A program made the translations under genes and the position numbers. Shown piece by piece: positions 1 to 64,000 of a DNA stretch of 64,000 nt. The notes beneath the pieces were generated by a model that searched no databases, was not told where the DNA came from, and saw nothing but the letters and a program-made list of their open reading frames with translations. Numbering within the stretch: the stretch's first letter is position 1; each line of letters starts with the position of its first letter. The DNA is from Marinobacterium jannaschii DSM 6295 (GTDB lineage: Bacteria > Pseudomonadota > Gammaproteobacteria > Pseudomonadales > Balneatricaceae): NCBI RefSeq assembly GCF_000620085.1, contig NZ_JHVJ01000025.1, positions 1-64,000 of the forward strand, in the 5' to 3' direction.

Positions 1-344
1 CGCTTATCCATCACTCAGACAGAGGCGCGCAATACTGTTCAGGTTTATATCAACAAGAGTTGAAACGACATGGTATCCAGACATCGATGACAGACGGCTA
101 TGACTGCTACCAGAATGCCCTTGCTGAACGGGTCAACGGGATCTTAAAACAGGAATTTTTACTCTATCGCTGCAAGACCTTTAAGGAGCTGAAGGCCTTG
201 GTGGCGGAGTCGGTGGAGCTCTACAATCGAATGAGGCCGCACTTGAGCCTGGGGATGCAAACGCCAGACGAAGCGCATAGAAAAGCCATCTCCGCACTGG
301 AGATGGCTTAATCAAAAACCGTCAACGTATTTTAGGACGTGACA
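1..344 (+). mobile_element. Right end of an IS3-family insertion sequence (cut by window start)
   Basis: Only the 3' part of the element is in the window: the end of the transposase reading frame and about 33 bases of non-coding end. The putative terminal inverted repeat lies at about 319-344 and, read inwards from the outer end, begins TGTCACGTCCTAAAATACG, with the TG tip usual for IS3-family elements. The left end and target duplication are outside the window, so element length and intactness cannot be judged. The next gene (HD-Pnk) ends only about 50 bases beyond the element, marking this edge as an accessory region. Confidence 0.75.
3..311 (+). CDS. IS3-family transposase, C-terminal fragment (rve/DDE integrase core)
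   Basis: The frame is open from base 3. It begins with LIHHSDRGAQYCS, the H-S-D-R-G-x-Q-Y motif around the second catalytic Asp of IS3/retroviral-type integrase cores. Further on, DCYQNALAERVNGILKQE contains the N-A-x-x-E motif that carries the catalytic Glu, and YNRMRPHLSLGMQTPDE is the typical C-terminal signature with the YN..RPH element. It ends at TAA 309-311. In intact elements this ORFB-type product is made by frameshifting from ORFA and catalyses strand transfer. The N-terminal part lies outside the window, so completeness is unknown. Confidence 0.85.
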   Translation, partial: LIHHSDRGAQYCSGLYQQELKRHGIQTSMTDGYDCYQNALAERVNGILKQEFLLYRCKTFKELKALVAESVELYNRMRPHLSLGMQTPDEAHRKAISALEMA

Positions 345-394
345 ATGCACAGAAGCCGAATTGTGCAGCTAGTTCATCCTGCCTTCGATACGAC

Positions 395-1669
395 TCACTG
401 CACATCCTTATCAAAGCTGCCCAGCTTTGACAGTAGCTTGCCGTTCTCACCTACTATCATCGTCCGATGAGCTTCCGAAAACTCAGGCCACTGTAACCTG
501 TCAATCTGATCGGAGATTACGTCTCGCCCCACTGAACGCGAGCGCTCACTATCCCTTTTAATCAGGATGCTTTCAGCAAGCTGAAAAACGACCATAGTGA
601 CCAGGGCGCCGTAGTTCCGCCCATAATCACACACTACCTTTCTGAAATCCCGGCGAATATTTGTTGCATCCCAAACAACATTTCTCTTTTTCGCCAGCGC
701 AGTCTTCAAACGCTCCTTTGCTAGCTGTAACACTCGTCCCCGGTTCTTTTGGCTTTCCTGGCCGCCATTCAACTCTCGACGAATCTCGTCCAGTGAGATC
801 ACTTCAAAGTCCTTCAAATTAGCGGCAATCCAGCTGGATTTGCCGCTGCCACTAACCCCGCACATCACATAGAGGTGGCTATATGAGCTGGACGACTGAT
901 AAGTCTTGCTAACAGCCTCCTCAGCCATATGGATATCGTTGTCGATCAGGAGGCGAACGGCATAACTATCCAGATAAATCTGTTCAACCACAGTGGCCTT
1001 AACCTGAATGCTTCTAGTTGCAGTTGAGAAAGGGGCGCAGTCCTGCCAGACACCATATTCTTCGGCGAACATCTTGAACTGATCGAGTAAGTCCAATTGC
1101 GAGTCTAGATCACTACAGAGGCGTCCACGCATATCGGCGACTTCAAGCCAATACAGCAGCTCAATATCGGCATTCAATGCCAGGTTCAGATACTGACCAT
1201 ACCCCTGGTTTTTCACTACCAGTAGCTTGGGCATGTGATGGTAGCCCACCAAAGCCATAACTTTGTGAATAACATCATATTCCAGAGGCAGGGCGAGTAG
1301 CCGGATTGCTAAATAGCTAAGCCCCCGTTCCTCGTGACCAGAAGCGACCACCCTCTCGACTCCAGCAATCTCTTTGCTCCTTGTCGTTATCGGTTTGGCT
1401 ATATCATGTAATAGCGCGGACAGGATCAGCGCTTGCCGATCCTGTCCCTGAATATGGTTTGCCTCTCGATTTAAAAGGCAGTAAAGCTCATTCAGCACCA
1501 TATCCGTATGTATCGCCACATTTCCCTCTGCATGCCATTGGGAATCCTGCTCTGTCGACTCATACCTTTCAAGCAGCGGAAAATAGGTAGCCAGCTTATC
1601 TCTGCAGACAGAAAAACCGGGACTGCCATCCCGCTGTAACGATGATAACCAGCATTCAAGATTCTTCAT
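395..1669 (-). CDS. HD-Pnk: HD phosphohydrolase fused to polynucleotide 5'-kinase (RNA end healing)
   Basis: 424-residue protein of two modules. Residues about 45-180 form an HD phosphohydrolase domain, with HAEGNVAIHTD near 46, LLHDIAKP at 87-93 and GHEERG at 111-116. Residues about 265-405 form a P-loop polynucleotide kinase, with Walker A GVSGSGKSS at 271-279, the SLDEIRR Asp near 294 and WDATN at 333-337. Characterised HD-Pnk enzymes remove 2',3'-phosphates and phosphorylate 5'-OH ends so that broken RNA can be rejoined. The start overlaps the upstream RNA ligase gene by 14 bases and has an AAGGAG site 7 bases upstream, so the two are translationally coupled. Base composition is visibly more AT-rich than the core genes, and an IS end lies just downstream. 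Transfer is inferred, not shown. Confidence 0.85.
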   Translation of the reverse strand: MKNLECWLSSLQRDGSPGFSVCRDKLATYFPLLERYESTEQDSQWHAEGNVAIHTDMVLNELYCLLNREANHIQGQDRQALILSALLHDIAKPITTRSKEIAGVERVVASGHEERGLSYLAIRLLALPLEYDVIHKVMALVGYHHMPKLLVVKNQGYGQYLNLALNADIELLYWLEVADMRGRLCSDLDSQLDLLDQFKMFAEEYGVWQDCAPFSTATRSIQVKATVVEQIYLDSYAVRLLIDNDIHMAEEAVSKTYQSSSSYSHLYVMCGVSGSGKSSWIAANLKDFEVISLDEIRRELNGGQESQKNRGRVLQLAKERLKTALAKKRNVVWDATNIRRDFRKVVCDYGRNYGALVTMVVFQLAESILIKRDSERSRSVGRDVISDQIDRLQWPEFSEAHRTMIVGENGKLLSKLGSFDKDVQ

Positions 1670-2294
1670 CGCTCATCTCCTTCAAGCGATTCGGTACTAC
1701 CGGCTTATGCATCCAATGCTCATCCGACAGGACATGGTTTTCACGTACCCACTTAGCTACGTTCTGCGAGAATTCACTGAAGGCAAAGCCGTCTGTATTT
1801 CTAACAACAAAGCCTTCCTGCTTTTCAGTATCAAGCACAATGGAGCGGACCAAATGTTCATCCCAGGGACCAACATATAGCTCTCGTGGGGTATCCAGTC
1901 CCAGCTGTGCAAACAGCAATTTACTCTCATCCCAACTCAAACAGTGGTTTTGCTCATCCCACACCGAAAATGCCAGAAAATAACTGGGTAAACTTTTATA
2001 GCCTATTGAATGCTGCGCATAGAGGTTTTCGCCACAGATACGCCAGCCTTCAGGTATCTGATAGCCAATTTGCGCCTGCAGAGACTTCACCCAGCTTCGC
2101 GATGGGTGGAAACGGCTGTCTATAGAGCGAGCATGCAGATAGTCCGAGTAGATAGTGGTATTTTCACCATCCATCTTCTCAGTAATAACGATATTTTTGC
2201 CTTCAAAGCACTTCAGGCTGATATGACGAACATCGTCAATAGTCGCACCGGGCGACCAGGGTAAATGAGGGGTACGAGGATATTTATATCTCAT
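1656..2294 (-). CDS. ATP-dependent RNA ligase (Rnl2-like nucleotidyltransferase)
   Basis: 212 residues with the covalent nucleotidyltransferase motifs in order: motif I EKMDGEN (nucleotide-accepting Lys at about 40), motif III FLAFSVWD (about 106-113), motif IV EGFVVR (about 160-165) and motif V VAKWVR (about 179-184). It is a compact single-domain ligase expected to seal 3'-OH/5'-phosphate RNA ends via lysyl-AMP and RNA-adenylate. The ATG at 2294 is chosen because GGAG lies 7 bases upstream; a GTG one codon earlier is possible. Its 3' end overlaps the HD-Pnk gene, giving a heal-and-seal RNA repair cassette. No nuclease or toxin gene that it might counter is visible within the window. Confidence 0.85.
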   Translation of the reverse strand: MRYKYPRTPHLPWSPGATIDDVRHISLKCFEGKNIVITEKMDGENTTIYSDYLHARSIDSRFHPSRSWVKSLQAQIGYQIPEGWRICGENLYAQHSIGYKSLPSYFLAFSVWDEQNHCLSWDESKLLFAQLGLDTPRELYVGPWDEHLVRSIVLDTEKQEGFVVRNTDGFAFSEFSQNVAKWVRENHVLSDEHWMHKPVVPNRLKEMSDEES

Positions 2295-2689
2295 CACGTA
2301 ACTCCAAAATCCTAATAAAAAAGAAAACTATCAGGCACAGCCAAGCAGTCTCGAATGTAAGGCATTGAGACTTGACCAAAGCTGTGAGGAGGTGGAATTA
2401 CATGGCTCTATTCCGCTATTTGAATCTACGTGATTCGATTTAAGGTTGGCACTAAGGTGACAATCGTAATGAAATGATAGTTAATATCCAGCGTTTTTAA
2501 AACAATGGCCGCACTTTCTCGATTTCTAATACGATTAAGTTACTGCCCCATATCCACTACCGGAACAAAGTTAGCTTCAATTCGGTCAACGATCGCTGCA
2601 GCTGTTTGCGTTCAGGCGGAAGGATGACCGAGCACAACGTAGCCGCTTTTGCGGCTACAGCTCAGCCGGATTAGTTCTCATAGGGACAG
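2295..2689. other. 395-base spacer between bacterioferritin and RNA ligase genes
   Basis: AT-rich spacer holding the upstream region of the RNA ligase gene and the downstream region of the bacterioferritin operon. Apart from one perfect short hairpin near 2639-2658 I see no gene, no recognisable RNA, and no sigma-54 (GG-N10-GC type) promoter that would hint at RtcR-like control. Confidence 0.5.
2639..2658 (-). terminator. Perfect 8-bp hairpin after the bacterioferritin operon
   Basis: GTAGCCGC and GCGGCTAC flank a TTTT loop, about 30 bases past the stop codon of the minus-strand bacterioferritin gene. There is no run of T after it on the minus strand, so intrinsic termination is uncertain. 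Confidence 0.45.
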
Positions 2690-3160
2690 CTAACTCATTT
2701 TTGACTGCAGGTAGTTCTGGATTCCCACCTTGTCGATCAGCCCCAGCTGTTTTTCCAGCCAGTAGGCGTGGTCTTCCTCGGTATCTTCCAGCAGTTTTTC
2801 CAGGATCTCACGGGTCTGGTAGTCCTGCTCTTTCTCACAGGTTTTGATCGCTTCCTTCAATGCCTTGTCGGTGGCGTATTCCAGCTGGCGGTCATTCTCC
2901 AGCATCTCCGGCACATCCTTGCCGACATTGATGTCCGGCCTGCGCGTCATATCGGGAGTGCCTTCAAGAAACAGGATACGCTCGATCAGCCGTGAGGCGT
3001 GACCGCGTTCATCGTCTGATTCATGGGAGATTCGCTCGTGCAGCTCTCCCAGCCCCCAGTCGTCATACATCCGTGAGTGGATAAAATATTGGTCCATCGC
3101 TGTCAGTTCACCGCCCAGCAATTCGTTGAGGACGCCGAGTACTTTTTTATTACCTTTCAT
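2690..3160 (-). CDS. Bacterioferritin subunit with ferroxidase site, lacking the haem Met (FtnA/BfrA type)
   Basis: 156-residue bacterioferritin-family protein. By alignment with E. coli Bfr the di-iron ferroxidase ligands are kept: Glu18, Glu51, His54, Glu94, and a later E-E-D-H segment. The haem-binding Met52 is replaced by Arg (D-E-R-G-H). The DTEEDHAYWLEKQLGLI segment, one residue longer than in E. coli Bfr, resembles Pseudomonas FtnA (formerly BfrA). It would oxidise Fe(II) and load it into a 24-mer cage. It lies 15 bases downstream of the second subunit gene, in one operon, with a GGAGG site 5 bases before ATG. Confidence 0.88.
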   Translation of the reverse strand: MKGNKKVLGVLNELLGGELTAMDQYFIHSRMYDDWGLGELHERISHESDDERGHASRLIERILFLEGTPDMTRRPDINVGKDVPEMLENDRQLEYATDKALKEAIKTCEKEQDYQTREILEKLLEDTEEDHAYWLEKQLGLIDKVGIQNYLQSKMS

Positions 3161-3175
3161 GTTTGCCTCCTCAGC

Positions 3176-3640
3176 CTACATCTGGGACTGCAGATAGTTC
3201 TGGGTTCCAACCTTACGCAGCAGGTCCTGCTGGGTTTCAAGCCAATCCAGATATTCCTCTTCCTCTTCGAGGATATCCTCCAGCAGGTCACGGGAAACAA
3301 AGTCCTCGTGGGTCTCGCAAAAGGCGATCGCTTCGCGCAGCTGCGCCAGCTGTTCCATCTCCAGATCCAGGTCACACTGCAGCATCTCTTCGGTGTGTTC
3401 ACCGATCCGCAGCCGATTGAGGTTCTGTAGATTTGGCAGGCCTTCCAGAAACAGAATACGTTCGATCAGGTCGTCGGCCTGTTTCATATCCTTGATCGAT
3501 TTCTTGTACTCCTTCTCATTGAGATCATCCAGGCCCCAGTTCTTAAACATCCTGGCATGAAGAAAGTACTGATTGATGGAGGTGAGTTCGATGGTTAGGG
3601 CTTCGTTGAGGTACTTGATGACTTTTTTGTCGCCTTTCAT
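3176..3640 (-). CDS. bfr: Bacterioferritin subunit keeping the haem Met but with a degenerate ferroxidase site
   Basis: 154 residues from the ATG at 3640, preceded by GGAG; an upstream in-frame codon at 3661 would place the ribosome site inside the gene. Using E. coli Bfr numbering, Met52, the axial haem ligand, is present (K-D-M-K-Q), but Glu51 is Asp, His54 is Gln, and His130 is Tyr (E-E-E-E-Y). This is the mirror image of its downstream neighbour, which keeps the di-iron site and has lost Met52. Paired subunits of this kind form mixed cages in several bacteria; that they do so here is inferred. Confidence 0.88.
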
Positions 3641-4045
3641 GGGAGCCTCCATTGGCAACATTCAGGGTTATTATTGTTCTGCCCGCTGCAATTCTAGCCC
3701 TGATTAAAACAGGCTGACGGAGTCTAAATACTAACGACTCTTATTTGCCCCTGAGTAATTTTCCCATCTGTGTAATCCAGCCCTAATACGCTGATTTAAA
3801 AGACTTTACCCACGCAAAAGCAGACAGACTTTCTACATCAGTTTTAAAAAATATAAGTTATAGCAAAAGGTTCGTAACAGGCGTTACAGAACAGGGTTGC
3901 CCGGACCGTCTGCAGAGGGAGTCGGGGCATACTTGTGCCGTGCCGGAGGTCCGGGACACGCAACACAAAAAGGCGTGCCAGCGGGTCTGGCACTCCTTTT
4001 CAGGGGGAAAATGAATTATCTGGCGCTGAAACTCATGCCAGAAAC
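3641..4045. other. 405-base spacer upstream of the bacterioferritin operon
   Basis: Holds the promoter region of the minus-strand bacterioferritin pair (AT-rich near 3720-3870) and, at its far end, the terminator of the monooxygenase gene. I do not see a convincing Fur box or any coding sequence; the short open frames across 3858-4157 have no ribosome sites or family resemblance. Confidence 0.5.
3967..4000 (-). terminator. Rho-independent terminator after the ABM monooxygenase gene
   Basis: GTGCCAG (3975-3981) pairs with CTGGCAC (3987-3993), extended by AAAAAGG against CCTTTT with one mismatch. On the minus strand the stem is followed by TTTTTGTGTT, as expected for the oxidoreductase-monooxygenase transcript. 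Confidence 0.8.
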
Positions 4046-4330
4046 TCAAGCCACCGGGGTGAGCTGCTGCAGCTCAAACCCGGTGATGCCATCCGCGGCA
4101 CCGGCGTTAAAGTCCGCCACCGCCGCACCTTCCATATGCTGGCGCCACAGGGCATGACTGTGCCAGCTTTCAGTGAATATAAAGCGTTCCGGTTGCTGGT
4201 TATCCTGATGCAGCTGATAGAGGATGCAGCCCGGTTCCTGCCGGGTAGCGGCGACCAGTTCAGTCATGGCCTGTTTCATGGCCTCAATACGGGCCGGATC
4301 GACACTGATCCGGGCGACGATGGTTAACAT
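4046..4330 (-). CDS. ABM-superfamily (antibiotic biosynthesis monooxygenase-like) small protein
   Basis: 94 residues starting MLTIVARISVDPARIE, with EPGCILYQLHQD and FIFTESWHSHALWRQHME, the pattern of dimeric ferredoxin-like ABM proteins (YgiN-like quinol monooxygenases and relatives). The start at 4330 has a strong AGGAGGGG site; a longer frame to 4390 would run back into the upstream gene. It lies 25 bases downstream of the MDR oxidoreductase and shares its terminator, so the two probably act on the same quinone-like or electrophilic substrate. The substrate is unknown. Confidence 0.8.
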   Translation of the reverse strand: MLTIVARISVDPARIEAMKQAMTELVAATRQEPGCILYQLHQDNQQPERFIFTESWHSHALWRQHMEGAAVADFNAGAADGITGFELQQLTPVA

Positions 4331-4355
4331 GGTCCCCTCCTGTGAATAACTCTGC

Positions 4356-5387
4356 TCAATAGCCCTGCAGTACGACCTTACCGATCGCACGGCCGGTTTC
4401 GATCAGGCTGTGGGCCTGACGCAACGTTTCGGCATCGATACGGCCCAGCTCCTCACCGACGGTGGTGATCAGTTCACCGCTGTCGATCAGCTCAGCCACC
4501 CGGTTCAGCAGCTGGCGCTGCTGGTCCATATCGGCGGTGCCGAACATGGAGCGGGTGTACATAAACTCCCAGTGCAGCGAGATCGACTTCATCTTCAGCT
4601 GCATAATATCCAGCGCTTCAGCCGGATCATCGATCAGCGCCAGCTTACCCTGGGGAGCCAGCACATCGACGATGTTGGCAAAGTGCAGGTCGGTATGGTT
4701 GAGGCTGATCACATGGCTGACATCATCCAGTCCCTGTGCCTTCAGCTGCTCTGCGAAGCTCTGCCCTGCCGCATGGCTGATCACATGGTCGGCGCCCAGT
4801 TTCTTCACCCAGGCTTCGGTTTCCGGACGCGAGGCGGTGCCGATCACCGTGGCTCCGGTCAGTTTAGCTGCCAGCTGGGTCAGGATGGAACCGACACCGC
4901 CGGCAGCACCGATAATCAGGATACGCTTGTCGGCATCCGCTGCAGCATTCAGCTCGGCACTGAATCCAAGACGGTCAAACAGCAGTTCCCAGGCGGTGAT
5001 GGCCGTCAGTGGCAGCGCGGCGGCCTGAGTCTCGCTCAGCGTCTGCGGCTGACGGCCGGTAATACGCTCATCCACCAGCTGATATTCGGCGTTGCTGCCG
5101 GGGCGGGTCAGGTCTCCGGCATACCAGACCTTATCGCCCGGCTTGTAGTGTTCGACCTGATCGCCGATGGCGACAACCTCGCCCACGGCATCCCAGCCCA
5201 GTACCTTGTACTGCCCCGCTTCAGGCTCAGCCCGCTGACGCACCTTGGTATCCACCGGATTGACCGAGATGGCGGCGACTTTCACCAGCAGGTCGCGTCC
5301 TGTGGTCTCAGGCATCGGCAACTCAATATCTTCCAGCGCCTGCGGATCGGTAATCGGAAGGGACTGACGGTAACCTACTGCTTTCAT
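4356..5387 (-). CDS. Zinc-type alcohol dehydrogenase family protein / NADPH:quinone oxidoreductase-like (MDR)
   Basis: 343 residues of the medium-chain dehydrogenase/reductase superfamily. The N-terminal GroES-like fold begins MKAVGYRQSLPI; the Rossmann motif GAAGGVGSILTQLAA occurs in the middle. The N-terminal half lacks the Cys/His set of classical zinc-binding alcohol dehydrogenases, so it is probably a zinc-free quinone or enone reductase. It is divergent from a LysR gene at 5487, which is its likely regulator, with about 100 bases between them. The ABM gene follows directly. Confidence 0.85.
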   Translation of the reverse strand: MKAVGYRQSLPITDPQALEDIELPMPETTGRDLLVKVAAISVNPVDTKVRQRAEPEAGQYKVLGWDAVGEVVAIGDQVEHYKPGDKVWYAGDLTRPGSNAEYQLVDERITGRQPQTLSETQAAALPLTAITAWELLFDRLGFSAELNAAADADKRILIIGAAGGVGSILTQLAAKLTGATVIGTASRPETEAWVKKLGADHVISHAAGQSFAEQLKAQGLDDVSHVISLNHTDLHFANIVDVLAPQGKLALIDDPAEALDIMQLKMKSISLHWEFMYTRSMFGTADMDQQRQLLNRVAELIDSGELITTVGEELGRIDAETLRQAHSLIETGRAIGKVVLQGY

Positions 5388-5486
5388 TTTATGACTCTCC
5401 TACGTTGCGAATAGGATTATCTTAGGCGAGCATTAATCAATGAAAAACCATGCAATCATTTAAGCTTTATCAAAGGATTTTTGATA

Positions 5487-6389
5487 ATGAACACTGCTGA
5501 TCTGGCACTTTTTGTCCGTACCGCCGACAGTGGCAGCATCTCCGCCTCGGCGCGCCAGCTGGATATATCCCCGGCGGCGGCCAGCGCGGCACTGAAGCGG
5601 CTGGAAAAGCAGCTGGGGGCCGCGCTGTTTATCCGCTCCACCCGCCAGTTGCGACTCAGCGCTGAGGGCGAACGCTTCCTGCATCACTGCCGTCAGGCAC
5701 TGCAGGCACTGGACAGTGGCCGCGCAGCCCTGAGCGCCCATCAGGGCCAGATCGGCGGCGAGATGCGTCTGTCGGTCTCCTCCGATCTGGGTCGCAACCT
5801 GATCCTGCCCTGGCTGGATGAGTTGATGCAGCAGCATCCCCGGCTGTCGATCCTGCTCAGCATCGGTGACTCGCTGGCGGACTTCTATCTCGACCGGGTG
5901 GATGTGGCGATCCGCTACGGAGAGCCTGAAGACTCATCGCTGGTCGCCTTTAAGATCGCCGATGTGGAGCGGATACTCTGCGCCTCTCCGGACTATCTGC
6001 AACGACAGGGTTATCCACAGACACCGGAGGAGCTGCGTCAACATAACTGTCTGCTGTTCCGGCTGAATAACCAGGTCTACGACCGCTGGGTCTTCAGTGA
6101 TGCCCACGGACGCTACGAGGTGGAGGTTAACAGTAACCGCATCTGTAACGACGGGGACGTGGTGCGGCGCTGGGCGGTGGCCGGTCGTGGTATTGCCTTC
6201 AAGTCCCAGCTCGATATGGCTGAGGACATCCGGGCCGGACGGGTGGTACCGCTGCTGCAGGGCTATCAGACCGATCAGACCAGCCTGTGGCTGATCTGTC
6301 CGGACCGCAATCAGGTTTCTCCCGGCGTGCTGCTGTTACGCGACCGGCTGCGTGAGAAGTGTGCCACTGTTCTCGCCGGACTGGCATAG
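5487..6389 (+). CDS. LysR-family regulator divergent to the MDR oxidoreductase
   Basis: 300 residues: N-terminal winged helix-turn-helix (SISASARQLDISPAAASAALKRLEKQLGA) and a C-terminal LysR substrate-binding domain. The ATG at 5487 is preferred over TTG at 5481 because AAAGGA sits 9 bases before it. LysR regulators usually act on the divergent neighbour, so the oxidoreductase-monooxygenase pair is the expected target. The gene ends 6 bases before the convergent LysR gene at 6396-7304, with no room for a separate terminator. Confidence 0.9.
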   Translation: MNTADLALFVRTADSGSISASARQLDISPAAASAALKRLEKQLGAALFIRSTRQLRLSAEGERFLHHCRQALQALDSGRAALSAHQGQIGGEMRLSVSSDLGRNLILPWLDELMQQHPRLSILLSIGDSLADFYLDRVDVAIRYGEPEDSSLVAFKIADVERILCASPDYLQRQGYPQTPEELRQHNCLLFRLNNQVYDRWVFSDAHGRYEVEVNSNRICNDGDVVRRWAVAGRGIAFKSQLDMAEDIRAGRVVPLLQGYQTDQTSLWLICPDRNQVSPGVLLLRDRLREKCATVLAGLA

Positions 6390-6395
6390 CAGCCC

Positions 6396-7304
6396 TTAGC
6401 GGCTGCGCAGCAGGAATTCATCTGCCATCAGCTGATGATAGAGCCAGTTGGCAAAGTGGATCACTTTACTGTCCGAGCGGTGACTGGCCGACTGCACCAG
6501 ATACCAGGCACCGATCTCCGGTACGGTCAGGTCGATAGGGATCACCAGCCGGTTATTCTCCAGGTCACCGCAGGCAAAAAACGACTGCACTATGGCGACG
6601 CCCTTGCCGGCGATCGCCGCTTCCAGCGTCAGCTGATGGTTATCGTGCTGGCTGCCAATCCGGACCTGCCCCTCATGCAGCCCCATGCCGCGGATCCACT
6701 CCGGCAGGTTGCGCGGCGATTCGGTGATATCGAGAAACGGCTGCTGCAACAGTTGCTGCAGCGATTCAGCCCGGCCATTCTCAAACAGATCCGGACTGCA
6801 GACCGGAATCAGGGTGCCCTTGAACAACGGTTGATAGACCAGCCCCGGCCGGGTCTGCTCGCTGTAGATAATACCGATATCCGCCACATGGGGTTCAAAC
6901 GCCCAGTCCAGGTAGGAGCTGAACAGCTCGATATGGATACCCGGGTAACGCTGGCGGAAGTCACCGATACGCTGCACCAGCCAGCGCGAGGCGATTCCCA
7001 GGTAAGCCTGGACGATCAGGTCGCCCTGATCCGGTTCACCAAATATCGCCTGGGTACTGGTCTCTATCTGCTGTAATGCGGCGTGAATTTCGCCGAAATA
7101 ACGCTGCCCGGCATCCGTCAGGGCGATGCTGCGGCCCAGCCGGTGAAACAATGCCTGGCCCAGCTCCTGCTCCAGTTTCTTGATCTGGTGGCTGACCGCC
7201 GAGTGGGTCACGTTCAGCTCCTGGGCCGCCTGCTGGAAACTGAGCAGGCGGGCGGTGGCCTCGAAAGCCCGCAGGGCATTCAGCGGGGGAAAGCGCCGTT
7301 TCAT
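6396..7304 (-). CDS. LysR-family regulator (GcvA-like), second of a tandem pair
   Basis: 302 residues. PPLNALRAFEATARLLSFQQAAQELNVTHSAVSHQIKKLE is the winged-helix region of GcvA-type LysR proteins; the rest is the periplasmic-binding-like effector domain. Its ATG overlaps the stop of the upstream LysR gene by 4 bases (ATGA), so the two regulators are translationally coupled. Two co-transcribed LysR genes facing one metabolic gene is uncommon; they may form a relay or act as heteromers. The target is inferred to be the dehydrogenase gene at 8342. Confidence 0.9.
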   Translation of the reverse strand: MKRRFPPLNALRAFEATARLLSFQQAAQELNVTHSAVSHQIKKLEQELGQALFHRLGRSIALTDAGQRYFGEIHAALQQIETSTQAIFGEPDQGDLIVQAYLGIASRWLVQRIGDFRQRYPGIHIELFSSYLDWAFEPHVADIGIIYSEQTRPGLVYQPLFKGTLIPVCSPDLFENGRAESLQQLLQQPFLDITESPRNLPEWIRGMGLHEGQVRIGSQHDNHQLTLEAAIAGKGVAIVQSFFACGDLENNRLVIPIDLTVPEIGAWYLVQSASHRSDSKVIHFANWLYHQLMADEFLLRSR

Positions 7305-8221
7305 GATCTGTCATTCCCTGCTGCTTCCGGGCTTAGCTCGCCCAGCAACCAGTCTTTAAATACCCGCGACGCGGTGGACAGGGAGCGCCCGCCCTGATGA
7401 CAGAGGTAATAGTTCCCCTCGGTTACGACCGAATCGACAAAGGGCGCCACCAGCTGCCTGGCCAGCACCCCGCCCTGTTGCATCAGGTCGTCGTACATCA
7501 GGCAGACGCCGAAGCCGTTGGCCGCCATGGTCACCGCGGTAGCATGGCTGTCCATATACTGCCGGGGCTGATCGGCCAGCTGGTGTAGTTTCATTTTTTT
7601 CAGCCAGCTGTCCCAGCCGGTAGGCGTACCGATCACATCCAGCAACGGCAATCCCTCCAGGTCTTCCGGGCGGCGGATACGGCGGGCCGTGGCCGCGGTG
7701 CAGTAGGGCCTGAGTTGCGGCGTCACCAGCGCATGCGACTCGAACCCCGGCCAGTCGCCACTGCCGTAGCGGATCTCCAGCTCGGCGGTCGAGATATCAA
7801 AGTCCGTCGCCCAGTTGGTGCCCAGCTGGCGGATCGAGATCTGTGGATAAATCGCGTTAAAACGCTGCAGGTGAGGCGCCAGCCAGAGCACGCTGAAGGC
7901 AGTATTGGCGTTCACTTCCACCACCGCCGCATTCAGCGGGCTGAAGATCTGGGCCGCACCGGCATTCAGCTGCGCCAGGGTGTCCTGCACCAGCGGCAGA
8001 AAGGCCCGGCCGGCATCGGTCAGCTGGATGGTGCGATTAGCACGTACAAATAATTGCTGGTCGAGATGATGCTCCAGCAGCTGTATCTGCTGGCTCACCG
8101 CCGACTGGCTCATACTCAGCTCCTGCGCCGCCAGGGTAAAGCTGAGGCAACGTCCGGCCGCCTCAAAGGTGCGCAGCCAGTTGAGCTGGATATTACTGGT
8201 GAGACCTCTCTCCATATTCAT
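7301..8221 (-). CDS. LysR-family regulator divergent to the FAD/GcvT dehydrogenase
   Basis: 306 residues with NWLRTFEAAGRCLSFTLAAQELSMSQSAVSQQIQLLE as the DNA-binding helix-turn-helix, again GcvA-like. The start is uncertain by two codons: ATG at 8221 has AAGG only 3 bases upstream, ATG at 8215 has it at 9. It is transcribed away from the dehydrogenase gene at 8342 across a 120-base spacer and is its most likely activator. Its stop overlaps the start of a second LysR gene. Confidence 0.9.
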   Translation of the reverse strand: MNMERGLTSNIQLNWLRTFEAAGRCLSFTLAAQELSMSQSAVSQQIQLLEHHLDQQLFVRANRTIQLTDAGRAFLPLVQDTLAQLNAGAAQIFSPLNAAVVEVNANTAFSVLWLAPHLQRFNAIYPQISIRQLGTNWATDFDISTAELEIRYGSGDWPGFESHALVTPQLRPYCTAATARRIRRPEDLEGLPLLDVIGTPTGWDSWLKKMKLHQLADQPRQYMDSHATAVTMAANGFGVCLMYDDLMQQGGVLARQLVAPFVDSVVTEGNYYLCHQGGRSLSTASRVFKDWLLGELSPEAAGNDRS

Positions 8222-8252
8222 AAGCCTTACTTATCTTTTAGACGTTTTTTTA

Positions 8253-8266
8253 TCGTTTGAGCGATC
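8253..8266. promoter_or_regulatory. Candidate operator in the dehydrogenase promoter (GAGCGATC motif)
   Basis: TCGTTTGAGCGATC contains GAGCGATC at 8259-8266; with the preceding base it gives the imperfect palindrome ATCGTTT/GAGCGAT. The same octamer occurs as a perfect inverted pair at the promoter of the XRE-cupin regulator (11549-11580). The site lies about 75 bases upstream of the dehydrogenase start. Confidence 0.4.
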
Positions 8267-8341
8267 CTTATTAACTTCATACCATCGAAATACAAGGTTT
8301 TGCAAGGCGTCTGCTGCGGCGCTCTATACAGGAAAATAAAA

Positions 8342-10771
8342 ATGAAAAACAAAACTGATGTATTGATCATTGGTGGCGGCATCGCAGGTGTCAGCACCCT
8401 CTACCATCTGACCAAGCTGGGTTGGAAGGACGTTATGCTGACTGAGAAACTGGAGCTGACCTCCGGCTCAACCTGGCATGCGGCGGGCAACCTGCCCCAC
8501 TTCAGCAACAGCTACAACATTATGAAGCTGCAGCAGTACAGCATCGCGCTCTACGCCCGCCTGCAGGAAGAGACCGGTCATCCGGTGGACCATCATCCGA
8601 CCGGAGCCGTACGCCTGGCACACACCCAGGAGCGCATGGATGAATTCCAGCGCGTTGCGGCCATGGGCGAGATGGCCGGGCTGGACCTGGAGATCATCGA
8701 CAACGATCGCCTCAAGGAACTCTACCCGCATCTGGATACGACCGGCCTGATCGGTGGCCTGTGGGATCCGGACGATGGCCATATCGATCCTACCAGTGCC
8801 ACCAATGCCATGGCCGCCGGTGCCCGTCAGGGCGGTGCCACCATCGTGCGTAATAACCCGGTAGAGAAGATCGAACAGCAGCCGGACGGCCGCTGGCAGG
8901 TCACCACTGCCAAGGGCGTGATTGATGCCGGCATTATCGTCAACGCCGCCGGCTTCCGGGCCAACGAAGTGGCGGCGATGGTTGGCCACCAGCTGCCCAT
9001 CGCCTCGATGGAGCATCAGTTTGTCGTCACCGATAACGTACCGGAGCTGGAAGCGCGCGATACCATGCTGCCGATGCTGCGTGACCCCGACGTTTCCTAC
9101 TACCTGCGCCAGGAGGGCAAGGGCCTGATCCTCGGTCCTTACGAGAAAGGCGGCATCCCCTGGGCGACCGATGGCGTACCGGCGGCCTTTGGTCAGGAAC
9201 TGCTGCAGCCGGACCTCGACCGTATCGAAGAGATCATGTGCACCGCGATGGAGCAGGTCGACATTATCGGCCATGCCGGTATCAAGACCGTGGTGAATGG
9301 CCCGATCACCTATACCCCGGACGGCCACCCGCTGATCGGTCCGGTACATGGCTACGATAACTACTTCGTCTGCAGCGGCTTTAACTTCGGCATTGTGCAG
9401 GGCGGCGGTGCCGGTCACTTTATGGCGCAGTGGATTGTTAACGGCCATCCGGAACTGGACCTGTTCGAGCTGGACCCGCGTCGCTTCGGCGACTATGCCG
9501 ATCACGATTACACCGTGGCCAAGGCCACCGAGGTCTATGCCAACGAGTACCAGCTGGGCTTCCCCAACGAATACGCCATGCGTCCGGCCAAGCGCGGTAA
9601 CAAGCAGTCGCCGGTTTATCCACGTCATGCCGGTAAGGGTGCCGTCTTCGGGGCTTATTTTGGCTGGGAACGGCCAAGCTGGTTTGCGCCACAGGGATCA
9701 GACCCGCGCGAAGAACACAGCTTCCGCCGCAGCAACTGGTTTGATGCCGTAGCCGCCGAGTGCGAACTGGTGCGGGACAAGGTGGGTGTACTGGACCTGT
9801 CACCCTTCACCAAGTTTGAGATCAGCGGTGAGGGCGCCTATGACTATCTGGATGCTATTTCACCGAACCGCATTCCGGTCGAAGCCGGCGGTATCGCCCT
9901 GGCACACCCACTGACCGCTCAGGGCGGTGTCGCCTGGGAGTTCTCCGTCACCCGGCTCCAGGACGGCCGCTACTATATGATGGCACCGGCCGCGGCCGAG
10001 CTGATGGTCGAAGACTGGTTGCGCACCCGCCTGCCTGCCGATGGCTCTGTCAGCCTGACCAATATCACCCGTGACTACGGCACCCTGGTACTGGCCGGCC
10101 CCGATGCGCGTAAGGTACTGAGCCAGCTGACCGACAGCGATCTCAGCAACGCGGGCTTCCCCTGGTTCAGCGGTCAGGAGATCGAGATCGCCGGTGTGCC
10201 GGTCCGGGCACTGCGTATGAACTTCGTCGGCGAACTGGGCTGGGAGCTGCACCATCCGATCAAACACCAGCTGGCACTCTACGACGCCCTGATGGAAGTC
10301 GGCCAGGCATACGGTATCGGCGACTTCGGCCTGCGGGCGATGGACTCCATGCGACTGGAGAAGGCTTACCCGATCTGGGGCCATGACCTGACCACCGAAT
10401 TCAGCGCGCTGGAAGCCAGCCTCGGCTACTTCGTCAAGCTGGATAAGGGTGAGTTTGAAGGCAAGGCCGCGTTGCAGGCGCAGAAAGCAGACGGCGTGCC
10501 GCACCAGCTGGTACTGCTGGAACTGGCGGATACCGAAGTGGATGCGTCGGTGGGCATGGAGCCGGTCTATGGCGATGGCGCACTCGTCGGCCAGATCAGC
10601 TCCGGCGGCTACGGCCACCGCACCGGTAAGAGCCTGGCGCTGGCCTATATCCGCAGCGACGCCCTGGACACTGCGCTCAGCGTTAAAGTCCTGGGTGAGG
10701 TTTATCCGGCGACGATCGCCCGCCACGGTGTCTATGACAACAAAGGCGCACGCCTGAAAGCGGATGACTGA
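8342..10771 (+). CDS. FAD-dependent dimethylglycine/sarcosine dehydrogenase-like protein with C-terminal GcvT domains
   Basis: 809 residues. The N-terminal DAO domain has the dinucleotide motif VLIIGGGIAGVSTLYHL. SGSTWHAAGN at 41-50 places His46 where mammalian dimethylglycine and sarcosine dehydrogenases attach FAD covalently. The region from about 440 to the end is GcvT/aminomethyltransferase-like, which binds tetrahydrofolate and captures the formaldehyde released by N-demethylation. Start 8342 follows AGGA at 8 bases; an upstream in-frame codon at 8300 lacks a site. Substrate could be dimethylglycine, sarcosine or another N-methyl compound; the sequence does not decide. Flanking LysR and XRE-cupin genes suggest substrate induction. 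Confidence 0.88.
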   Translation: MKNKTDVLIIGGGIAGVSTLYHLTKLGWKDVMLTEKLELTSGSTWHAAGNLPHFSNSYNIMKLQQYSIALYARLQEETGHPVDHHPTGAVRLAHTQERMDEFQRVAAMGEMAGLDLEIIDNDRLKELYPHLDTTGLIGGLWDPDDGHIDPTSATNAMAAGARQGGATIVRNNPVEKIEQQPDGRWQVTTAKGVIDAGIIVNAAGFRANEVAAMVGHQLPIASMEHQFVVTDNVPELEARDTMLPMLRDPDVSYYLRQEGKGLILGPYEKGGIPWATDGVPAAFGQELLQPDLDRIEEIMCTAMEQVDIIGHAGIKTVVNGPITYTPDGHPLIGPVHGYDNYFVCSGFNFGIVQGGGAGHFMAQWIVNGHPELDLFELDPRRFGDYADHDYTVAKATEVYANEYQLGFPNEYAMRPAKRGNKQSPVYPRHAGKGAVFGAYFGWERPSWFAPQGSDPREEHSFRRSNWFDAVAAECELVRDKVGVLDLSPFTKFEISGEGAYDYLDAISPNRIPVEAGGIALAHPLTAQGGVAWEFSVTRLQDGRYYMMAPAAAELMVEDWLRTRLPADGSVSLTNITRDYGTLVLAGPDARKVLSQLTDSDLSNAGFPWFSGQEIEIAGVPVRALRMNFVGELGWELHHPIKHQLALYDALMEVGQAYGIGDFGLRAMDSMRLEKAYPIWGHDLTTEFSALEASLGYFVKLDKGEFEGKAALQAQKADGVPHQLVLLELADTEVDASVGMEPVYGDGALVGQISSGGYGHRTGKSLALAYIRSDALDTALSVKVLGEVYPATIARHGVYDNKGARLKADD

Positions 10772-10778
10772 GTCATTC

Positions 10779-10800
10779 TGATCCGGGTTCGCCCGGATCA
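10779..10800 (+). terminator. UUCG-capped hairpin after the dehydrogenase gene
   Basis: Nine perfect base pairs (TGATCCGGG with CCCGGATCA) close a TTCG tetraloop, 8 bases past the stop codon. It lacks a strong T run but has the form of a stable transcript end. Confidence 0.65.
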
Positions 10801-10848
10801 ACAGGGTTTACCTTCTTAGCCTGAGTATCTCCGACTTTTGGCTACCTG

Positions 10849-10895
10849 CCACGCCCGTCACTGTTGTGGGACAAGCCCTCGCAACAGGGGTGTGG
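10849..10895. ncRNA. Structured intergenic element, second hairpin after the dehydrogenase gene
   Basis: CCACGCCC (10849-10856) pairs with GGGTGTGG (10888-10895) allowing one G-U, and inside it CTGTTG (10861-10866) pairs with CAACAG (10882-10887), with a 4-base bulge on one side. On the plus strand it is followed shortly by TCTTTT. It could be a second terminator for the dehydrogenase transcript or a processed 3' end; no known RNA family is recognised. Confidence 0.35.
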
Positions 10896-10930
10896 TGGGA
10901 TCTTTTAAACCGCAGTATTCAAAGTAGCGC

Positions 10931-11545
10931 TTAATACCCGGCCGGCGTCATCATCCAGATCACCACGGCATCCTCATCAGCCGAGGGATTGCGGGCAAAG
11001 TGTGGTTCGTCACCCGTAATCGAGAAGCTGTCGCCCTGCTGCAACAGGAAGGTCTTATCGCCAATGCTCAGTTCAAGCGTCCCCGACTGGACAAAACCAC
11101 CCTCCTCCCCCTTGCGCTTACGCGACTCCTTGCCGGTTTCGGCACCGGGCGCAAAGGTGGTCATGATCATCTGTAACTGGCCGCTGAGGCGCGGCGACAA
11201 CAGCTCCTCACTGATGCCGGTACCGGCGAAGTCGAGGCGGCGGCGGTTGTCGGCCCGCACCACATGGTTCAGTTCAGCCATCGGTGCCTGCTGGTCGGTA
11301 TGGAAGAACCAGCTGATCTGCACCCCCAGTACTTCACTGATCGCCTGCAGCACCGGGATCGGCAGCGAGGAAACACCACGTTCGACCTGGCTGACATAAC
11401 CCACCGATTTGCCGATCGCTTCTGCCATCGATACCAGCGTTATCCCCTTGGCCTTACGCAGGTCACGGATTTGGCGGCCGATACGCAGGTTTTCACTGTC
11501 GATACTTTCTTTCCGGGCCTTGCCCGTTGTGGCGCTGCTGCTCAT
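10931..11545 (-). CDS. XRE-family regulator with C-terminal cupin domain
   Basis: 204 residues. A Cro/CI-type helix-turn-helix spans about 20-75 (IRDLRKAKGITLVSMAEAIG and VGYVSQVERGVSSLP). A small-molecule-binding cupin barrel occupies about 120-200, with GEEGGFVQSGTLELSIGD and QQGDSFSITGDEPHFARN. This architecture (PuuR/SutR-like) senses a metabolite and usually represses catabolic genes. It sits convergent to the dehydrogenase and divergent to cobST, so both are candidate targets. A perfect inverted repeat overlaps its own start region, suggesting autoregulation. Confidence 0.88.
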   Translation of the reverse strand: MSSSATTGKARKESIDSENLRIGRQIRDLRKAKGITLVSMAEAIGKSVGYVSQVERGVSSLPIPVLQAISEVLGVQISWFFHTDQQAPMAELNHVVRADNRRRLDFAGTGISEELLSPRLSGQLQMIMTTFAPGAETGKESRKRKGEEGGFVQSGTLELSIGDKTFLLQQGDSFSITGDEPHFARNPSADEDAVVIWMMTPAGY

Positions 11546-11548
11546 GCG

Positions 11549-11580
11549 GATCGCTCTTTCAGTGACATTTTCGAGCGATC
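11549..11580. promoter_or_regulatory. Inverted repeat GATCGCTC/GAGCGATC at the XRE-cupin start (candidate operator)
   Basis: GATCGCTC at 11549-11556 and GAGCGATC at 11573-11580 are perfect 8-bp arms with 24 bases between their centres. They lie just upstream of the minus-strand ATG of the XRE-cupin gene, in the spacer shared with cobS. The same octamer is in the dehydrogenase promoter at 8259-8266. Confidence 0.5.
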
Positions 11581-11766
11581 ATAGCAAACTAAATCACTCT
11601 GATGAATTTATCCCTGTTTTTTTCATAACCGACCGATAGCCCGTTGGCTGCATCGGTCAGCCCTAACTGGCCCATTCCAGCCCCGCTGCCAGCCCCTACA
11701 ATCGGGGTAATCAGGGGCACTGCGTCCGTCATCTCTCTTTGCAGCAGTTTTAGAAAAGGTAGCTCT

Positions 11767-12762
11767 ATGTCTGATATTCAGGTCAACCAACCCGATATGA
11801 TGGTCTCAGTGCGTGAAGTTTTCGGCATCGACACCAATCTGGAAGTCCCGGCGTTCAGCGAGCGCGATGACCATGTGCCTGAAATCGATCCGGCCTACCA
11901 CTTTAACCCGGAAGTCACGCTGGCGATTCTGGCCGGCTTTACCCGCGACCGTCGCGTGATGGTGCAGGGCCTGCACGGCACCGGCAAATCCACCCATATC
12001 GAGCAGGTGGCGGCACGCCTTAACTGGCCCTGCCTGCGTATCAACCTGGATGGCCATATCAGCCGCCTCGATCTGGTCGGTAAGGACACGATTGTGCTGG
12101 AGGATGGCAAGCAGGTAACTCAGTTCCAGGAGGGGATCGTGCCCTGGGCCCTGAAGCGTCCGGTGGCGCTGATCTTCGATGAGTTCGATGCCGGCCGGCC
12201 CGATGTAATGTTCGTGATCCAGCGTATCCTCGAACGCGACGGCAAGTTTACCCTGCTGGACCAGAACGAGGTGATCCACCCTCACCCCCATTTCCGTCTG
12301 TTTGCCACCTCCAACACCGTCGGACTGGGCAACCTGAACGGCCTTTACCACGGCACCCAGATGATCAACCAGGCCCAGATGGACCGCTGGAATATCGTCG
12401 CCACCCTCAACTACCTGCCACGGGAAGACGAGATCAAGATCATCCAGGCCCGGGTCCCTTCCTTTGCCGATGCGCGGGGTCATGATGTGGTCGACTCGAT
12501 GATCGCCCTGGCCGACCTGACCCGTCAGGGCTTTGCGGCCGGAGATCTGTCCACCCTGATGTCCCCCCGCACCGTAATCGCCTGGGCGGAAAATACCGAG
12601 ATATTCCGTGACCCGGCCGTCGCCTTCCGCCTCTCCTACCTGAACAAGTGTGACGAAGCCGAACGTCCGCTGATCGCCGAGTACTACCAGCGCTGCTTCG
12701 ATCAGGAGCTGGAAGAGTCCTATATGCGTCACGGGGAGGTCATGTCGGATGGCCAGAGCTGA
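11767..12762 (+). CDS. cobS: CobS-like AAA+ ATPase (cobaltochelatase small subunit / MoxR-type)
   Basis: 331 residues; ATG at 11767 follows AAGG at about 8-10 bases. Walker A GLHGTGKST is near 68-76 and Walker B ALIFDEFDAG near 135. Sequence and length fit CobS, the AAA+ motor that with CobT drives the large CobN subunit to insert cobalt into hydrogenobyrinate diamide in aerobic B12 synthesis. It overlaps cobT by 14 bases. No cobN or other corrin-pathway gene is in the window, so a distant cobN or a different client is possible. Confidence 0.85.
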   Translation: MSDIQVNQPDMMVSVREVFGIDTNLEVPAFSERDDHVPEIDPAYHFNPEVTLAILAGFTRDRRVMVQGLHGTGKSTHIEQVAARLNWPCLRINLDGHISRLDLVGKDTIVLEDGKQVTQFQEGIVPWALKRPVALIFDEFDAGRPDVMFVIQRILERDGKFTLLDQNEVIHPHPHFRLFATSNTVGLGNLNGLYHGTQMINQAQMDRWNIVATLNYLPREDEIKIIQARVPSFADARGHDVVDSMIALADLTRQGFAAGDLSTLMSPRTVIAWAENTEIFRDPAVAFRLSYLNKCDEAERPLIAEYYQRCFDQELEESYMRHGEVMSDGQS

Positions 12763-14473
12763 GAAGCTACAACAGCAGGCGGAGGAACTCTGCGGCGCGC
12801 TGATCCGGGCGCTGTCCGGCGAAAAGCAGCTGCGCTACCGTGGCCGCAGCCTGGAACTGAACGGCCGTCCTTATGCCGTGCGTACGCCACACCTGCGCAC
12901 CGATGTGGAAAAGGACGATTTCCGCTCCTTCCGCGGTGCTGCCGACGGTATAGCCCTGCGCCTGAAGCACAGCGATCCGGTGCTGCATCGCAGCCTGATG
13001 CCGGACGATGATATCGGTGCCATGATCTTCGAGATGCTGGAGCAGCTGCGGGTCGAGTCGCTGGTCAGCGCAGCCCATCCCGGCGCACGGCAGAATATGG
13101 TCCACCGCTTTCGTGCCTGGACCCAGGAGTTTCATCACTCCGGCACCACCGAATCCCATGTCGGCCTGCTGATCTACAGCATCGCCCAGATCTGCTGGTC
13201 ACGTATGACCGGCCTGCCCGCCGACGAGTCCACCGAGGGGCTGGTCGAACCACAGCGGATGATGCTGGCGCCTCATATCGGCACTTACCTGGCGGGCATG
13301 CGCCGTAGCAAGACGGATCAGTCGGCCTACGCCGAAAACGCCCTGGGAATCGTGGCGGTGGTGGCGGAGATTATCGACAACCTCAACAATGCGCTGAAAA
13401 AGGACGGCGACGATGACCAGGAAGAGCTGAAACTGCCGGAAAACCTCGCCAGCTTCAGCCTGTTGCTGGAGCCGGAAGATGGCAGCGGCGAACAGGGCGG
13501 CAGCCATGGCTCACGGCTGCGCAGCGCCCGCGAACTGGCCGAGCAGCTGGAAAGCTATCAGGTGTTCAGCCGGGCCTGGGACCGCGAGGTCGCCTCCACC
13601 GCTCTGGTGCGCAAAGACCTGCTGCTCGAGCTGCGAGAACAGCTGGATAAGCGCATCGCCGGCCAGGGCATCAACATCCCGCGCCTGGCACGCGAACTGA
13701 GCCGGCTGCTGGCCGCGCCGCGGCTGGACGACTGGAACTTCGGCGAGGAAGAGGGCTACCTGGATGGCCGCCGCCTCAGCTCACTGGTGACCTCACCGGA
13801 GAACCGCAAGCTGTTCCGCCAGGAACGCTACCAGCCGCACAGTAACTGCCAGGTCACCTTCCTGCTGGATAACTCCGGTTCGATGCGCGAGCATATCGAA
13901 TCGATCGCCATGATGGTGGATGTGTTTGCCCGGGCACTGGAACAGGCTGGCGCCAAATCTGAGGTGCTGGGCTTTACCACGGGTGCCTGGCAGGGCGGCC
14001 GCGCCTATAAGGAGTGGCAGCGTAAACGCCGGCCACAAAACCCCGGCCGACTGGCCGAACTGTGCCATATCGTTTACAAAGACGCTGACCTGCCCTGGCG
14101 TCAGTCGCGCCGTGGCATGGCTGCACTGCTGAAGCCCGACCTGTTCCGGGAGGGAATCGACGGTGAAGCCGTGCTCTGGGCAGCCAACCGCATGGCGGCA
14201 CGCCCGGAACAGCGCAAGATCCTGATTGTGGTTTCAGATGGCTGTCCGATGGAGTCCGCGACCCACCAGACCAACTCGGAGGACTTTCTTGACAACCACC
14301 TGAAGCAGGTCGCCGCGATGCTGGAGCTACGCGGTGATATCGAGCTGTACGGACTGGGTGTCGGGCTCGATCTGGGCCTCTATTACCGCCATCATCTGGC
14401 GATGGACACCAGTGTCCCGCTGGACAATGCGATGTTTCGTGAAATCATGCAGATGATCAGGCGCCGGCACTGA
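12749..14473 (+). CDS. cobT: CobT-like VWA-domain protein (cobaltochelatase subunit)
   Basis: 574 residues. A C-terminal von Willebrand A domain starts at about 370 with the MIDAS motif DNSGS (FLLDNSGSMREH). The middle contains an acidic stretch (KKDGDDDQEELKLPE near 214-228), common in CobT. The start ATG 12749 has GGGGAGG 9 bases upstream, inside the end of cobS. VWA subunits partner AAA+ motors such as CobS to load metal into the chelatase. It is somewhat shorter than typical alphaproteobacterial CobT. Assignment rests on the pair with CobS. Confidence 0.85.
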   Translation: MARAEKLQQQAEELCGALIRALSGEKQLRYRGRSLELNGRPYAVRTPHLRTDVEKDDFRSFRGAADGIALRLKHSDPVLHRSLMPDDDIGAMIFEMLEQLRVESLVSAAHPGARQNMVHRFRAWTQEFHHSGTTESHVGLLIYSIAQICWSRMTGLPADESTEGLVEPQRMMLAPHIGTYLAGMRRSKTDQSAYAENALGIVAVVAEIIDNLNNALKKDGDDDQEELKLPENLASFSLLLEPEDGSGEQGGSHGSRLRSARELAEQLESYQVFSRAWDREVASTALVRKDLLLELREQLDKRIAGQGINIPRLARELSRLLAAPRLDDWNFGEEEGYLDGRRLSSLVTSPENRKLFRQERYQPHSNCQVTFLLDNSGSMREHIESIAMMVDVFARALEQAGAKSEVLGFTTGAWQGGRAYKEWQRKRRPQNPGRLAELCHIVYKDADLPWRQSRRGMAALLKPDLFREGIDGEAVLWAANRMAARPEQRKILIVVSDGCPMESATHQTNSEDFLDNHLKQVAAMLELRGDIELYGLGVGLDLGLYYRHHLAMDTSVPLDNAMFREIMQMIRRRH

Positions 14474-14679
14474 TCACTGCCGCTTTTAATACCTTAAACA
14501 TCTTAAAAAGCACAGAATAAATAACCAAAAACGATTAAAAGAGATAGGTCCAGACTGGCACCAAAAAAGTGCATTCTCTGGTTCTATTCCCCCCATAGTC
14601 TGATCCATAATATGGCCGCCGAAAGCTGCCACCGCACTGTTTTTCCGGCCCTCAGGCGGAAACTCAGGGTATAGCGGGT

Positions 14680-14718
14680 AACCAATGAAAAGTCATTGGT
14701 TGCACCACACTGGTGCAA
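14680..14718 (+). ncRNA. Two adjacent perfect hairpins in the cobT-DUF3461 spacer
   Basis: AACCAATGA (14680-14688) pairs with TCATTGGTT (14693-14701) around a 4-base loop. TTGCACCA (14700-14707) pairs with TGGTGCAA (14711-14718) around CAC. The two stems share the TT at 14700-14701, so they either stack coaxially or compete at their junction. Confidence 0.45.
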
Positions 14719-14816
14719 ACCGTGGTACTAATAACTGCTGCCGGCGTCCTGTTGAACATCGACAGACATCGCAGGTAATAGCATCTTTATCAGAGACATG
14801 GTCTTAAGCTGATCCT

Positions 14817-14851
14817 CCGGCGACACTTGCCCCATCACACAAGTTCGCCGG
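14817..14851 (+). ncRNA. Long stem upstream of the DUF3461 gene
   Basis: CCGGCGA (14817-14823) pairs with TCGCCGG (14845-14851) and ACTTG (14825-14829) pairs with CAAGT (14840-14844), with one bulged C and a 10-base loop. Twelve base pairs about 165 bases before the start codon. Function unknown. Confidence 0.4.
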
Positions 14852-15013
14852 GAGCCCCGACCACGACAATAATTACAATACTCTTCAGATGAGATTACTC
14901 GCTACACGGCCCTGAAGCTGTGGCTTTCTGGTTGCCTCATCCCGCCGCTACCAAAATGGCGGAGAGGACGCATCAACGACTGACTAACTTTGCTATGGGA
15001 AACTGACAAGACC

Positions 15014-15409
15014 ATGTCTGACTATCCAACGCTTGACCAGATGGGCGTTAAGTCCGTCGAGAATGTTGTGAAATACAGCCTGCGCCAGGAAGGCGATACT
15101 GATGTGCTGAAAATTTACTACAAGCGCCCGAAAGGCAGCTTCCTGTCCCGCAGCAAGAAGTTTACCTTTGTGCGCCCTAACCGTGTGGTCTCGGCTTATT
15201 CCTCCACCAGCGAGCGCGATAACCCGAACAAACTCAGCCCGATGCTGCTGGATGCCCTGCGCGAGCTGAAGAAGCTGCTGTCTGAAACCGAAGAGCAGAA
15301 TCCGGTTGATCCGAAAGAGAAGTTCCTGGCCGACCTGGATCATCTTGAGCGCGTTATGAATGCCAAGATTAATGAGATCCGCCAGCAGATTCAGGATCTG
15401 GAAAAATAA
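15014..15409 (+). CDS. DUF3461 family protein, function unknown
   Basis: 131 residues, starting MSDYPTLDQMGVKSVENV, with KIYYKRPKGSFLSRSKKFTF in the first half and a helical C-terminus (FLADLDHLERVMNAKINEIRQQIQDLEK) that looks like a coiled coil. This matches the uncharacterised gammaproteobacterial family DUF3461 as I know it. The ATG at 15014 is chosen on the conserved N-terminus; the nearest purine-rich site (GGGAAA) is rather far. No membrane segment or signal peptide. The long folded upstream region is the only hint of regulation. No function can be assigned. Confidence 0.75.
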   Translation: MSDYPTLDQMGVKSVENVVKYSLRQEGDTDVLKIYYKRPKGSFLSRSKKFTFVRPNRVVSAYSSTSERDNPNKLSPMLLDALRELKKLLSETEEQNPVDPKEKFLADLDHLERVMNAKINEIRQQIQDLEK

Positions 15410-15418
15410 GATCCTCCC

Positions 15419-15440
15419 GGGCAGGTGCAAGCACCTGCCC
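15419..15440 (+). terminator. Hairpin after the DUF3461 gene
   Basis: GGGCAGGTG and CACCTGCCC form nine perfect pairs around CAAG, 10 bases past the stop codon. No T run follows. Confidence 0.6.
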
Positions 15441-15881
15441 ACTGTTCAAACCACCAGCAACAAACGATCCAAAAACGACATATAAGACACAAAAGCGACA
15501 TCCAATTCCGGATTTTTCGCTCCCCTCCCCCCAAGTCATAGCTTAGCTGTTAGGTTTATATGACTTTTCAAACCTGTAGCTAACCGCCTCAGAACGCAGT
15601 AGGGACGCGGCCTGCCAACCAGATAGAGTCAATGGAACGATACTGGTACTACCCACTCAACATAGCTGGCCCTAAAAATGGTCATAGCGTTCAGACGAAA
15701 CTAGAAGCGTTGTCGAAGTGACCTGATCGACGGGTTAACAGAACCTATCTGAGACCCGGGACAGGTAAACCGGACTGCAGAGTCATTGTCCTAGACACCC
15801 ACAAGAGGTATCAGGACGGGGCTTACAGACAGCTTATATTAGTCCATCGGAAGCATGGACATCCCAAACCAGGAGATACTT
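15441..15881 (+). other. 441-base spacer upstream of the TRAP operon
   Basis: No gene is visible. It must hold the TRAP operon promoter. The notable element is the pair of interlocking inverted repeats at 15533-15583. The remainder (15590-15860) contains nothing I can match to a known riboswitch; I looked for the glycine-riboswitch conserved segments and did not find them. Confidence 0.5.
15533..15583 (+). promoter_or_regulatory. Interlocking inverted repeats (pseudoknot-like) upstream of the TRAP operon
   Basis: Stem A: AAGTCATA (15533-15540) with TATGACTT (15559-15566). Stem B: TTAGCT (15543-15548) with AGCTAA (15578-15583), continued by AGGTTT (15552-15557) with AAACCT (15570-15575). The 5' arm of B lies in the loop of A and its 3' arm lies outside, so the stems must either form a pseudoknot or exclude each other. 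At the DNA level they could instead be two overlapping operators. Confidence 0.45.
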
Positions 15882-16886
15882 ATGAAACATAAGAATAAGA
15901 TCGTAAAAGTACTTTCCCTGACTGCTGGCCTGCTCTTTGCGAGCAGCCCATTTGCTGCAACCTGGAACGTTGCGGTTGGTGATGGCGGCGGCAGTGCCCA
16001 GGAAGCTTTAGGTCTTAAGTTTTCGGAATTGCTGGAACAGAAAACCGGTGGTAAGCATAAAGCCAAGCTATTCCTTAACGGACAGCTGGGTTCAGAGCAG
16101 GATACGGTAAACGATGCTGCACTGGGCACCCTGGACTTCTCCATCCTGGCCAGTAATAACCTCGCACCATTCTCTCCTACCGTTGGCATCCTCTCTCTCC
16201 CCTACATCTTCGAAAACCTGGAACAGGCAGAAAAAACCGTTAAGGGTTCTGTTGCCGAGGAACTGACCAAGAACACCATCCGCGATGCCGGCGTGCGTAT
16301 TCTGGGCTGGACCTTCTCCGGGTTCCGTGTACTGAGTAACTCCAAGAAGCCAATCCAGAAACTGGATGACCTGCAGGGCGTCGTGGTTCGTGTGCCTAAA
16401 AACGAAATCATGATCGACACCTACAAGTCCTGGGGCAACAACCCGACCCCGATGGCCTGGTCTGAAACCTTTACCGCCCTGCAGCAGGGTGTGGTAGACG
16501 GTCAGGACACGCCGTACACCACCATCTACGCGATGAAGTTCGGTGAAGTACAGAAGTACATCACTGACCTGCACTACCTGTTCCTGCTGGAGCCGCTGAT
16601 CATCTCTGAATCCTTGTTCCAGGACCAGAATGAAGCGACCCAGAAAGCGATCCTGGCTGCGGGTAACGAAGCGACCGAATACAGCCTGCAGTGGCTGAAA
16701 GAGAAAGAAGCCACCATCAAGAAGTCTCTGGTATCCGACTACGGCATGCAGATCGATGCCCTGCAGGATGAAGCTGAGTGGGCTAAACGCGCTCAGCAGG
16801 CAGTATGGCCGAAGTTCTACGAGTCTGTAGGCGGCAAAGCCAAAGTCAACGAACTGCTGCGCTCTCTGGGCCGTGATGAAGTCTGA
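15882..16886 (+). CDS. TRAP transporter substrate-binding protein (DctP family)
   Basis: 334 residues from ATG 15882 (GGAG 6 bases upstream). A Sec signal peptide (MKHKNKIVKVLSLTAGLLFASSPFAA) precedes a DctP-type solute receptor. LQGVVVRVPKNEIM contains the conserved Arg that usually salt-bridges a ligand carboxylate, and TALQQGVVDGQDTP is the family signature. It delivers an organic acid or related solute to the DctQM membrane pair encoded downstream. The ligand is not evident; dicarboxylates, other carboxylates and ectoine-type solutes are all handled by this family. Confidence 0.9.
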   Translation: MKHKNKIVKVLSLTAGLLFASSPFAATWNVAVGDGGGSAQEALGLKFSELLEQKTGGKHKAKLFLNGQLGSEQDTVNDAALGTLDFSILASNNLAPFSPTVGILSLPYIFENLEQAEKTVKGSVAEELTKNTIRDAGVRILGWTFSGFRVLSNSKKPIQKLDDLQGVVVRVPKNEIMIDTYKSWGNNPTPMAWSETFTALQQGVVDGQDTPYTTIYAMKFGEVQKYITDLHYLFLLEPLIISESLFQDQNEATQKAILAAGNEATEYSLQWLKEKEATIKKSLVSDYGMQIDALQDEAEWAKRAQQAVWPKFYESVGGKAKVNELLRSLGRDEV

Positions 16887-16918
16887 AGACTGATTCCTTC
16901 CTGATAGCTACAGCCATC

Positions 16919-16954
16919 CAGATCAGCCACGGGCCTCGCCCGCTGGCTGATCTG
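16919..16954 (+). terminator. Strong hairpin between receptor and membrane-subunit genes
   Basis: CAGATCAGCCA pairs with TGGCTGATCTG (11 bp), topped by CGGGC/GCCCG with a CTC loop and one bulged C. Placed 32 bases after dctP, it probably stabilises or attenuates the transcript so that receptor is made in excess over the permease, as is common in binding-protein operons. Confidence 0.7.
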
Positions 16955-17006
16955 TGTTCGCTGCGGGCTGATTTCCTTCTGCAACAGTTCTACCGGAGAC
17001 CATGCA

Positions 17007-17564
17007 ATGGGCAGAAAGATCTACAACTTCCTCGACAATATTGAAAGTTATATCTGTCGTACGCTGCTGGCCGCCTTTGTTACCCTGCTTTTCGCACAGA
17101 TCGTTTCACGTCAGATTTTCGGCTACTCCTTTTCGTGGAGTGAAGAACTCTCTGTCTATATGTTCGTCTGGTTTGTGTTTTTCGGTGCAAGCTACGCTGC
17201 CAAACTGGCTGCTCACAACCGGGTTACCTTTCAGTACAAGATTATGCCGGGCAAGATGCCGCAAGTACTGGAAGCCCTCTCCGACCTGATCTGGGTTGGG
17301 TTTAACTGCTACTTTGTCTACCTGAGCTATGACTTCGTCTTCAACAAGATGAACCTGTTCTGGAAGTCACAGACCCTGGGTGTACCGATGAAGTACATCT
17401 ACATGATTCTGCCGATCGCTTTCACCCTGATGACAATCCGTATCCTCCAGGTGAACTACTACAAGCTGATCAAAGGCATCGACATCCGCGACCCTGAATC
17501 CAAAGAACTGGATGAGCTGATCGACGTGGATAGTCACGATAACAAAAATAAAGAAGTCGCTTAA
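17007..17564 (+). CDS. TRAP transporter small permease subunit (DctQ family)
   Basis: 185 residues with four predicted membrane helices (about 15-40, 50-70, 90-110 and 130-150) and the family segment WSEELSVYMFVWFVFFGASYAA. The start at 17007 follows CGGAGA at about 8 bases; the ATG at 17002 is in another frame. The C-terminal tail is polar and acidic. It forms the membrane unit with the DctM protein that begins 15 bases downstream. Confidence 0.92.
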   Translation: MGRKIYNFLDNIESYICRTLLAAFVTLLFAQIVSRQIFGYSFSWSEELSVYMFVWFVFFGASYAAKLAAHNRVTFQYKIMPGKMPQVLEALSDLIWVGFNCYFVYLSYDFVFNKMNLFWKSQTLGVPMKYIYMILPIAFTLMTIRILQVNYYKLIKGIDIRDPESKELDELIDVDSHDNKNKEVA

Positions 17565-17579
17565 TTCGGGAGCCACATC

Positions 17580-18920
17580 ATGGCCGAATCCTCTATCGTC
17601 CTTATTCTTTTCGGGTCCTTCCTGGTACTGCTGGTGATGGGTGCCCCGGTGACCGTGTCCCTGGGGGTCGCGGCACTGGCCTCGTTCCTGTACCTCGATC
17701 AGAATCCGATTAAATTCGTGCAGATCGCCTTTACCTCGGTGGGTTCCTTCCCGCTGATGGCCCTGCCGGCCTTTATACTCGCCGGCGCGCTGATGGAGGC
17801 AGCCGGGATATCGAAACGACTGGTCCATCTGGCCGAAAGTTTTGCCGGCCCGGTAACCGGCGGTATGTCCGCTGCGGCCGTCCTGGCCTGCCTGTTCTTC
17901 GGTGCTATTTCCGGCTCAGGCCCGGCAACCACTGCTGCCGTAGGCATGCTGATGATCCCGGCAATGGTGAAGCGCGGCTACGATAAGGGATATGCCTCTG
18001 CCGTCACCGCTTCGGCCGGTGGCCTGGGGATCGTTATTCCCCCCTCCATCCCTATGGTTATTTTCGGTATTTCCGCCATCGGTATGCAGGTTCCGGCTGA
18101 GGCGATCGCCCGCCACGGCACCTTCCAGAGTGTCTCCATCACCAAACTGTTTATTGCCGGCTTTATTCCGGGCATGGTGCTGGCAGGCTCGCTGATGACG
18201 CTGAACTATATCCGTTGTAAACGTGCCGGCTACAAAGGCAGCGGTGAAGGCTGGTCGTTCAGCCAGATCATGCAGGCCTTTAAGCACGGTTTCTGGTCGG
18301 TAATGGCGCCACTGGTAATCCTCGGCGGTATCTACTCCGGTTTCTTTACCCCGACCGAGTCTGCAATTGTCGCGATCTTCTACACCCTGTTTGTCGGTAT
18401 CTTTATTCATAAAGAGCTGAAGTGGAAAGATGTGGTGCACTCGCTGGAGACCACCACCTGGCTGTCGGGCCGCGTACTGCTGATCCTCTTTACCGCGACC
18501 GTCTTCGGACGCCTGCTGGTTGAAAACCAGATCCCGGCGATCGTGGCGGAATCCATGCTCAGCCTGACCGATAACGTCTACTTCATCTGGCTGCTGATTA
18601 TCGGCTTCCTGCTGTTTGTCGGTATGTTTATGGAGACGCTGGCGGCGATCATGATCCTGACCCCGGTATTGCTGCCGGTCACCTACAACCTGGGTATCGA
18701 TCCGATCCACTTCGGTATCGTCATGGTATGTAGTCTGTCGATCGGCTTCGCGACGCCACCGCTGGGGGAGAACCTGTTCGTTGCCTCGGGGATATCGGAT
18801 ACCTCACTGGAAGAGGTAACCGCCAAGGCGATCCCGTTCGCTCTGGTGTCAGCCATGGCGGTGATACTGATCGCCTTCGTGCCGGAGATCTCATTGTTCC
18901 TGCCCAACCTGCTGAGTTAG
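17580..18920 (+). CDS. TRAP transporter large permease subunit (DctM family)
   Basis: 446 residues, highly hydrophobic, with the DctM signatures ISGSGPATTAAVGMLMIPAM and GLGIVIPPSIPMVIFGI, and GFFTPTESA before the second half. DctM carries the sodium-coupled transport path, accepting substrate from the DctP receptor in the periplasm. Preceded by GGGAG. It closes the structural part of the operon; a UspA gene follows after a hairpin. Confidence 0.93.
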   Translation: MAESSIVLILFGSFLVLLVMGAPVTVSLGVAALASFLYLDQNPIKFVQIAFTSVGSFPLMALPAFILAGALMEAAGISKRLVHLAESFAGPVTGGMSAAAVLACLFFGAISGSGPATTAAVGMLMIPAMVKRGYDKGYASAVTASAGGLGIVIPPSIPMVIFGISAIGMQVPAEAIARHGTFQSVSITKLFIAGFIPGMVLAGSLMTLNYIRCKRAGYKGSGEGWSFSQIMQAFKHGFWSVMAPLVILGGIYSGFFTPTESAIVAIFYTLFVGIFIHKELKWKDVVHSLETTTWLSGRVLLILFTATVFGRLLVENQIPAIVAESMLSLTDNVYFIWLLIIGFLLFVGMFMETLAAIMILTPVLLPVTYNLGIDPIHFGIVMVCSLSIGFATPPLGENLFVASGISDTSLEEVTAKAIPFALVSAMAVILIAFVPEISLFLPNLLS

Positions 18921-18924
18921 GCCC

Positions 18925-18960
18925 GATCCCGTGCAGCCCCGGCTGGGACTGCACGGGATC
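18925..18960 (+). terminator. 12-bp hairpin between dctM and the UspA gene
   Basis: GATCCCGTGCAG pairs with CTGCACGGGATC around a 12-base loop, 4 bases past the dctM stop. There is no T run, so partial read-through into the UspA gene is likely. Confidence 0.6.
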
Positions 18961-18994
18961 AGTCAGTTAGCGATCCAGCCAAAAGGACTATCCC

Positions 18995-19495
18995 ATGCTT
19001 CCTGAAGTAAAAAAGATTCTTTACAGCACTGACCTGTCCCGCGGGGCCACCGCCGCTTTTGAGCATGCGGCCTACCTGGCGAAGAAAACCGGTGCCGAGA
19101 TCCATATCATGCACGTGGTGGAAAAGCTCTCCAGCGACGCCAAGATCACCCTGAAGACCTATGTATTGGATGCCGGTAATCGCCGTGAGTTTCTCAACGA
19201 ACGCGTGCACCATGCAGAGGATAAGTTGCAGCAGCGCCAGGAGGAATTCTGGTCGGCGCAGAGCGAGGAAGACCAGCAGGTACGTAACCAGATCAAGTCG
19301 ATCAAGGTGATTGAGTCCTACCCGGCCGAAGCGATTCTGAAGACATCAACCGAGCTGGGCGTCGACCTGATTGTGATGGGAACTCATGAGAAGGGACTGG
19401 TGCACACTTTCCTCGGCAGCGTTGCTAAAAACGTGCTGGGGCGGTCCCGCATCCCGATGATGATCGTGCCGCTACCCGAAGCGAACTTCGACTAA
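18995..19495 (+). CDS. Universal stress protein (UspA family) linked to the TRAP operon
   Basis: 166 residues: KKILYSTDLSRGATAAFEHAAYLA at the N-terminus and DLIVMGTHEKGLVHTFLGSVAKNVL near the C-terminus, which keeps the GS of the Usp nucleotide-binding loop. AAGGA precedes the ATG. In Halomonas the ectoine TRAP operon teaABC is followed by the UspA gene teaD, which modulates transport; the same order here suggests a comparable regulatory partner. That is an analogy of arrangement, not proof that the transported solute is ectoine. Confidence 0.88.
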   Translation: MLPEVKKILYSTDLSRGATAAFEHAAYLAKKTGAEIHIMHVVEKLSSDAKITLKTYVLDAGNRREFLNERVHHAEDKLQQRQEEFWSAQSEEDQQVRNQIKSIKVIESYPAEAILKTSTELGVDLIVMGTHEKGLVHTFLGSVAKNVLGRSRIPMMIVPLPEANFD

Positions 19496-19508
19496 CCTCC
19501 GGGAAATC

Positions 19509-19558
19509 AGCGATAAAAAAGCCGGAGTCTGGTCTCAGACTCCGGCTTTTTTATCGCT
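19509..19558. terminator. Bidirectional Rho-independent terminator
   Basis: A perfect 23-bp inverted repeat from AGCGATAAAAAAGCCGG to its complement, with a GTCT loop at 19532-19535. It has a T6 run on the plus strand and, by symmetry, another on the minus strand. It ends both the TRAP-UspA transcript and the small minus-strand gene at 19582-19758. Confidence 0.95.
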
Positions 19559-19581
19559 GTCGGATTGCGGCTGACTGCAAC

Positions 19582-19758
19582 TTAACCGGCAATGCCCACG
19601 AAATCGTACACCACCTCTTCAACGCGCGCTTCCGGCTGGTTGGCCGCGCTCATGGCAGGCACATTGCTGTCAGTGTCGATCGCTTTCATCATCGCAGCGG
19701 CCTGAATCTCAACCTGATTCTGATGCTGTTCTGTATCAACCTTACGCTGTGCCTGCAT
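19582..19758 (-). CDS. Small protein (58 aa), function unknown
   Basis: ATG at 19756-19758 is preceded by AAGGGG at about 6 bases, and the frame runs 58 codons to TAA at 19582-19584, 24 bases before a strong bidirectional terminator. The product begins MQAQRKVDTEQHQNQVEIQ, is rich in Gln and Ala in a likely helix, has a middle part AMSAANQPEARVEEVV, and ends VYDFVGIAG. It has no signal peptide, membrane segment or Cys motif. I do not recognise a family. Ribosome site, frame length and terminator placement support a real gene. Confidence 0.6.
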   Translation of the reverse strand: MQAQRKVDTEQHQNQVEIQAAAMMKAIDTDSNVPAMSAANQPEARVEEVVYDFVGIAG

Positions 19759-19967
19759 GGTAAACCCCTTGTGCCTGTTGCAGCTCCGTTAAATTGGAGC
19801 CAGTTTGTCTAAGCAAGTGAGGCCAGTATAGTGATACACCTTTAGCTTGTAATGTAATAAAAAATCAAAAGCTAATTCTTTTTTGAAATATAAAACAATA
19901 TCAAAAGGTTAGCCGCGCTTTTACGGAAAATTTTTTTTAACAGGCTGTTCAGATTTTCTTAAACAGG

Positions 19968-20339
19968 CTATTCAGCGACCACAAAGGCCACCACATATTC
20001 CTGCTCATCACTGTAGGAGAGGTGTAACGAAGAGATATTCAGTTGCTGTGCCCGCTGCAGGGCGCCGCCGGAGATCTCCAGCATCGGCTTGCCCCACTCA
20101 TCATGGCTGACAGTCAGGTGTTGCCAGCTGACTCCCCGGCCGATGCCGGTGCCCAGCGCCTTGACGGCGGCTTCCTTGGCGGCAAAGCGTTTGGCCAGAA
20201 ACAGCGCTTTGCGGGTCTTGGTTTCGAACTGAGAGAGTTCCTGCGGCGTCAGGATACGCGCCGCCAGACGGGGAGAACGGGCCAGCGCCTTGCTGACCCG
20301 GCTGATCTGGATGATATCAGTGCCGATACCCTTGATCAT
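19968..20339 (-). CDS. acpS: Holo-[acyl-carrier-protein] synthase
   Basis: 123 residues. GIGTDIIQISRV holds the Mg-binding Asp near the N-terminus and RFAAKEAAVKALGTGIGRG is the second signature with the catalytic Glu. It transfers 4'-phosphopantetheine from CoA to acyl carrier protein. It follows pdxJ by 7 bases at the end of the rnc-era-recO-pdxJ-acpS operon, the usual gammaproteobacterial order. Confidence 0.96.
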   Translation of the reverse strand: MIKGIGTDIIQISRVSKALARSPRLAARILTPQELSQFETKTRKALFLAKRFAAKEAAVKALGTGIGRGVSWQHLTVSHDEWGKPMLEISGGALQRAQQLNISSLHLSYSDEQEYVVAFVVAE

Positions 20340-20346
20340 TTATTGC

Positions 20347-21126
20347 TTAACCCTTGTTCCAGACCGCATCACGCAGCGGCTGAACCCGTGCCTGGGTTTC
20401 CATCATCAGCTCACGCATCTCGGAAACCGCCTGCTTCAGGCCGACAAAAACGGCGCGCGCAATCAGGCCATGACCGATATTCAGTTCATTCAGCTGCGGG
20501 ATCTCGGCGATCTGCTCGACGTTGTGGTAATGCAGGCCATGACCGGCATTCACCACCAGGCCCTTATCGAAGGCGTAGGCGGCGGCACGCCTGATCCGTT
20601 CCAGCTCTTCCGCCTGTTCGGCAGCACTTTCCGCATCGGCATAGGCCCCGGTGTGCAGCTCGATCACCGGTGCTCCACAGCGGATGGTGGCATCAATCTG
20701 GGCCTCATCGGCATCGATAAACAGCGAGACTTCGACACCGGCAGCCGCCAGGCGGTCACAGGCTTCCTTGATACGGGCTTCCTGGCCAACCACATCCAGA
20801 CCGCCTTCGGTGGTCAGTTCTTCACGCTTTTCCGGCACCAGGCAGCTGTGTCCCGGCTTGACCTTCTCGGCAATCGCGATCATCTCGTCGGTCACCGCCA
20901 TCTCGAAGTTCATCCGCGTCTGCAGCGTTTCCGCCAGCAGGTAGATATCGCGGTCCTGAATATGACGGCGGTCTTCACGCAGATGCACGGTAATTCCATC
21001 GGCACCGGCTTCTTCGCAGAGTGCGGCGGCATGTACCGGATCAGGATAGCGGGTTCCGCGCGCCTGGCGCAGGGTCGCGATATGGTCGATATTTACGCCC
21101 AGTAACAAGCGGCTTGGTTCAATCAC
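20347..21126 (-). CDS. pdxJ: Pyridoxine 5'-phosphate synthase
   Basis: 259 residues. [23 protein letters not shown] is the PdxJ N-terminus; [20 protein letters not shown] holds the active-site segment, and [10 protein letters not shown] binds phosphate near the C-terminus. It condenses 1-deoxyxylulose 5-phosphate with 3-amino-2-oxopropyl phosphate in vitamin B6 synthesis. Located between recO and acpS as in many gammaproteobacteria. Confidence 0.96.
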
Positions 21127-21162
21127 GTTGAGCTCCTGAATAACTCGGGCAGCATCCGCTGC

Positions 21163-21855
21163 TCACATCTTCTGAAACAGTTCGCGGCTGCGCAGGGGCT
21201 TATCCCCCAGCAGCTGCTCCAGTAAAAGCCGCATCAGACGTTTTGCTGCGCGTCTTGTTGATTCTTCGCTGTAGTCATCCCGGGCGATCGCCTGCAGGTG
21301 ACGGCCATAAAAACAGCGCATCCGCCCCTCTGAGGGGGCCGCAGTCAGCATACGAAAGCCTGAAGCGGGATTCCACTGATAGATGCCGTCGTCGTCGGTC
21401 TCGGCCAGCGCCTGTGCATAACCCAGTTCATCCAGCAGATGATGTTCGAAGGTACGCAGGGCTCCCTCAACGTCACTGCCGCTCAGCAGTTCGTTCAGTA
21501 CATACTGGTAAAAGACATACAGGCGGGGATGTTCATCGAACGGCTGCAGGGTACGTTCCAGCAATTCGTTGACGTAGAGGCCGCACATCAGCGAGCTGCC
21601 CTTGAGAAACAGCGCGGCCGCAACCGGTTCGGCCTGGCCCAGGGTTTTCAGCTCCTGCCGCCCGCGCCAGCTGATCTGCAGCGGCACAAAGGGCTGCAAT
21701 ACCGGACGCAGTCGGGAGTTAGGCCGACGGGCACCGTTAACAACGGCGCTGACCTTGCCATGCTCCAGGGTAAAGAAATCGACCAACAGGCTGGTATCGC
21801 GATAGGGGCGGCTATGCAGGACATAAGCCGCCTGGCCATCAACACGGTAGTCCAT
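21163..21855 (-). CDS. recO: DNA repair protein RecO
   Basis: 230 residues with an N-terminal OB-fold (AYVLHSRPYRDTSLLVDFFTLEHGKVSAVVNGARR) and a helical C-terminal half. RecO loads RecA onto SSB-coated single-stranded DNA with RecR. There is no obvious zinc Cys cluster, as in enterobacterial RecO. The first base of its ATG coincides with the last base of the era stop region, so translation is coupled to era. Confidence 0.94.
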   Translation of the reverse strand: MDYRVDGQAAYVLHSRPYRDTSLLVDFFTLEHGKVSAVVNGARRPNSRLRPVLQPFVPLQISWRGRQELKTLGQAEPVAAALFLKGSSLMCGLYVNELLERTLQPFDEHPRLYVFYQYVLNELLSGSDVEGALRTFEHHLLDELGYAQALAETDDDGIYQWNPASGFRMLTAAPSEGRMRCFYGRHLQAIARDDYSEESTRRAAKRLMRLLLEQLLGDKPLRSRELFQKM

Positions 21856-22799
21856 CAGTCGAAGTCGTTGTATCCCAGGCTGCGCAGGGCACGGTCATCA
21901 TCAGCCCAGCCACGACGGACTTTTACCCACAGGTTAAGCATCACCTTACAGTCGAAGGTATCCTGCATATCGATACGGGCATCGCGGCCGATGGTCTTCA
22001 TGCGGGCCCCCTTGTCACCGATCACGATCCGCTTCTGGCCCTCACGTTCGACCAGAATCAGGGCGTTGATATGCAGTACACCGCGCTCATCGTACTGGAA
22101 CTGCTCCACTTCGACGGTGGTGCCGTAAGGGATCTCTTCGCCCAGGTTACGCATCAGCTTCTCACGTACCAGCTCAGCGGCCATAAAGCGGGAGCTGCGG
22201 TCGGTGATCTGATCTTCCGGATAATGGTGTGGTCCCTGAGGCATCAGGGAAGCGATCACCTCTTCCAGAGCATCCACATTGTGACCTTCCTGGGCGGACA
22301 TCGGCATGATCTGCTCGAATGCCATATGGCCTGCCAGGGTCTCAAGATGCGGCAGCAGCTCTGCCTTGTCCTTCAGCTGGTCGACCTTGTTGACCACCAG
22401 AATCACCGGACATTTGGCGAACTTTACCTTATCCAGCACCATCTGGTCCTCTTCGGTCCAGGCAGTACGGTCGATAATGAAGACCACCAGATCCACATGA
22501 CGCAGGGCTTCGGAAGCGGCCTTGTTCATGTAGCGGTTAAGCGCCTTCTTACCTTCATCTTTGTGCAGCCCGGGCGTGTCCACGTAGATAACCTGCAGGT
22601 CATCTTCGGTTTTAATGCCCATAATCTGATGACGCGTGGTCTGCGGCTTACGCGAGGTAATACTCAGCTTCTGGCCGAGGATACGGTTCATCAGGGTCGA
22701 CTTACCCACATTCGGACGGCCAACAATCGCCACAAAACCACATTTCTGGTCGGGATTGGGGCTTTGCGGCGTTAACAGGTAGGACAGATCTTCAGCCAT
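21855..22799 (-). CDS. era: GTPase Era (16S rRNA maturation, 30S assembly)
   Basis: 314 residues. GTPase motifs: G1 GRPNVGKS at 27-34, G3 DTPG in [13 protein letters not shown]4 NKVD. The C-terminal KH domain ([36 protein letters not shown]) binds the 3' end of 16S rRNA. The N-terminus is a few residues longer than in E. coli. It overlaps rnc and recO by one base each. Confidence 0.96.
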
Positions 22800-23482
22800 C
22801 AGGATTTCTCCACTTTAAGTGCGATCAGAGCCTGACGGGCTGCTTCCTGCTCCGCCTGACGGCGGCTGCTGCCATGGCCTTCGGTAGGTTGTTCCAGCAG
22901 TTCGACGGCACAGCGGATATGGAAGGTTTGCTCATGGGCTTCTCCTTCCACGCTGACCAGTTCGTACTGAGGCAGTGCCGCGCGACGGGACTGCAGGAAC
23001 TCCTGCAACCGGGTTTTGGAATCTTTCAGGGTTTCGTTCAGATCGAGCCTCTGCAAACGCTCGGCATACCACTGCAGAATAAAGCCCCGCGCTACTTCCA
23101 GATCACTGTCCAGATAGATTGCGCCAATGATCGCCTCAACGGCATCGGCAAGGATCGAATCGCGACGGAAACCGCCGCTTTTCAGCTCGCCAGAACCCAG
23201 ATAGAGATAATCACCGAGGTTAAGTTCGCGGGCGATTTCGGCAAGTGTTTCGCCTTTCACCATCCGCGCACGCAGCCGGCTTAGCTGCCCTTCTCGGGCT
23301 TCGGGAAAGCGGATAAACAGGTCTTCCGCAATCACGAAATTAAGGATGGAATCGCCCAGGAACTCCAGACGTTCGTTGTTTTTCTTGCCGCAGCTGCGAT
23401 GGGTCAGAGCCAGTTCAAACAGGCTGTCATCGTTAAAGCTGTATCCCAGCTTGCGGGCTAATTCTGCAAATGGTTTTATCAA
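22799..23482 (-). CDS. rnc: Ribonuclease III
   Basis: 227 residues. The signature [13 protein letters not shown] and the second acidic cluster [18 protein letters not shown] form the Mg-dependent catalytic site; the C-terminal third is a double-stranded RNA-binding domain ([12 protein letters not shown] ... [18 protein letters not shown]). It processes rRNA and cleaves structured mRNA. Its start overlaps the DUF4845 gene by 4 bases. Confidence 0.96.
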
Positions 23483-23856
23483 GGTGCTATAGCTTCGTAT
23501 TTCTTTTCAAACTTCACCAGCGCATCCACGTTATAGAACATCGGGACCCGCACTTCATAATTCAGATTAAAGCGAACCACACCACGCTCACGTTCGAAAA
23601 CGATCGAATCCTGTTGCGGCAGTTTCACCGCGTTGATCCGGAACTTGCGCTGCAGATCCCGCTTCATCGTACTGTTGGTTTTTTTCAGCTCATCCTGGTC
23701 CTGAATAACATCAGTCAGAACCGAATCGATCAGGTAGTAGTCCCAGTAGGCGGGGTATAACTTGAATGCTATCGAAAACAGAAATCCCGCCACGATTAAG
23801 ACAATCAGAATAGAGAGCGTTGATGCGCCCTTTTCCCGACCTGCATTCTTCTCCAT
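23479..23856 (-). CDS. DUF4845 family membrane-anchored protein
   Basis: 125 residues from ATG 23856, which has AGGAG about 7 bases upstream; longer in-frame starts run into the lepB end and lack sites. One N-terminal membrane segment ([30 protein letters not shown]) is followed by a small soluble domain. Family members sit between lepB and rnc in pseudomonads and relatives, as here. Function is unknown; the fixed position suggests a link to the envelope or RNA machinery encoded around it. Confidence 0.85.
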
Positions 23857-23876
23857 CTCCCCTCTCCTTTTTACGG

Positions 23877-24689
23877 CTACTGAATGCCCCGGACATTGCT
23901 GAATGACGGCAGGCTGAAGAAGGACTCCCAATGCATCCAGACCGCAAAGGCCCGGCCTACCAGGTTCTCTTCAGGAACAAACCCCCAGTAACGGCTGTCG
24001 TTACTGTTATCGCGGTTATCTCCCACCACGAAGTACTGTCCTGCGGGCACAACCCATTCACCGACCACGCCGACCCGTTTAGTGTCGCGGAAGATCTGGT
24101 GGCTGACACCGTCCAGATTTTCCTGCATCAGCAATTGCAGCGGTCGCTTGGGAGGCAACTGGGCCAGCAGTTCCTGAGGCTGTACCTCGCCGTTGATGAA
24201 CAGCTGCTTATTGACGTACTGAATCCGGTCCCCCGGCACGCCGACGACCCTTTTAATATAGTTAACACTCGGTTTCTCCGGATAGCGGAAGACAACGACG
24301 TCGCCCCGCTCCGGTTCATTGAGCGACACTACTTTGGTGTTGCTGACCGGCAGACGGATACCATAGTGAAACTTATTCACCAGAATGAAATCTCCGATCT
24401 GCAGGGTCGGCAGCATAGAGCCGGACGGGATCTGGAACGGCTCCACCAGGAAGGAGCGCAGCACCAGCACCACGAATAGCACAGGAAACATGGAACGACC
24501 GGTATCAATCCAGCCCGGCTCACGTAACAGTTCGTCCTGCGCCTCTTCCGGCAGCTCGCCGCCGGCACCGGCCAGCGCTTCGTTCAGCTTTTGCTGCCGC
24601 CGTGGTGCCAGAGACACCTTGTCGTATACCCAGATGATGCCACTGATAAGGGTGACCAGAACCAGCAACAGAGCAAAATCGAAGTCCAT
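23877..24689 (-). CDS. lepB: Signal peptidase I
   Basis: 270 residues: N-terminal membrane helices, the catalytic Ser near 91 in PSGSMLPTLQIGD, and the general-base Lys near 146 in SVNYIKRVVGVPGD, followed by the GDNRDNSNDSRYWGFV box. It removes Sec and Tat signal peptides on the outer face of the inner membrane. It lies 9 bases downstream of lepA, the classic pairing. Confidence 0.96.
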   Translation of the reverse strand: MDFDFALLLVLVTLISGIIWVYDKVSLAPRRQQKLNEALAGAGGELPEEAQDELLREPGWIDTGRSMFPVLFVVLVLRSFLVEPFQIPSGSMLPTLQIGDFILVNKFHYGIRLPVSNTKVVSLNEPERGDVVVFRYPEKPSVNYIKRVVGVPGDRIQYVNKQLFINGEVQPQELLAQLPPKRPLQLLMQENLDGVSHQIFRDTKRVGVVGEWVVPAGQYFVVGDNRDNSNDSRYWGFVPEENLVGRAFAVWMHWESFFSLPSFSNVRGIQ

Positions 24690-24698
24690 CGGATTTCC

Positions 24699-26498
24699 TT
24701 AACCGTCTACTTTCAGCACTGCCAGGAAGGCATCCTGTGGAATTTCCACACTGCCGACCTGCTTCATGCGTTTCTTACCTTCTTTCTGCTTCTGCAGCAG
24801 TTTCTTCTTACGACTGACGTCACCACCATAACACTTGGCCGTTACGTTTTTACGCAACGCCTTAACGGTGGTACGGGAGATAACCTTACCACCCAGTGCC
24901 GCCTGAATGGCCACGTCAAACATCTGGCGCGGAATCACTTCCTTCATCTTTTCACACAGCAGACGTCCCCGGTACATGGAGTTGTCTTTGTGCAGGATAA
25001 CGGCAAGCGCATCGACCTTATCGCCGTTGATCAGGATATCCATGCGTACCAGTTTGGCAGCCTGGAACCGTACAAAGTTGTACTCCAGCGAGGCAAAACC
25101 ACGGCTGACCGACTTCAGGCGGTCGAAGAAGTCCATCACCACTTCAGCCATCGGCAACTCCCAGGACACCTGGACCTGGTTACCGACAAACTGCATGTTT
25201 TTCTGTACGCCACGTTTCTCGACACAGAGACCGATCACCTGGCCCAGATATTCCTGAGGCACCAGGATATTCGCTTCGACGATCGGCTCACGCATTTCAC
25301 GGATCGAACCCGGGTCCGGCAGTTTTGACGGACTGTCGATATGAATCGTGTCACCGGTATTCAGCTCGACCTCATAGACTACGGTCGGCGCCGTGGTGAT
25401 CAGGTCGAGGTTGTATTCGCGCTCCAGACGTTCCTGAATGATCTCCATGTGCAGCATTCCGAGGAAACCACAGCGGAAACCGAAGCCCAGTGCATCCGAG
25501 GTTTCAGGCTCGAAGAACAGGGACGCATCGTTCAGCGTCAGCTTGTCCAGCGCTTCACGGAAATCTTCGTAGTCATCGGAACTGGTCGGGAACAGGCCAG
25601 CATAAACCTGGGGCTGAACCTTCTGGAAACCCGGCAATACATCAACATCAGGAGTCTTCAGATGGGTCAGGGTATCCCCCACCGGGGCACCGTGGATATC
25701 TTTGATACCGGCAACCACAAAGCCGACTTCCCCGGCCTTAAGAACGCCGGTTTCCTTGCGTTTAGGGGTGAAGATACCGACAGAATCGACACCGTGAGAC
25801 TGACCGGTGGATTTCACCAGAATCTTGTCTTTCTTACGCAGGGTGCCCTGAGTCACACGGACCAGGGAGACAACGCCCAGGTAGTTATCAAACCAGGAGT
25901 CAATGATCAGTGCCTGCAGATCAGCGTCCACATCGCCTTCCGGCGGCGGGATATCGGCGATCAGTCGCTCCAGCACATCCTCGACACCCATGCCACTCTT
26001 GGCAGAACAGGCAACCGAATCCGTGGCATCGATACCGATCACCTCTTCAATCTCCACCCGCACGCGGTCAGGGTCTGCCTGAGGCAGGTCCATCTTGTTC
26101 AGTACCGGAACCACTTCCAGTCCCTGTTCCAGGGCGGTGTAACAGTTGGCTACAGACTGGGCTTCCACCCCCTGAGCAGCATCGACTACCAGCAGCGCAC
26201 CTTCACAGGCCGCCAGCGAACGCGAGACTTCATAAGAGAAATCCACATGTCCCGGGGTGTCGATAAAGTTCAGCTGATAGGTCTTACCATCCGCTGCGGT
26301 GTAATCCAGCGTTACGCTCTGCGCCTTGATCGTAATCCCGCGCTCACGCTCCAGGTCCATAGAATCAAGAACCTGAGCGGCCATTTCACGCTCAGTCAGG
26401 CCACCACAAATCTGGATAAAGCGATCGGCCAGAGTGGACTTACCATGGTCAATATGGGCAATGATGGAAAAGTTACGAATGTGATCGAGTTTGCTCAC
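24699..26498 (-). CDS. lepA: Elongation factor 4 (back-translocating GTPase LepA)
   Basis: 599 residues, normal for the family. G-motifs include [21 protein letters not shown] and NKMDLP; the EF-G-like domains and the LepA-specific C-terminal domain ([22 protein letters not shown], then [20 protein letters not shown]) follow. It acts on stalled or mistranslocated ribosomes. It heads the lepA-lepB-rnc-era-recO-pdxJ-acpS block. Confidence 0.97.
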
Positions 26499-26611
26499 GT
26501 AATCTACCGTTGTTGTTCAAAGACGCAGAAAGGCGGGAATTTTACCGTATTTACCGAATCGGAACCATCTTATGAACTACTGATGTGGATAAATCCCCGC
26601 CAGAACGAAGA

Positions 26612-26628
26612 AAGGGGCTGAGCCCCTT
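26612..26628 (-). terminator. Hairpin between mucD and lepA
   Basis: AAGGGGC and GCCCCTT around TGA, 37 bases past the mucD stop on the minus strand and before the lepA leader. The T tract is weak (TTTC). Confidence 0.65.
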
Positions 26629-26664
26629 CCTGTTGTAGTCCTGTAATTCCCGGCTAAAAGCCGC

Positions 26665-28074
26665 CTAACCCTCGGCTTTCAGCGGAATAAACAGAGGACT
26701 TCCCCGCCGTACAATACGCATCGGTACTGAGCGACCATTCGGCAGTTCCCGCACCACCTGCTCAAAACGACGGGAAGAATCGATCCGCTGACCATTCAGC
26801 ATCGTGATAACATCACCGACCATCAGTCCCGCATCGGCAGCCGGACCTTTCTTCACCTGCTGAACCACAACACCGCTGCTCAGATTCCACTTGGTACGGC
26901 GCTCTTCGTCCAGCTCGGTGACCACTACATTGAGGCGATTGTTATCGCTCTGCTTCGGTTTGGCCGGCGACTGCGCCAGGGCGTCCGTTGTCGGCAGCTC
27001 GCCGATTTTCACGCTCAGGCTGCGCTTACGTCCGTCGCGCATCACGCTCAGACGGGCACTCTTACCCGGTTTAACGCCGCCCACCAGATGTGGCAGGTCT
27101 GAGGACAGGTTCACGGCCTGACCATTAAACTGCAGGATCACGTCGCCCTCTTTCAGCCCACCTTTTTCCGCCGGGCTTTCCGGCAGTACCTTGGCAACCA
27201 GCGCGCCAGCGGGCTTATCCAGTCCAAACGACTCTGCCAGGTCTTTGTTCACATCCTGAATCACCACTCCCAGCCAGCCGCGGGTGACAAACCCCTTCTC
27301 CTTCAGCTGGTCGGCAACATTCATCGCGACATCAATCGGAATAGCGAAGGACAAACCCATAAAGCCACCCGAGCGGGTATAGATCTGGCTGTTGATACCC
27401 ACTACTTCACCATCCAGATTAAACAGCGGCCCGCCGGAGTTACCCGGGTTGATCGCCACGTCGGTCTGGATAAAGGGCACGTAGGTCTCGCTACCCAAGG
27501 CACGCTTTTTCGCGCTGACGATACCGGCGGTCACCGTGGAATCAAACCCAAACGGCGAACCGATCGCCAGCACCCATTCGCCCACCTCCAGCCGGTCACT
27601 GTCACCCAGATCGACGGTTGGCAGGTCCTCGGCATCGACTTTAAGCAACGCCACATCAGAACGCTTGTCGGAACCGATCACCCTGGCCTCGAGTTCACGC
27701 CGGTCAGTGAGACGAACGATCACACGCTCAGCACCGTCCACCACATGGTGATTGGTCAGCACATAACCATCACTGGAGATAATGAAGCCTGAACCTAACG
27801 ACTGCGGCATGCGTTTTGGCTGATCCCTGTCCATATCAGGCATCCGGAAAAAATGCCGGAAGATTTCCGGGATCTCCTCGCCATTAGGCCCCTGGAACGG
27901 CGTCATACCAAAAGCATTATTGCCTTCCTTATCTTTCTGTACCGTACTGATATTAACAACGGCAGGAGAGGCGTCCTTTACCAACTGCTTAAAGTCAGGC
28001 AGTGATGCGGCCTGCAGCAGTGGAGTCAGTAACACTAGAATAAAAAACAGAGAGATGCGTTTTGCATTTTGCAT
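26665..28074 (-). CDS. mucD: Periplasmic serine protease of the HtrA/MucD family
   Basis: 469 residues from ATG 28074, beginning with a signal peptide (KRISLFFILVLLTPLLQAAS). The trypsin-like catalytic triad is visible: His in LTNHHVV, Asp in SDVALLKVD, Ser in NPGNSGGPLF. Two PDZ domains follow. In Pseudomonas MucD ends the algU operon and degrades misfolded envelope proteins, damping sigma-E induction. Here it follows rseC by 48 bases. A TTG start at 28110 is possible but would run into the signal peptide. Confidence 0.93.
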   Translation of the reverse strand: MQNAKRISLFFILVLLTPLLQAASLPDFKQLVKDASPAVVNISTVQKDKEGNNAFGMTPFQGPNGEEIPEIFRHFFRMPDMDRDQPKRMPQSLGSGFIISSDGYVLTNHHVVDGAERVIVRLTDRRELEARVIGSDKRSDVALLKVDAEDLPTVDLGDSDRLEVGEWVLAIGSPFGFDSTVTAGIVSAKKRALGSETYVPFIQTDVAINPGNSGGPLFNLDGEVVGINSQIYTRSGGFMGLSFAIPIDVAMNVADQLKEKGFVTRGWLGVVIQDVNKDLAESFGLDKPAGALVAKVLPESPAEKGGLKEGDVILQFNGQAVNLSSDLPHLVGGVKPGKSARLSVMRDGRKRSLSVKIGELPTTDALAQSPAKPKQSDNNRLNVVVTELDEERRTKWNLSSGVVVQQVKKGPAADAGLMVGDVITMLNGQRIDSSRRFEQVVRELPNGRSVPMRIVRRGSPLFIPLKAEG

Positions 28075-28122
28075 GGTCGAAACAACCTCCAGCCCCTGGA
28101 TAGGTTTCAATCAAATGTGGTT

Positions 28123-28557
28123 TTACACAACCCGGAGTAATACGGGAAGATAACTACAGGAACGGGCGAGTCGCCGGCTGAGCAGGCGTACCAGCAGGAA
28201 TCCGCCTCCCAGTCCTGCTGCAGATCCCAGAATCACGACCGGCTCACCCAGACCAAGGCTATCCAGCACCAGTGCGACCAGAATCAGCATCAGCAGAGGC
28301 AGTGTATAGAGCAGCAGCGAAGCTTTCATAAAGCTGCCTTCGCTGACACCTATAACAACACTGTCATCCTGCTGTACCTGATGGCCATCCGGGTTATCCA
28401 CCCGGACAACAAAGCGCTTACCCTGCCCGACGGATGCGAGCAGTTTCTGGCCGCAACTGTTTCGGGCACTGCAGGAGGAGCAGGCACTCTGACGTACCGT
28501 CTCCACCCAGATTTCATCGCCGCTGACCTCAATAACGCGGCCGGACTCTTCCAGCAT
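28123..28557 (-). CDS. rseC: RseC/MucC-type membrane regulator
   Basis: 144 residues. The N-terminal half carries a Cys cluster, CSSCSARNSCG, typical of RseC; two membrane helices follow (about 78-98 and 104-124). RseC proteins modulate sigma-E and, in E. coli, help reduce SoxR with the Rsx complex. The gene lies 4 bases after the anti-sigma gene, directly where rseB/mucB would normally intervene. Confidence 0.92.
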   Translation of the reverse strand: MLEESGRVIEVSGDEIWVETVRQSACSSCSARNSCGQKLLASVGQGKRFVVRVDNPDGHQVQQDDSVVIGVSEGSFMKASLLLYTLPLLMLILVALVLDSLGLGEPVVILGSAAGLGGGFLLVRLLSRRLARSCSYLPVLLRVV

Positions 28558-28561
28558 GAGC

Positions 28562-29413
28562 TCAGTTAATCCCCGTTACAGACGCTGCTATGCGCTCAGC
28601 AATCATCATTGGAACATCACCAACAACTGTCACGAAGTGATCGCCGACCCGTTTACCCACCGCGACTATTTGATCGGACTGCGCAGCACCTTCCGGCATA
28701 CTCTGGCGACCATAGTCTTCGACACAGACCGACACGGCATAACGGCCATCGGAATAGACCATCACCTCGGCCTGAGGCATGACTTCATGGCGCACCGGGC
28801 TGAAGCCCTTGGGCATCCAGGCGGTCTGCCACTCCGGTTCAGACTGTCCCAGCATATGCTGGTGCTGTGCAATATAACGATTCAGCCCCTGCGACAGGCG
28901 GATAATCTCAGGCTCAGCACCCAATGGTGCAGATATTGATGCCTGTCCGTAACGGGCCCGCATGACATCACTGGAGGCCGCCGCTCCCGGCAGCACATAA
29001 TCCGGGCGATTGTCAGCCAGCTGTGCTGGTGCGGTTGCCTGAAAGTTCTGTACTCCGAGGATCACCATCGCAGTCACGGAGGCCGCTACAGCCATACTGG
29101 ACAGTGGTTTCCAAAAACTGTAACGCTCTTTCACTTCTGTTGCTGCCGCCGGAGCCGGGCTTTCAGTATTCCAGCCAGCCGGTTTAGCTTCAGTTGCTTC
29201 ATCATCCAGTGCGGTCATGACGGCGGCACTGATGTCCAGTCCAGCGCCACTGGTATCTTCACGGCGCAAAGCAGAGCTTGCTACCTGGTATCGACGCCAT
29301 TTCTGCGCCAGTTCCGGATCTTCCGCTACTCGGTCCAGTGTGCGCCTGAACTCAAAATCATTTACCTCACCGTCCATCAGCGCCGACAAGGACTCAACGG
29401 ATTGATCAGACAT
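28562..29413 (-). CDS. rseA: Anti-sigma-E factor RseA fused to an RseB C-terminal domain
   Basis: 283 residues. Residues 1-75 are an RseA/MucA-type sigma-binding domain (ESLSALMDGEVNDFEFRRTL). One membrane helix spans about 104-122. After a periplasmic linker with LNRYIAQHQHML (177-188), residues about 195-278 match the C-terminal domain of RseB/MucB: W-x-P-K-G-F-S-x-V, YSDG followed by S-V-x-V, and VVGDVPMMIAERIA. The large N-terminal lipid-sensing domain of RseB is absent and no separate rseB follows; rseC starts 4 bases on. Ordinary RseA is about 200 residues, so the extra length is this added domain. Confidence 0.85.
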   Translation of the reverse strand: MSDQSVESLSALMDGEVNDFEFRRTLDRVAEDPELAQKWRRYQVASSALRREDTSGAGLDISAAVMTALDDEATEAKPAGWNTESPAPAAATEVKERYSFWKPLSSMAVAASVTAMVILGVQNFQATAPAQLADNRPDYVLPGAAASSDVMRARYGQASISAPLGAEPEIIRLSQGLNRYIAQHQHMLGQSEPEWQTAWMPKGFSPVRHEVMPQAEVMVYSDGRYAVSVCVEDYGRQSMPEGAAQSDQIVAVGKRVGDHFVTVVGDVPMMIAERIAASVTGIN

Positions 29414-29453
29414 AACCCTACCTCAACTTTCCCAGTCATCCCCCAAACACAAT

Positions 29454-30041
29454 TTAACTTGCCAGCAACGGCATGATCTCTTTATCGATCGCCTCGCGGG
29501 CCCTGAAGATACGCGATCTTACAGTCCCCACCGGGCAATCCATCACATGTGCAATGTCTTCATAGCTGAGCCCCTCAAACTCACGCAGTGTCAACGCAAC
29601 ACGAAGATCTTCCGGTAACCGGTCAAGTGCCTTTTTCACCACAGCTTCCAACTCGTCCCTGTACAACTGATTTTCAGGGTTTTCAATCTCCTTCAAATCA
29701 TTATCTCCCTCGAAGTGGTGCGCATCATCCACATCCACATCGACATCCGGTGGCCGCCGTCCGCGGGCAACCAGATGATTCTTAGCGGTATTAATCGCAA
29801 TACGATACAACCAGGTATAAAACGCACTTTCCCCACGAAAGTTTGGCAATGCGCGATAGGCTTTAATGAACGCCTCCTGCGCAACATCCAGCGCCTCATG
29901 ATGGTCATACACATATCGTCCGATCAGCCCGATAATTTTGTGTTGATACTTCTTAACCAGCAGGTCAAATGCCCTCTTATCTCCGGCCTGAACCCTGGCT
30001 ACCAGTTGCTGGTCTATAGAAGCCTGACTCTCGTTAGACAC
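29454..30041 (-). CDS. rpoE: Extracytoplasmic sigma factor RpoE/AlgU
   Basis: 195 residues. Region 2 is DLLVKKYQHKIIGLIGRYV ... HEALDVAQEAFIKAYRALPNFRGESAFYTWLYRIAINTAKNHL; region 4 is LREFEGLSYEDIAHVMDCPVGTVRSRIFRARE. The start codon is GTG (30039-30041) with AAGGAAA upstream; a low-efficiency start is plausible for a dosage-sensitive sigma factor. It directs the envelope stress response and is held by the RseA-type protein encoded next. A sigma-E-like promoter lies upstream, implying autoregulation. Confidence 0.96.
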   Translation of the reverse strand: MSNESQASIDQQLVARVQAGDKRAFDLLVKKYQHKIIGLIGRYVYDHHEALDVAQEAFIKAYRALPNFRGESAFYTWLYRIAINTAKNHLVARGRRPPDVDVDVDDAHHFEGDNDLKEIENPENQLYRDELEAVVKKALDRLPEDLRVALTLREFEGLSYEDIAHVMDCPVGTVRSRIFRAREAIDKEIMPLLAS

Positions 30042-30167
30042 TCTGTTTCCTTAATATGATCCGTGGAAGGTGACGACGTAATCCGGACAGACTACAGTCC
30101 ACAAAAAGTATCACTTCAGCCGCTACGTCATTTCAACCTCTTTTCAGAGCATTTAAGAACTACAGGC

Positions 30168-30195
30168 TATGAGCCTGCTGTTGCAGATAAGTTCC
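30168..30195 (-). promoter_or_regulatory. Candidate sigma-E promoter of the rpoE operon
   Basis: On the minus strand GGAACTT (30189-30195) is followed after exactly 16 bases by TCATA (30168-30172), close to the sigma-E/AlgU consensus GGAACTT-N16-TCtgA. It would give a leader of about 120 bases before the GTG start of rpoE. Confidence 0.6.
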
Positions 30196-30323
30196 AAAAA
30201 GAAACTAAAAATCACCCTGATATGACACTGTGGTTAAAAACGGTTTCAGGCATAATACTCAAAATTCGTCATCGGTGACCTTATAGAGTTCCGGATTGCA
30301 TTTTTAGAGGACTGTTTCTGAGC

Positions 30324-31958
30324 ATGGCCAAATCCCATCAGTATGACGTGCTTATCATCGGCAGCGGCGCTGCCGGCCTGACACTGGCACTTAATCTGGA
30401 TAGAAATACCCGGGTAGCTGTCCTGAGCAAGGGACAGATGAAAGACGGCTCCACCTGGCTGGCTCAGGGAGGTATTGCTGCCGTACTGGATGACAGTGAT
30501 ACCGAACAGGCGCATGTCGAAGATACGCTGAATGCCGGCGTGTATCTCAGCCATGAAGATGCAGTGCGTTTCACAGTCGAGCACGGTCGTGAAAGCATCG
30601 ACTGGCTGATCGATCAGGGCGTGCCATTCACCCGTGAAGCCGACGACAGCGACTACCACCTGACCAAGGAAGGCGGCCACTCTCACCGGCGCATTATCCA
30701 TGCAGCCGATGCAACCGGAAAGGCCGTACTGAGAACCCTGATTCAGCGTGCCGAAGAAGCCGGCAATATTGACCTGTTCGAGCACTATGTCGCCGTCGAT
30801 CTGATCACCCGCAGTAAACTGCGACTGGCAGATAACTGCTGCGTCGGTGCCTATGCGCTGAATATTAAAAGCGGTCACGTAGAAGCTTTTAAGGCCCCGC
30901 AGGTTGTACTGGCCACCGGGGGGGCTTCTAAAGTCTACCTCTATACCAGCAACCCCGACGGTGCCAGTGGCGACGGGATTGCAATGGCCTGGCGTGCGGG
31001 CTGCCGGGTCGCGAACCTGGAGTTCAACCAGTTTCACCCGACCTGCCTCTATCATCCCCAGGCGAAATCGTTTCTGGTCACAGAAGCGGTGCGCGGCGAA
31101 GGCGGCAAGCTATTGCTGCCCGACGGCAGTCGCTTTATGGATCGATTTGACCCGCGCGGTGAACTGGCTCCCCGCGACATCGTGGCACGGGCCATCGACC
31201 ACGAAATGAAACGGCTGGGGGCCGATTGCCTGTTCCTGGATATCTCCCATAAGCCGGAAGAGTTTATCAGGAACCACTTTCCGACCATCTATAAGCGCTG
31301 CATGAAGTACGGTATCGATATAACCCGCGAGCCTATCCCGGTGGTTCCGGCTGCCCACTACACCTGTGGCGGCGTAATCACCGATGACCTGGCGCGGACC
31401 GATGTCAAAGGCCTCTATGCCATCGGCGAAACTGCCTTTACCGGACTGCACGGCGCAAACCGGCTGGCCAGCAACTCGCTGCTGGAATGTGTTGTCTACG
31501 CCCGCTCGGCTGCCAGCCATATCCAGCAACAGCTGCAGAATAAAATCGAGTTGCCTGAGATCCCCTGCTGGGACGAATCACAGGTCACCGACTCTGACGA
31601 AGACGTGATCATCTCTCATAACTGGGGTGAGTTACGACAGTTTATGTGGGATTACGTCGGCATTGTCCGCACCAGCAAACGACTACAGCGGGCCAAGCAT
31701 CGCATTGAGCTGTTACAGCAGGAAATTTCCGAGTACTACAGCAACTACAAAATCAGCTGCGACCTGCTGGAGCTGCGAAATCTGGCGGTGGTTGCCGACC
31801 TGATCGTGCGATCAGCGATGCTCCGACAGGAAAGCCGTGGCCTGCACTACACGCTGGATTTCCCCGATGCAGGTCCTGAAGCGCTGGATACTATCCTGAC
31901 CCCGGTAAACTTCCAGTGGCAGAATCATCAGGCGGGGCCAGATAGTCGCCGAAGCTAG
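30324..31958 (+). CDS. nadB: L-aspartate oxidase
   Basis: 544 residues. FAD motif [16 protein letters not shown] near the N-terminus, flavin segment [14 protein letters not shown], catalytic-loop segments [14 protein letters not shown] and [13 protein letters not shown], and a helical C-terminal domain. It makes iminoaspartate for NAD synthesis with NadA. Divergent from rpoE, as in E. coli and Pseudomonas. Its last 68 bases overlap the end of the convergent ygfX-type gene. Confidence 0.96.
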
Positions 31959-32367
31959 CCAGCACCCGAAGGCGGCGGAAGCTGTTGGCGTCCGTCGCAT
32001 CCCTCATCACCACCAGCGACTGGATGAAATAGCGCTGTTTCATACGTAGACGCAGTACCACCACCCAGGGTAATGCCACTGCAGTTTCGATCTGCTCCAC
32101 CTGCAGCCAGCCGCTATCACGCAAAAACAGAAACATCTGTTTCCGGTTTGCATCCCAGCGTACCGCAAGCACAGCATCGGCATAGCTCAGCCGGCAACGA
32201 TTGAGCTGCCACAACAGCGAAAGCAGAGACAGGGTCAGTAGTAGGCAGAAGTATTCGACGCTCAGGTCGCTCAGAAACAGAGCGATAAGCGCCAACAGGT
32301 GACAGACCGCCACGATTCCCTTAAGGAGCCGGGACGGCCGGATTCCGGTTTCAAGCGGGCTGAACAC
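31891..32367 (-). CDS. ygfX: YgfX-type membrane protein (partner of SdhE)
   Basis: 158 residues with two adjacent N-terminal membrane helices (about 17-52) and a cytosolic domain with [25 protein letters not shown]. This pattern and its position directly downstream of sdhE, overlapping it by 17 bases, identify YgfX, earlier called CptA. Roles proposed in E. coli and Serratia include interaction with the cell-division cytoskeleton and with SdhE. The C-terminus overlaps the 3' end of nadB. Confidence 0.8.
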
Positions 32368-32605
32368 GGTCCAGAATAATCCGCACCATCCGCTTCAGAT
32401 CCGGATCTGCAGGCTCTTCACGCTGCATAAACCAGACAAACAGATCCTGGTCTTCACATTCCAGCAACTTAACAAATCGGTCCTGATCCTCTTTCTCCAG
32501 ATCACGAAACGCCTCGTTAACAAAGGGCACAAACAACACGTCCAGCTCCAGCATGCCACGGCGGCTCTGCCAGGCAAGGCGGCGAATATCTTCTTCGGTA
32601 TACAT
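32351..32605 (-). CDS. sdhE: FAD assembly factor SdhE
   Basis: 84 residues; ATG 32605 has AGGTAG 7 bases upstream. [17 protein letters not shown] contains the conserved RGxxELD motif needed for flavinylation of succinate dehydrogenase SdhA and fumarate reductase. The rest is the all-helical fold ([26 protein letters not shown]). Lies between the CPXCG gene and ygfX in its usual neighbourhood. Confidence 0.93.
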
Positions 32606-32734
32606 CAACACACTACCTAAACTCGGTTAGATGATGGAAGAGGCTGTTCTAACAGCTTCAAATCAGGCTGAAAAGCCTTTTAACAGGATCTACGACTAAG
32701 GAACCTGCACAGTTTACCAGAATATTCAGCTCAT

Positions 32735-32926
32735 TCAGTCTCCTTCCCTTGACGCCTCGACCCGGATATCTCCGTCAGGTTCAGGCTGTACCGTCAGAAC
32801 CATAGGCGCGCAGCATACCGGACAATCCTCGACATACTGCTGCCCCAGATCACAGCAATCGATCAGCAGGGAGATCCCTTCGCCACACGCGGGACAGCTG
32901 ATTTCCACTTCTTCAAGAGTATTCAT
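32735..32926 (-). CDS. CPXCG-motif cysteine-rich small protein
   Basis: 63 residues with two CxxC pairs, ISCPACGEG near 9-17 and DCPVCCAP near 34-41, that likely bind one zinc ion, and an acidic C-terminus. GGAGG precedes the ATG. It belongs to the small CPXCG family found in many gammaproteobacteria, function unknown. It lies about 130 bases upstream of sdhE on the same strand and just before the tandem sRNA locus. Confidence 0.85.
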   Translation of the reverse strand: MNTLEEVEISCPACGEGISLLIDCCDLGQQYVEDCPVCCAPMVLTVQPEPDGDIRVEASREGD

Positions 32927-32993
32927 AGCGCCTCCGGATATCGCCTGATCATAGAGTAAAGCGCCTGCCCAAAAATTGATTAATATCGAAAAT

Positions 32994-33036
32994 TGAGAAT
33001 TTTTCCTATATCAATATTTTCAGGAAAAACCATAAT
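32994..33036 (+). promoter_or_regulatory. Promoter of sRNA copy 1 with palindromic upstream element
   Basis: Palindrome-like TGAGAATTTTTCCTA (32994-33008) and -10 box CATAAT (33031-33036). The -35 region is poor, which fits an activator-dependent promoter. Palindrome and -10 box are at the same spacing in all three copies. Confidence 0.65.
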
Positions 33037-33042
33037 AAGTCT

Positions 33043-33204
33043 CGTGGATCTCCTGTTCATGGAATGAATACTCAGGACGGCCAAGACACGCGGAATGGAG
33101 AGAAGGAACTCGGGCAGGATGCCCAACAGGGATTAACCGCAGGGAAAATGGATGCCAATGAAGAGGGTGCTACCAGGACGGTACAGCGCCCTCTTTGCTT
33201 TTTA
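33043..33204 (+). ncRNA. CsrB/RsmY-type CsrA-titrating sRNA, copy 1
   Basis: About 160 nt from the predicted start CGTGGATC to a terminator. I count 11 GGA motifs. Several sit in hairpin loops: TTCA-TGGAA-TGAA (33056-33068), GGGC-AGGAT-GCCC (33112-33124), and ACC-AGGAC-GGT inside the terminator. Loop-exposed GGA is the recognition element of CsrA/RsmA. The terminator pairs AGAGGGTGCT (33162-33171) with AGCGCCCTCT (33185-33194), then TTGCTTTTT. I infer that it sequesters CsrA. The exact family (CsrB, RsmX, RsmY, RsmZ) is not decided. Confidence 0.8.
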
Positions 33205-33291
33205 CCCCCCTCTTTCAGCCCGCGCTGACTGATCATATTTTATACTACACCTCAATATCTCTGGCCCTTATTCCCGGCTGAAAGGGAAAAT

Positions 33292-33334
33292 TAAGAATTT
33301 TTCTTATATCTAATCTCAGATATCCGGCCATAAT
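33292..33334 (+). promoter_or_regulatory. Promoter of sRNA copy 2 with perfect palindrome
   Basis: TAAGAATTTTTCTTA (33292-33306) is a perfect palindrome (TAAGAA-TTT-TTCTTA). CATAAT lies at 33329-33334. The TAAG...CTTA ends recall the GacA/UvrY box (TGTAAG-N6-CTTACA) of Rsm promoters, but with 7 rather than 6 central bases. Confidence 0.65.
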
Positions 33335-33340
33335 AAGTCA

Positions 33341-33492
33341 CGTGGATCTCCTGTTCATGGAACGAATACCGAGGACGGCCTTGATAAGCGGAAAGGAGAG
33401 AGGGAACTCGGCAGGACGCCAAACAGGGATTAGCCGCACGGAATACGGATGCCAATAAAGGGGGTGCTGTCAGGATGACGGCACCCTTTTTT
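33341..33492 (+). ncRNA. CsrB/RsmY-type CsrA-titrating sRNA, copy 2
   Basis: About 150 nt with 11 GGA motifs by eye. The central hairpin is GGC-AGGAC-GCC (33410-33420): the stem is shorter than in copies 1 and 3 but the loop GGA is kept. The terminator GGGTGCTGTC-AGGAT-GACGGCACCC (33462-33486), with a G-U pair, again exposes GGA in its loop and is followed by T6. Terminator sequences differ between copies while the loop motif persists, which argues for selection on the loop. Confidence 0.8.
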
Positions 33493-33559
33493 CTTGCCTG
33501 TTTAATGGCATTTGATCTGGATCAACTGAGATCACCCAGCTGGGCCGCAGCCATAAAAT

Positions 33560-33602
33560 TAAGAATTTTTCCTATATACGAAAAATCCTCAGCATCCATA
33601 AT
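33560..33602 (+). promoter_or_regulatory. Promoter of sRNA copy 3 with palindromic upstream element
   Basis: TAAGAATTTTTCCTA (33560-33574), one mismatch from a perfect palindrome, and CATAAT at 33597-33602, at the same 37-base offset as in the other copies. Confidence 0.65.
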
Positions 33603-33608
33603 GACACA

Positions 33609-33767
33609 CGTGGATCTCCTGTTCATGGAACGAATAGACACAGGATGGCCTGGACACGCGGAACGGAGAAAAGGATATCGGGCAGGATGCCCAACAGGGA
33701 TTAGCCGCAGGGAAAATGGAAGCCATATCGAGAGGATGTCTTAACGGAAAAAGACGTCCTCTTTTTG
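33609..33767 (+). ncRNA. CsrB/RsmY-type CsrA-titrating sRNA, copy 3
   Basis: About 158 nt with 13 GGA motifs by eye. The loop-presented sites include GGGC-AGGAT-GCCC (33680-33692) and the terminator loop AACGGAAA between AGAGGATGTCTT (33731-33742) and AAGACGTCCTCT (33751-33762), followed by a T run. It shares the 5' block CGTGGATCTCCTGTTCATGG with the other copies. An open frame crossing this region is not supported by any ribosome site and breaks the RNA structure logic. Confidence 0.8.
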
Positions 33768-33867
33768 TATCTGCACCTCAGCACCAGGCCTCAACCGGGC
33801 CTTGATAGCGACATACACTCCACTTAGCCGCAGCCGCGATTCGCAGCAACCAAGCGGTACAACAGCA

Positions 33868-34359
33868 TTACAGCATCTCAAGCCTGGCCCGCAGGCCCAG
33901 TTCGCTACTGTATCCCATATTCCGGCTGACAATCCGGCTGTCGTCCCCTATCAGATAATAAGTGGGGTAAGCTTTGATATGCCAGCGCTTCGCCAGCCCC
34001 GCATCGCCCATCAAGACCGGAAATGACAGCTTTTGCCCATCAATAAAGGCCAGAACCTCTGCACGGCTGCTGTAGTCGAGAGCGACCAGTCTGATTTCCA
34101 GTTCGGGATTGTCTTTCTGAAGCGATTGCAGGTTACCGATGCTGAGTTTACAGACGCTGCACCAGGGCGCGAAGAAGTAGACCAGTACAGGCTGACCAGG
34201 CGGCACCAGCTCCGCAACCTGCTGATCGAGTGTGACCAGGCGCTCCGGCCCAACCCGATCACCACTCTCCAGCAGGTCACGTGAACGCCACTGATCGATC
34301 GCTATAAACAGCGCAATCACGACGATTAATTCCAGCCCCCAGCGTTGCCAGCGTCTCAT
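33868..34359 (-). CDS. Membrane-anchored thioredoxin-like protein (TlpA/DsbE type)
   Basis: 163 residues: an N-terminal membrane anchor (LELIVVIALFIAIDQW) and a thioredoxin fold facing the periplasm. The active site is APWCSVC (CxxC, about 65-71) and the cis-Pro loop is AYPTYYLIG. Such proteins reduce periplasmic disulfides, often in cytochrome c maturation or protection against metal or oxidative stress. GAGGAG precedes the start. The specific partner is unknown; no Dsb or Ccm genes are adjacent. Confidence 0.85.
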   Translation of the reverse strand: MRRWQRWGLELIVVIALFIAIDQWRSRDLLESGDRVGPERLVTLDQQVAELVPPGQPVLVYFFAPWCSVCKLSIGNLQSLQKDNPELEIRLVALDYSSRAEVLAFIDGQKLSFPVLMGDAGLAKRWHIKAYPTYYLIGDDSRIVSRNMGYSSELGLRARLEML

Positions 34360-34378
34360 TGATACTCCTCAGCCAGGA

Positions 34379-34399
34379 CAGGGCCCGGTACGGGCCCTG
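34379..34399 (-). terminator. Hairpin after the glycosyltransferase gene
   Basis: CAGGGCCCG and CGGGCCCTG pair perfectly around GTA, between the glycosyltransferase stop (34465) and the thioredoxin-like gene start. Confidence 0.6.
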
Positions 34400-34464
34400 A
34401 ATCCTGCAACTATAGTATCTTGCAGCGAGGCACTGAAATAGAGGTACCGACAGGTAGCGCGGTA

Positions 34465-35526
34465 TCAGCGACTTTCAGACTGCGGGATTTCGGTTTCAAC
34501 AGCGCAGGGATCCTGGCCCCAGATTCCCTGCGCCAACCCTTCCGCCGTTTCCCGGCACCCGGCCGCTATCCAGGCGGCCAGCACCGAGGCCACATCCGGC
34601 CAGCGCTGCGCTGTGGGTTCAGGCATCTCCAGCCACTGCTTCAGGCAGTCGGCACTGTACTCCGGCATCACGGTACCGCGGCCCAGAAACTCCAGGCAGC
34701 GGGCATTGGAGAACTGTTCCGTCTGATTTTTAAGCGGTGTGGAAAGGATTTTCTTACCGTACTGCATCGCCTCACTGCAGAGGCCAAACCCGCTATTTGT
34801 TATAACGCCGCTGCAACTGGCCAGGTCACGCTGAAAGCCTTCACGACTGAACGGACGGAAATGCAGATGACCTTCATCAATGGGGCTTTCTATCCCCGCA
34901 TAGATGTAAAAGCGATTGCTTTGAAACGGCTGAAGCCGCTCTCGCAGCAGCTCCAGTGTGTCAGTGGGCAGGTAAACCAGTACTTTATCGTTCTGGTATT
35001 CGGGCACAAACAACGGCGGCTGTATCAATGGCGGCAGAATCGCCTGATCAAAATGATGCCAGTGAACACCGATAGCCGTTTTGACCGGGGCAAATAACTG
35101 TATCAGCGCCGCCATCAGACGATGGCTGTGATTGCCCGGCAGACGATGCATCAGCGCATATTGATGGGCAATGCCGACACTGGGCACACCTCTGTGCTTT
35201 GCCGCCCAGGCGGTGACCGGCTCGAAATCGGTGATTACCAGATCATACCCACTCAGATTCAGCTTCATGGCATCGGCGATGCAGCGAGGCAGGTTGTTGC
35301 TGCGCAGAGTCTCCCACAGCTGCACTCGCCCGCCCTGCTGCACAAACGTCAGCCCCTGGCGGGTCTGATAGTGACCAAAGGGCTCCATATTGAACAGCTG
35401 ATCCGGATTGCGTCCACTGAACAGGTAGTCGACTTCTATGCCCTGCGCCGCCAGTGCCGGCGCCATCACCCGCGCACGGGTGATATGGCCGTTCCCTGTC
35501 GCCTGTACGCCGTACAAGATCCGCAT
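34465..35526 (-). CDS. MJ1255/VC2487-family glycosyltransferase
   Basis: 353 residues with MRILYGVQATGNGHITRARVMAPAL at the N-terminus and GVITNSGFGLCSEAMQYGKKILSTPL in the C-terminal nucleotide-sugar-binding half, a GT-B fold related to MurG-type enzymes. The family is named after Methanocaldococcus and Vibrio members; natural acceptors are poorly known. It overlaps the PAP2 phosphatase gene by one base, which hints at a lipid-linked sugar substrate. Confidence 0.85.
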   Translation of the reverse strand: MRILYGVQATGNGHITRARVMAPALAAQGIEVDYLFSGRNPDQLFNMEPFGHYQTRQGLTFVQQGGRVQLWETLRSNNLPRCIADAMKLNLSGYDLVITDFEPVTAWAAKHRGVPSVGIAHQYALMHRLPGNHSHRLMAALIQLFAPVKTAIGVHWHHFDQAILPPLIQPPLFVPEYQNDKVLVYLPTDTLELLRERLQPFQSNRFYIYAGIESPIDEGHLHFRPFSREGFQRDLASCSGVITNSGFGLCSEAMQYGKKILSTPLKNQTEQFSNARCLEFLGRGTVMPEYSADCLKQWLEMPEPTAQRWPDVASVLAAWIAAGCRETAEGLAQGIWGQDPCAVETEIPQSESR

Positions 35527-36068
35527 CAGATCACTCCGTAAAGATTCAGCGCGACGGTCGCACTGGCAAGCCCCAACACCGCCCCGGCAACGATATCAGT
35601 CGGGTAATGAACCCCCAGCATCACCCGGGCCGATCCGATCATTGCCGCCAGTCCGAAACTGAGATAGCTCAGAGACGGATAGAAGTGACTGATCAGGGTA
35701 GCAAACACGAAGGCGGCTGCGGCATGACCCGAGGGAAAGCTGAACTTGTCGGAAGGCACGATAAAAGCATCAAAGTGATCGAAACGATCACAGGGCCGGT
35801 CCCGCTTGATCAGGTTTTTCAAAACCAGATAGAGCGGCAGTTCGATAGCGAAGGCCGTCAGGCCGGTCAGGAAAAACCTCTGACCATCCTCGGCTTCGAA
35901 AAGTGCCAGGGAGATTCCCAGTAGAAGATAGAAGCCACCGTCTCCAAAGCGAGACATCAAGCGGCTCCAGGAAGAAAGCGATGTGCGTGTAGAGTACCCC
36001 AGGCACAGGTTAAAGGCGTAGGTATCCAAGCGTGTAATTTTCTGCTGCAGTACGTTCATCCCGGCCAC
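35526..36068 (-). CDS. PAP2-family lipid phosphatase
   Basis: 180 residues, multi-pass. The three-part phosphatase signature is present: KRDRPCDRF (KX6RP-like), PSGHAAAA, and SARVMLGVHYPTD. It could dephosphorylate undecaprenyl pyrophosphate, phosphatidic acid or a lipid A phosphate. Co-transcribed with the glycosyltransferase at its 3' end, so the two probably modify the same lipid-linked or envelope substrate. Confidence 0.88.
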   Translation of the reverse strand: MAGMNVLQQKITRLDTYAFNLCLGYSTRTSLSSWSRLMSRFGDGGFYLLLGISLALFEAEDGQRFFLTGLTAFAIELPLYLVLKNLIKRDRPCDRFDHFDAFIVPSDKFSFPSGHAAAAFVFATLISHFYPSLSYLSFGLAAMIGSARVMLGVHYPTDIVAGAVLGLASATVALNLYGVI

Positions 36069-36141
36069 CCTTTTCAGGCAGATTGACTACCTGTAATGGT
36101 GTTTTTTTTACGTGACAGGCGGGTGAACCGGCTCTTAAGCT

Positions 36142-37053
36142 TTAATTACAATCTGCGAACGCGCTCTGCAACCACTGGTCTGCAATATCCACCATACACT
36201 CTGGCCGCAGCCAGGGCGTCATATGACCCGCCCGGGGAATCGACATCAGTTTAAACGGATGCCGCAGCGAGGCCACTAAGCGCTGGCTGTAGCTGAACGG
36301 CAATACCTCGTCCCTGCCACCGTGCAATATTGCCGCCTGAAATCCAAGCGACGTTGTCACCACCTGACTGTGGTAGGTGAATACGCTCGACAATGTACTG
36401 AGCGGGTAATCAAATACGATCAGCGGATCGCGATTAATCTCATCCCCCGCCGGGTGGCCGCTCAGCAAGCGATCAAAATCAACCAGGGTTCTTAACGGTA
36501 CTTTCAGCCCCGGAAAGAACAACGAGCCCGACCAGGTCCAGCTCCACCCCATCTGATGGATCAGGTCGGGAGGAATATCGGGTAATAGAAGAGTACCGCA
36601 AAGCAGTACTTTCAGGCGCGCATCGTTCTCGGCAGCAGCCAGCGCCTGTGTCGCGCCAATCGAAAAGCCAAATATTCCGAAAGGCCCCTGATAACGAGGC
36701 TCCAGGCGATCGATGACCGCTGATACAGCCGCCTGAACAGATTCGATAGTGTAGTAACCGCGGGGACCGCCAGAGTAGCCATGTCCGGGTGGATCAATCG
36801 CCACCAGATTAAAGCCTCGCTGGCTCAGTCGCGCCAACAACTCCGCGTATAGCTCACTGTAAGTTCCAATCCCCGGCAGAAACAGCAGCGTCGGAGCATC
36901 ATCATCAAAGTGATAGAGTTCACAGTGGATGCTGTCCTCCATTACAGTCATACACTGGCGTTGCTGCAGATAAGTCTCGATACCGAGCTTCTTACGCAAG
37001 CGTTGCCGCTGCTCCGGTTCTGCGTTAATTCGTCCTGATAACGCCTGATTCAT
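36142..37053 (-). CDS. Alpha/beta hydrolase (lysophospholipase/esterase-like)
   Basis: 303 residues from ATG 37053, 4 bases after the mutM stop and with AAGG upstream; longer frames would overlap mutM. The nucleophile elbow is FGFSIGATQA (G-x-S-x-G), the oxyanion region is LFLPGIGTYSELYAEL, and PPGHGYSGGPRGYYT is typical of alpha/beta hydrolases. The catalytic His is probably in RAGHMTPWLR near the end. No signal peptide, so it is cytosolic. Substrate unknown. Confidence 0.82.
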   Translation of the reverse strand: MNQALSGRINAEPEQRQRLRKKLGIETYLQQRQCMTVMEDSIHCELYHFDDDAPTLLFLPGIGTYSELYAELLARLSQRGFNLVAIDPPGHGYSGGPRGYYTIESVQAAVSAVIDRLEPRYQGPFGIFGFSIGATQALAAAENDARLKVLLCGTLLLPDIPPDLIHQMGWSWTWSGSLFFPGLKVPLRTLVDFDRLLSGHPAGDEINRDPLIVFDYPLSTLSSVFTYHSQVVTTSLGFQAAILHGGRDEVLPFSYSQRLVASLRHPFKLMSIPRAGHMTPWLRPECMVDIADQWLQSAFADCN

Positions 37054-37057
37054 TGTG

Positions 37058-37870
37058 CTACCTTTGGCAGTGGCTACAGAAAACGGTTGAGCGTTGCCCC
37101 AGCCGGATTTCTTTAAGAGGCTCCAAGCATTGCACACATGGCGCGCGCCCGCGACCGTAAACCTGCAACTTTTGCGCAAAATAGCCGGGTTTACCATCTC
37201 CGCCGACAAAATCCTTCAGCGTGGTCCCGCCCTGCTCTATCGCAGCCGCAAGTACCCGCTTAATCTCTTCGACCAGGATGCTCAGGCGCTCCAGCGAGAT
37301 ATTGCCGGCACGTCGCTTAGGATGAATCCCTGCGGCGAACAGAGCTTCATTGGCATAGATATTTCCCACTCCCACAACCACCTTGCTATCCATTACCAGC
37401 TGCTTGATTGCCGTCCGGCGTCCTTCACAGCAGGCTTTCAGATAGGTGGCATTGAAGTCGTCAGTCAGGGGTTCCGGTCCCAGATGACTTAACAGCGCAT
37501 GCTGCTCACCAGCAGGTTGCCAGAGCACGGCGCCAAAGCGACGGGGATCTGTCAGACGCAATGCCCGCCCGTCATTCAGACAGATATCGAGGTGGTCGTG
37601 CTTGCCCGGCTCTTTGAGCTGATCGACGATACGCAGGCTGCCGGACATACCCAGATGAATCATCAGATCGCCGCCCGCCACGCTCAGCAGCAGATACTTG
37701 CCCCGACGACTGACCGCCGCAACCGCACAACCGGGAAGAATCTCCCCCAGCTCCAACGGAACCGGCCAGCGTAAGCGCGGCTGCCGCACCTTCAAGCGGG
37801 TGATTGTGCGATTTACAACATGAGGCTCAATACCCCGCCGGGTGGTTTCTACTTCAGGTAACTCAGGCAT
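37058..37870 (-). CDS. mutM: Formamidopyrimidine-DNA glycosylase
   Basis: 270 residues, starting [17 protein letters not shown], where Pro2 and Glu3 are the catalytic residues after Met removal. [25 protein letters not shown] is the helix-two-turn-helix region and the C-terminal zinc finger carries CVQC and CSHC. It excises 8-oxoguanine and ring-opened purines. It is transcribed ahead of the hydrolase gene. Confidence 0.97.
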
Positions 37871-37947
37871 TGTCAGTCTTCAGAGCAAAGATAATGGCGA
37901 ACGATAGTGACTATAGTACCGCAATTACCGGTCAGCAGATCACCACG

Positions 37948-38832
37948 CTAGTGCCGTCGTGGTCGCAGCACCATATATACACCGGCGACGGTGATGGCTA
38001 CCCCCAGCAACGCCTGCAGGCTGAACGTTTCATCGAACAGCAACCAGGCCTCAATCGCCGTGGCCGGTGGCACCAGATAGAAGTAGGCCGCCACCCGGGA
38101 TGACTCTCCTTCGCGAATCATATAGAGCAGCAACAGTATTGCCGCCACAGAGAGACCGAATACCAACCAGGCCAGGGAAAGGATCAGCGGCACCTGCCAG
38201 TCTACATCACCAGTTTCAAACCCGTAGCTGACAAGCCCCATCACCACCGCCGTCGACAGATACTGGTAGAAAGAGCCGGTGAGGAGGTCACTGCCGGCAC
38301 CAAAACGTTTCTGGTACAGCGTGCCGATTGAGATAGCAAACAACGCCACCATCGCGGCGGAAAAAGCATAGCCATTAAACTCAAACAGCCCCAGCTTGCC
38401 ATTGCCGTGCAACACCGCCACCACCCCCACAATCCCCAGCAGCATGCCGAACCACTGCAGTGACCGCAGCCGCTCAGAGAATGCCCTCCAGGCGATCAGC
38501 GCTGTCAGCAATGGCTGCAGCCCAACCAGCAGGGCGGCTATCCCGGCAGGCATATCAAGCTTGATGGCGGCAAACACGCCGCCAAGATAGCCGGCATGCA
38601 CCAGCAGCCCCACGACCATCTGATGCATCGCCTGGGCAGGCGAAAGCGAGCGCGCCCGAAAGATTCTGATCAGCAGCGCAAACACGGCCAGATTGGCGAG
38701 CATCCGGATAAATAGCAGGTTAAATGGCTCGATATAGGGCAACGCATATTTAGCCCCGATAAAGCCGGTACTCCACAACAACACAAATATAAAAGGTACC
38801 AGCGCCACCAGCCGGGATTGAGTCACCACCAT
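37948..38832 (-). CDS. EamA/DMT-family transporter
   Basis: 294 residues with about ten membrane helices in two EamA repeats (VPFIFVLLWSTGFIGAKYALPYIEP begins the first; GVAITVAGVYMVLRPRR ends the second). ATG 38832 is preferred because AGGAG lies 6 bases upstream. DMT permeases export amino acids or other metabolites. It is divergent from a MocR-type PLP regulator, a frequent pairing, and a perfect palindrome lies close to its ribosome site. Confidence 0.88.
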   Translation of the reverse strand: MVVTQSRLVALVPFIFVLLWSTGFIGAKYALPYIEPFNLLFIRMLANLAVFALLIRIFRARSLSPAQAMHQMVVGLLVHAGYLGGVFAAIKLDMPAGIAALLVGLQPLLTALIAWRAFSERLRSLQWFGMLLGIVGVVAVLHGNGKLGLFEFNGYAFSAAMVALFAISIGTLYQKRFGAGSDLLTGSFYQYLSTAVVMGLVSYGFETGDVDWQVPLILSLAWLVFGLSVAAILLLLYMIREGESSRVAAYFYLVPPATAIEAWLLFDETFSLQALLGVAITVAGVYMVLRPRRH

Positions 38833-38847
38833 AGCCATCTCCTGAGT

Positions 38848-38862
38848 CAGGTTTAAAACCTG
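38848..38862. promoter_or_regulatory. Perfect palindrome upstream of the EamA gene
   Basis: CAGGTTTAAAACCTG: 7-bp arms around a central A, about 15 bases before the EamA start codon. A candidate operator or early-transcript hairpin. Confidence 0.4.
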
Positions 38863-38938
38863 AAAGACTGATTCACAGAAGCTCTAGGCTAGGACGAAAC
38901 ATAATGCCTAAAAAGATACAAAACCGGGGTAAAAAACA

Positions 38939-38993
38939 GGGTACAGAAAGTTTTACTTTGACCAAAATGGTGAAAAAACACTAGCCTGTACCC
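38939..38993. promoter_or_regulatory. GGGTACAG/CTGTACCC inverted repeat before the MocR gene
   Basis: GGGTACAG (38939-38946) and CTGTACCC (38986-38993) are perfect 8-bp arms separated by 39 bases, the second ending exactly at the ATG of the MocR gene. The position fits autoregulation or DNA-looping by a MocR dimer. Confidence 0.4.
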
Positions 38994-40385
38994 ATGAAGA
39001 AATATCAGCAGCTCGCCCAGTCGATCCAGCAACAGATAGAGAAACAGCAGCTCAGGCCTGGAGACGCCCTGCCTTCCATCCGCCTGCTCAGCGAATCCCG
39101 CCAGGTTAGCCGAAATACGGCAATCCGTGCCTATAACCTGCTGGAGGACCTGGGACTGATTGAGCCGCGCCTGCGCCGGGGCTACTTTGTCCGTCGCCGC
39201 ATAACGAACGGAAGCAATCTGAAGCCGCGCAGCGTCAAGCTCGGCTCTCTGCCTCTGAGAATTATCCACGATGCCAGCCTGCCTGAGCTGATCCCCCTGG
39301 GCAGTGCAAACCCGGCCGGCAGCTTTCCTGCCCGGGCCCGCTTCTATAATGAGCTGGCCAGGCAGGCCCGGCGGGAAGCAGCCCGCAGCTGTCGCCTCAG
39401 CCCCTATATCGCGACGCCGGGCGATGCAGGGTTGCGGCAACAGCTGGCACGACGCTATAGCGATTACATGAAACTTGAGGCCGATGACGTGATCGTTACC
39501 AGCGGTGCCCAGGAAGCGGTCAGCCTGGCTCTGCGAGCGGTCGCTCAGCCCGGTGATACCGTCATCGTCGAATCGCCCAGTTTCTATGGCACCCTGCAGT
39601 GCATCGAAGCGCTGGGCCTCAAGGCACTGGAGATCCCTTCAGACCCGGGCAGCGGGATCAGCCTGCCGCTGCTGCAACAGGCATTGGAGAGCTGGCCGGT
39701 CAGCGCCATCATGCTTAATCCCGGCTTTAATAATCCACTCGGCTTCTGCATGCCGGAAGAGAACAGGCGTAAGTTGCTGGAGATCACCGCCACCTACGAC
39801 CTGCCGGTGATTGAAGATGATGTTTTCGGCGACCTGCAACATCAGGGAACCCGGGTCCTTCCCATCAAAGCCTTTGACTCGGATGGACGGGTGATACTCT
39901 GCAGCTCGCTTTCAAAAACACTGGATGCAGCCACCAGGCTGGGATGGACATTACCGGGGCGCTATTACGAGAAGATCAACTACCTGAAGTATGTCACCAG
40001 CATGGCCTCCAACGGTACCGCGCAGTTGGCGGCCGCCGAATTTCTATCTGGCAGGCACTATGAAAGGCACCTGCGCTCAATACGCAGAACCTACCGCCAG
40101 AGGCGGGAGCTTATGTTAGAGCAACTGGACAAGTGCTGGCCCAGGGAGTCTGTGATTTATAGCGGAGAGGGAGGCTATTTATGCTGGATTCAGCTGCCTT
40201 ATCACCTGGATGGCGAGGTACTGTTTCACCAAGCCCGCCAGGCGGGTATCAGCATAACGCCGGGAAGCCTGTTCTCCAGCAGCGGCCAGTACCAGAACTA
40301 TATCCGGCTCAACTACGCGAGTTACGCGGAAGACGCGCTTTTTCCCGCGGCAGTTTCGACCCTGGCGGGGCTGATTTCGGGCTGA
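38994..40385 (+). CDS. MocR/PdxR-type regulator (GntR helix-turn-helix fused to PLP aminotransferase fold)
   Basis: 463 residues. Residues 1-75 are a GntR winged helix (YQQLAQSIQQQIEKQQLRPGDALPSIR and SRNTAIRAYNLLEDLG). The rest is a class I aminotransferase fold; the PLP-binding Lys is in SSLSKTLDAATRLGW. Such proteins sense amino acids or vitamin B6. The usual target is the divergent transporter gene, here EamA. The ribosome site is weak. The last 77 bases overlap the end of the convergent acyltransferase gene. Confidence 0.9.
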   Translation: MKKYQQLAQSIQQQIEKQQLRPGDALPSIRLLSESRQVSRNTAIRAYNLLEDLGLIEPRLRRGYFVRRRITNGSNLKPRSVKLGSLPLRIIHDASLPELIPLGSANPAGSFPARARFYNELARQARREAARSCRLSPYIATPGDAGLRQQLARRYSDYMKLEADDVIVTSGAQEAVSLALRAVAQPGDTVIVESPSFYGTLQCIEALGLKALEIPSDPGSGISLPLLQQALESWPVSAIMLNPGFNNPLGFCMPEENRRKLLEITATYDLPVIEDDVFGDLQHQGTRVLPIKAFDSDGRVILCSSLSKTLDAATRLGWTLPGRYYEKINYLKYVTSMASNGTAQLAAAEFLSGRHYERHLRSIRRTYRQRRELMLEQLDKCWPRESVIYSGEGGYLCWIQLPYHLDGEVLFHQARQAGISITPGSLFSSSGQYQNYIRLNYASYAEDALFPAAVSTLAGLISG

Positions 40386-41457
40386 GCCCGGCAGTGGCCA
40401 TCACGGATTGGCGCTCCCCGCCCCGCAGCCAGAATGCAGCCTGATAGACCAGGTACTGCCAGCGCGCAGGCCGCAGCAACGCCTGATCGATCAGGTGATG
40501 CACAGCCACAGCCACCAGCTGAGCCAGCAACAGCGACAGCACTACGAAGGCAACCGCAGCCAGCAGGCCGTCCCCCAGAAGCGGCGGTAGCAGTTTTGCG
40601 CAGACACCCAGCACGAAGAGGTGACTGAGGTACAGCGAATAGGAACAATCGCCAAGGTGCTGCACCAGACGACTCTCCGGCAACCTGAGGTTCAGTACCG
40701 ACCAGAACAAGGCAGCTGCCGGGACACCCCAGCCAATGACTCTTGGCAGCTCATTGGGGATCAGCAGTAGTAATAATGAGACTCCCATCAGGGGCCACGC
40801 AAACATCTGGCCAGTCCGGACACCACTCAGATAGATCCAGGCGATTCCCATTCCCAGCAGGAACTCGAAAACAATGCTGTTACCCAGAAACCCGGCCCAG
40901 GCGTAGGATGCAGGCATCAGGTTTGCCAGCAGCCAGATCACACTCAGAGCCGCACTCATCCAGAGCCAGATCAGTTGGCGGGGCAACAGCAAGCCAATAG
41001 CGAACAGCAGATAAAAATAGACTTCGTAATGCAGTGACCAGCCCGGTATAAGTACCGGCCAGACCTGATTGGTAAATACCGGGTGGTAGGCAGGAATGAA
41101 TAGCAAACTTTCAACCAGGGCCACCGGATCAAGTACCGCATTCTTAAAGGCATCAGGTAACAACCAAAGCGCGGCGGCCATGACCACAGTAAAGAACCAG
41201 TAAAGGGGCACAACCCGGCGGATGCGGTCTTTCAGGAATGTTACAGGCGAAGTCGGCCGGGATGTAACCAGCACCATAATAAAGCCGGAGATCACAAAGA
41301 ACAGATCAACACCCTGCTCGCCGATATTCGGCAAATACAGATCATAGGCTGCAACCTGATTCGCGCTGTGGAAATAGACTACCAACAGAGCTGCAAAGGC
41401 CCTGAGAAACTGTATTCCCCCGATCCTTTTCTGAATCACAGACGACCCCCTATCCAT
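40309..41457 (-). CDS. Acyltransferase 3 family membrane protein (OafA/YrhL type)
   Basis: 382 residues, about ten membrane helices. The N-terminus IQFLRAFAALLVVYFHSANQ carries the conserved R and the H of the family's active centre. These enzymes O-acetylate or acylate surface polysaccharide, lipid A or peptidoglycan. The start is uncertain: ATG 41457 lacks a ribosome site, while GTG 41439 has a GGGGG tract upstream. The C-terminal 26 residues overlap the convergent MocR gene. No polysaccharide cluster is adjacent. Confidence 0.87.
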   Translation of the reverse strand: MDRGSSVIQKRIGGIQFLRAFAALLVVYFHSANQVAAYDLYLPNIGEQGVDLFFVISGFIMVLVTSRPTSPVTFLKDRIRRVVPLYWFFTVVMAAALWLLPDAFKNAVLDPVALVESLLFIPAYHPVFTNQVWPVLIPGWSLHYEVYFYLLFAIGLLLPRQLIWLWMSAALSVIWLLANLMPASYAWAGFLGNSIVFEFLLGMGIAWIYLSGVRTGQMFAWPLMGVSLLLLLIPNELPRVIGWGVPAAALFWSVLNLRLPESRLVQHLGDCSYSLYLSHLFVLGVCAKLLPPLLGDGLLAAVAFVVLSLLLAQLVAVAVHHLIDQALLRPARWQYLVYQAAFWLRGGERQSVMATAGLSPKSAPPGSKLPREKARLPRNSRS

Positions 41458-41774
41458 ACAGGGGACTTATCACTCCCTGTGCCGCTGCCACTCCTACCGT
41501 ACTGCGCCTTATCCTTAGCACAGCATTCTGAAACCTCACACTGACAGTATATAGTTTCAATTAACAAATAAGTCACTAATTTTACTTATATTTTTTGAAA
41601 CATCCGTTTTAAAAAATATCCAGACTTTAGCCTTAGTCCGTTTGCACCATGGCATACCCGGCACGCCACTCCCGCACTGATACTATCGGATAAGCGACCT
41701 CTTGCTAGCGCTGTGCGCACTGGCTCTTCAGATCCACACCGGGAAGCTTTAACGTAAGCATTTTGGAGTATTCG
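41458..41774. other. 317-base spacer between acyltransferase and GreB-like genes
   Basis: Holds the divergent promoters of the two neighbours. An AT-rich stretch lies at about 41540-41620. I see no further gene or strong hairpin; the minus-strand open frame that covers part of it shows no family resemblance. Confidence 0.45.
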
Positions 41775-42266
41775 ATGAGCCGCGCTTTCGTCAAAGAGGA
41801 TTCGGGAGATCAACCGGAGCAGTTGCCGGAACGTCCTGTAAGCCCTCACCCCAACTACATGACCGCCACAGGCTACCGGACAATGGTGCAGCAGGTCGCT
41901 GCGCTGGATCATGAGTTGCACACACTTAAAGCCGATCTATCGCTGACATCCCTGACACGACAGGCAGTGATCCAGCGAGACCTGAACTACTACCGGTCCC
42001 GGGTTGCCAGCGCCATTCAGGTCGAACCGGCAACATCAGCACCGAGCCGGGTGATATTTGGCTGCGAGATCAGTTTTATCGATGAGCAGGATCAGCAGCA
42101 CAGCTATCGCATCGTCGGCGAAGATGAAGCCGATATCGCAAACAAGCGGATAAGCTGGCGTTCACCGCTGGCGAATGCACTGCTGGGGAAGCAGGCCGGT
42201 GACCAGGTGCTATGGCAGAAGCCACACCACAGCGAAGAGATCGAGATCACGGAAATCCGGCCCTAG
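41775..42266 (+). CDS. GreA/GreB-family elongation factor-like protein without the acidic tip
   Basis: 163 residues from ATG 41775 (GGAG 7 bases upstream). MSRAFVKEDSGDQPEQLPERPVSPHPNYMT is a GreB-like N-terminus and VGEDEADIANKRISWRSPLANALLGKQAGDQV is the FKBP-like C-terminal domain that docks on RNA polymerase. The coiled-coil tip, which in GreA/GreB carries the Asp and Glu that activate RNA cleavage, reads SLTSLTRQAVIQRDL and lacks the D-x-x-E pair. It probably binds the secondary channel but would not stimulate cleavage. Confidence 0.85.
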   Translation: MSRAFVKEDSGDQPEQLPERPVSPHPNYMTATGYRTMVQQVAALDHELHTLKADLSLTSLTRQAVIQRDLNYYRSRVASAIQVEPATSAPSRVIFGCEISFIDEQDQQHSYRIVGEDEADIANKRISWRSPLANALLGKQAGDQVLWQKPHHSEEIEITEIRP

Positions 42267-42393
42267 GAATGCCGGCAGCCACTGAGGTAGGCAATGCCCG
42301 CCATAAAATCCCCCGGATGCCAGATCATAGCAACGATTAGCAGGCAGACAGTTACCTTACGCAAAATATCTGCAGCCAGCCTAAACTGGGGGG

Positions 42394-43164
42394 ATGGAAA
42401 ACCGCTATCTCGAACAGCTCAGCTGGCCCGAAGCAGCCAATGCCCTGACTGAATCGGCCTGCGTGGTGATACCACTGGGCGCGCAACTGAAAGAGCACGG
42501 TCATCACCTGCCTCTCAATACCGACTGGCTACTGGCCGACTACCTCACAGGGCAGTTATCAGCGCTGCAAAACCTGTTGATCACCCCACCCATCGGCCTC
42601 AGCTTCTTCCCCGCCTTTACCGATTATCCCGGCACCGTCAGCCTGAGTAAGCATTGCGCCGGCCTGATGCTGGAAGAGTATCTGCAGGCACTGAGCACTC
42701 ACGGCGCCCGGCGCTTCTATTTCCTGAACACCGGTATCAGCACCAACTGGGTATTAGAGCCACTGCGCCTGAAATTGCAGCAACAGCATATCGAGATACT
42801 TTACAGCGACCTGCTGGAGCTGCTGCCGGATATTGAGGCCCCGATTGCGGAACAACGTTGCGGCAGCCATGCCGATGAGATCGAAACCTCGATGATGCTC
42901 TATATAGCACCGGAACGGGTCAGGATGGAACTGGCCTGTTGTGAATATGGCCGGGACGGTAAACAGAGCGGTCCTTTCAGACGCCAGCCGGAGCAGAACG
43001 GCTTCTACTCGCCCAGCGGGATCTTCGGTGACGCCACGCTGGCAACGGCGGAAAAGGGCCGTGTGGTGTTGCTGCAGCTTGCCGAGCGAATCCGCCGCCA
43101 GCTCAGGGCGTTCAGCCAGCCCGGCTGGCATCCGGCACCACCGGCAGAGCGTTACCTCAGCTGA
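42394..43164 (+). CDS. Creatininase-family protein with altered metal site
   Basis: 256 residues with the creatininase fold pattern: VVIPLGAQLKEHGHHLPLNTDW near 24-45, GLSFFPAFTDYPGTVSLS, and GSHADEIETSMML. In creatininase the first segment reads E-Q-H-G-P-H; here the metal-binding Glu is replaced by Lys33 with a Glu at the next position. The NGHGGN segment, which supplies a His ligand, reads NTGIST. The family includes amidohydrolases for creatinine and formamide-type substrates. Function here is uncertain and may differ because of these changes. It overlaps the convergent gene by 8 bases. Confidence 0.8.
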   Translation: MENRYLEQLSWPEAANALTESACVVIPLGAQLKEHGHHLPLNTDWLLADYLTGQLSALQNLLITPPIGLSFFPAFTDYPGTVSLSKHCAGLMLEEYLQALSTHGARRFYFLNTGISTNWVLEPLRLKLQQQHIEILYSDLLELLPDIEAPIAEQRCGSHADEIETSMMLYIAPERVRMELACCEYGRDGKQSGPFRRQPEQNGFYSPSGIFGDATLATAEKGRVVLLQLAERIRRQLRAFSQPGWHPAPPAERYLS

Positions 43165-43501
43165 CTTTCTTTGCGTAACTGGCCCGATCCATATCACTCA
43201 CCTCAACCGAACAACTGGCAATCAGGTCACCGAGGAACGAAACCGCCGCACCGAGCACCCGTTGACTTAGCTGCTGCTTCTGCTCAGCACTGCGGCCACT
43301 GAGGATCTTCAGATTAATATGAACAAACTCAGCATGTCCGCTGCCGGTCAGATAGTGGTCCACTGCCAGGGCACGGGTTTTGATATCTTCCAGACCGAAC
43401 AGACCACTATCGAAGGCAGCCTGATGCACGCGCCTCAGCAACTCACTCAGATCACACTTGTCAGCCAGCGAGCGGGCATATTCGATAACACAATGAGGCA
43501 T
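43157..43501 (-). CDS. 5-carboxymethyl-2-hydroxymuconate isomerase-like tautomerase
   Basis: 114 residues from ATG 43501 (AGGAA upstream). The N-terminus MPHCVIEYARSLA exposes Pro as residue 1 after Met removal, the catalytic base of the tautomerase superfamily; HYLTGSGHAEFVHINLKILSGRS matches the CHMI family (HpaF). In homoprotocatechuate degradation it isomerises a hydroxymuconate semialdehyde product. No other hpa gene is nearby, so the true substrate may differ. Confidence 0.85.
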   Translation of the reverse strand: MPHCVIEYARSLADKCDLSELLRRVHQAAFDSGLFGLEDIKTRALAVDHYLTGSGHAEFVHINLKILSGRSAEQKQQLSQRVLGAAVSFLGDLIASCSVEVSDMDRASYAKKVS

Positions 43502-43543
43502 GTTGCTAACTTCCTGTCTCTTTCCTAAAACATTCAGGCACAA

Positions 43544-43569
43544 AAAAACCCGGACAATGCCGGGTTTTT
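43544..43569 (-). terminator. Rho-independent terminator of the rpmB-rpmG operon
   Basis: AAAAACCCGG and CCGGGTTTTT pair around ACAATG; on the minus strand the stem ends in a T run just past rpmG. Confidence 0.9.
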
Positions 43570-43585
43570 CTTAAGCCAGAACCAA

Positions 43586-43753
43586 TTACTTGATTTTAGC
43601 TTCTTTGTACTCCACGTGCTTACGCACTACTGGGTCATACTTTTTGAAGACCAGTTTGTCTGGAGTGTTACGCTTGTTCTTGTCTGTGGTGTAGAAGTGA
43701 CCAGTACCAGCAGAAGAAACCAGTTTGATTTTATCGCGTGCGCCTTTAGCCAT
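43586..43753 (-). CDS. rpmG: 50S ribosomal protein L33
   Basis: 55 residues read directly from the sequence: [20 protein letters not shown], then [20 protein letters not shown] and a basic C-terminus [10 protein letters not shown]. It matches Cys-free L33, the zinc-independent form. It begins 11 bases after rpmB and ends 17 bases before a strong terminator. Codon use (GCT, GGT, CGT, AAA) is of the highly expressed kind. Confidence 0.97.
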
Positions 43754-43764
43754 GATCTAGCTCC

Positions 43765-44001
43765 TTATACCTTGATACCGTTGGCACGAACTTCAGTCAG
43801 AACTGAGTCGATACCTTTTTTGTCGATGATACGCATACCTTTAGAAGATACACGCAGACGAACGAACTTCTGCTCGCTCTCTACCCAGAAACGGTGCCAG
43901 TGCAGGTTAGGCAGGAAACGACGACGAGTCTTGCGGTTAGAGTGGGAAACGTTGTTCCCGGTTACCGGACGCTTGCCGGTTACCATGCAAACTTTAGACA
44001 T
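43765..44001 (-). CDS. rpmB: 50S ribosomal protein L28
   Basis: 78 residues. [22 protein letters not shown] and the basic [16 protein letters not shown] block are diagnostic. It forms the usual rpmB-rpmG pair; the operon promoter must lie in 44002-44200, next to radC on the same strand. Confidence 0.97.
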
Positions 44002-44244
44002 AGTAAAAACCTTTTATGTAAGGGTTACGTTTACTTCTATCCATCGTATTTATAGATGCAGCCATTTGTCGCCCTGCACTCTCAGGCCGTTAGCTGCACG
44101 TCAGGCGGAGCGTCCCAAACAAATAATGGACAGGATACCATACCGGAGTGCGGATAGAAGGTGCGAGATCATACAGACTCAGGCCGGGAAACTCAAGTTT
44201 AAACCAGCCACAAAATGCTGTTTATGGTTCGCGCCTTGTCCGGT

Positions 44245-44919
44245 TCAGATCCATCCCCTTTCGGCAAACGAGATCACCTCGGCATCCCCTACCACCATAT
44301 GGTCCAGCACCCTGATATCCACCGTCTGCAGGGCCTTCATCAGGCGATCGGTAATCTGCCGGTCTGCCCGGCTGGGTTCGGCCACCCCGGAGGGATGGTT
44401 ATGGGCCAGGATCAGCGCGGCGGCATTCTGCTCCAGGGCTTTTTTCACCACTTCCCGGGGATAGACGCTGGCAGCGTCGATGGTGCCGAAAAACAGCTCT
44501 TCATAGCTGATCACACGATGGCGGTTATCCAGCAACAGGCAGGCAAACACCTCCCGCTGACGATGCCTGAGTCGGGTACTCAGGTACTGACGCACCGCAT
44601 CGGGGCTCTCCAGCGCACCGCCCCGTTCCAGCGTGGCCTGCAGATGGCGCCGCCCCATCTCCAGCACGGCCTGTAGCTGAGTGAATTTGGCATCGCCCAG
44701 GCCATGCCCTGCACAAAATGTCTGGCGGTCACTCTCCAGCAACTCGCGCAGCCCTCCGAAACTCTGTAATAGCTCCCGGGCAAGATCCACCGCACTTTTG
44801 CCACTGACACCGGTGCGCAGGAAGATCGCCAACAGCTCGGCATCCGACAGGCTCTGAGGCCCCATCAGCAGCAGTTTCTCCCGGGGCCTCTCCCCCTCCG
44901 GCCAGTCTCGTATCGCCAT
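44245..44919 (-). CDS. radC: RadC/YicR family JAMM-domain protein
   Basis: 224 residues. The N-terminal UPF0758-type helix-hairpin region precedes a JAMM/MPN+ metalloprotease-like domain: [19 protein letters not shown] and the metal motif [14 protein letters not shown]. Despite the name, a direct repair role is not established. Its place between rpmB and coaBC is the conserved gammaproteobacterial one. Confidence 0.94.
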
Positions 44920-45109
44920 ATCACTCTCCCTGTTCCTATCCGTCCGGCTAATCCGTAGCCTTATTTAATGCTGTCACTAATCTACGACAAAAAAGCACTG
45001 AGATGGTATCTTATGCCACCCGGCAGGTGCTGTCCTGATACAGATCATTCTGTACTTCGGTGACCATAGCCCCGCCCTCTCAGATCAACAGCCATCGTGA
45101 CTTTAGGGT

Positions 45110-46318
45110 ATGCAGCGACTTACTAACCGTCAGATTATTCTCGGCATCACCGGCGGCATTGCCGCTTACAAATGTGCTGAGCTTACCCGCCTGCTAAAAG
45201 GCGCCGGCGCCGATGTACGGGTCGTGATGACCCCGGCCGCCACCGAATTCATTACCCCGCTGACCATGCAGGCACTGTCCGGCAACCCGGTACACCATCA
45301 GTTGCTGGACCCCGAGGCAGAAGCCGGCATGGGTCATATAGAACTGGCAAAATGGGCCGACCTGATCCTGATTGCCCCGGCCAGCGCCGACTTTATGGCG
45401 CGCCTGGAATCAGGACAGGGCAATGATCTGCTGACCACCCTCTGCCTGGCAACCGATGCACCGATCTGTCTGGCACCGGCAATGAACCAGGCGATGTGGC
45501 GCGACATCGCAACCCAGGCCAATGCTGACAAACTGCAGCAGCGCGGTATTAAACTGTTTGGCCCGGGTACTGGCGAACAGGCCTGCGGCGACACCGGTCC
45601 GGGGCGGATGCTGGAACCGGCAGAGCTGGCACAGCTGTGCGCCGAGCAGTTTTCCAGTGGCGCCCTGAGCGGCAAGACTGTCTTTATTACCGCTGGCCCC
45701 ACCCGCGAGCCGCTTGACCCGGTGCGCTATATCTCCAACCACAGCTCCGGAAAGATGGGCTATTCACTGGCCCAGGCCGCCGTCGATGCCGGTGCCCGGG
45801 TGAAACTGATCAGCGGCCCGGTCAACCTTGCCGCTCCGGAGCGGTTGCAAAGGGTCATGGTACAAACCGCCCGGGATATGCTCGACGCCTCCCTGGACGG
45901 CATCGAACAGTGCGACATCTTTATCGCCTCCGCCGCGGTGGCCGACTACCGTCCTACTGCGGTAGCCGAACACAAGATGAAGAAGGGCAAAGAGGAGGTG
46001 ATGGAGCTGCATCTGGTAAAAAATCCGGATATCGTCGCCACCGTTGCCGCCCGGCCCGATAAGCCCTTTACCGTTGGGTTTGCCGCAGAGACGCAGGACG
46101 TTCTGGCCTACGCCCGCGATAAACTGCAACGCAAAAACCTTAACCTGATCGTTGCCAATGATGTTTCGCGCAGTGACATTGGCTTTAACAGCGACGAAAA
46201 CGCTGTGACCGTCATCAGTGCCGATCAGGACCAGCCCCTGCCTCAGACATCGAAACGCCAGCTGGCCAATCAGCTGATCGAACTGATCGCCAGTGAATAC
46301 AACCGGAATAGCCAATGA
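45110..46318 (+). CDS. coaBC: Bifunctional phosphopantothenoylcysteine decarboxylase / phosphopantothenate-cysteine ligase
   Basis: 402 residues. The N-terminal CoaC flavoprotein half starts [20 protein letters not shown] and includes the PAMN motif; the C-terminal CoaB half starts at about 190 with [25 protein letters not shown]. It carries two consecutive steps of coenzyme A synthesis. The stop overlaps dut by 4 bases. Confidence 0.96.
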
Positions 46319-46770
46319 AGAAATTACAGGTAAAACTGCTGGATTCACGCATCGGCCGTGAATTCCCGCTACCTGAATATGCTACAGCCGGCTCTGCCGG
46401 GCTGGACCTGCGCGCCTGCCTTGACCAGCCCCTGACACTGGAGCCGGGCCAGACCGAACTGATCCCGACCGGCATGGCAATCCATATTGAAGATCCAGCC
46501 CTGTGCGCCATGATCCTGCCCCGTTCCGGGCTCGGTCACAAGCATGGCATCGTACTGGGTAATCTGGTTGGCCTGATCGATTCCGATTACCAGGGACAGC
46601 TTTTTGTATCCTGCTGGAACCGCGGACAGAGCACATTTAGCGTAGAGCCGGGCGAACGGATTGCCCAGCTGGTGCTGGTGCCCGTGGTTCAGGCAGATTT
46701 TGAAGTCGTCAGCGAATTCAGCGACAGCGATCGCGGCGACGGCGGCTTTGGCTCCTCCGGACGTCATTAA
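46315..46770 (+). CDS. dut: Deoxyuridine 5'-triphosphate nucleotidohydrolase (dUTPase)
   Basis: 151 residues, all five trimeric dUTPase motifs visible, including [31 protein letters not shown] and the C-terminal [10 protein letters not shown] arm that closes over the substrate. It hydrolyses dUTP to dUMP, preventing uracil in DNA. Translationally coupled to coaBC. Confidence 0.97.
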
Positions 46771-46798
46771 ACACGTTTTATATTTAAGGACATTGATT

Positions 46799-48187
46799 AT
46801 GCGTTATCCACTGACAAATCTGGACCAGGCGATCTTCCGCGCCTATGACATCCGCGGCATTGTGGGCGAAGCCCTGACCGACGACACCGTATACCATCTG
46901 GGCCGTGCTTTTGCCGCCCAGGCTAAAAGCCAGGGCGTCAGCCGTGTCAATGTCGGTGCCGATGGCCGCCTGTCCAGCCCGCGCATGAAGCGCTTCCTCA
47001 GCGAAGGCCTGCAGGATGGCGGTTGCGATGTGAACGATATCGGCGCGGTATCCACCCCGATCCTCTATTTCGCCGCCAACCACGACCAGCAATGCACCGG
47101 CGTGATGATCACCGGCAGTCACAACCCCGCCAACTACAACGGCTTTAAGATGATGATCGCCGGCCACACCCTTTCGGGTGATGATATCCAGCAGCTGAAG
47201 CAACGCATCATTGATCAGGATTACACTGAAGGTAAAGGCAAGCGCAGCTCCGCCGATATCCGCGCCCAGTATGTCGAGCACATCAGTGGTGATATCCAGC
47301 TGGCACGTCCGCTGAAAGTAGTGGTGGACTGCGGTAATGGCATTCCGGGCGATGTAGCACCGGGCCTGCTTGAGAAACTGGGCTGCGAAGTGATTCCGCT
47401 GTATTGCGATGTGGATGGCACTTTCCCCAACCACCATCCTGATCCGGGTAAACCCAAAAACCTGGTCGATGCGATCGCCAAAGTTAAGGAAACCGGTGCG
47501 GATCTGGGCCTGGCCTTTGACGGCGATGGCGACCGCGTCGGCGTGATCACTCCTCAGGGCAAGATGATCTATCCGGACCGGGTCATGATGCTGTTTGCCG
47601 AAGATATCATTGAACGCAACCCGGGCGCCGAAATCATCTTCGACGTGAAATGTTCCCGCCTGCTGGCCCAGGTGATCCGCAATGCCGGTGGCACCGCCAC
47701 CATGTGGAAAACCGGCCACTCCCTGATTAAACACAAGATGAAAGAGTGTGGTGCCCTGCTGGCAGGCGAGATGAGCGGCCATATCTTTTTCAAAGAGCGC
47801 TGGTTCGGCTTTGACGACGGCATGTACGCCGCAGCCCGGCTGCTGGAAATTCTGGCCAAGCGTGACGAAGACGCTGACGCCCTGTTCAGCAAGTATCCGG
47901 AAGATGTCAGCACGCCTGAACTGAATATCGAAGTTACCGAAGAGAACAAGTTCGGCATCATCGAAGCCCTGCAACAGCAGGAGTTCAGCGGCGGCGAAGT
48001 CAACCGAATCGACGGCGTGCGTGTCGACTACCCGGATGGCTGGGGACTGGTACGCGCCTCGAATACCACACCGGTACTGGTACTGCGCTTTGAAGCGGAA
48101 TCGGCACCAGTACTGGAGCGTATCCGCAGTGACTTCCAGCAGAAGCTGCATGCCGTGGATGCCAACCTGAACATCCCGCACGAATAA
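46799..48187 (+). CDS. algC: Phosphomannomutase/phosphoglucomutase
   Basis: 462 residues from ATG 46799 with AAGGA upstream; a longer frame back to 46661 only overlaps dut. The phosphoserine loop is TGSHNPANYNG (Ser about 107), the Mg loop is DGDGDRVGV (about 241-249), and the sugar-specificity loop is GEMSGHIFFKERWFGFDDG. It interconverts hexose 1- and 6-phosphates for exopolysaccharide and LPS precursors. The coaBC-dut-algC-argB order is as in Pseudomonas. Confidence 0.95.
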   Translation: MRYPLTNLDQAIFRAYDIRGIVGEALTDDTVYHLGRAFAAQAKSQGVSRVNVGADGRLSSPRMKRFLSEGLQDGGCDVNDIGAVSTPILYFAANHDQQCTGVMITGSHNPANYNGFKMMIAGHTLSGDDIQQLKQRIIDQDYTEGKGKRSSADIRAQYVEHISGDIQLARPLKVVVDCGNGIPGDVAPGLLEKLGCEVIPLYCDVDGTFPNHHPDPGKPKNLVDAIAKVKETGADLGLAFDGDGDRVGVITPQGKMIYPDRVMMLFAEDIIERNPGAEIIFDVKCSRLLAQVIRNAGGTATMWKTGHSLIKHKMKECGALLAGEMSGHIFFKERWFGFDDGMYAAARLLEILAKRDEDADALFSKYPEDVSTPELNIEVTEENKFGIIEALQQQEFSGGEVNRIDGVRVDYPDGWGLVRASNTTPVLVLRFEAESAPVLERIRSDFQQKLHAVDANLNIPHE

Positions 48188-48241
48188 ATAACGACAGAAG
48201 GCAGGCCCTGTCACCACGGGGCCTGATATAAGAAAAAATAA

Positions 48242-49150
<909 letters not shown>

Positions 49151-49205
49151 CAGCAACAGTCGACGGGGCCAGGCCGGAGTCGCCAGGTCCCTCAAGAAAA
49201 CCGCT

Positions 49206-49246
49206 GGCAAGCCGTTAGCCTGACCTTATTCAGTTAACGGCTTGCC
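49206..49246 (+). terminator. 12-bp hairpin between argB and slmA
   Basis: GGCAAGCCGTTA (49206-49217) pairs with TAACGGCTTGCC (49235-49246) around a 17-base loop, 55 bases past the argB stop. There is no T run. Confidence 0.5.
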
Positions 49247-49335
49247 GGAAAGCAACCGACTTTCCAACACAGCAGTAACATCGCCAGTCCACAAGGCGGT
49301 GTCGGCCAGCCTATGGCCTCGTAAATGGAGCACCA

Positions 49336-49941
49336 ATGAGCGAACAGAAGATTTCCCGCCGCGATCAGATCCTGCAGTCGCTGGCAGCAATGCTGCAGAA
49401 TAACCCGGGCCAGCGTATTACGACCGCGGCCCTGGCCAGGCAGGTCGGTGTATCAGAAGCTGCCCTTTACCGGCACTTCCCCAGTAAGGCCCGCATGTTT
49501 GAAGGCCTGATCAGCTTTATCGAAGAGACAATCTTCTCCCGGGTCAGCATTATCACCAAATCGGATGCCGATGCGGTGCGCCAGTGTGAACAGCTACTGA
49601 CCCTGCTGCTGACCTTTGTGGAAAAGAACCCCGGTATGGCCCGCATACTGACCGGCGATGCTCTCTCCGGTGAAACGGAACGTCTGCGTATGCAGGTCAA
49701 CCAGGTGTTTGAGCGACTGGAGACCCAGCTTAAGCAGATCCTGCGCGAAGCCGAGATCAAGTCCGGCCTTCGCACCCGCGCCAGCGCCGGTGTCACCGCC
49801 AACCTGATGCTTGCGTCCGCAGAGGGTCGTATCCGCCAGTTCGTTCGCAGCGAGTTCAAGCGCAAGCCAACTGCCAGCTGGGCCGACCAGTGGCAGGTAC
49901 TGGCCGCGTCCTCTTTCCGCGAAGCTGCCGTTCCGGCCTGA
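49336..49941 (+). CDS. slmA: Nucleoid occlusion factor SlmA (TetR family)
   Basis: 201 residues: TetR-type helix-turn-helix [36 protein letters not shown] near the N-terminus and the SlmA-type C-terminal part ending [15 protein letters not shown]. SlmA bound to chromosomal sites blocks FtsZ ring assembly over the nucleoid. Its location after argB matches the common dut-slmA neighbourhood. Confidence 0.93.
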
Positions 49942-49955
49942 TCGATTCAGATCCT

Positions 49956-49979
49956 GCCGGTATCAATCAGGATACCGGC
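49956..49979 (+). terminator. Hairpin after slmA
   Basis: GCCGGTATC and GATACCGGC pair perfectly around AATCAG, 14 bases past the stop. Confidence 0.65.
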
Positions 49980-50101
49980 CTCCTCCTCCCGCAATACTGT
50001 CCGCTCTCCGGTTACCTTCAGTCGCGCATCAGATAGCCCCGCTCTGGCGGCCACGAATCAACGCAGAATACTCTATTGAATTCAGGCGCTGGCCTGCAGG
50101 C

Positions 50102-50131
50102 AAAAAAAAACCGCTGACACGAGGCCAGCGG
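50102..50131 (-). terminator. Rho-independent terminator of the basic amino-acid ABC operon
   Basis: On the minus strand CCGCTG...CAGCGG is followed directly by nine T residues (plus-strand A run at 50102-50110). It lies about 140 bases beyond the last permease gene. Confidence 0.8.
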
Positions 50132-50271
50132 CGGAGAGGTTTCAGGCGATAAGGGCACCTACGAATAAGCACCCCGGCCCGAGGGAAGTGTCCCGGGCAT
50201 GAGCACCCGGCGACAGAAGGTTCAAAGAACAACCACCTCAAGAGCCGCAAGAGGTGGCCGCATCACAGCGA

Positions 50272-50964
50272 TCAGGCGATCTTGACCGACTGCTGTGGAT
50301 TAAGGCGTTTCTCGACAATGCGGAATACCCAGATGATCACCACGCTCAGCAGCAGGTAGATCACCCCCGCAGAGAGGAAGATCTCAATCGGAGTATAGGT
50401 ACGGGCGATGATGGTGCGCGCCATACCGGTCAGATCCAGCAGGGTGATAGTGGAGGCCAGCGCACTGCCCTTCAGCATCAGGATAATCTCGTTACCATAG
50501 GCTGGCAGCATCACCGCGAAAGCCCTTGGCAGCTTAATGCGGCGGTAGATCAGCGGCTTACGCATCCCCAGCACCTGTGCAGCCTCCACCTCCCCTTTGG
50601 GGATCGAATCCAGCGCACCACGCAGGATCTCGGCGGAATAGGCCGCGGTATTCAGGGAGAACGCGATAATGGCACACCAGTAGGGTTCCCGCAGGTAAGG
50701 CCAGAGCGCACTCTCACGTACCGCCTCAAACTGCGCCATGCCGTAATAGACCAGAAAGATCTGCACCAGCAGCGGGGTACCGCGGAAAAAGAAGATATAG
50801 GCGTAAGGCAGTGCCCGAATCCAGATGTTTTTCTCGTGACGGGCAATCCCCAGCGGGATCGCCAGCAAGGTACCGATCAGGCCAGAGACCAGCACCAGTT
50901 CAACAGTCGTTCCCACGCCTTCCAGCAGTTTCGGGAAGTATTGCGCAATAACTGAATAATCCAT
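50272..50964 (-). CDS. aotM: Basic amino-acid ABC transporter permease (HisM/AotM type)
   Basis: 230 residues with five membrane helices and the EAA loop (EVEAAQVLGMRKPLIYRRIKLPRA). Similar to HisM/ArtM/AotM. With the AotQ-like subunit it forms the heterodimeric channel for arginine, ornithine or related substrates. Overlaps aotQ by one base. Confidence 0.87.
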   Translation of the reverse strand: MDYSVIAQYFPKLLEGVGTTVELVLVSGLIGTLLAIPLGIARHEKNIWIRALPYAYIFFFRGTPLLVQIFLVYYGMAQFEAVRESALWPYLREPYWCAIIAFSLNTAAYSAEILRGALDSIPKGEVEAAQVLGMRKPLIYRRIKLPRAFAVMLPAYGNEIILMLKGSALASTITLLDLTGMARTIIARTYTPIEIFLSAGVIYLLLSVVIIWVFRIVEKRLNPQQSVKIA

Positions 50965-51656
50965 CAGATTCCCCTCTCCAGACCACGGTTAGCGCGTTTT
51001 TCCAGATAGTGAACCAGCACCATAGTGACGATGGTCAGGCTCAGATAGATAAAGGCAGCCAGCAGATAGAACAGGAATGGCTCCTTGGTGAAGCCCACGG
51101 CAACATTGGCTTTGCGCATAATGTCTTCAAGGCCGATCACCGACACCAGCGCCGTATCTTTCAGCAGCACCAGAAACAGATTGCCCAGCCCCGGCAGGGC
51201 CAGACGCCACATCTGCGGCATAATCAGGCGCAAGAAGATTTGCATGCGGCCCATGCCCAGTGCCTGCCCGGCTTCCCGCTGTCCACCGGGAATCGCCTGA
51301 ATAGCACCACGGAACACCTCAGTCGCATAAGCACCAAAGGTCAGGCCCAGGGCTGTGACGCCGGCTGCAAAGGGACTAATTTCAATGTACTCGTCATAAC
51401 CGAACTGGCTGGCAACTGCCATCAGCACAGTAGTAGCACCGAAATAGATAATCAGCACCGTCAACAGTTCGGGGATACCACGAATACAGGTGGTATATGC
51501 ATTGGCAATACTGCGGGCAATGCGGTTGTCAGAGAGCTTGGCCGATGCCCCGGCAATACCCAGAACCAGGCCCACCAGCAGGCTCGCCAGTGCCAGCTCG
51601 ATTGTGACCAGAGTACCGGCCAGCAGCTGATCGCCAAAACCTTGGAGTTCAATCAT
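50964..51656 (-). CDS. aotQ: Basic amino-acid ABC transporter permease (HisQ/AotQ type)
   Basis: 230 residues, five membrane helices, EAA loop QREAGQALGMGRMQIFLRLIMPQMW. It is the second channel subunit. Located between the binding-protein gene and aotM. Substrate assignment rests on the neighbouring arginine succinyltransferase genes and on resemblance to Pseudomonas AotJQMP. Confidence 0.87.
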   Translation of the reverse strand: MIELQGFGDQLLAGTLVTIELALASLLVGLVLGIAGASAKLSDNRIARSIANAYTTCIRGIPELLTVLIIYFGATTVLMAVASQFGYDEYIEISPFAAGVTALGLTFGAYATEVFRGAIQAIPGGQREAGQALGMGRMQIFLRLIMPQMWRLALPGLGNLFLVLLKDTALVSVIGLEDIMRKANVAVGFTKEPFLFYLLAAFIYLSLTIVTMVLVHYLEKRANRGLERGI

Positions 51657-51711
51657 GCGAATACCTCAGGAAGAACAACGAAGGGACCGGTGAGCACCGG
51701 CCCCGGGGGCA

Positions 51712-52470
51712 TCAATAGATGGAGAACGGGAAGTACTGGGCGTTGATCACATCATAAGTGCCATCCGCCAGGATCTCCTGCAGCGCCTTGTTCATACGCT
51801 GGCGCAGCTCATCACCTTTACGCACAGCGATACCGATTTTGTCATCCTTAGCAAAGGCCGGGCCTTTGTATTCAAATCCCTTAGCCGTATCAGACTTCAG
51901 CCACTCGTAGGTTGGCAGCTCGTCAGACAGTGCACCGTCCAGACGGCCGGCTTTCAGGTCCAGGTAAACCGCATCGTTGTTATCGTAGAGCTTGATATCA
52001 ACCACACCGTCCAGGTTATCTTCCAGATACTGACCGGCAACCGTGGCGCGCTGAGCACCGATCACCTTGCCTTTCAGTGCCGCCCGGGAGGTGTCAAACT
52101 TGCTGCCCTTAGCCGCGACGTAACGCAGTCCGCCGGTGTAGTAAGGATCGGTGAAGTCCACCTGTTTCAGGCGATCTTCGGTGATTGACATGGACGCGAC
52201 GATGGCATCGAACTTTTTAACTTTCAGCCCCGGAATCAGGCCATCCCAGTCCTGAGTGACGATGGTGCACTCGGCCTGCATTTTTTCACACAGGGCATTC
52301 GCAATATCCACATCAAAGCCGCGGGGCTTGCCGCTGGCATCGATGAAGTTAAACGGAGCCCAGGCCCCCTCTGTGGCAATGCGCAGCTTATCGCCGGCCT
52401 GTGCAAAAGATGCACCTACAGAGGCCGTGGCCACTACCATTGCTGCCGCGAACGCTTTCTTAAAAGTCAT
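51712..52470 (-). CDS. aotJ: Basic amino-acid periplasmic binding protein (AotJ/HisJ type)
   Basis: 252 residues from ATG 52470, with AGGTGG 6 bases upstream. A signal peptide (MTFKKAFAAAMVVATASVGASFAQA) precedes a family 3 solute-binding fold: LRIATEGAWAPFNFIDASGKPRGFDVDIANALCEKM and DGLIPGLKVKKFDAIVASMSITEDR. It presents Arg/Orn/Lys-type ligands to the QM permease. Confidence 0.9.
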   Translation of the reverse strand: MTFKKAFAAAMVVATASVGASFAQAGDKLRIATEGAWAPFNFIDASGKPRGFDVDIANALCEKMQAECTIVTQDWDGLIPGLKVKKFDAIVASMSITEDRLKQVDFTDPYYTGGLRYVAAKGSKFDTSRAALKGKVIGAQRATVAGQYLEDNLDGVVDIKLYDNNDAVYLDLKAGRLDGALSDELPTYEWLKSDTAKGFEYKGPAFAKDDKIGIAVRKGDELRQRMNKALQEILADGTYDVINAQYFPFSIY

Positions 52471-52526
52471 TTGATCCACCTGTTTTTGTTATTGACTGGA
52501 TTTTTTCGAGACGAGTGTGCTGAGGC

Positions 52527-53297
52527 TCAGAACACCGTGGAGATAAACTCTTTGCAACGCTCGGATGAAGGGTTGCCAAACACCTGGGCCGGCGGGCCAT
52601 ACTCTTCAACCTTGCCCTGATGCAGGAACATCACGTGACTGGATACATCACGTGCGAATGCCATTTCGTGGGTTACGATCAGCATGGTACGGCCTTCGCC
52701 GGCCAGATCACGCATAACGCCCAGTACTTCGCCAACCAGCTCCGGGTCCAGCGCGGACGTCGGCTCATCGAACAGCAGTACCTGCGGGTCCATCGCCAAT
52801 GCCCGGGCGATGGCTACACGCTGCTGCTGACCACCGGAAAGCTGGGCCGGATAGAAATCCTTACGCTGATACAAACCAACCTTATTGAGCAGCTCATGGG
52901 CATACTCAGTGGCTTCAGCCTTGCTGCGCCCCAGGACTTTCACCGGTGCTTCAATCACGTTTTCGGTGATCGTCATATGCGGCCAGAGATTGAAGTTCTG
53001 GAATACGAACCCCACCTTGGAGCGCAACTGAGCCAGCTGTTTATGGGAAACCGCATCCAACTGACCATCTTTGGCGCGATCCAGATGCAGTTTTTCGCCG
53101 GTGATAAATATCTCGCCTTCGGTCGGCCGTTCCAGCAGGTTGATACAGCGCAGGAAGGTACTTTTACCGGAGCCACTGGAACCGATGATCGAGATCACAT
53201 CATGTTCATGGGCCTGCAGATCGATTCCTTTAAGGACTTCCAGGTCGCCGAAAGACTTGTGGATATCTTTCAGATAGAGTGCGGAATTTTCTGGCAT
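52527..53297 (-). CDS. aotP: Basic amino-acid ABC transporter ATP-binding protein (AotP/HisP type)
   Basis: 256 residues: Walker A GSSGSGKS, Q-loop, ABC signature LSGGQQQR, Walker B VLLFDEPTSALDP, His switch VTHEMAF. It is the first gene of the transporter operon, which is unusual relative to operons that place the ATPase last. It diverges from the arginine succinyltransferase genes, linking uptake and catabolism. Confidence 0.9.
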   Translation of the reverse strand: MPENSALYLKDIHKSFGDLEVLKGIDLQAHEHDVISIIGSSGSGKSTFLRCINLLERPTEGEIFITGEKLHLDRAKDGQLDAVSHKQLAQLRSKVGFVFQNFNLWPHMTITENVIEAPVKVLGRSKAEATEYAHELLNKVGLYQRKDFYPAQLSGGQQQRVAIARALAMDPQVLLFDEPTSALDPELVGEVLGVMRDLAGEGRTMLIVTHEMAFARDVSSHVMFLHQGKVEEYGPPAQVFGNPSSERCKEFISTVF

Positions 53298-53719
53298 CTT
53301 ATTATTCTCTCGCCGTTTTTACAGGGTAACCCGCCTGGCTATACAACAGTTTTCAGCCGGTCATCACCCATGGGGTCTGAAGTGATGACCACATTAACAA
53401 AATTGATCGAAACAAAATTTCAGTTATCAGACGCTAAGTTCAGCTGAGGCGACCTGCCTGTTTTTCACGCAGCCCCGAGCTCGTCCCCGGCCTTTTATCA
53501 CCGGCATCCTGCTCAGGCAGCAGATAGATCGGGCATTGCCGAACCCCGCCCGGGGATTAACCGGCCGGTGACTGTTGCGGAAAATGTCAGCCTGTCGAAA
53601 AAGCAGGTCGCCTCAGCGATAGTTCCTGTCTGTGCCGACTAAGGGATTTCATCAATAATGAAGTGGTTATAAGTGGCTGGAATCCCGGCCGAATCGCTGA
53701 ACCCGGCTAAGGAATCTCC
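53298..53719. other. 422-base divergent promoter region between arginine uptake and catabolism genes
   Basis: Holds the promoters of both the aotP and aruF operons and no gene. Its main feature is a perfect 15-bp inverted repeat with arms 145 bases apart. AT-rich tracts occur at 53385-53440. Confidence 0.6.
53443..53617. repeat. 15-bp perfect inverted repeat with distant arms
   Basis: GCTGAGGCGACCTGC at 53443-53457 and its exact complement GCAGGTCGCCTCAGC at 53603-53617. The arms are 145 bases apart, one nearer each divergent operon. This fits two operators for one regulator, with or without DNA looping. Confidence 0.6.
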
Positions 53720-54733
53720 ATGCTGACAATTCGCCCTCTGGCATTCTCCGATCTGCAGGCGCTGGAACGCCTGGCAGTCATCGCGGGCGGCAATCTGACT
53801 ACCCTGCCGGCTAACCGCGATCACCTGAGTGAACTGATTAACCGTACCCGCCAGTCGCTGCGACAGACCGTCAGCCGCCCCGGTGACCAGAGCTACCACT
53901 TTGTACTGGAAGACAGCGACGGTGAATTGCTGGGTATCGCCGGTATCGAAGCGGCGGTCGGCCTGAACTCTCCTTTCTACAGCTATCGTCTGGATGAAGT
54001 GGTTCATGCCTCCAGCGAGTTACGGGTGCATAACCGCATCCCTTCGATGCACCTGTGTCAGGATTTTGACGGTTACAGCCGGCTCTACACCTTTTACCTG
54101 ATTCCCCAGCATCGCACGGCCAGAAACCTGCAGCTGCTGTCGCGGGCACGACTGCTGTTTATGGCGCAGCATCCGCAACGCTTCGCCCATAAAACCCTGG
54201 CGGAACTGCAGGGCCTGGTCGATGAGCAGGGCCAGTCGCCGTTATGGGAATGCCTGGGACGGCACTTTTTCAGCATGGAGCTGGAGCGCGCCAACTATCT
54301 GACCGGCATCGATGCCAAAGGCTTTATTGCCGATCTGATGCCGCATTACCCGGTCTACCTGCCGATGCTGCCCGAAGCGGTGCGCAATACACTCGGTCAG
54401 CCACGCCCGGACATTGCCGACACCATGCAGCTGCTGACTGACGAAGGCTTCAGGCACCAGGGCTATGTGGATATCTTCGATGCCGGCCCGACACTGGAAG
54501 CCCGCACCGGTGGGATTCACAGTATTCGCGACAGCATTTCCTGTCCGCTGCGGCTCTGTGACTCAGCGTCCGGTGTTGAAGTGCTGGTCAGCAATACACG
54601 GCTGGAAGCATTCCGCTGTGCGATTACCCGGCTCGATCCTTCCCGCCCGATGCTTAGCGCCGCCACGGCACAACAGCTGGGGCTGGAAGACGGCGACGAC
54701 TTCCGCTTCATTCCGCTGTATCAGGCAGACTGA
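53720..54733 (+). CDS. aruF: Arginine/ornithine succinyltransferase, alpha subunit
   Basis: 337 residues of the AstA family: FVLEDSDGELLGIAGIEAAVG, LGRHFFSMELERANYL, ADLMPHYPVYLPMLP and VDIFDAGPTLEARTGGI. The PHYPVYLPMLP and TGGI-S-I features are closer to Pseudomonas AruF than to AruG. With the downstream paralogue it makes the heteromeric enzyme that succinylates arginine or ornithine with succinyl-CoA, the first step of the AST pathway. The later ast genes are not in the window. Confidence 0.88.
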   Translation: MLTIRPLAFSDLQALERLAVIAGGNLTTLPANRDHLSELINRTRQSLRQTVSRPGDQSYHFVLEDSDGELLGIAGIEAAVGLNSPFYSYRLDEVVHASSELRVHNRIPSMHLCQDFDGYSRLYTFYLIPQHRTARNLQLLSRARLLFMAQHPQRFAHKTLAELQGLVDEQGQSPLWECLGRHFFSMELERANYLTGIDAKGFIADLMPHYPVYLPMLPEAVRNTLGQPRPDIADTMQLLTDEGFRHQGYVDIFDAGPTLEARTGGIHSIRDSISCPLRLCDSASGVEVLVSNTRLEAFRCAITRLDPSRPMLSAATAQQLGLEDGDDFRFIPLYQAD

Positions 54734-54756
54734 ACGGGTACAAGAATAACCAAACG

Positions 54757-54775
54757 GAGCACCCCGGAGGTGCTC
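54757..54775 (+). terminator. Hairpin between aruF and aruG
   Basis: GAGCACC and GGTGCTC pair around CCGGA in the 118-base spacer. It may be an attenuator or mRNA-stabilising stem rather than a full stop, since aruG lacks an obvious promoter of its own. Confidence 0.45.
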
Positions 54776-54851
54776 TCTTACAGGCATCGACACTCAATAA
54801 CTATCAGATGCCGATCCGGCGCGTGCCGGTATCAGAGAGGAAAACGGAATT

Positions 54852-55880
54852 ATGATGGTAGTAAGACCCCTGAAAAAAGACGACTGGCAGGCACTGAGGG
54901 AACTGGCCCGCCAGACCGGTACCGGTTTCACTTCACTGCAGGACGATGATGATCAGGTAACGGCCCGGTTTGAAGCCGCTATCGAGGCATTTGCCAAGAG
55001 CGTTGCCAAGGAGATGGCAAACTACCTGTTTGTAATGGAAGACACCGACAGCGGCGAAGTCGTGGGTATCTGTGGTATCGAAGCGGCCGTGGGCCTGAGC
55101 GAACCCTGGTACAACTTCCGTGTCGGCACCCTGGTACACGCGTCTCGCGACCTCAGCATCTACAACCAGATCAGCACCTTGACCAACAGTAATGACCATA
55201 CCGGCCATTCAGAGGTCTGCACGCTGTTTTTGCGTCCGGACTACCGCCGTGACCGTAACGGTCACCTGTTGTCCAAATCACGCTTCCTGTTTATGGCTGA
55301 ATTCCCGCACATGTTCCACGAGAACGTGATCGCAGAGATGCGCGGCTATTCGGATGAGAACGGGGTATCTCCATTCTGGGAAGGGCTGGGCCGTCACTTC
55401 TTCTCCATCGACTTCGCCGAAGCCGATATGCAGAGCGCCAAAAGCAAGAGCTTTATCGCCGAGCTGATGCCAAAACATACGATCTATGCCAACCTGCTGC
55501 CGCCGGCGGCACAGGATGCAATCAGCCAGACCCACAAGAATACCGTACCGGCCCGCAAGCTGCTGGAGGCCGAGGGATTCCGCTACACCGGCTACATCGA
55601 TATTTTCGATGGAGGCCCGTTGCTGGAGTCACGGGTACAGGATATCCGTGCCGTGCGTGACAGCCGCTACGCCAAGGCGATCGTGGGCGAGCTGGAAAAG
55701 GAAGGTCCGATGTATCTGGTCGGCAGCACCTCTTTCGATAACTACCGCTGCTGTATGACACCGATTGAACTTGAAGGCGCAAATGTGGCCCGCATTCCGC
55801 CGGCCGTCGCCGATGCGCTGCAGGTCAGCGAGGGCGACACCCTGCGTATCGTGCCGCTGTTCCCGGTACCGCAGTACTAA
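54852..55880 (+). CDS. aruG: Arginine N-succinyltransferase, beta subunit
   Basis: 342 residues, paralogous to the preceding gene: TGTGFTSLQDDDDQV, GICGIEAAVGLSEPWYNFRVG, CTLFLRPDYRRDRNGHLLSKSRFLFMAEF, PFWEGLGRHFFSIDF and DIFDGGPLLE are AruG/AstA features. GAGGAAAA precedes the first of two ATG codons. It is half of the two-subunit form of the enzyme known from Pseudomonas; enterics use a single AstA. Confidence 0.9.
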   Translation: MMVVRPLKKDDWQALRELARQTGTGFTSLQDDDDQVTARFEAAIEAFAKSVAKEMANYLFVMEDTDSGEVVGICGIEAAVGLSEPWYNFRVGTLVHASRDLSIYNQISTLTNSNDHTGHSEVCTLFLRPDYRRDRNGHLLSKSRFLFMAEFPHMFHENVIAEMRGYSDENGVSPFWEGLGRHFFSIDFAEADMQSAKSKSFIAELMPKHTIYANLLPPAAQDAISQTHKNTVPARKLLEAEGFRYTGYIDIFDGGPLLESRVQDIRAVRDSRYAKAIVGELEKEGPMYLVGSTSFDNYRCCMTPIELEGANVARIPPAVADALQVSEGDTLRIVPLFPVPQY

Positions 55881-55905
55881 TCCGGCCTGACCGGAAAAAT
55901 CCGCA

Positions 55906-55926
55906 GGCAGGCCTTCACGGCCTGCC
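55906..55926. terminator. Hairpin at the convergent aruG/yibQ junction
   Basis: GGCAGGCC and GGCCTGCC pair around TTCAC. The stem covers the last codons of the minus-strand gene, so it can serve both transcripts. Confidence 0.6.
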
Positions 55927-56721
55927 TTCCAGCGCCAGCAGAGGCTGTAGCTGCTGACGTAATTCAACCAGCTCTATCCCCTGCGCCCTCAGCCTGGGCA
56001 ACCTTTCCGCCAGATAGCTCAGCGTTTCCGGATAGGGATGGCCAATAACCACCACCACCGGCTGCTGTTCCGCCAACCTGACTGCACGCTGAAACTGATG
56101 GGCAATCGCCTGTCTGTCCCGCCGATGATCAAGGAATACATGCCGCCGAAGCGAGGGGATCTGATTCTCCCGGGCTTTCTGCCATGCCACCGATCCGACC
56201 GTGGTATAGCTGTCGACAAAGAAAAGCTGTAATCGCCGGGCCTCTTCCATTACCCACTGCATCGCCTGCGGCTGGCGTGTCAGCAATGATCCCATATGAT
56301 TATTGAAGCCTTCGACATAAGGTACGGCAGCCACCGCCTCACGCATCACTGACTGCAGCTTTTGACGAGGCTGATCGGGTAGCAGTGCTCCCGGCCCCAG
56401 CGCAAGCCCGGCGTTATTTGCCATCGGCAGGTGCAGCATAACGGTGCGCCCCGACTGATGCACGGCTTTCGCCAGGGAACGGGCATGGGGGGTGTGGGGC
56501 AGGATTGCATAGCTGATCGGCCCGGGTAACGCCACCGCCTCCCGGCCGCGACGCAGGTTATTCCCCAGGTCATCAAGAATCAGTACCAGGCGCTTGGTCA
56601 CCGGCGGGTACGGAGCCGCTTCAGCCTGCGGCATGTCAGCAGGCTGTGTTTCAGCGGATGCGCAGAGAGAGAGGCTGCCGGTACCGATATACAGCAGTAC
56701 CAGCAGGCAACGCCACAGCAT
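55915..56721 (-). CDS. yibQ: Divergent polysaccharide deacetylase family protein (YibQ)
   Basis: 268 residues with a signal peptide (LLVLLYIGTGSLSLCASAE). KRLVLILDDLGNN holds the conserved Asp pair; GRTVMLHLPMANNAGLALGPGAL and YVEGFNNHMGSLLTR include the His and Asn-His motifs of the family. It is probably periplasmic and acts on glycan. It overlaps ctpA by one base at the end of the envC-ctpA-yibQ row. Confidence 0.9.
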   Translation of the reverse strand: MLWRCLLVLLYIGTGSLSLCASAETQPADMPQAEAAPYPPVTKRLVLILDDLGNNLRRGREAVALPGPISYAILPHTPHARSLAKAVHQSGRTVMLHLPMANNAGLALGPGALLPDQPRQKLQSVMREAVAAVPYVEGFNNHMGSLLTRQPQAMQWVMEEARRLQLFFVDSYTTVGSVAWQKARENQIPSLRRHVFLDHRRDRQAIAHQFQRAVRLAEQQPVVVVIGHPYPETLSYLAERLPRLRAQGIELVELRQQLQPLLALEGRP

Positions 56722-58019
56722 CAGTTACTACGAACGATACGCAGGGCTTTCAGCAGATTAAGCGCTTCATAGAGCTGGTAGTCGGAGCGCGCCAGATTGA
56801 CCTCTGCCGGTTCGGCTGCCGCATCCGCCTCAGCGACTCCGTTGCCGTTCTCCAGATGGCCGCTCAGATCAGCTTCCTTCACCAGATGATTCTGCTCATC
56901 CGCCAGCTGCAACTCAGCTTCTTCAACCCGGATATCCGGCACGATTCCCTGGGCCTGGATCGAGCGGCCGTTCGGGGTGTAGTAGCGCGCTGTAGTCAGC
57001 TTCACCGCTCGCTTATCGGCCAGCGGCAATACCGTCTGAACGGAACCCTTACCGAAGCTGTCGGTCCCCATCACTACCGCACGCTTATGATCCTGCAGCG
57101 CACCGGCGACAATCTCCGATGCCGAAGCAGAACCGCCATTGATCAGTACCACCAGCGGCAGATCACCGGCTTCGGTTTCACTGGTCGCACTGAAGCGGGA
57201 ATCGGTATTCGGAATGCGGCCTTCGGTATAGACGATCAGGCCGCTGTCGATGAACACATCGGAGACATCCACCGCCGCCTGCAATACACCGCCCGGGTTG
57301 TTTCGCAGATCCAGCACCAGGCCATTCAGCTCACCCTTCTCGCGCAGCTTGTTCAGCTGCTTGATCATTTCGTTGCCGGATGCCACCTGGAACTGGGTAA
57401 TACGCAGGTAACCGTAGCCCTCTTCCAGCATACGGCTCTTCACACTGGAAACATGGATGATGTCGCGCACCACTTTGATCTTCAACGGCTTATCTTCGCC
57501 GTCACGGATAATGGTGAGGACAATCGGCTCGCCGGGCTTGCCGCGCATGATATTCACAGCCTCATCCAGCGACAGGCCGCTGACCGGCGTATCGCCAAGG
57601 CGGGTAATCAGGTCACCCGCTTTAACACCGGCCTTCTGGGCCGGAGTGTCATCGATGGGGGTAACCACACGGATATAGGGTTCCTGCAGGCTGACTTCGA
57701 TACCCAGGCCGCCAAACTCGCCACTGGTATGCACCTGCAGTGATTCGAAATCATCGGCATCGAGGTAGGAGGAATGGGGGTCCAGGCCTGCCAGCATTCC
57801 ACGTACGGCATCTTCCAGCAGTTTGGCATCATCGACCGGTTCGACATAAGCCTTCTTAATGCGCTCAAACACCTCACTGAACAGGCGTAATTCCGTCAAC
57901 GGCAGCGTATCAGCCGATTCCTTAGGCTCTTCAGCGGCCTGCAACGGGGCGCTGCACAAGGCAGTCACGGTGGCTGCCAGCAGAGATTTTTTCAGCACTT
58001 CAATTACTGCCGTTTTCAT
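56721..58019 (-). CDS. ctpA: C-terminal processing protease (S41 family)
   Basis: 432 residues: signal peptide (about 1-28), PDZ domain about 95-185, and S41 protease with the catalytic Ser in GGSASASEIVAGAL (about 296-308) and Lys324 in SFGKGSVQ. Periplasmic CtpA-type proteases trim lipoproteins and cell-wall hydrolases. Located between envC and yibQ, it likely adjusts cell-wall remodelling. Confidence 0.94.
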   Translation of the reverse strand: MKTAVIEVLKKSLLAATVTALCSAPLQAAEEPKESADTLPLTELRLFSEVFERIKKAYVEPVDDAKLLEDAVRGMLAGLDPHSSYLDADDFESLQVHTSGEFGGLGIEVSLQEPYIRVVTPIDDTPAQKAGVKAGDLITRLGDTPVSGLSLDEAVNIMRGKPGEPIVLTIIRDGEDKPLKIKVVRDIIHVSSVKSRMLEEGYGYLRITQFQVASGNEMIKQLNKLREKGELNGLVLDLRNNPGGVLQAAVDVSDVFIDSGLIVYTEGRIPNTDSRFSATSETEAGDLPLVVLINGGSASASEIVAGALQDHKRAVVMGTDSFGKGSVQTVLPLADKRAVKLTTARYYTPNGRSIQAQGIVPDIRVEEAELQLADEQNHLVKEADLSGHLENGNGVAEADAAAEPAEVNLARSDYQLYEALNLLKALRIVRSN

Positions 58020-58229
58020 AGATCTGTTCCTTTCCCGGTTGCCCGGTTAAATCAAAAAAATCATCCTGCCGCCCTGATAGCCTGAGGCGACGGCTCTGCA
58101 ACTACGGCTCTGCGGCCCTTGCGGCCGGCTGATAGCAGCCCTTTGCAGCTTTGCGCCTGACCTTGGTCTGCCGCTGCTGTAAGACAACGAAGGGCCGCCG
58201 CAGGTTCAGCTAAAAGCCACATCGGGGCA

Positions 58230-59369
58230 TTAACCCCTGCGTCCCAGCCAGCGCTGCGGGTTATCCGCTTTACCGTTGCGTCGTATAGCAAAGTAAAGGC
58301 CAGATTCGCTCTGTCCTCCACTGCGACCGACGGCCGCCACCACATCCCCGGCCGAAACCCAGTCGCCAACATCACGGTTAATACTCTGATTATGGCCATA
58401 AAGCGACAGATAGTTATCGCCATGATCAATAATAATCACCAGGCCGTAGCCGCGCAGGAAGTCTGCAAACACGACCCGGCCATGGTGAATCGCCTTAACC
58501 GCATGACCGTCACGGCCGGAGATAAAGATACCATCGTAACGGATATTGTCCCGGTTACTGCCAAAGGTACGCCGCACGCTGCCCTTCAAAGGCCAGGGCA
58601 GCTTCCCTTTAAGCGTCCTGAAGGCTTTGTCATTATGCACCAGCTGGGCAGCATCCAGAGAGCGCTTAATCTCCTTCAGTACCTTGCCGAGGCGCTGCTG
58701 ATCGGCACGATAGCGCGCCAGCTGACGTTTATCAGTTTTGATCTCGGCCTGAACCTTGGCCAGCAGATTCCTGCGCTTGCCCTGTTCAGCCTCAAGACGA
58801 ACGGCCTCAGCTTTCTGCCGTTTCAGCTTAGCGGCAATATCCAGCTCTACGCTGTTCAGGTCTGTTTCGGTACTGCCAAGATCAGCCAGGGTGTTGCGGA
58901 ACTGCTCGATCCGGGTCAGCAGTGAGCGGCTGATCTTGTCGTGATAGCGCAGCATCCGGGAGACCTCCTCCGGATCTTTCTGGCTGAGGATCAGCTGCAG
59001 GCGTGGCAGATTGCCCTGACGGTACTGGTCGCGGATCTGTAGCCGGATCACCTGGCGTAACCGGACCAGATCACGACGCAGGCTGTCACGCTTTTTCTCC
59101 AACCCGCCGGCGTTGCTGCGCAACTTTTTAAGTTTACGCTCAAGGCTGCGGATCGAACGGCTCAGGGTCGCAATCTCCCGCTCACTGGATTGCAGTGCAC
59201 GGCTCAGCTCAGAGGCTTTGCTCTGCTGCTTTTTCAGGTCCCGTTGCAGTGCGCTGATATTCTGGCGCAGCTTTTTAAGCTGGCTTTCGGTGGCATCTTT
59301 GGCGGCGACCGCCGGCAGTGCCAGCAATAACGCCAGAAGCAGGACCAGGGGGGTAAAAAGCTTGCGCAT
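58230..59369 (-). CDS. envC: Murein hydrolase activator EnvC
   Basis: 379 residues: signal peptide (MRKLFTPLVLLLALLLALPAVAA), a long coiled coil about 25-250 rich in Leu/Lys/Arg/Gln, and a C-terminal LytM domain about 275-375 (VKAIHHGRVVFADFLRGYGLVIIIDHG ... SLYGHNQS). As in E. coli EnvC the LytM zinc site is degenerate: the usual H-x-H reads LYF. It activates septal amidases through FtsEX rather than cutting peptidoglycan itself. Confidence 0.93.
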   Translation of the reverse strand: MRKLFTPLVLLLALLLALPAVAAKDATESQLKKLRQNISALQRDLKKQQSKASELSRALQSSEREIATLSRSIRSLERKLKKLRSNAGGLEKKRDSLRRDLVRLRQVIRLQIRDQYRQGNLPRLQLILSQKDPEEVSRMLRYHDKISRSLLTRIEQFRNTLADLGSTETDLNSVELDIAAKLKRQKAEAVRLEAEQGKRRNLLAKVQAEIKTDKRQLARYRADQQRLGKVLKEIKRSLDAAQLVHNDKAFRTLKGKLPWPLKGSVRRTFGSNRDNIRYDGIFISGRDGHAVKAIHHGRVVFADFLRGYGLVIIIDHGDNYLSLYGHNQSINRDVGDWVSAGDVVAAVGRSGGQSESGLYFAIRRNGKADNPQRWLGRRG

Positions 59370-59415
59370 ATTGAGAGTACGGGAGTGCAGCCGGGCTGCA
59401 CGCCCTCATTCCGGC

Positions 59416-60963
59416 TTAGTGAATTTCAGCCAGAATCTGACCGGTCATCTCTGCCGGCGCTTCGATATCCATCAGGTACAGCAGGGTCGGAGCCAGGTCG
59501 CAGAGGGCACCATTTTTCAGCGTCAGGCGATCCTTACGCGGACCGTCATAGACCACGGCAACCGGCCAGTTAGTGTGGGATGTGTGGGGCTGGCCGGTGT
59601 TCGGATTCACCATCAGCTCGACATTGCCGTGATCCGCAGTGATCAGGGTTTCACCATCCACTTCGGCCATTGCTTCCAGCACCTGACGGACACTGTTATC
59701 GATCACCTCACAGGCCTGTACGGCGGCATCAAACTTACCGGTATGGCCAACCATATCGCCATTGGCAAAGTTACAGACGATCAGGTCGTGCTTACGGCTA
59801 CGGATCGCTGCCACCAGCTTTTCTGTGACTTCCGGCGCACTCATCTCCGGCTGCAGGTCATAGGTCGCGACGTCCGGAGACGGCACCAGAATCCGCTCTT
59901 CGCCCTCATATACCGCTTCCTGACCGCCGTTAAAGAAGAAGGTCACATGGGCATACTTCTCGGTCTCGGCAATGCGCAGCTGGGTTTTACCCAGGCCGGA
60001 CAGGTATTCACCCAGGTCGTTGCTGATGGTTGCCGGAGGATAGGCACATTCGGCCTGAATATCGGCCGCATATTCGGTCATCATCACATAAGCCGACAGA
60101 TTCAGCGGCTGACGCTCAAAACCATCAAAGGCGCTATCGACGAAGGCACGGGTGATTTCGCGGGCACGGTCCGGCCGGAAATTGGCGCAGATCACGGTAT
60201 CGCCATCCTCAACCCGGGCAACCGCAGTACCCTGCTGATCGACAATCACAGTCGCCGGTACAAACTCATCGTTTTCATCACGCTCGTAAGCAGCATTCAG
60301 TGCATCAACGGCAGAAGTTGCCTGATATTCGGACTGACCCAGCACCATCGCTTCATAGGCAGGCTGGACGCGGTTCCAGCGATTATCCCGGTCCATGGCA
60401 TAGTAGCGTCCGGTCACCGAGGCAATCTTGCCCTTACCAATCTGTGCCAGCTTAGCTTCGGCCGCGGCCAGTGATGGCTCTGCGGAACGCGGCGGCATAT
60501 CACGGCCATCAAGAATTGCGTGCAGGTAGATCTGTTCTGCGCCTCGCTTTACGGCCAGCTCCATCAGCGCGAAGATATGCTCCTCATGGGAATGCACCCC
60601 GCCTGGCGAAAGCAGGCCCAGCAGATGCACCGCCTTGCCAGCGGCAACGGCTTTATCAATTGCACCGACCAGCACATCGTTGTCAAAGAAATCACCGTCT
60701 TCAATCGCCTTGGAGATGCGGGTGAAGTTCTGATAGACGATGCGGCCCGCACCGATATTCATATGTCCGACCTCAGAATTACCCATCTGCCCGTCAGGCA
60801 GGCCGACCGCCATACCGGAAGTTTCGATGCGTGCATTCGGATTATTTGCCAGCAGAGCATCCCATACCGGGGTATTGGCAACGTCAATTGCGGAGGATTC
60901 GGAGGACTCGACGCCGAAGCCGTCGAGAATGATCAGTGCTTTTGGAGAGCGCGTGTCAGTCAT
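59416..60963 (-). CDS. gpmI: 2,3-bisphosphoglycerate-independent phosphoglycerate mutase
   Basis: 515 residues. Metal-binding Asp14 in IILDGFG, phosphate-accepting Ser63 in [17 protein letters not shown], and the alkaline-phosphatase-fold motifs [12 protein letters not shown] and ITADHGN. It interconverts 3- and 2-phosphoglycerate with Mn. It precedes envC, the standard gammaproteobacterial order. Confidence 0.97.
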
Positions 60964-61272
60964 ATTGTGGTGTTCGGCTACTTTCAGTTAGTGAAATGAG
61001 GGCAAATATTACACCGATTCAGGTGACAAGACTAACGATGGCCCGGAATAAGGCGCGCTTCAGTACTATGTTTTTAGCTCAGCGCCTTATCCCTGCCGAA
61101 TCTGCATTGTATACTTAGCGCCTCCTGAGGAACCGCTTATGGCAGCAGAGCTTTTCAGTCACACTCCGGCACTGAAAAACACGCCTGCTCCGATAACTGC
61201 CGGCTCCCTAATTTCGCCCTGGCCAGGGACGGCAGTAAGCCCGCCCCGGCGCCTGACTAGTTGGAAAGAGAG
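60964..61272 (+). other. 309-base spacer before the rhodanese gene
   Basis: Contains a perfect 9-bp inverted repeat ATAAGGCGC (61048-61056) / GCGCCTTAT (61082-61090), a TATACT -10-like box at 61110-61115, and a possible short upstream reading frame starting at 61139. The gpmI promoter must lie at its left edge. Confidence 0.45.
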
Positions 61273-61288
61273 ATGGAACAACTGCTAG
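61139..61288 (+). CDS. Possible 49-codon upstream ORF overlapping the rhodanese start
   Basis: ATG 61139 has GAGGA about 6-9 bases upstream and lies about 25 bases after a TATACT box. The frame gives MAAELFSHTPALKNTPAPIT and ends WKERWNNC, with the stop 16 bases inside the rhodanese gene, an arrangement that would couple translation. The product is Pro/Thr-rich with no recognised motif. It may simply be a fortuitous frame. Confidence 0.25.
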   Translation: MAAELFSHTPALKNTPAPITAGSLISPWPGTAVSPPRRLTSWKERWNNC

Positions 61289-61686
61289 AGTTTGTCACCA
61301 ATCATATTATGCTGGTTGCGGCCTGGGGCCTCACCCTGGCGCTGTTTCTGTGGAACGAAAACCGAAAAGGCGGCAAGTCGGTCACTCCGGCAGAGGCTAC
61401 TCAGCTGATCAACAAAGAAGATGCCCTGGTGCTCGACATCCGTAACAAGAAAGAGTGGGAAACCGGCCATATCACCAGCGCCCGTCACATTCCGGTGACT
61501 GAGCTGGACCGCCGTATCGATGAGCTGCAGAAATTCAGCAGTAAACCGGTTATCGTTGTCTGCAACCTGGGACAAACAGCGGGCAGCGCCGTGAAAAAGC
61601 TGAAAGCGGCCGGGTTTGAAAACAGCCTGCGCCTGTCCGGTGGCATGACTGAATGGAAGGCCCAGAACCTTCCGATTGTGAAGTAA
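61273..61686 (+). CDS. Membrane-anchored rhodanese-domain protein
   Basis: 137 residues from ATG 61273 (GGAAAGAG upstream). An N-terminal membrane helix (HIMLVAAWGLTLALFLW) precedes a single rhodanese domain with DALVLDIRNKKEWETGHI and the active-site Cys loop VVVCNLGQTAGSA. It may relay sulfur or act as a redox sensor. It starts the conserved rhodanese-grxC-secB set. Confidence 0.9.
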   Translation: MEQLLEFVTNHIMLVAAWGLTLALFLWNENRKGGKSVTPAEATQLINKEDALVLDIRNKKEWETGHITSARHIPVTELDRRIDELQKFSSKPVIVVCNLGQTAGSAVKKLKAAGFENSLRLSGGMTEWKAQNLPIVK

Positions 61687-61687
61687 G

Positions 61688-61942
61688 ATGAAACCGATAC
61701 TGATCTACTCAAATGACTGGTGCCCCTTCTGCCGTCGGGCAAAGATGCTGCTGGATAGCAAAGGTGCGCAATACCAGGAGATCAACGTTGAAGAGCAGCC
61801 GCAGAAACGTCTGGAGATGATGGAGCGCAGCGGACGCCGCACCGTGCCTCAGATCTTCATTGGTGAAACCCATGTGGGTGGCTGTGATGAACTTTTCGCC
61901 ATGGAGCGCCAGGGAACACTGGACCCGCTTCTGGCTAACTGA
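61688..61942 (+). CDS. grxC: Glutaredoxin 3
   Basis: 84 residues: YSNDWCPFCRRAKMLL contains the CPFC redox centre, and RTVPQIFIGETHVGGCDEL the cis-Pro and glutathione-binding GG motifs. It starts one base after the rhodanese stop and precedes secB, as in many gammaproteobacteria. Confidence 0.96.
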   Translation: MKPILIYSNDWCPFCRRAKMLLDSKGAQYQEINVEEQPQKRLEMMERSGRRTVPQIFIGETHVGGCDELFAMERQGTLDPLLAN

Positions 61943-61968
61943 AACTTTTGTAAGGCTAAGGATTGATC

Positions 61969-62448
61969 ATGTCCGAGAACGAACAGAACCAGGCAGCAGA
62001 ACAACAGGAACCACAGTTCGCGGTTCAGCGTATCTACGTAAAAGATGCATCACTGGAGTCTCCTAATGCTCCTGAGATCTTCACTAAGCAGTGGCAGCCA
62101 GAGATCAACCTGGACCTGAACAGCCGTACCCAGCAGTTGGGCGAGAACGCCTTCGAAGTGGTACTGACTGTTACCGTAACGGTTAAGAACGAAGACGAAA
62201 CTGCGTTCCTGGTGGAAGTACAGCAGGCGGGCATCTTCACCATCGCGGGCCTGGAAGAGATGGAACTGCGCCACACCCTGGGTGCGTTCTGCCCGAACAT
62301 TCTGTTCCCTTATGCGCGTGAAACCATCGATACTATGGTTACCAAAGCGAGCTTCCCTCCACTGATGCTGGCACCGGTTAACTTCGATGCCCTGTTTGCA
62401 CAGCAGATGGCTCAGCAGGAAGCTGAAGCGGCAGAAGCACAGCACTAA
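61969..62448 (+). CDS. secB: Protein-export chaperone SecB
   Basis: 159 residues from ATG 61969 (AAGGA upstream; an ATC-containing extension from 61963 is unlikely). [30 protein letters not shown] and [34 protein letters not shown] are the SecB tetramer core. It keeps preproteins unfolded and passes them to SecA. A strong terminator follows. Confidence 0.97.
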
Positions 62449-62454
62449 GCTGTT

Positions 62455-62483
62455 CAGGCAGAGGCTTTCCCGGCCTCTGCCTG
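62455..62483 (+). terminator. Terminator after secB
   Basis: CAGGCAGAGGC and GCCTCTGCCTG pair perfectly (11 bp) around TTTCCCG, followed by TTTCCCC, 6 bases after the stop codon. Confidence 0.85.
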
Positions 62484-62760
62484 TTTCCCCCTCCCCCACC
62501 GCAACATCTGACTTCATCCCCCTTTTCCCTCTGCCCCTGAAAATCAACGATTAAGCTTGCTGAGCGCGGCCTTCGCCTCACAGCAACTTCCCTGTATCCG
62601 CCACTGCCCGGCGTAAAAACGACTATTGTTATCAGGTACGGTTGCGCTGAAGGGGAGCCACGTCACCAGATGACCCCGTCCTCCTGCAGCTGCCGACCCG
62701 TGCATGCGGCTCTGGTGCCATTAGGCCACCGGGCCACCCAACGCAGGCGGAGGAATAAAA

Positions 62761-64000
62761 ATGAGTCAGGGCAGCTCAGCTACCTATGATCTGTATGTTG
62801 TCGGCGGCGGTATCAATGGCGCAGGTATTGCCGCCGATGCGGCCGGACGCGGACTGGCCGTGGGCCTGTGCGAAATGAATGATCTGGCATCCGCGACCTC
62901 ATCGGCCAGCAGTAAACTGATCCATGGGGGACTGCGTTACCTCGAACAGGGTGAATTCCGCCTGGTCAGGGAGGCGCTGGGGGAACGTGAAGTGCTGTTG
63001 CGCAAAGCTCCCCATATCATCAGACCAATGCGCTTCCGCCTGCCGCATAATCCAAAGCTGCGTTCAGCGATGGTGATCCAGGCGGGGATGCTGCTCTATG
63101 ACCGCCTGGCACGACGCACAACCCTGCCGGCATCTGAAACCCTCAACAGCGACAGCGCAACGCCGTTAAGGCCGGAATTCAACAAGCTGTTCGAGTATTC
63201 CGACGCCTGGGTGGATGATGCCCGCCTGGTAGTACTGAATGCCATGGCTGCGCGACAGGCCGGTGCCGTCATCAGTACCCGCACCCAGTGCATCAGCGCC
63301 GCCAGGGAGCAGGGCCTGTGGACCATCCGGCTGCGCAACGTGGCGGAGGGCAATGAGCGGGTGGTGTACAGCCGGGCACTGGTGAATGCCGTGGGTCCCT
63401 GGGTATCACGTTTCTACAACCACCAGCTGAAAGAGACCGCGCCTAAACAGGTACGCCTGGTACAGGGCAGCCACATCGTTGTCCCCCGCCTGTACAGCGG
63501 CGATGAAGCCTACATCCTGCAACACAGTGACCGGCGTATTGTATTTGTGCTGCCCTATGAAGGGCGATTCAGCCTGATTGGCACCACTGACCTCGAACAC
63601 GAGACGACTCCGGAGACCATCAGCATCACACAGGATGAAGTCGAGTACCTGCTGATGGTCGTCAACAACCACTTCCTGCAGCAGCTGAATAAGGATGATG
63701 TCGTGCACAGCTTCGCCGGCATCCGCCCCCTGGTCTGTGCCAACACAGGTCCGGCCCAGAAAGCTTCCCGGGACTACGAATTCAGCCTTGATGATGACCA
63801 GGGAGAAGCTCCCCTGCTGTCGGTTTTTGGTGGCAAGATCACCACCTATCGAAAACTGGCCGAAGCCGCGCTGAATAAGCTAAGCCCTTACTTCTGTGAT
63901 ATGAGGCCGGCCTGGACCGCCGATACACCGTTACCCGGAGGCGATTTTTCCAGCCCGGCAGAACTGCTGGAGAGTTTTAGTCAGCACTATCCCTGGTTAC
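62761..64000 (+). CDS. glpD: Aerobic glycerol-3-phosphate dehydrogenase, N-terminal part (cut by window end)
   Basis: ATG 62761 has GGAGGA 6-8 bases upstream; the frame is open to the window end (413 codons). YDLYVVGGGINGAGIAADAAGRG binds FAD; SSASSKLIHGGLRYLEQGEFRLVREAL and VNAVGPWV are GlpD/GlpA signatures, and LLSVFGGKITTYRKLAE is the later substrate-site motif. The membrane-associated enzyme passes electrons from glycerol 3-phosphate to quinone. The 280-base spacer before it holds no gene or RNA I recognise. Confidence 0.95.
   Translation, partial: MSQGSSATYDLYVVGGGINGAGIAADAAGRGLAVGLCEMNDLASATSSASSKLIHGGLRYLEQGEFRLVREALGEREVLLRKAPHIIRPMRFRLPHNPKLRSAMVIQAGMLLYDRLARRTTLPASETLNSDSATPLRPEFNKLFEYSDAWVDDARLVVLNAMAARQAGAVISTRTQCISAAREQGLWTIRLRNVAEGNERVVYSRALVNAVGPWVSRFYNHQLKETAPKQVRLVQGSHIVVPRLYSGDEAYILQHSDRRIVFVLPYEGRFSLIGTTDLEHETTPETISITQDEVEYLLMVVNNHFLQQLNKDDVVHSFAGIRPLVCANTGPAQKASRDYEFSLDDDQGEAPLLSVFGGKITTYRKLAEAALNKLSPYFCDMRPAWTADTPLPGGDFSSPAELLESFSQHYPWL

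Follow-up and report, generated by a model that had tools for sequence, protein, structure and literature searches.

Tandem predicted CsrA-titrating small RNA genes in Marinobacterium jannaschii belong to a family-wide RNA with a GGA-bearing terminator

INTRODUCTION

What is encoded by three diverged copies of a promoter-RNA-terminator unit that lie head to tail in the genome of Marinobacterium jannaschii DSM 6295? The copies are found in a 64,000-nucleotide stretch of DNA, here called the window, on contig C18 of a 5.18-Mb assembly in 39 contigs (G000). The original prediction, made from the letters of this DNA, was that they encode small RNAs (sRNAs) that titrate CsrA/RsmA. The removal of CsrA from its mRNA targets is the established mechanism of the CsrB, RsmX, RsmY, and RsmZ RNAs.

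RESULTS

Anatomy of the tandem locus

The features of the locus are listed below, with scores from R1, a covariance model described further on that all three units helped to build.

32994 to 33008, plus strand: unit 1 palindrome TGAGAATTTTTCCTA, imperfect (4 of 6 arm pairs), putative GacA/LetA-type activator site
33031 to 33036, plus strand: unit 1 -10 box, CATAAT, read from the sequence
33043 to 33204, plus strand: unit 1, predicted CsrA-titrating sRNA; 11 GGA; R1 score, 133.8 bits
Within unit 1, plus strand: hairpin A, 33054 to 33070; helix P2, 33090 to 33093 with 33137 to 33140; hairpin B, 33112 to 33124; terminator-loop GGA, 33176
33292 to 33306, plus strand: unit 2 palindrome TAAGAATTTTTCTTA, perfect (6 of 6 arm pairs)
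33329 to 33334, plus strand: unit 2 -10 box, CATAAT, read from the sequence
33341 to 33493, plus strand: unit 2, predicted CsrA-titrating sRNA; 11 GGA; R1 score, 136.3 bits
Within unit 2, plus strand: hairpin A, 33352 to 33368; helix P2, 33388 to 33391 with 33434 to 33437; hairpin B, 33410 to 33420; terminator-loop GGA, 33473
33560 to 33574, plus strand: unit 3 palindrome TAAGAATTTTTCCTA, one mismatch (5 of 6 arm pairs)
33597 to 33602, plus strand: unit 3 -10 box, CATAAT, read from the sequence
33609 to 33766, plus strand: unit 3, predicted CsrA-titrating sRNA; 13 GGA; R1 score, 132.4 bits
Within unit 3, plus strand: hairpin A, 33620 to 33636; helix P2, 33658 to 33661 with 33705 to 33708; hairpin B, 33680 to 33692; terminator-loop GGA, 33746
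Left neighbor: small CPXCG-type open reading frame, read by eye
33868 to 34359: right neighbor, thioredoxin-like gene (Pfam)
34465 to 37870, minus strand: convergent neighbors on the terminator side, conserved in relatives, as follows
34465 to 35526, minus strand: glycosyltransferase (Pfam)
35526 to 36068, minus strand: PAP2 phosphatase (Pfam)
36142 to 37209, minus strand: hydrolase, a neighbor in most relative regions
37058 to 37870, minus strand: mutM by eye, a neighbor in most relative regions

The tandem triplet is thus present where it had been described, with an identical CATAAT box and a common predicted transcript start in all units; CGTGGATCTCC starts at 33043, 33341, and 33609, and the 5' leader CGTGGATCTCCTGTTCATGGAA is the same in the three. 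The units are 85% (1 and 2), 88% (1 and 3), and 80% (2 and 3) identical, and each is closed by a predicted intrinsic terminator whose stem differs between copies while the loop GGA is found in all. Two details had to be adjusted. A 15-base palindrome precedes every unit, but those of units 1 and 3 are imperfect, and the spacing of 37 bases to the -10 box holds for all three when it is measured from the start of the palindrome to the start of CATAAT.

GGA motifs and their conservation

A computed count reproduced the 11, 11, and 13 GGA motifs that had been read by eye. The units are the only stretches on the plus strand of the window with at least 9 GGA per 160 nt (peaks of 12, 11, and 13; strand mean, 2.2), and the minus strand peaks at 10 per 160 nt. 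Among 1,000 dinucleotide-preserving shuffles per unit, the observed number was reached 14, 18, and 0 times for units 1, 2, and 3. The numbers had been called far above chance; units 1 and 2 do exceed what composition predicts, but moderately (1 to 2% of shuffles), and the weight of the GGA evidence rests on conservation rather than on the excess in single units. GGA makes up 27 of the 128 positions beyond the 27-nt leader but accounts for 15 of the 25 that are conserved there at 90% or more. In predicted structures, GGA has a hairpin-loop probability of 0.27 compared to a mean of 0.15 and ranks third among trinucleotides seen at least 20 times, which together with the terminator loops described below bears out the proposed placement of GGA in hairpin loops. 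Conservation of the leader reaches beyond the GGA sites, with values of 90% or more at 21 of its 27 positions (33043 to 33069, 33341 to 33367, and 33609 to 33635 in the window), and simple titration does not account for a leader that is nearly invariant.

Selection at the RNA level

The folding energies of units 1, 2, and 3 had z-scores of -1.54, -2.55, and -2.31 against shuffled sequences, and since these values are so modest, single-sequence folding alone is no proof of structure. Consensus folding of the aligned units recovered no helix except the terminator. Pairing probabilities averaged over 61 aligned units (alignment A2) rose to 0.83 in the terminator and to 0.22 to 0.32 in other helices, with hints of a GGA-loop hairpin (GUUC/GAAU), of a second, small hairpin (GC-AGGA-GC), and of a helix between distant strands, the long-range helix P2 (in the window, GCGG/CCGC). 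A2 holds 61 of a set of 75 units, the 14 omitted being closely related units or ones whose terminator is cut; 8 further matches were left out of the set of 75 for a low score, a partial match, or a -10 box missed by the pattern used.

P2 covaries. It forms at least four Watson-Crick pairs in 56 of the 61 units, with 21 distinct helices, and the mean of 4.30 pairs compares with 3.26 when partners were swapped between units (standard deviation, 0.09), a value that none of 2,000 shuffles reached. The 61 units of this test are also those in which the helix was first noticed, from the averaged map and by eye, and the 5' strand of P2 was free to lie anywhere in a stretch of some 17 alignment positions, whether the partners were real or swapped. 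Partner swapping ignores kinship, so that 0 of 2,000 is no strict probability, and a held-out set was used for this reason: 20 further units from the R1 family search, 2 of them on records apparently already seen, though outside A2. Here, 15 of the 20 had at least four pairs, and the mean was 4.10 compared to 3.50 (standard deviation, 0.13), again reached in 0 of 2,000 shuffles.

The terminator gave the same kind of signal. All 10 alifold pairs show compensatory changes (35 units), and the loop carries GGA in every one of the 61 units of A2, in all 20 held-out units, and in 78 of 79 units of a wider count, which excludes 22 duplicates and 4 cut units and includes one fragment of a Pontibacterium granulatum unit counted elsewhere. 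In similar DNA, GGA was found in the loop of only 3 of 83 terminator-like hairpins that do not belong to a unit. In a separate count of hairpins behind GGA-rich stretches, 25 of 28 had the motif, and one of the three that lack it (L040) terminates the diverged second copy in genome G030; this second unit was likely missed in the wider count, so that probably two of the 79, and not one, are real exceptions. These RNAfold-based counts replace those of a cruder stem finder that swallowed loop bases and found GGA in 4 of 115 nonunit and 17 of 26 unit terminators. The suggestion that the stems vary while the loop GGA is kept, as under selection, is therefore upheld, and the proposed test of stem covariation in related genomes came out positive for both P2 and the terminator. 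Taken together, the covariation of P2, that of the terminator stem, and the retention of the loop GGA make a clear case, read from aligned sequences, for selection at the RNA level.

Distribution and copy history

A DNA search found matches in 23 of 57 genomes, that of M. jannaschii included, and a pattern scan of named genomes returned 53 stretches in Marinobacterium, Neptuniibacter, Pontibacterium, Neptunomonas, Nitrincola, the Osedax symbiont Rs2, and bacteria labeled Oceanospirillaceae or Oceanospirillales. R1, built from 61 units and used at an E value of 0.001 or better, matched 88 of the 116 genomes of the bacterium's family and left 28 without a match; many of the stronger family matches helped to build the model, and 5 of the 88 genomes score only 26 to 29 bits. 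One copy is present in 57 of the matched genomes, two in 24, three in 6, and five in M. jannaschii. In 6 of the 116 genomes (G002, G082, G096, G101, G104, and M. jannaschii), three matches are packed into about 1.2 kb. With stricter filters that lose weak matches, R1 was found in 26 of 390 genomes sampled from the order, of which 10 belong to other families and score no more than 34.8 bits, and in 4 of 369 sampled from the class, M. jannaschii included, where the others had at most 24.2 bits. Matches outside the family are few and weak, and several (L148 to L152) were dismissed by eye as chance.

A homologue of the glycosyltransferase at 34465 to 35526 adjoins the unit or units in convergent orientation in 17 of 18 relative regions (L039 to L056), the exception being L055 in G014, and PAP2, hydrolase, and mutM-like genes mostly follow behind it. 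Homologues of the left neighbors (31891 to 32611) were found in none of these 18 regions. The shared neighbor in 17 of 18 regions indicates an old site with a changing number of copies. In a tree of 42 units, the paralogue pairs of P. sinense, P. granulatum, and GY13CH fall into separate clades (99/96 and 99/93) and one Neptuniibacter copy type forms a clade of its own (100/99), while units 1 and 2 of the window are joined weakly (87/53) and 17 of 39 inner branches are unresolved. Judged from this tree, duplication seems to have recurred. That the window triplet is one ancestral array is unsupported, as the copies of other lineages group separately, with the same 17 of 39 inner branches unresolved.

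CsrA and further candidates in the genome

The genome encodes CsrA, with a single PF02599 match (91.3 bits, 62 amino acids) that adjoins a gene read by eye as an aspartokinase. Candidates away from the window are as follows.

C3:1059 to 1207 and C3:670 to 812, minus strand (locus L038, C3:670 to 1260): two further R1 units, beside thiD (by eye)
Palindrome at C6:255900 to 255917 and downstream DNA (L121, about 3720 to 3918), minus strand: possible sixth sRNA; 6 GGA in 145 nt; GGGA terminator loop

L038 is the second site of M. jannaschii itself and is not one of the 18 relative regions. The pair lies near the start of its contig, which may hide more copies, and the downstream unit has no palindrome.

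The sixth candidate is of another sequence type and is not among the R1 matches, and its palindrome is similar to that of the units. It lies directly behind STAS and SpoIIE-phosphatase genes, which we take to resemble hsbA and hsbR, and is convergent with a transaldolase gene. In P. granulatum (L125), the genes follow one another in the same way, and a palindrome is again followed by a GGA-rich stretch. A weak R1 match in G103 (C30:86873 to 86946; 25.6 bits) also adjoins a transaldolase gene, and an hsbA homologue was not found in the 4.5 kb examined there. Orthology of the sixth candidate with rsmX by synteny is not supported, as hsbA- and tal-like genes were not found in four rsmX-bearing regions, one of them incomplete.

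The promoter palindrome and a candidate activator

The distance from the start of the palindrome to the -10 box is 37 bases in 63 of 75 family units and 38 in 10. Two are outliers: the M. jannaschii C3 unit that lacks the palindrome and L080, with 31 bases, where the pattern probably picked another -10 box. LetA of Legionella has its own consensus site. The box given for UvrY/GacA (PMC4682653 and PMC3171408) is TGTAAGN6CTTACA; this canonical box is not present in the 75 units, which mostly have TA(A/G)GA-N5-TC(C/T)TA instead.

No M. jannaschii protein reached the NF007018 cutoff for the UvrY family; the best relative of Escherichia coli UvrY, 39 to 43% identical and carrying an insertion, scored 186 of the 280 bits. 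The best relatives were 37 to 44% identical in 15 of the 16 genomes tested, and G012 gave only a partial one. Placement of a GacA beside uvrC did not help to identify it, as a homologue of E. coli UvrC was not found in the 6.5 kb around the best UvrY-like candidate. Insertion-bearing UvrY-like response regulators are seen at L120:2467 to 3135 (plus strand) and in its homologues. The insertion, 8 to 11 residues long, lies in the receiver domain after a DLSMP-like motif and was seen by eye in a UvrY-like protein in 12 of 12 R1-bearing genomes, where the protein is not always the top match (G023 and G031 have another). It was seen in none of the five proteins aligned from the R1-less genomes G005, G016, and G017, a comparison uncorrected for kinship and covering a subset of the regulators; R1-less G012 gave none that could be aligned. 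In G023, the gene for the insertion-bearing protein (C25:9698 to 10351, minus strand) is convergent with an R1 unit (C25:9235 to 9371, plus strand) about 330 bases away (L203). From these patterns we infer that this regulator could be the activator of the units.

Comparison with known Csr/Rsm RNAs

Covariance models of CsrB, RsmX, RsmY, and PrrB_RsmZ had been proposed as a check on the units. None matched at its gathering score in the window, and what the check gave was RsmY and RsmZ below threshold (RsmY at 21.2 and 20.6 bits, E values of 0.0085 and 0.012, against a gathering score of 57; RsmZ at 16.5 bits, E value of 0.28, against 44). In the genome as a whole, CsrB (RF00018) had no match over the cutoff, the best being 13.7 bits away from the tandem locus, and rsmX was absent among the matches listed. 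Membership in a named Rfam family is hence rejected at the curated cutoffs.

The units are like RsmX, RsmY, and RsmZ of Pseudomonas (RF02144, RF00195, and RF00166) in being short, rich in GGA, present in several copies, and equipped with their own promoter, terminator, and upstream palindrome. They differ in the upstream box, the P2 helix, and the nearly invariant leader, and the terminator-loop GGA is absent from the Rfam consensus of RsmY and RsmZ and from three of three complete rsmX sequences. With CsrB and CsrC of E. coli (RF00018 and RF00084), they share multiple GGA motifs and an intrinsic terminator, but these RNAs are 369 and 246 nt long with 22 and 14 GGA and none in the terminator loop. 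The UvrY-bound palindrome of csrB is centered 182 to 183 bases upstream according to PMC4682653, compared to a center some 42 bases before the predicted start in the units. Two sequences of another family of the same order, f37 (L142 and L144), possibly Csr sRNAs of that family, likewise have a GGA-rich stretch and a terminator and match R1 weakly (E values of 1.5e-8 and 9.1e-6), whereas by eye their palindromes are nearer to TGTA...CTTACA and their terminator loops lack GGA.

Neighboring Csr/Rsm genes are known. PMC7911923 tabulates tandem rsmX-1/rsmX-2 for at least three Pseudomonas strains and gives up to five rsmX copies for Pseudomonas syringae, and PMC3171408 describes a locus of Shewanella oneidensis that holds both csrB1 and csrB2, with a separate upstream box for each gene. 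The latter pair differs from our units in predicted length (420 and 421 bp), in a transposase gene in between, and in having the box TGTAAGN6CTTACA (PMC3171408). The arrangements in the passages of these papers drawn on here are pairs, while the window has three in a row.

DISCUSSION

The anatomy of the three units, their conservation across the family, selection on their RNA, and the presence of csrA in the same genome are direct observations of this study. The units appear noncoding and intergenic, with a predicted promoter and intrinsic terminator of their own, and show an excess and a conservation of GGA that is predicted to lie in loops and single strands, in a host that encodes CsrA; these are the marks of a CsrA/RsmA-titrating sRNA. 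We consider it highly probable, with comparative sequence data as the basis, that the units are CsrA-titrating sRNAs driven by a regulator of the GacA/LetA/UvrY type. The density and placement of GGA, the conservation centered on it, the covariation, the lack of a shared reading frame, the spacing of the palindrome, csrA, and the family-wide conservation all point toward the reading that the original prediction proposed. Transcription, the identity of the activator, CsrA binding, and the physiological output are what we infer beyond this.

The nearly invariant leader could fit a different function, in which the units would be base-pairing (antisense) or dual-function sRNAs whose leader GUGGAUCUCCUGUUCAUGGAAC pairs with mRNAs, the GGAs being secondary. 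The conserved 21 of 27 leader positions include the non-GGA stretch UCUCCUGUUC, which by eye could pair with a Shine-Dalgarno-like sequence. However, UCUCCUGUUC is predicted to be mostly paired within the RNA itself (unpaired probabilities of 0.10 to 0.26, apart from a C at 0.55 and a U at 0.43), and outside the leader, the conserved positions concentrate in GGA, so that we regard this function as improbable. An exposed anti-Shine-Dalgarno leader was rejected, as most of the stretch is predicted to be paired.

Two readings that involve no regulatory RNA fare worse. The units have several copies in the genome, and those in the window are 80 to 88% identical, as a dispersed REP- or MITE-like repeat without a regulatory role would be, but with one to three copies in 87 of the 88 matched genomes, the same neighbor in 17 of 18 regions, a fixed promoter spacing, covariation, and some paralogues that stay distinct across species, such a repeat is very improbable. 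That the similarity in DNA reflects genes for short proteins has a hardly noticeable chance of being right: a mechanical open reading frame of 89 amino acids covers most of unit 3 (33475 to 33744), but no frame is open in all units (the best is stop-free in 19 of 57), the aligned lengths modulo 3 split 29, 17, and 15, and conservation tracks helices and GGA. A conserved protein frame had been named in advance as evidence against sRNAs, and there is none across the units.

If the units are CsrA-titrating sRNAs, the locus would consist of three sRNA genes that are paralogues of one another, and none would share its activator site, its sigma-70-like -10 box, or its intrinsic terminator with the others. 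A response regulator of the GacA/LetA/UvrY type would bind the TAGGAA-N3-TTCCTA-like palindrome, whose start lies 37 bases before the -10 box, and turn transcription on, and the predicted transcript of 150 to 160 nt would present GGA in loops and single strands, the terminator loop included. By analogy with CsrB and RsmZ, each RNA would then bind several CsrA dimers and take CsrA off its target mRNAs, and the tandem copies with their three promoters would multiply the dose of the sponge. It is conceivable, though rather unlikely, that the terminator-loop GGA acts as a functional switch, more than one further site, at which bound CsrA alters termination or protects the 3' end. If this were so, free CsrA would set the amount of the sponge, its lifetime, or the read-through into the next unit, which would give longer, multiunit sponges.

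A study by Kulkarni and others from 2006 reportedly predicted CsrA-regulating sRNAs and may cover one of these genomes. In searches of the literature on the genera and the order, no report of a Csr RNA for the family was among the matches listed, where a paper on Alcanivorax surfaced (PMC9788540). The original prediction held the triplicate arrangement to be unrecognized in this lineage, and this can be kept in part: the literature already has tandem Csr/Rsm sRNAs, and triplets are shared by the 6 of 116 genomes above, while the terminator-loop site appears new. What appears to be new, then, is the sRNA family, its architecture, and this site, and not the tandem organization of Csr/Rsm sRNAs, which is already known.

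In conclusion, these marine bacteria appear to have a family-wide CsrA sponge RNA that every Rfam model misses at its cutoff, with an architecture defined by the P2 helix, the GGA-bearing terminator, and a noncanonical activator box. The natural series of one, two, three, and five copies would allow a test of how sponge dosage evolves, and with a CsrA-type motif conserved inside the terminator, it can be tested directly whether CsrA occupancy is linked to 3'-end formation.
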